From positions 1 through 8,319 of the forward strand of contig JACPSX010000234.1 in NCBI GenBank assembly GCA_016193065.1: a stretch of 8,319 bases of DNA. The letters are read 5' to 3'. Source of the DNA: Candidatus Tectimicrobiota bacterium (lineage in GTDB: Bacteria > JACPSX01). This document shows positions 1 through 8,319 of this stretch, in pieces (the stretch's first letter is position 1; each line of letters opens with the position of its first letter). Under the pieces are notes generated by a model that was given only the letters and a program-made list of their open reading frames with translations, made no database searches and was not told the origin of the DNA. The position numbers were made by a program, and so were the translations under genes.

Positions 1-994
1 GGTCGGAACCACGAGCACGTACGAGGGGCACGGCATCTCTTCCGAGGTCCTCCGGGCGTACAAGGAGCTGTGGGCCAAGGGTGAATTGACCGTGCGCAGC
101 CATCTGCTGATCAGCCCGACGCCGGGAAAGGCCCTTCCCGTACTGGATGAGATGATCCGGGACTGGGCCCCCTACGCGGGCGGCCCGGGCTTCGGCGACG
201 ACAAGCTGAGGATCAGCGGAATCTTCCTGCAGTCCGGAGGGAGCCCTCACGTGGCAAGGCTCCGCACAGAGGAAGTCCCCTACACGGCTTGGGCGGCGTA
301 TTACGTTGACGCGCCGACGCCCGAGCACTTCCGAAACGCAGCGGAGCTCTCCGCCAAATACGGCCTGCGGGTCAACGCCATTACCGCCGATCAGAAATCG
401 CTGGATGCAACGCTCGCCGCATACGAGGACGTGAACAAGACCTTCTCCCTTCCCGGCAGGCGCTGGGTTGTGGAGCATTTGCTCGAGGTGACTCCGAAGA
501 ACATCGAGCAGATGAAGCAGCTGGGGGTTATCCCGACCGTCATTCCCACCAAGCAGGTGTCGATCTCGGGCCTTGCGCGCCTGAAGACAATGCCGCCGGA
601 AAAACACGGTAATCTCGCCCCCTACCGAAGCATGATGGAGGCCGGTCTGCCCCTGGTTCTTGCCTCGGACAACGTGCCGATCAATCCTTTCAACTCTCTT
701 TGGGCGGCGGTAGCCAGGAAGGATTGGGTATCCGGCGAGCTCTGCACTCCCGCCCAGAAGTTGAGCCGAGAGCAAGCGCTCCGGGCCATGACGATCAACG
801 GCGCGTATCTTTCCTTCCAGGAGCATGTGAAAGGATCCATTGAAAAGGGCAAGTACGCCGATCTAGCCGTCCTCAACCAGGATTACCTCACGGTTCCGGA
901 GGACAGGATAAAGGACATCAAGGGCTTGATGACGATCGTGGGAGGGAAGATTGTCCATAGAACCGGCGAATTCAGCGCCATGGGAGACAGATAG
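1..994 (+). CDS. Amidohydrolase family 3 (YtcJ-like), 5'-truncated by window edge
   Basis: C-terminal 330 residues of a metal-dependent amidohydrolase; the first whole codon is at base 2 and the stop TAG is at 992-994. The TTG at 86 is internal, because the reading frame and paralogy to the complete gene at 3007-4815 continue unbroken to base 2. About two thirds of residues match that paralogue by eye, with one single-residue indel. Visible core elements are the GTTSTYEGHG segment, an EH pair (bases 473-478) and the metal-site aspartate of SDNVP (GAC at 668-670), followed by the amidohydrolase C-terminal motif KGSIEKGKYADLAVL. The usual family VHAIGDRA stretch is replaced by VNAITADQKS, so the histidine normally there is absent, as in the downstream copy. 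The N-terminal HxH site and any signal peptide lie outside the window. Substrate unknown; hydrolysis of C-N bonds is the family expectation. Confidence 0.9.
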   Translation, partial: VGTTSTYEGHGISSEVLRAYKELWAKGELTVRSHLLISPTPGKALPVLDEMIRDWAPYAGGPGFGDDKLRISGIFLQSGGSPHVARLRTEEVPYTAWAAYYVDAPTPEHFRNAAELSAKYGLRVNAITADQKSLDATLAAYEDVNKTFSLPGRRWVVEHLLEVTPKNIEQMKQLGVIPTVIPTKQVSISGLARLKTMPPEKHGNLAPYRSMMEAGLPLVLASDNVPINPFNSLWAAVARKDWVSGELCTPAQKLSREQALRAMTINGAYLSFQEHVKGSIEKGKYADLAVLNQDYLTVPEDRIKDIKGLMTIVGGKIVHRTGEFSAMGDR

Positions 995-1028
995 GAAGCA
1001 AGAAAAGCGGCGTTGACTTACCAGAGGA

Positions 1029-1103
1029 AGCGGAAAGGGCCTGGGGGAAGCTGGAGTCTACTTAAGGTCCGAAGTAAAGCGAGCCCAGGCCCTGATCTCC
1101 GCG
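1029..1103 (+). pseudogene. Orphan 75-bp fragment of a DUF6305-type gene
   Basis: Bases 1029-1103 align without gaps to 5130-5204 inside the intact DUF6305-like gene, with 68 of 75 bases identical by my hand alignment. In the matching frame it encodes 25 residues beginning SGKGLGEAGVYLRSE and ending AQALISA, equivalent to residues 86-110 of the intact protein. The fragment has no start or ribosome binding site, an in-frame TGA stands just upstream at 1014-1016, and similarity stops at both edges. It lies 35 nt after an amidohydrolase gene, the same relative order as the intact pair at 3007-5444. It is therefore best read as the residue of a duplicated amidohydrolase-DUF6305 cassette. A conserved short non-coding element derived from the gene is the alternative. 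Confidence 0.8.
1036..1093 (+). repeat. Perfect 10-bp inverted repeat with nested stem
   Basis: AGGGCCTGGG at 1036-1045 is the exact reverse complement of CCCAGGCCCT at 1084-1093, separated by 38 nt. Inside the loop, TACTT (1059-1063) pairs with AAGTA (1072-1076) around an 8-nt loop. There is no T tract after the outer stem, so it does not look like an intrinsic terminator. The outer repeat is also present in the coding copy at 5137-5194, but the inner stem is not. Confidence 0.6.
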
Positions 1104-1170
1104 CGCTCTCCGCTCCATGCAGTCCCCGCCCTCCGGTGTGCGCTTGTCGACACAGTTGATTTTTTCAACA

Positions 1171-1198
1171 TTGCCTGAGCTTCGACCGCATCTATATT
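1171..1198 (+). promoter_or_regulatory. Candidate sigma70 promoter for the GGT-led operon
   Basis: TTGCCT (1171-1176, four of six consensus bases) and TATATT (1193-1198, five of six) are separated by 16 bp in the most AT-rich part of the gap. Transcription would start near 1205, giving a leader of roughly 40 nt before the GTG at 1245. An inverted repeat, GTTGA-5 nt-TCAAC (1155-1169), abuts the -35 box and could be an operator. All of this is pattern matching; no regulator gene is visible in the window. Confidence 0.4.
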
Positions 1199-1230
1199 GA
1201 GCTTTAGAGTGGGAATCAAAAGCATCTAGA

Positions 1231-1236
1231 AGGAGG
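1231..1236 (+). promoter_or_regulatory. Strong ribosome binding site deciding the GTG start of the GGT gene
   Basis: AGGAGG at 1231-1236 is a full Shine-Dalgarno core placed 8 nt before GTG 1245. It supports that start, which also gives a complete signal peptide, over internal methionines. Confidence 0.8.
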
Positions 1237-1244
1237 ACCGGAAC

Positions 1245-2984
1245 GTGAGTACTCATACAGGTAGAGCCGGAAGCGCTTTTCCCCCAGTTCCGCTCGCACT
1301 TCTTTTGCTGGCCCTCGTGGCCTTGTTCACTGCACCCCCCCTATCCTGGGCGAAAGCTCCCGTCTCGGGCACGCACGGTATGGTGGTGGCGAATCATTAC
1401 CTCGCCGCCGAAGCGGGCCTGCGCATCCTGCAAAAGGGAGGCACCGCGGCCGATGCTGCGGTGGCGACGGCGGCAGTGCTGGGGGTCGTGGAACCCTGGT
1501 TTTCCAATATCCTGGGCGGCGGAACCTGGGCGCTCTACTATGAGAAGAAGACCGGGAGTGTGAAGGCTCTGGACGGCGTCGGCCCCGCTCCAACCCATGC
1601 TACTGCCGAGTTCTTCAGGAACCCCGATCTCTCCGCCTACGGCATACACCAGGCGAATGTCCCCGGAGCCTGGGACGGCTGGATTCAGCTCCTGAAGGAA
1701 TATGGAAGATTGAGCCTGAAGGACATCCTGGCGCCCGCCATCGAACTGGCCGAGAACGGCGTGCCCGTGAGCCCGGACTTCGCCGAATGGAACGAGAGAC
1801 TGAAGGTCGAGATCGCCTCGATGCCCGACACGGCCGCTATCTATCTCAAGGACGGGAAGCCCCATAAGGCGGGCGACGTCATTTACCAGAAGGACATGGC
1901 GAAGACTTACCGGGAGCTTGTGGAAATCGAACAGAAGAATCTAGGGAAGGGCAGGAAGGCCGCCCTGCAAGCCGCGAGCGACCACTATTACCGGGGGCCC
2001 ATTGCGAGAAAGATCGTGGATTTCTCGAAGAAACAGGGCGGACTCTTCGATCTCAAGGATTTCGAGAGCTTTCACGTCGAGTTCGTCGCACCGGTCAGGG
2101 TCACCTACCGCGGTTACGAGGTCTATGCCTGTCCTCCGAACAGCCAGGGGATCACCCAGGTTCTGGCGCTGAACATCCTGGAAGGCTATGACCTCAAGAA
2201 GATGAAGAGAAATGACCCGGAAACCATCCACCTCCTGTCGGAAGCCCAGAAGCTCGCGTTCGCGGACCGGTTCCAGTACATCGGAGATCCCAAGTTCGTC
2301 AAGATTCCCTTGGACAAACTGCTGTCAAAGGAGTACGCGGCGGCCCAGCGCAAGCGCATTGACATGAACAAAGCCATGGAGTGGCCCATCCCGGGTGGAA
2401 TCGACACCAGAGATCTGGGGACGACCACGTTCCACATCATGGACCCGGAGGGAAACGCCATGGCCGTGACCACCAGCCAGGGGTCCAACTTCCTGGTCAT
2501 CCCGGGCACCGGGATCAACATGAACAACAGAATGCCCATGTTCAATACGGACGAGGGCAATCCCAACCTGGTCAGGCCCGGCAAGAAGGTGAGGCACACC
2601 TCCAATCCGTCCATGGCCTTGAAGGACGGCAAGGTGTTCATGCTGTGGGGCGCCACGGGAAACGACCGGCAACCTCAGACGCAGCTCTGGGGATTGCTGA
2701 ACATTGTCGAATGGGGCATGAGCCCTCAGGAGAGCGTCGATGCGGGACGGGTCATCATCAACACCTTCCCCCTGGCGCGCCACCCCCATCCCGTTCCCAA
2801 CACCCTGGAGATGGAGCCCAGAAAGTTTCCAGCGCAGGTCGTGGAGGCGCTCAAGGCCAAAGGACACAAAGCGGTAACCCGGGGCACCTTCGGCACGATG
2901 AATATGATCATGGTCGACACCCGCACGGGGCTCATGATTGGCGGTGCGGAGTCCATCAGCTCCGCAGGTGTGGCTACCTGGTGA
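1245..2984 (+). CDS. Secreted gamma-glutamyltransferase-family Ntn hydrolase with atypical substrate site
   Basis: A 579-residue GGT-family proenzyme of normal family length. Residues 1-36 form a Sec signal (basic N-region, LALLLLALVAL core, likely cleavage after SWA). Family landmarks follow: GGTAADAAVA, SNILGGG, and the autoprocessing/nucleophile site DLGTTTFHIMD with T393 as probable catalytic threonine, splitting it into large (37-392) and small (393-579) chains. Aligned by eye to E. coli GGT, several substrate contacts are changed: R114 is V112 (in DGVGP), N411 is Gly, Q430 is R429, D433 is M432, S462/S463 fall on H451/T452, and G484 is N473. Family members lacking these residues include acylases and oxamate amidohydrolase-like enzymes, so a non-gamma-glutamyl amide substrate is more likely than glutathione. 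It is likely periplasmic. The next gene starts 22 nt after its stop. Family assignment is firm; specificity is inference. Confidence 0.93.
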   Translation: MSTHTGRAGSAFPPVPLALLLLALVALFTAPPLSWAKAPVSGTHGMVVANHYLAAEAGLRILQKGGTAADAAVATAAVLGVVEPWFSNILGGGTWALYYEKKTGSVKALDGVGPAPTHATAEFFRNPDLSAYGIHQANVPGAWDGWIQLLKEYGRLSLKDILAPAIELAENGVPVSPDFAEWNERLKVEIASMPDTAAIYLKDGKPHKAGDVIYQKDMAKTYRELVEIEQKNLGKGRKAALQAASDHYYRGPIARKIVDFSKKQGGLFDLKDFESFHVEFVAPVRVTYRGYEVYACPPNSQGITQVLALNILEGYDLKKMKRNDPETIHLLSEAQKLAFADRFQYIGDPKFVKIPLDKLLSKEYAAAQRKRIDMNKAMEWPIPGGIDTRDLGTTTFHIMDPEGNAMAVTTSQGSNFLVIPGTGINMNNRMPMFNTDEGNPNLVRPGKKVRHTSNPSMALKDGKVFMLWGATGNDRQPQTQLWGLLNIVEWGMSPQESVDAGRVIINTFPLARHPHPVPNTLEMEPRKFPAQVVEALKAKGHKAVTRGTFGTMNMIMVDTRTGLMIGGAESISSAGVATW

Positions 2985-2990
2985 GTAGCC
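2972..2990 (+). promoter_or_regulatory. Hairpin spanning the GGT stop codon
   Basis: GGCTAC (2972-2977) and GTAGCC (2985-2990) form a perfect 6-bp stem with a 7-nt loop. The loop ends in the GGT stop codon TGA (2982-2984). The stem ends 3 nt before the GAGGAG ribosome binding site (2994-2999) of the next gene, so it could tune translational coupling. There is no T tract, so termination is unlikely. Confidence 0.35.
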
Positions 2991-3006
2991 TACGAGGAGA
3001 TTTGCC

Positions 3007-4815
3007 ATGGAGGCAAGGATCAGATTGGGCACGTCCGTATGTACAATCCTGTTCTTCGTGATCCTCGCATTTACCGGTTCCTCCGGGCTTGCGGCCGCAC
3101 CCGACCCGGCGGCCGACCTGATCCTGGTGAACGGGAAGATCGTCACCGTGGACAGGAACTTCAGCATCGCTGAGGCGGTGGCCATCAAGGACGGTGTGTT
3201 CATCGCAGTTGGGACCGATCGGGAAATTCGCGGCCTGGCCGGGCCCGGAACCCGGGTCGTGGACCTCGGCGGGAAGACGGTCGTCCCCGGATTCACCGAT
3301 GGTCATGCCCACATGGATCGCGAAGGGTTGAAATACCTCTATCCCTCCCTGGAGGGAGCGAGATCCATCCAGGACATCCTCAAGATCATCGAGCGGGAGG
3401 TCAAGAACAAGAAACCCGGAGAATGGGTCGTGACGATGCCCGTGGGCGACCCTCCGTTCTATGCGGGCGTCCCGGGAACCTTGCAGGAAAAGCGCTTCCC
3501 GAATCGCTGGGAGCTGGATTCCGTTTCGCCGAACAACCCGGTTTACATACTGGGCATCTGGGGGTACTGGAGCCGGCCTCCCATCGTTTCCATCGCCAAC
3601 AGCTACGCCCTCAGGCTGGCCGGGATCACGAAAGACACCGTCCCCCCGTATAGGGGAATCACGATTGTCAAAGATCCCGCTACCGGGGAACCCACCGGAG
3701 TTTTCAGCGAGAACAGCTATGTTCCTACCGTGAATTTCAGCCTCATGAAAGTCGCCCCCCGGTTCACCCACGAGCTGAGGCTGGCCGCGCTCAAAGACTC
3801 CATGAGGAGATACAACGCCGCGGGAACGACCAGCACGTATGAAGGTCACGGCATCTCTTCGGAAGTCATCCGGGCTTATAAGGAGCTCTGGGCGAAGGGC
3901 GAATTGACGGTCCGCAGTCACCTGGTGATCAGCCCGACTCCGAGCAAGTCGGTCCGTCCCGAGCTCGAGGAAATGGTCCGGGACTGGGCCCCCTACGCTG
4001 ACGGCTCCGGGTTCGGCGACTCCATGTTGAGAATCGGCGGGATGTTCATTCAGGAGGGAGGGGATCCCGACGTCGCCAGGCTCACGAAGCAGGAGGCTCC
4101 TTACACGGAGTGGGCCGCCTACTACTACGATGCTCTGTCACCGGATAAATTCCGGGATATGGTCTACCTCGCCGTCAAGTACGGACTCAGAGTCAATACC
4201 ATCGCGGGGGATGGGAAATCTCTCGATGCCGCCCTGTCTCTGTTTGAAGAGGTCAACAAGACGTACCCCATCGCCGACAAGCGCTGGGTGGTGGAGCATC
4301 TTCAAGAGATAACCCGCGAGCAGGTGCAAAGGATGAGACGGCTGGGACTCGTGGCGACCGGCAACGCCGCCAAGCACGTTTCGATCAGCGGCGGAGCGCG
4401 CCTGAAGAGGATGCCCAAGGAGCGGCAGGCGGAGTTCACCGCGTACAGAAGCATCCTGGAAGGTGGAGTGCCCCTGGTCCTCGCCACGGACAACGTTCCC
4501 ATTGAACCCCTGAAAGCGATCTGGGCTGCAGTGACGAGAAAAGACTGGTACACGGGCGAACTTCTTGGGGCGGCGGAAAAACTCACCAGAGAACAGGCGC
4601 TCAGGGCGATGACGATCAACGGAGCCTATCTCACCTTCGAGGAGAACGTGAAAGGCTCCATTGAGAAGGGGAAGTACGCGGACCTGGCCGTCCTCAAGGA
4701 AGACTACCTGACGGTTGCTGAGGATAAGATCAAGGATATTGAGGTGCTCATGACGATCGTGGGCGGGAAGACCGTCTACAGCAAAGCGGAATTTACGGCC
4801 GGCCGGGAAGAGTAG
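3007..4815 (+). CDS. Secreted amidohydrolase family 3 (YtcJ-like) enzyme, complete paralogue
   Basis: A 602-residue amidohydrolase. ATG 3007 has GAGGAG 7 nt upstream and opens a Sec signal (core TILFFVILAF, cleavage near A29-A31). A small beta domain follows (DLILVNGKIVTVD), then the barrel with the metal-binding HxH (H100, H102 in DGHAHMD), E430-H431, and metal-site D495 in TDNVP. The C-terminal strand domain carries KGKYADLAVL. Most family members have HAIGDRA on a mid-barrel strand; here residues 396-404 read VNTIAGDGK and no histidine is present, so the metal site or proton relay is altered, as in the paralogue ending at 994. Length fits the family. Related enzymes hydrolyse C-N bonds, for example N-substituted formamides, but nothing here fixes the substrate. 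Export suggests periplasmic action with the GGT-like protein encoded just upstream. Confidence 0.92.
   Translation: MEARIRLGTSVCTILFFVILAFTGSSGLAAAPDPAADLILVNGKIVTVDRNFSIAEAVAIKDGVFIAVGTDREIRGLAGPGTRVVDLGGKTVVPGFTDGHAHMDREGLKYLYPSLEGARSIQDILKIIEREVKNKKPGEWVVTMPVGDPPFYAGVPGTLQEKRFPNRWELDSVSPNNPVYILGIWGYWSRPPIVSIANSYALRLAGITKDTVPPYRGITIVKDPATGEPTGVFSENSYVPTVNFSLMKVAPRFTHELRLAALKDSMRRYNAAGTTSTYEGHGISSEVIRAYKELWAKGELTVRSHLVISPTPSKSVRPELEEMVRDWAPYADGSGFGDSMLRIGGMFIQEGGDPDVARLTKQEAPYTEWAAYYYDALSPDKFRDMVYLAVKYGLRVNTIAGDGKSLDAALSLFEEVNKTYPIADKRWVVEHLQEITREQVQRMRRLGLVATGNAAKHVSISGGARLKRMPKERQAEFTAYRSILEGGVPLVLATDNVPIEPLKAIWAAVTRKDWYTGELLGAAEKLTREQALRAMTINGAYLTFEENVKGSIEKGKYADLAVLKEDYLTVAEDKIKDIEVLMTIVGGKTVYSKAEFTAGREE
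3820..4815 (+). repeat. Paralogous repeat of 2-994 (divergent tandem duplication)
   Basis: The segment from codon 272 to the stop corresponds codon for codon, apart from a one-codon indel, to bases 2-994. The two are co-directional and separated by the GGT gene and the DUF6305 scrap. The longest identical stretches fall in the KELWAKGELTVRSH, REQALRAMTINGAYL and KGSIEKGKYADLAVL coding regions. The true duplicated unit may extend upstream beyond the window. Confidence 0.85.
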
Positions 4816-4847
4816 CGAGCGACCAGTCGCTTTAGGACCGCGAACTC

Positions 4848-4864
4848 CTCCTTGTCCGCAGGAG
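4848..4864 (+). promoter_or_regulatory. Possible hairpin masking the ribosome binding site of the DUF6305-like gene
   Basis: CTCCT (4848-4852; a second copy lies at 4845-4849) is complementary to AGGAG (4860-4864) with a 7-nt loop. AGGAG overlaps the purine-rich ribosome binding region before ATG 4875. A 5-bp stem is weak, so a regulatory role is only a possibility. The region 4816-4847 also has a short hairpin, AGCGA-CCAG-TCGCT (4818-4831 region), just after the amidohydrolase stop. Confidence 0.25.
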
Positions 4865-4874
4865 AGGATCAAGA

Positions 4875-5444
4875 ATGACTCGAATTACCAGAACTGGAGG
4901 GACTCTGATCGTCCTGGCCCTGTTGGGACTCTTCCCCGGGGTGCCCCTTCTGCGGGGCCAGGATTTCAAAGCCGAGCAGCCCGTCGCGATGACGGCTCCG
5001 GGGCAGGCTCCCGAGATCGCGATGGTGAACCTTCTGGCCAAGCAACTGAACCTCAAGATCAAGTCCGACCCAATGCTCCCCCCGGAAGAGCTGGCCGGCG
5101 TCAAGACCCTCATCCTCATCCTCGGGGCGAGCGGAAAGGGCCTGGGGGAAGCCGGAGTCGACTTGAGGTCCGAAACGAGGCGAGCCCAGGCCCTGATCTC
5201 CGCGGCCAAGAGAAGAGGGATTAAACTCATCGGAATGCATCTGGGGGGTGTGATGCGGCGGGGGGAAAATTCCCAGGTGATGATCGATGCCGCGGCCGCC
5301 AGTTTGGACTTCCTGGTGGTCCGTTCCGACGGCAACAAGGACGGACTCTTCACGAAGATGGCCAAGGATCAAAAGATCCCGCTGGTCCAGGTGGAAAAGA
5401 CGCTGCAAGTCGGAGAGGTTCTCAAGAAGATTTTCACTCTGTGA
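4875..5444 (+). CDS. Secreted DUF6305-like protein, candidate extracytoplasmic transport component
   Basis: A 189-residue protein. Residues 1-28 form an N-terminal signal (basic start, LIVLALLGLF core). The rest alternates strands and helices like a Rossmann/flavodoxin-type domain: TLILILGASGKGLGEAGVD (about 77-96), KLIGMHLGG (117-125), RRGENS (128-133), FLVVRSDGNKDGLF (to 159). I match it from memory to the DUF6305 family, whose members share the G-S-KGLG-AG and IGMHIGG-type motifs; no biochemical function is known to me. It is encoded 109 nt upstream of the permease, so it may act as that permease's periplasmic partner, but it is shorter than TRAP DctP binding proteins (around 330 residues). 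Bases 5130-5204 are nearly duplicated at 1029-1103. ATG 4875 follows GGAGAGG at a normal distance. Confidence 0.75.
   Translation: MTRITRTGGTLIVLALLGLFPGVPLLRGQDFKAEQPVAMTAPGQAPEIAMVNLLAKQLNLKIKSDPMLPPEELAGVKTLILILGASGKGLGEAGVDLRSETRRAQALISAAKRRGIKLIGMHLGGVMRRGENSQVMIDAAAASLDFLVVRSDGNKDGLFTKMAKDQKIPLVQVEKTLQVGEVLKKIFTL
5130..5204 (+). repeat. Intragenic partner of the 75-bp repeat at 1029-1103
   Basis: This in-frame segment encodes residues 86-110 of the DUF6305-like protein and is 68/75 identical to the intergenic fragment. It includes the same perfect outer inverted repeat, AGGGCCTGGG (5137-5146) and CCCAGGCCCT (5185-5194). Because it encodes a conserved family motif, the gene is the likely source and the intergenic copy the derivative. 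Confidence 0.8.
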
Positions 5445-5553
5445 GCGGTTTTCCTGGGTAGGAGTAGGGTCCGCAGCGTCGCGTCCGGCTCTCAAAACCC
5501 ACCTGTCCGCAACGGCCGGGATCTTCGGAAGAGCCCCTTCAGGGACCTGATCC

Positions 5554-6870
5554 GTGAGCGAGACCACAGAAATCCTCATCCAGATTGCCGCCATCATCGC
5601 CACCTTCATCTACGGGTTCAGGACCAAGCTGCCCGTGGGGATCACCATGATCCTCAGCTCTCTGGTCGTGGCCCTGGTGGCGGGGTTCGGAATTCCCCTC
5701 CAGCACGTCGTGGAGGGGTCTTTTTACTTCCTGGAGCTCATGTCCTGGCTGATCACCGGCATGGTCTTCATCAAGGTCATGGAGGCCACGGGAGCCCTCG
5801 ACGCGATCACCCGCTACCTCATGTACAAGTTTTACGCCTACCCGAGCCTTCTCCTGTGCGCGCTGGCGGTGATCGTCATGTTTCCGGCCATGATCACCGG
5901 GTCCACTCCGGTTGCAGTGCTCTCCACCGGGGTGCTGGTGGCCCCCATGCTTCTGCGCATGGGGATCCCGAAGCTGGAGACGGCCGCGATCATCGGTATG
6001 ACCGCCCTCCTGGGACAGAGCGCCCCGCCGGTCAACGTGATGATCATGATCATCGCCACCAGTACCTTCATGCCCTATGAGGGATTCATGATTCCCCTGG
6101 CGCTCACCACTTTTCCCCTGGCTTTCTTCTCGGCCATCTACCTGGGCCGCAAGTACGTGTCCTCGCAGGAACTGAGGAAGCTGGTTGATGTGGATGTGGA
6201 GGAAAAGCGATTTCCCGCCGGCTGGAAAATGCTTGTTTTGTTTCTGCCTCTGATCGTCCTTACGGTCTTGATGGTGCTCCCCCTCACGTTCCCCTTCGCC
6301 TGGCCGGACCTCGGCCTGCCGTTGGACTTCATGCTCAGTGCTTTTGTGGGTCTTTTCACGGGCCTCAAGAGGGTGAAGTTCTCGGCCGTGTCTCTGGAAA
6401 CAGCCAGGGAATCCTTTGTTGTTATGTCTCTATTTGTAGGTATGGGTGTGTTCGTGCACATCATGTCACTTACGGGTGTCAAGGGATTCCTGGGAATGAC
6501 CGCAGTAGCCCTGCCCAAGAACCTTCTCTATCTCTCCACAGCCATTGCTCCCGCTCTTCTGGGCGGACCGATTGTTCCCTTTGGAGTCGCCGCCATCCTT
6601 GGACCGCCGATCGTCTTGGCCTTTTCGGCCCAAAACGCCGTAATTACAACGACAGGCCTCTCCTTGTTCCTTTCCCTGGGATGCCTGTTCCCGCCAACGG
6701 CCTTGAGCTCTTTGTTTGCAGCCCAGATTACGGGCGTGGAAAATTATCTTTTGGTGACGAAACGGTGCTGGTTTCCCGCCCTTGTGAATGCGATTGTTGC
6801 ATTTCTGGTCATTTACTATGCGGATGGGATAGCCCAATTTCTGGGATACTTCGGGGTGGCAGTCAAGTAG
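5554..6870 (+). CDS. TRAP DctM-like / ion-transporter-superfamily large permease
   Basis: A 438-residue, strongly hydrophobic protein with about ten to twelve predicted membrane spans in two similar halves. The first half carries TGSTPVA (115-121) and the re-entrant-type motif LLGQSAPPVN (152-161). The second half carries the matching LGGPIVPFG and FPPTALSSL (379-387). Paired Pro-Pro hairpin motifs and a charged cytoplasmic linker (about 205-225, with VDVDVEEKR) are typical of the ion-transporter superfamily, and the SGS/TGS-PP pattern fits TRAP DctM subunits (usually about 425 residues). DctM proteins use a sodium gradient with a binding protein and a DctQ subunit to import organic acids. 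Here the neighbours are a DUF6305 protein and a 57-residue membrane protein instead. GTG 5554 has AGGGA 8 nt upstream. The upstream gap 5445-5553 shows no other clear feature. Substrate unknown. Confidence 0.8.
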   Translation: MSETTEILIQIAAIIATFIYGFRTKLPVGITMILSSLVVALVAGFGIPLQHVVEGSFYFLELMSWLITGMVFIKVMEATGALDAITRYLMYKFYAYPSLLLCALAVIVMFPAMITGSTPVAVLSTGVLVAPMLLRMGIPKLETAAIIGMTALLGQSAPPVNVMIMIIATSTFMPYEGFMIPLALTTFPLAFFSAIYLGRKYVSSQELRKLVDVDVEEKRFPAGWKMLVLFLPLIVLTVLMVLPLTFPFAWPDLGLPLDFMLSAFVGLFTGLKRVKFSAVSLETARESFVVMSLFVGMGVFVHIMSLTGVKGFLGMTAVALPKNLLYLSTAIAPALLGGPIVPFGVAAILGPPIVLAFSAQNAVITTTGLSLFLSLGCLFPPTALSSLFAAQITGVENYLLVTKRCWFPALVNAIVAFLVIYYADGIAQFLGYFGVAVK

Positions 6871-6896
6871 CGTCATGGTACAGGCCGAGGTGCCCG

Positions 6897-7070
6897 ATGA
6901 CTCTTCCGTTCTGGTTTGAGCTGATCAACTGGCTTTACCGGGCAATCTATCTCTACATCGTTGTCATGATGATATGGAACATGTTCCGGGAGGGAACAAG
7001 CTTGGCGAAACAGATCGGCTACGCGCTCGTCACCGTTCCGTTCCTGCTCAGGGTACTGGGCTTGAAATAA
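6897..7070 (+). CDS. 57-residue membrane protein, possible small permease subunit
   Basis: A small ORF placed 26 nt after the permease stop, with GAGG (6887-6890) 6 nt before ATG 6897; the next gene's TTG is 13 nt beyond its stop. The reading frame stays open upstream into the permease gene, but that part is a shadow. The protein has two hydrophobic stretches, about residues 12-29 (YRAIYLYIVVMMIWNMF) and 38-54 (ending YALVTVPFLLRVLG), joined by a charged FREGTSLAKQ loop. A two-span hairpin fits. It is far smaller than DctQ (about 160-200 residues, four spans) and I do not recognise a family. Position suggests an accessory or assembly subunit of the upstream permease. Confidence 0.7.
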   Translation: MTLPFWFELINWLYRAIYLYIVVMMIWNMFREGTSLAKQIGYALVTVPFLLRVLGLK

Positions 7071-7083
7071 GAGAGGAACGCCC

Positions 7084-8319
7084 TTGGAAACCACAAGAAT
7101 TGCCACGGTGAGGCAAAGCATCTTCGTACTGATCGCGATTTACGTCATAACTGCTCTTGCCACCATCTACTTCGAGAGACAACGCATCGAGGAACCGATT
7201 GTGAAGGGGCCGGGCGTGACCAGAACGGGCCGGCTGAGCGACTATTTCCCTCCGTTGAAGAAATACCCCGCAGTGGATACGGTTCTGTATTTCCTGGAAG
7301 GGGAGGAGCCGGGAGGAACAATGGCCATTCTCGGTGGAACGCACCCCGGTGAGCCGAATGCGCTGTTGGTCGCTACCCTCTTCATAGAAAGGGCCAGAGT
7401 AAAAAAGGGTCGCTTGATCATCACCAACCGACTCAACAGATCGGGATACGACGTTACAGAACCTGGAGGAGGCTATCCACCTCGGTACCACATTGCGCAA
7501 CTCAACGGCAACAGCCGCTGGTTTCGAATGGGAGGCAGGACATTCGCTCCGTTTGTCGCCTGGCCCGATCCGACAATATACGTGCACTACCCCGAAGGTC
7601 AGTCGCTGGCCTCAGGAGAGAATCTGAATCTGAATCGCAACTACCCGGGGCGCCCAAACGGCCGGCTTCCCGAAAGGGTGGCCCACGCGTTCATTCAGCT
7701 TCTAACCAAGGAGACCGCGGCTATTGCCGTGGATGTTCACGAGGCTCCTCCGGATCGACCTCTGGTTAATGCGATCTCGGCCCACGAACGGGCCATGGAC
7801 GTAGCGGCTCTCGCCGTCATGATTTTGCAGGGTGACGGGATCGATATCCGTCTGGAAGCCTCTCCCAAGGACTTGCACGGCCTCTCGCATAGAGAATGGG
7901 GAGACTATACAAAAGCCCAGGCAATTCTGATGGAGACCCCCTCGCCCATGCACGGTCCGATCCGGGGCAAGGCGACCGAGAAGCTCCTCCTGGATGCAAA
8001 GGACGAGTTCGAGCTCCGGGCGGCTAAAATGGGGCGCGTCTTTACCTCCTACGATGAAACAGGCTGGCCCATCAGCGTGCGGGCCGCCCGCCATACGGCA
8101 ACGATCATGGAGCTGGCCAAGGCCTTCACGGAGCTCCACCCGGACCGCCCTATCGTGGTCGAGAACATGCCGTCCTACAAGGAAATCAGCGAAAACGGCA
8201 TTGGCCGTTACCTCTCGGTGGTCGATGAGCCGGAGCCCCGCTTGATGCCGGGCTGGCTGAGCTTCTTCTTCAATGAGGGGCACCCGATGTGGGGGTACGG
8301 GAGCGAGACCATTGTGAAA
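7084..8319 (+). CDS. Membrane-anchored M14/AstE-like zinc hydrolase, 3'-truncated by window edge
   Basis: An open frame of 412 codons without a stop to the window end, starting at TTG 7084 with GAGAGGA 6 nt upstream. Residues 10-28 (SIFVLIAIYVITALATIYF) form a single N-terminal membrane anchor, placing the catalytic domain outside the cytoplasm. Zinc carboxypeptidase / succinylglutamate desuccinylase landmarks are present in order: HPGE (H87 and E90, first two zinc ligands), NLNRNYPG (182-189, the substrate-binding NR pair of M14), VDVHEA with H219 (third zinc ligand), and the catalytic-type glutamate E284 in LMETPSP. The family removes C-terminal amino acids or deacylates N-acyl amino acids. 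With the nearby GGT-like and amidohydrolase enzymes it suggests degradation of an N-acylated amino acid or peptide. Family assignment is good; substrate is unknown. Confidence 0.85.
   Translation, partial: METTRIATVRQSIFVLIAIYVITALATIYFERQRIEEPIVKGPGVTRTGRLSDYFPPLKKYPAVDTVLYFLEGEEPGGTMAILGGTHPGEPNALLVATLFIERARVKKGRLIITNRLNRSGYDVTEPGGGYPPRYHIAQLNGNSRWFRMGGRTFAPFVAWPDPTIYVHYPEGQSLASGENLNLNRNYPGRPNGRLPERVAHAFIQLLTKETAAIAVDVHEAPPDRPLVNAISAHERAMDVAALAVMILQGDGIDIRLEASPKDLHGLSHREWGDYTKAQAILMETPSPMHGPIRGKATEKLLLDAKDEFELRAAKMGRVFTSYDETGWPISVRAARHTATIMELAKAFTELHPDRPIVVENMPSYKEISENGIGRYLSVVDEPEPRLMPGWLSFFFNEGHPMWGYGSETIVK

Follow-up and report, generated by a model that had tools for sequence, protein, structure and literature searches.

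A conserved four-gene set beside poly-gamma-glutamate synthesis genes in a Candidatus Tectimicrobiota genome, probably a novel type of module for the transport and turnover of that polymer

We found that four genes, which encode a DUF6305 protein, a DctM-family permease, a small membrane protein and an AspA-like hydrolase, probably make up a novel type of module for the transport and turnover of poly-gamma-glutamate (PGA). The genes that synthesise PGA, a capsule polymer that is also storage-like, are known, but the literature that we searched yielded no carrier that takes the products of its breakdown across a membrane. The window analysed here is the whole of contig C220 (8,319 nucleotides) from a genome of 2.9 Mb that is 86% complete; among the relatives compared with this genome, none was nearer than domain level. 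The genes of the window follow one another on the forward strand in the order given in Table 1. The first-pass annotation had described three consecutive open reading frames, for DUF6305, the permease and the small protein, as a candidate importer, and all three proved to be real and to lie at the coordinates given. We give a probability of about 0.5 to the reading that these three and the AspA-like hydrolase are the core of a conserved PGA-linked envelope module, in which a gamma-glutamyltransferase (GGT) and the AspA-like hydrolase would trim and the permease would import.

Table 1. Features of the window (contig C220) and of the overlapping contig C235 (locus L199)
Feature	Position	Strand	Basis
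Amidohydro_3 protein, partial	2-994	+	Pfam
Secreted gamma-glutamyltransferase (GGT), 579 aa	1245..2984	+	TIGR00066
Amidohydro_3 protein	3007-4815	+	Pfam
DUF6305 protein, 189 aa, predicted exported, single alpha/beta domain	4875..5444	+	Pfam PF19823
DctM-family (IT superfamily) permease, 438 aa, GTG start	5554..6870	+	Pfam DctM
Conserved small two-helix membrane protein, 57 aa	6897..7070	+	homologues and profile; family absent from Pfam
Membrane-anchored AspA/AstE-type (M14-like) zinc hydrolase, TTG start	7084..8319, runs off contig	+	profile and motifs
77-bp overlap with the start of C235, 73 identical	8243..8319	+	end match, same genome
PgsB	L199:174-1325	same strand	TIGR04012, 301 bits, over cut-off
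PgsC	L199:1319-1759		TIGR04011, 119.5 bits, over cut-off
PgsW	L199:1756-2841		TIGR04332, over cut-off

The evidence for this reading lies in gene content, co-inheritance, linkage to PGA genes and family assignments. We searched 55 genomes, taken from relatives and from the phyla of two positive genomes, of which 30 carried DUF6305 and 25 did not. The permease of the window, used as a single-sequence query, matched exactly 30 of the 30 DUF6305-positive genomes and 0 of the 25 negative ones. The same 30 genomes were recovered with the profile of the small protein, for which 18 of them had supplied training sequences and 12 lay outside the training alignment, and again with the AspA-like hydrolase. 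The conservation on which the original proposal had been made conditional was thus without exception in this set, but its restriction to three parts did not survive, since the AspA/AstE-like hydrolase co-occurs just as strictly and adjoins the small gene in at least 26 genomes. The second sample comprised 386 genomes from across the domain and, at a small-protein threshold of E below 1e-12, contained DUF6305 in 13 genomes and the small protein in 12, with the two together in 11, apart in 3 and both absent in 372. In G287 and G437, DUF6305 was present without the small protein or an AspA orthologue, the DUF6305 gene of G437 being partial, and in G176, whose genome is fragmented, the small protein, permease and AspA-like hydrolase were present without DUF6305. 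Fisher tests gave p of about 3e-16 for the 55 genomes and about 1e-18 to 2e-18 for the 386, values that treat the genomes as independent and carry no correction for phylogeny. The shared set spans nine families and, as it was found in G007, G025, G006 and G050, which came from different phylum queries, it crosses phyla.

Gene order was examined in the neighbourhoods fetched, where adjacencies were counted by genome and are lower bounds on account of contig breaks. The complete order DUF6305-permease-small protein-AspA was observed in five lineages, namely the window and the loci L007, L182, L183 and L191. Besides the pairing of the small gene with AspA, the permease adjoined the small gene in at least 22 genomes, GGT lay within 6 kb of the permease in at least 25, and the permease stood directly beside a paralogue of the PGA protein PgsW in at least 13. 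Adjacency of DUF6305 and the permease, which the first-pass annotation had proposed to survey, was not the rule: the same genomes share the parts, but direct adjacency was found in only 6 genomes and a distance within 6 kb in 14, both as minimum counts. DUF6305 was directly beside AspA in at least 19. This imbalance suggests a different partition, which we consider quite possible, in which DUF6305 and AspA constitute one unit, a hydrolase with its periplasmic partner or ligand sensor, and the permease and small protein constitute another, so that the set would serve one pathway and not build one transporter. It is consistent with the f60 genomes, where AspA-DUF6305 and GGT-permease occur on separate contigs, and with G287, where DUF6305 has a hydrolase and a sensor kinase with it and the search for the small protein gave no match. 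However, the strict co-occurrence of all four genes in 30 of 30 genomes and their shared order in five lineages argue against this partition.

Two further kinds of neighbour were noted. Homologous sensor-kinase and response-regulator pairs stand beside DUF6305 in two lineages (L182:12197-14138 and L184:1215-3249): such a pair follows the set in G377, and a homologous one accompanies DUF6305 in G287. In addition, GGT and the permease are followed by Wza-like and Wzc-like genes at L121:2458-5816 and similarly at L123, L124, L126 and L133; a link of these loci to the export of PGA or exopolysaccharide is possible.

The best clue to the function of the module is its PGA context. The end of C220 overlaps the start of C235 with four differences, all in the last ~11 bases; the AspA reading frame runs on to a stop in C235, and fewer than 100 bases beyond it, on the same strand, PgsB begins. 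This end overlap strongly suggests that the two are neighbouring contigs, and the case is strong because the overlap lies inside a gene found once. A scan of 13 kb of C235 revealed PgsB-PgsC-PgsW, a phosphofructokinase, an oxidoreductase pair and a peptidase-like protein; PgsB and PgsC, which mark a PGA system, are thus present on the overlapping contig. Recurrent neighbours of the set of ~330 aa belong to the same family as PgsW, TIGR04332, a poly-gamma-glutamate system protein. The linkage recurs elsewhere, as PgsB-PgsC-PgsW-DUF6305-permease-small-AspA at L191, as GGT-GGT-DUF6305-permease-small-AspA-PgsW followed by PgsB and PgsC at L007, and as PgsB-PgsC-PgsW and DUF6305-permease, separated by an unrelated gene on the other strand, at L059. 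The arrangement resembles the PgsB-PgsC-PgsA/CapBCA system of Bacillus in that the source genome has contiguous PgsB, PgsC and PgsW with GGT nearby, as with CapD/GGT, and it differs in the added DUF6305-permease-small-AspA set, which is missing from most PgsW-bearing, DUF6305-lacking genomes of the same phyla. In the capBCA genes of Francisella, capA is annotated as a hypothetical poly-gamma-glutamate system protein (PMC5362203). Our literature search found no paper joining PGA, TRAP and GGT.

Other arrangements of the PgsW family were also observed. At L033-L037, L041, L187 and L189, a second PgsW paralogue (~325-345 aa) stands between GGT and the permease without PgsB or PgsC, and many genomes with this GGT-PgsW paralogue-permease arrangement carry another PgsW elsewhere. 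At L149, L150, L153 and L157, PgsB-PgsC-PgsW is followed by an unassigned protein of ~304-328 aa and another of ~365-384 aa, the latter with a weak match to outer-membrane barrels.

Contiguity with PgsBCW also fits a scenario in which the role of the module lies in exporting PGA, assembling the capsule or balancing charge, with the permease moving oligomers or counter-ions outward and GGT and AspA trimming or anchoring the chain, as CapD does in Bacillus. In the f60 group, SLBB/Poly_export and tyrosine-autokinase chain-length genes come after the permease, as does a gene for an outer-membrane protein, and it is because of these Wza/Wzc-like neighbours that we retain export as a possibility, albeit an unlikely one. 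Three observations lead us to prefer uptake. First, to our knowledge, the DctM-type carriers of known function are importers. Second, PGA systems of the same phyla manage without the module: PgsW occurs in 53 of the 55 genomes, including 24 of the 25 module-negative ones, and is a broader background that does not separate module-positive from module-negative genomes. Third, a two-component pair adjoins the set in G377, a complete genome that is probably that of Thermanaerovibrio acidaminovorans, a cultured glutamate fermenter (PMC3035242). This pair is a possible regulator of the module, and its position beside the set fits a substrate-induced uptake system.

The permease exceeded the cut-off of the large TRAP permease family (Pfam DctM, 51.6 bits against 23.8) over nearly its full length, and CitMHS remained below cut-off. 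DctM was matched by 24 of 26 permease homologues, and the source genome holds one match to the permease only. The closest solved relative, found with a 26-sequence profile, was the isethionate TRAP DctMQ chain 9pym (E 5e-4); a search of the PDB with the single sequence returned no match. E54-G55 and the APP of GxxAPP are among the invariant residues of the permease. Members of the IT superfamily have two inverted halves, each with a helix-hairpin motif. For the two-fold repeat initially claimed for the permease, the matching GxxxPP motifs of the two halves are suggestive, but the profile comparison of half against half (hhalign) was not significant, with an E of 0.11 against 0.09 for a reversed control. 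An AlphaFold2 model of the permease from two sequences reached a pLDDT of 34 and was discarded.

The likeness to TRAP transporters (DctP-DctQ-DctM; TC 2.A.56) drawn by the first-pass annotation therefore stands for the permease family, and also in that genes for an exported soluble protein and for a smaller membrane protein accompany that of the permease, but beyond this it is an analogy only. No DctP or TAXI solute-binding protein was found in the window or the adjoining 13 kb, where the soluble neighbour is DUF6305, and the absence of a DctP/DctQ pair downstream, on which that annotation depended, held throughout these 13 kb. In place of a four-helix DctQ, separate or fused, we found a protein of 57 aa with two hydrophobic segments. 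The module may perhaps work like a TRAP transporter, judging by this analogy. It differs, however, in its single-domain DUF6305 protein, its two-helix protein of 47-60 aa, its metallohydrolase and its PGA context, and it was not filed as TRAP because two of the three defining subunits are missing locally. We have filed it as a carrier of the DctM family that is attached to PGA systems and has another set of partners. An ordinary TRAP transporter with DctP and DctQ encoded elsewhere and with DUF6305 and the small frame as bystanders, to which the DctM score and the weak TRAP_fused matches of 17 of the 26 homologues would conform, is very improbable, given that DUF6305 and the small frame accompany the permease in every genome searched and that the window and adjoining 13 kb hold no DctP or DctQ.

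The small open reading frame is more than a chance one, because recognisable homologues of 47-60 aa occur in the same gene context. Its sole invariant arginine, R52, is near the C-terminal end of the second hydrophobic segment, and P48 and K57 are near-invariant. The protein matched no family in Pfam, none of 19 members matched DctQ, and an assignment as MscL was rejected, as the NCBIfam match had an E of 0.18 only. It thus represents a recurrent, unannotated micro-protein family. Small two-helix partners of carriers are known in YjcH with ActP and YhdT with PanF, which are similar in that a tiny membrane frame adjoins a secondary carrier; unlike these, the present protein accompanies another carrier family, and no sequence relation to them was found in Pfam.

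Membership of the soluble protein in DUF6305 (PF19823) was supported by an E of 6e-44 and 149.8 bits against a gathering score of 25. The soluble secreted part that the first-pass annotation had seen in it fits a hydrophobic N-terminal stretch (7-28), from which export is predicted. In an alignment of 24 sequences, the invariant residues include G84, S86, K88, G89, G91, R103, H122, R128, R129 and D156 and contain the motif GxSxKGxGxA; this motif, R103, H122 and R128-R129 are read as a putative basic anion-binding site. Its description as Rossmann-like fits the alpha/beta fold of an AlphaFold2 model (pLDDT 72, pTM 0.71), but no particular fold relative stands out. Many alpha/beta structures matched, none of them distinct, the best Foldseek E being 1e-3 and the best VIA match a glycosyltransferase (Z 9.6 over 135 residues), and we claim no relative; matches to dihydropteroate synthase (E 0.06 and above) were judged to be chance. 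The literature search found no paper that names DUF6305.

The AspA-like protein of the window fell just under the cut-off of AstE_AspA_cat (Pfam), which its homologue at L033 exceeded, and its profile matched structures of the succinylglutamate desuccinylase/aspartoacylase type (best E 8e-12). A hydrophobic segment (5-32) provides an N-terminal anchor. Among 19 homologues, H87, E90, N182, N184, R185, H219, E220 and E284 are invariant, and the HxxE...H metal set (H87, E90, H219) and the NxNR motif (N182, N184, R185) of the AspA/AstE type are both present; the protein thus retains, by its residues, a putative AspA-type metal and carboxylate-binding set. GGT exceeded the cut-off of its equivalog model with 387 bits.

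From these data we infer a substrate, a direction, a physical complex and a role for each part. Outside the inner membrane, the secreted GGT and the anchored hydrolase would act on PGA, whether the cell's own or foreign, and free glutamate or short gamma-glutamyl units. The permease, whose family is one of ion-coupled secondary carriers, would move the released units inward, with the 57-residue protein as its constant accessory subunit. DUF6305 may be a single-domain periplasmic helper that has a putative conserved basic pocket and either binds the anionic product or controls the hydrolase or the carrier. Tentatively, and with the odds leaning against it, this can be narrowed to a dedicated carrier of PGA products, a DctM-fold permease in which a DUF6305 receptor and a two-helix micro-subunit would have replaced the TRAP P and Q components, working with a periplasmic AspA-type gamma-glutamyl hydrolase. 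The co-inherited hydrolase, permease and micro-subunit provide a first functional context for DUF6305. They also suggest that quite different partners can be tied stably to a DctM-type carrier, which bears on the origin of TRAP transporters, and the probable cultured host T. acidaminovorans makes the module testable.

We also weighed whether the two amidohydrolases belong to the module and decided against it, as their homologues lie near the set in the window only and in none of the other genomes fetched. The two Amidohydro_3 paralogues flank GGT and share 215 of 326 residues. Between the first of them and GGT, an in-frame relic of 75 bases (1029-1103) is 91% identical to the most conserved DUF6305 segment (5130-5204), a sign of a duplicated amidohydrolase-DUF6305 pair.
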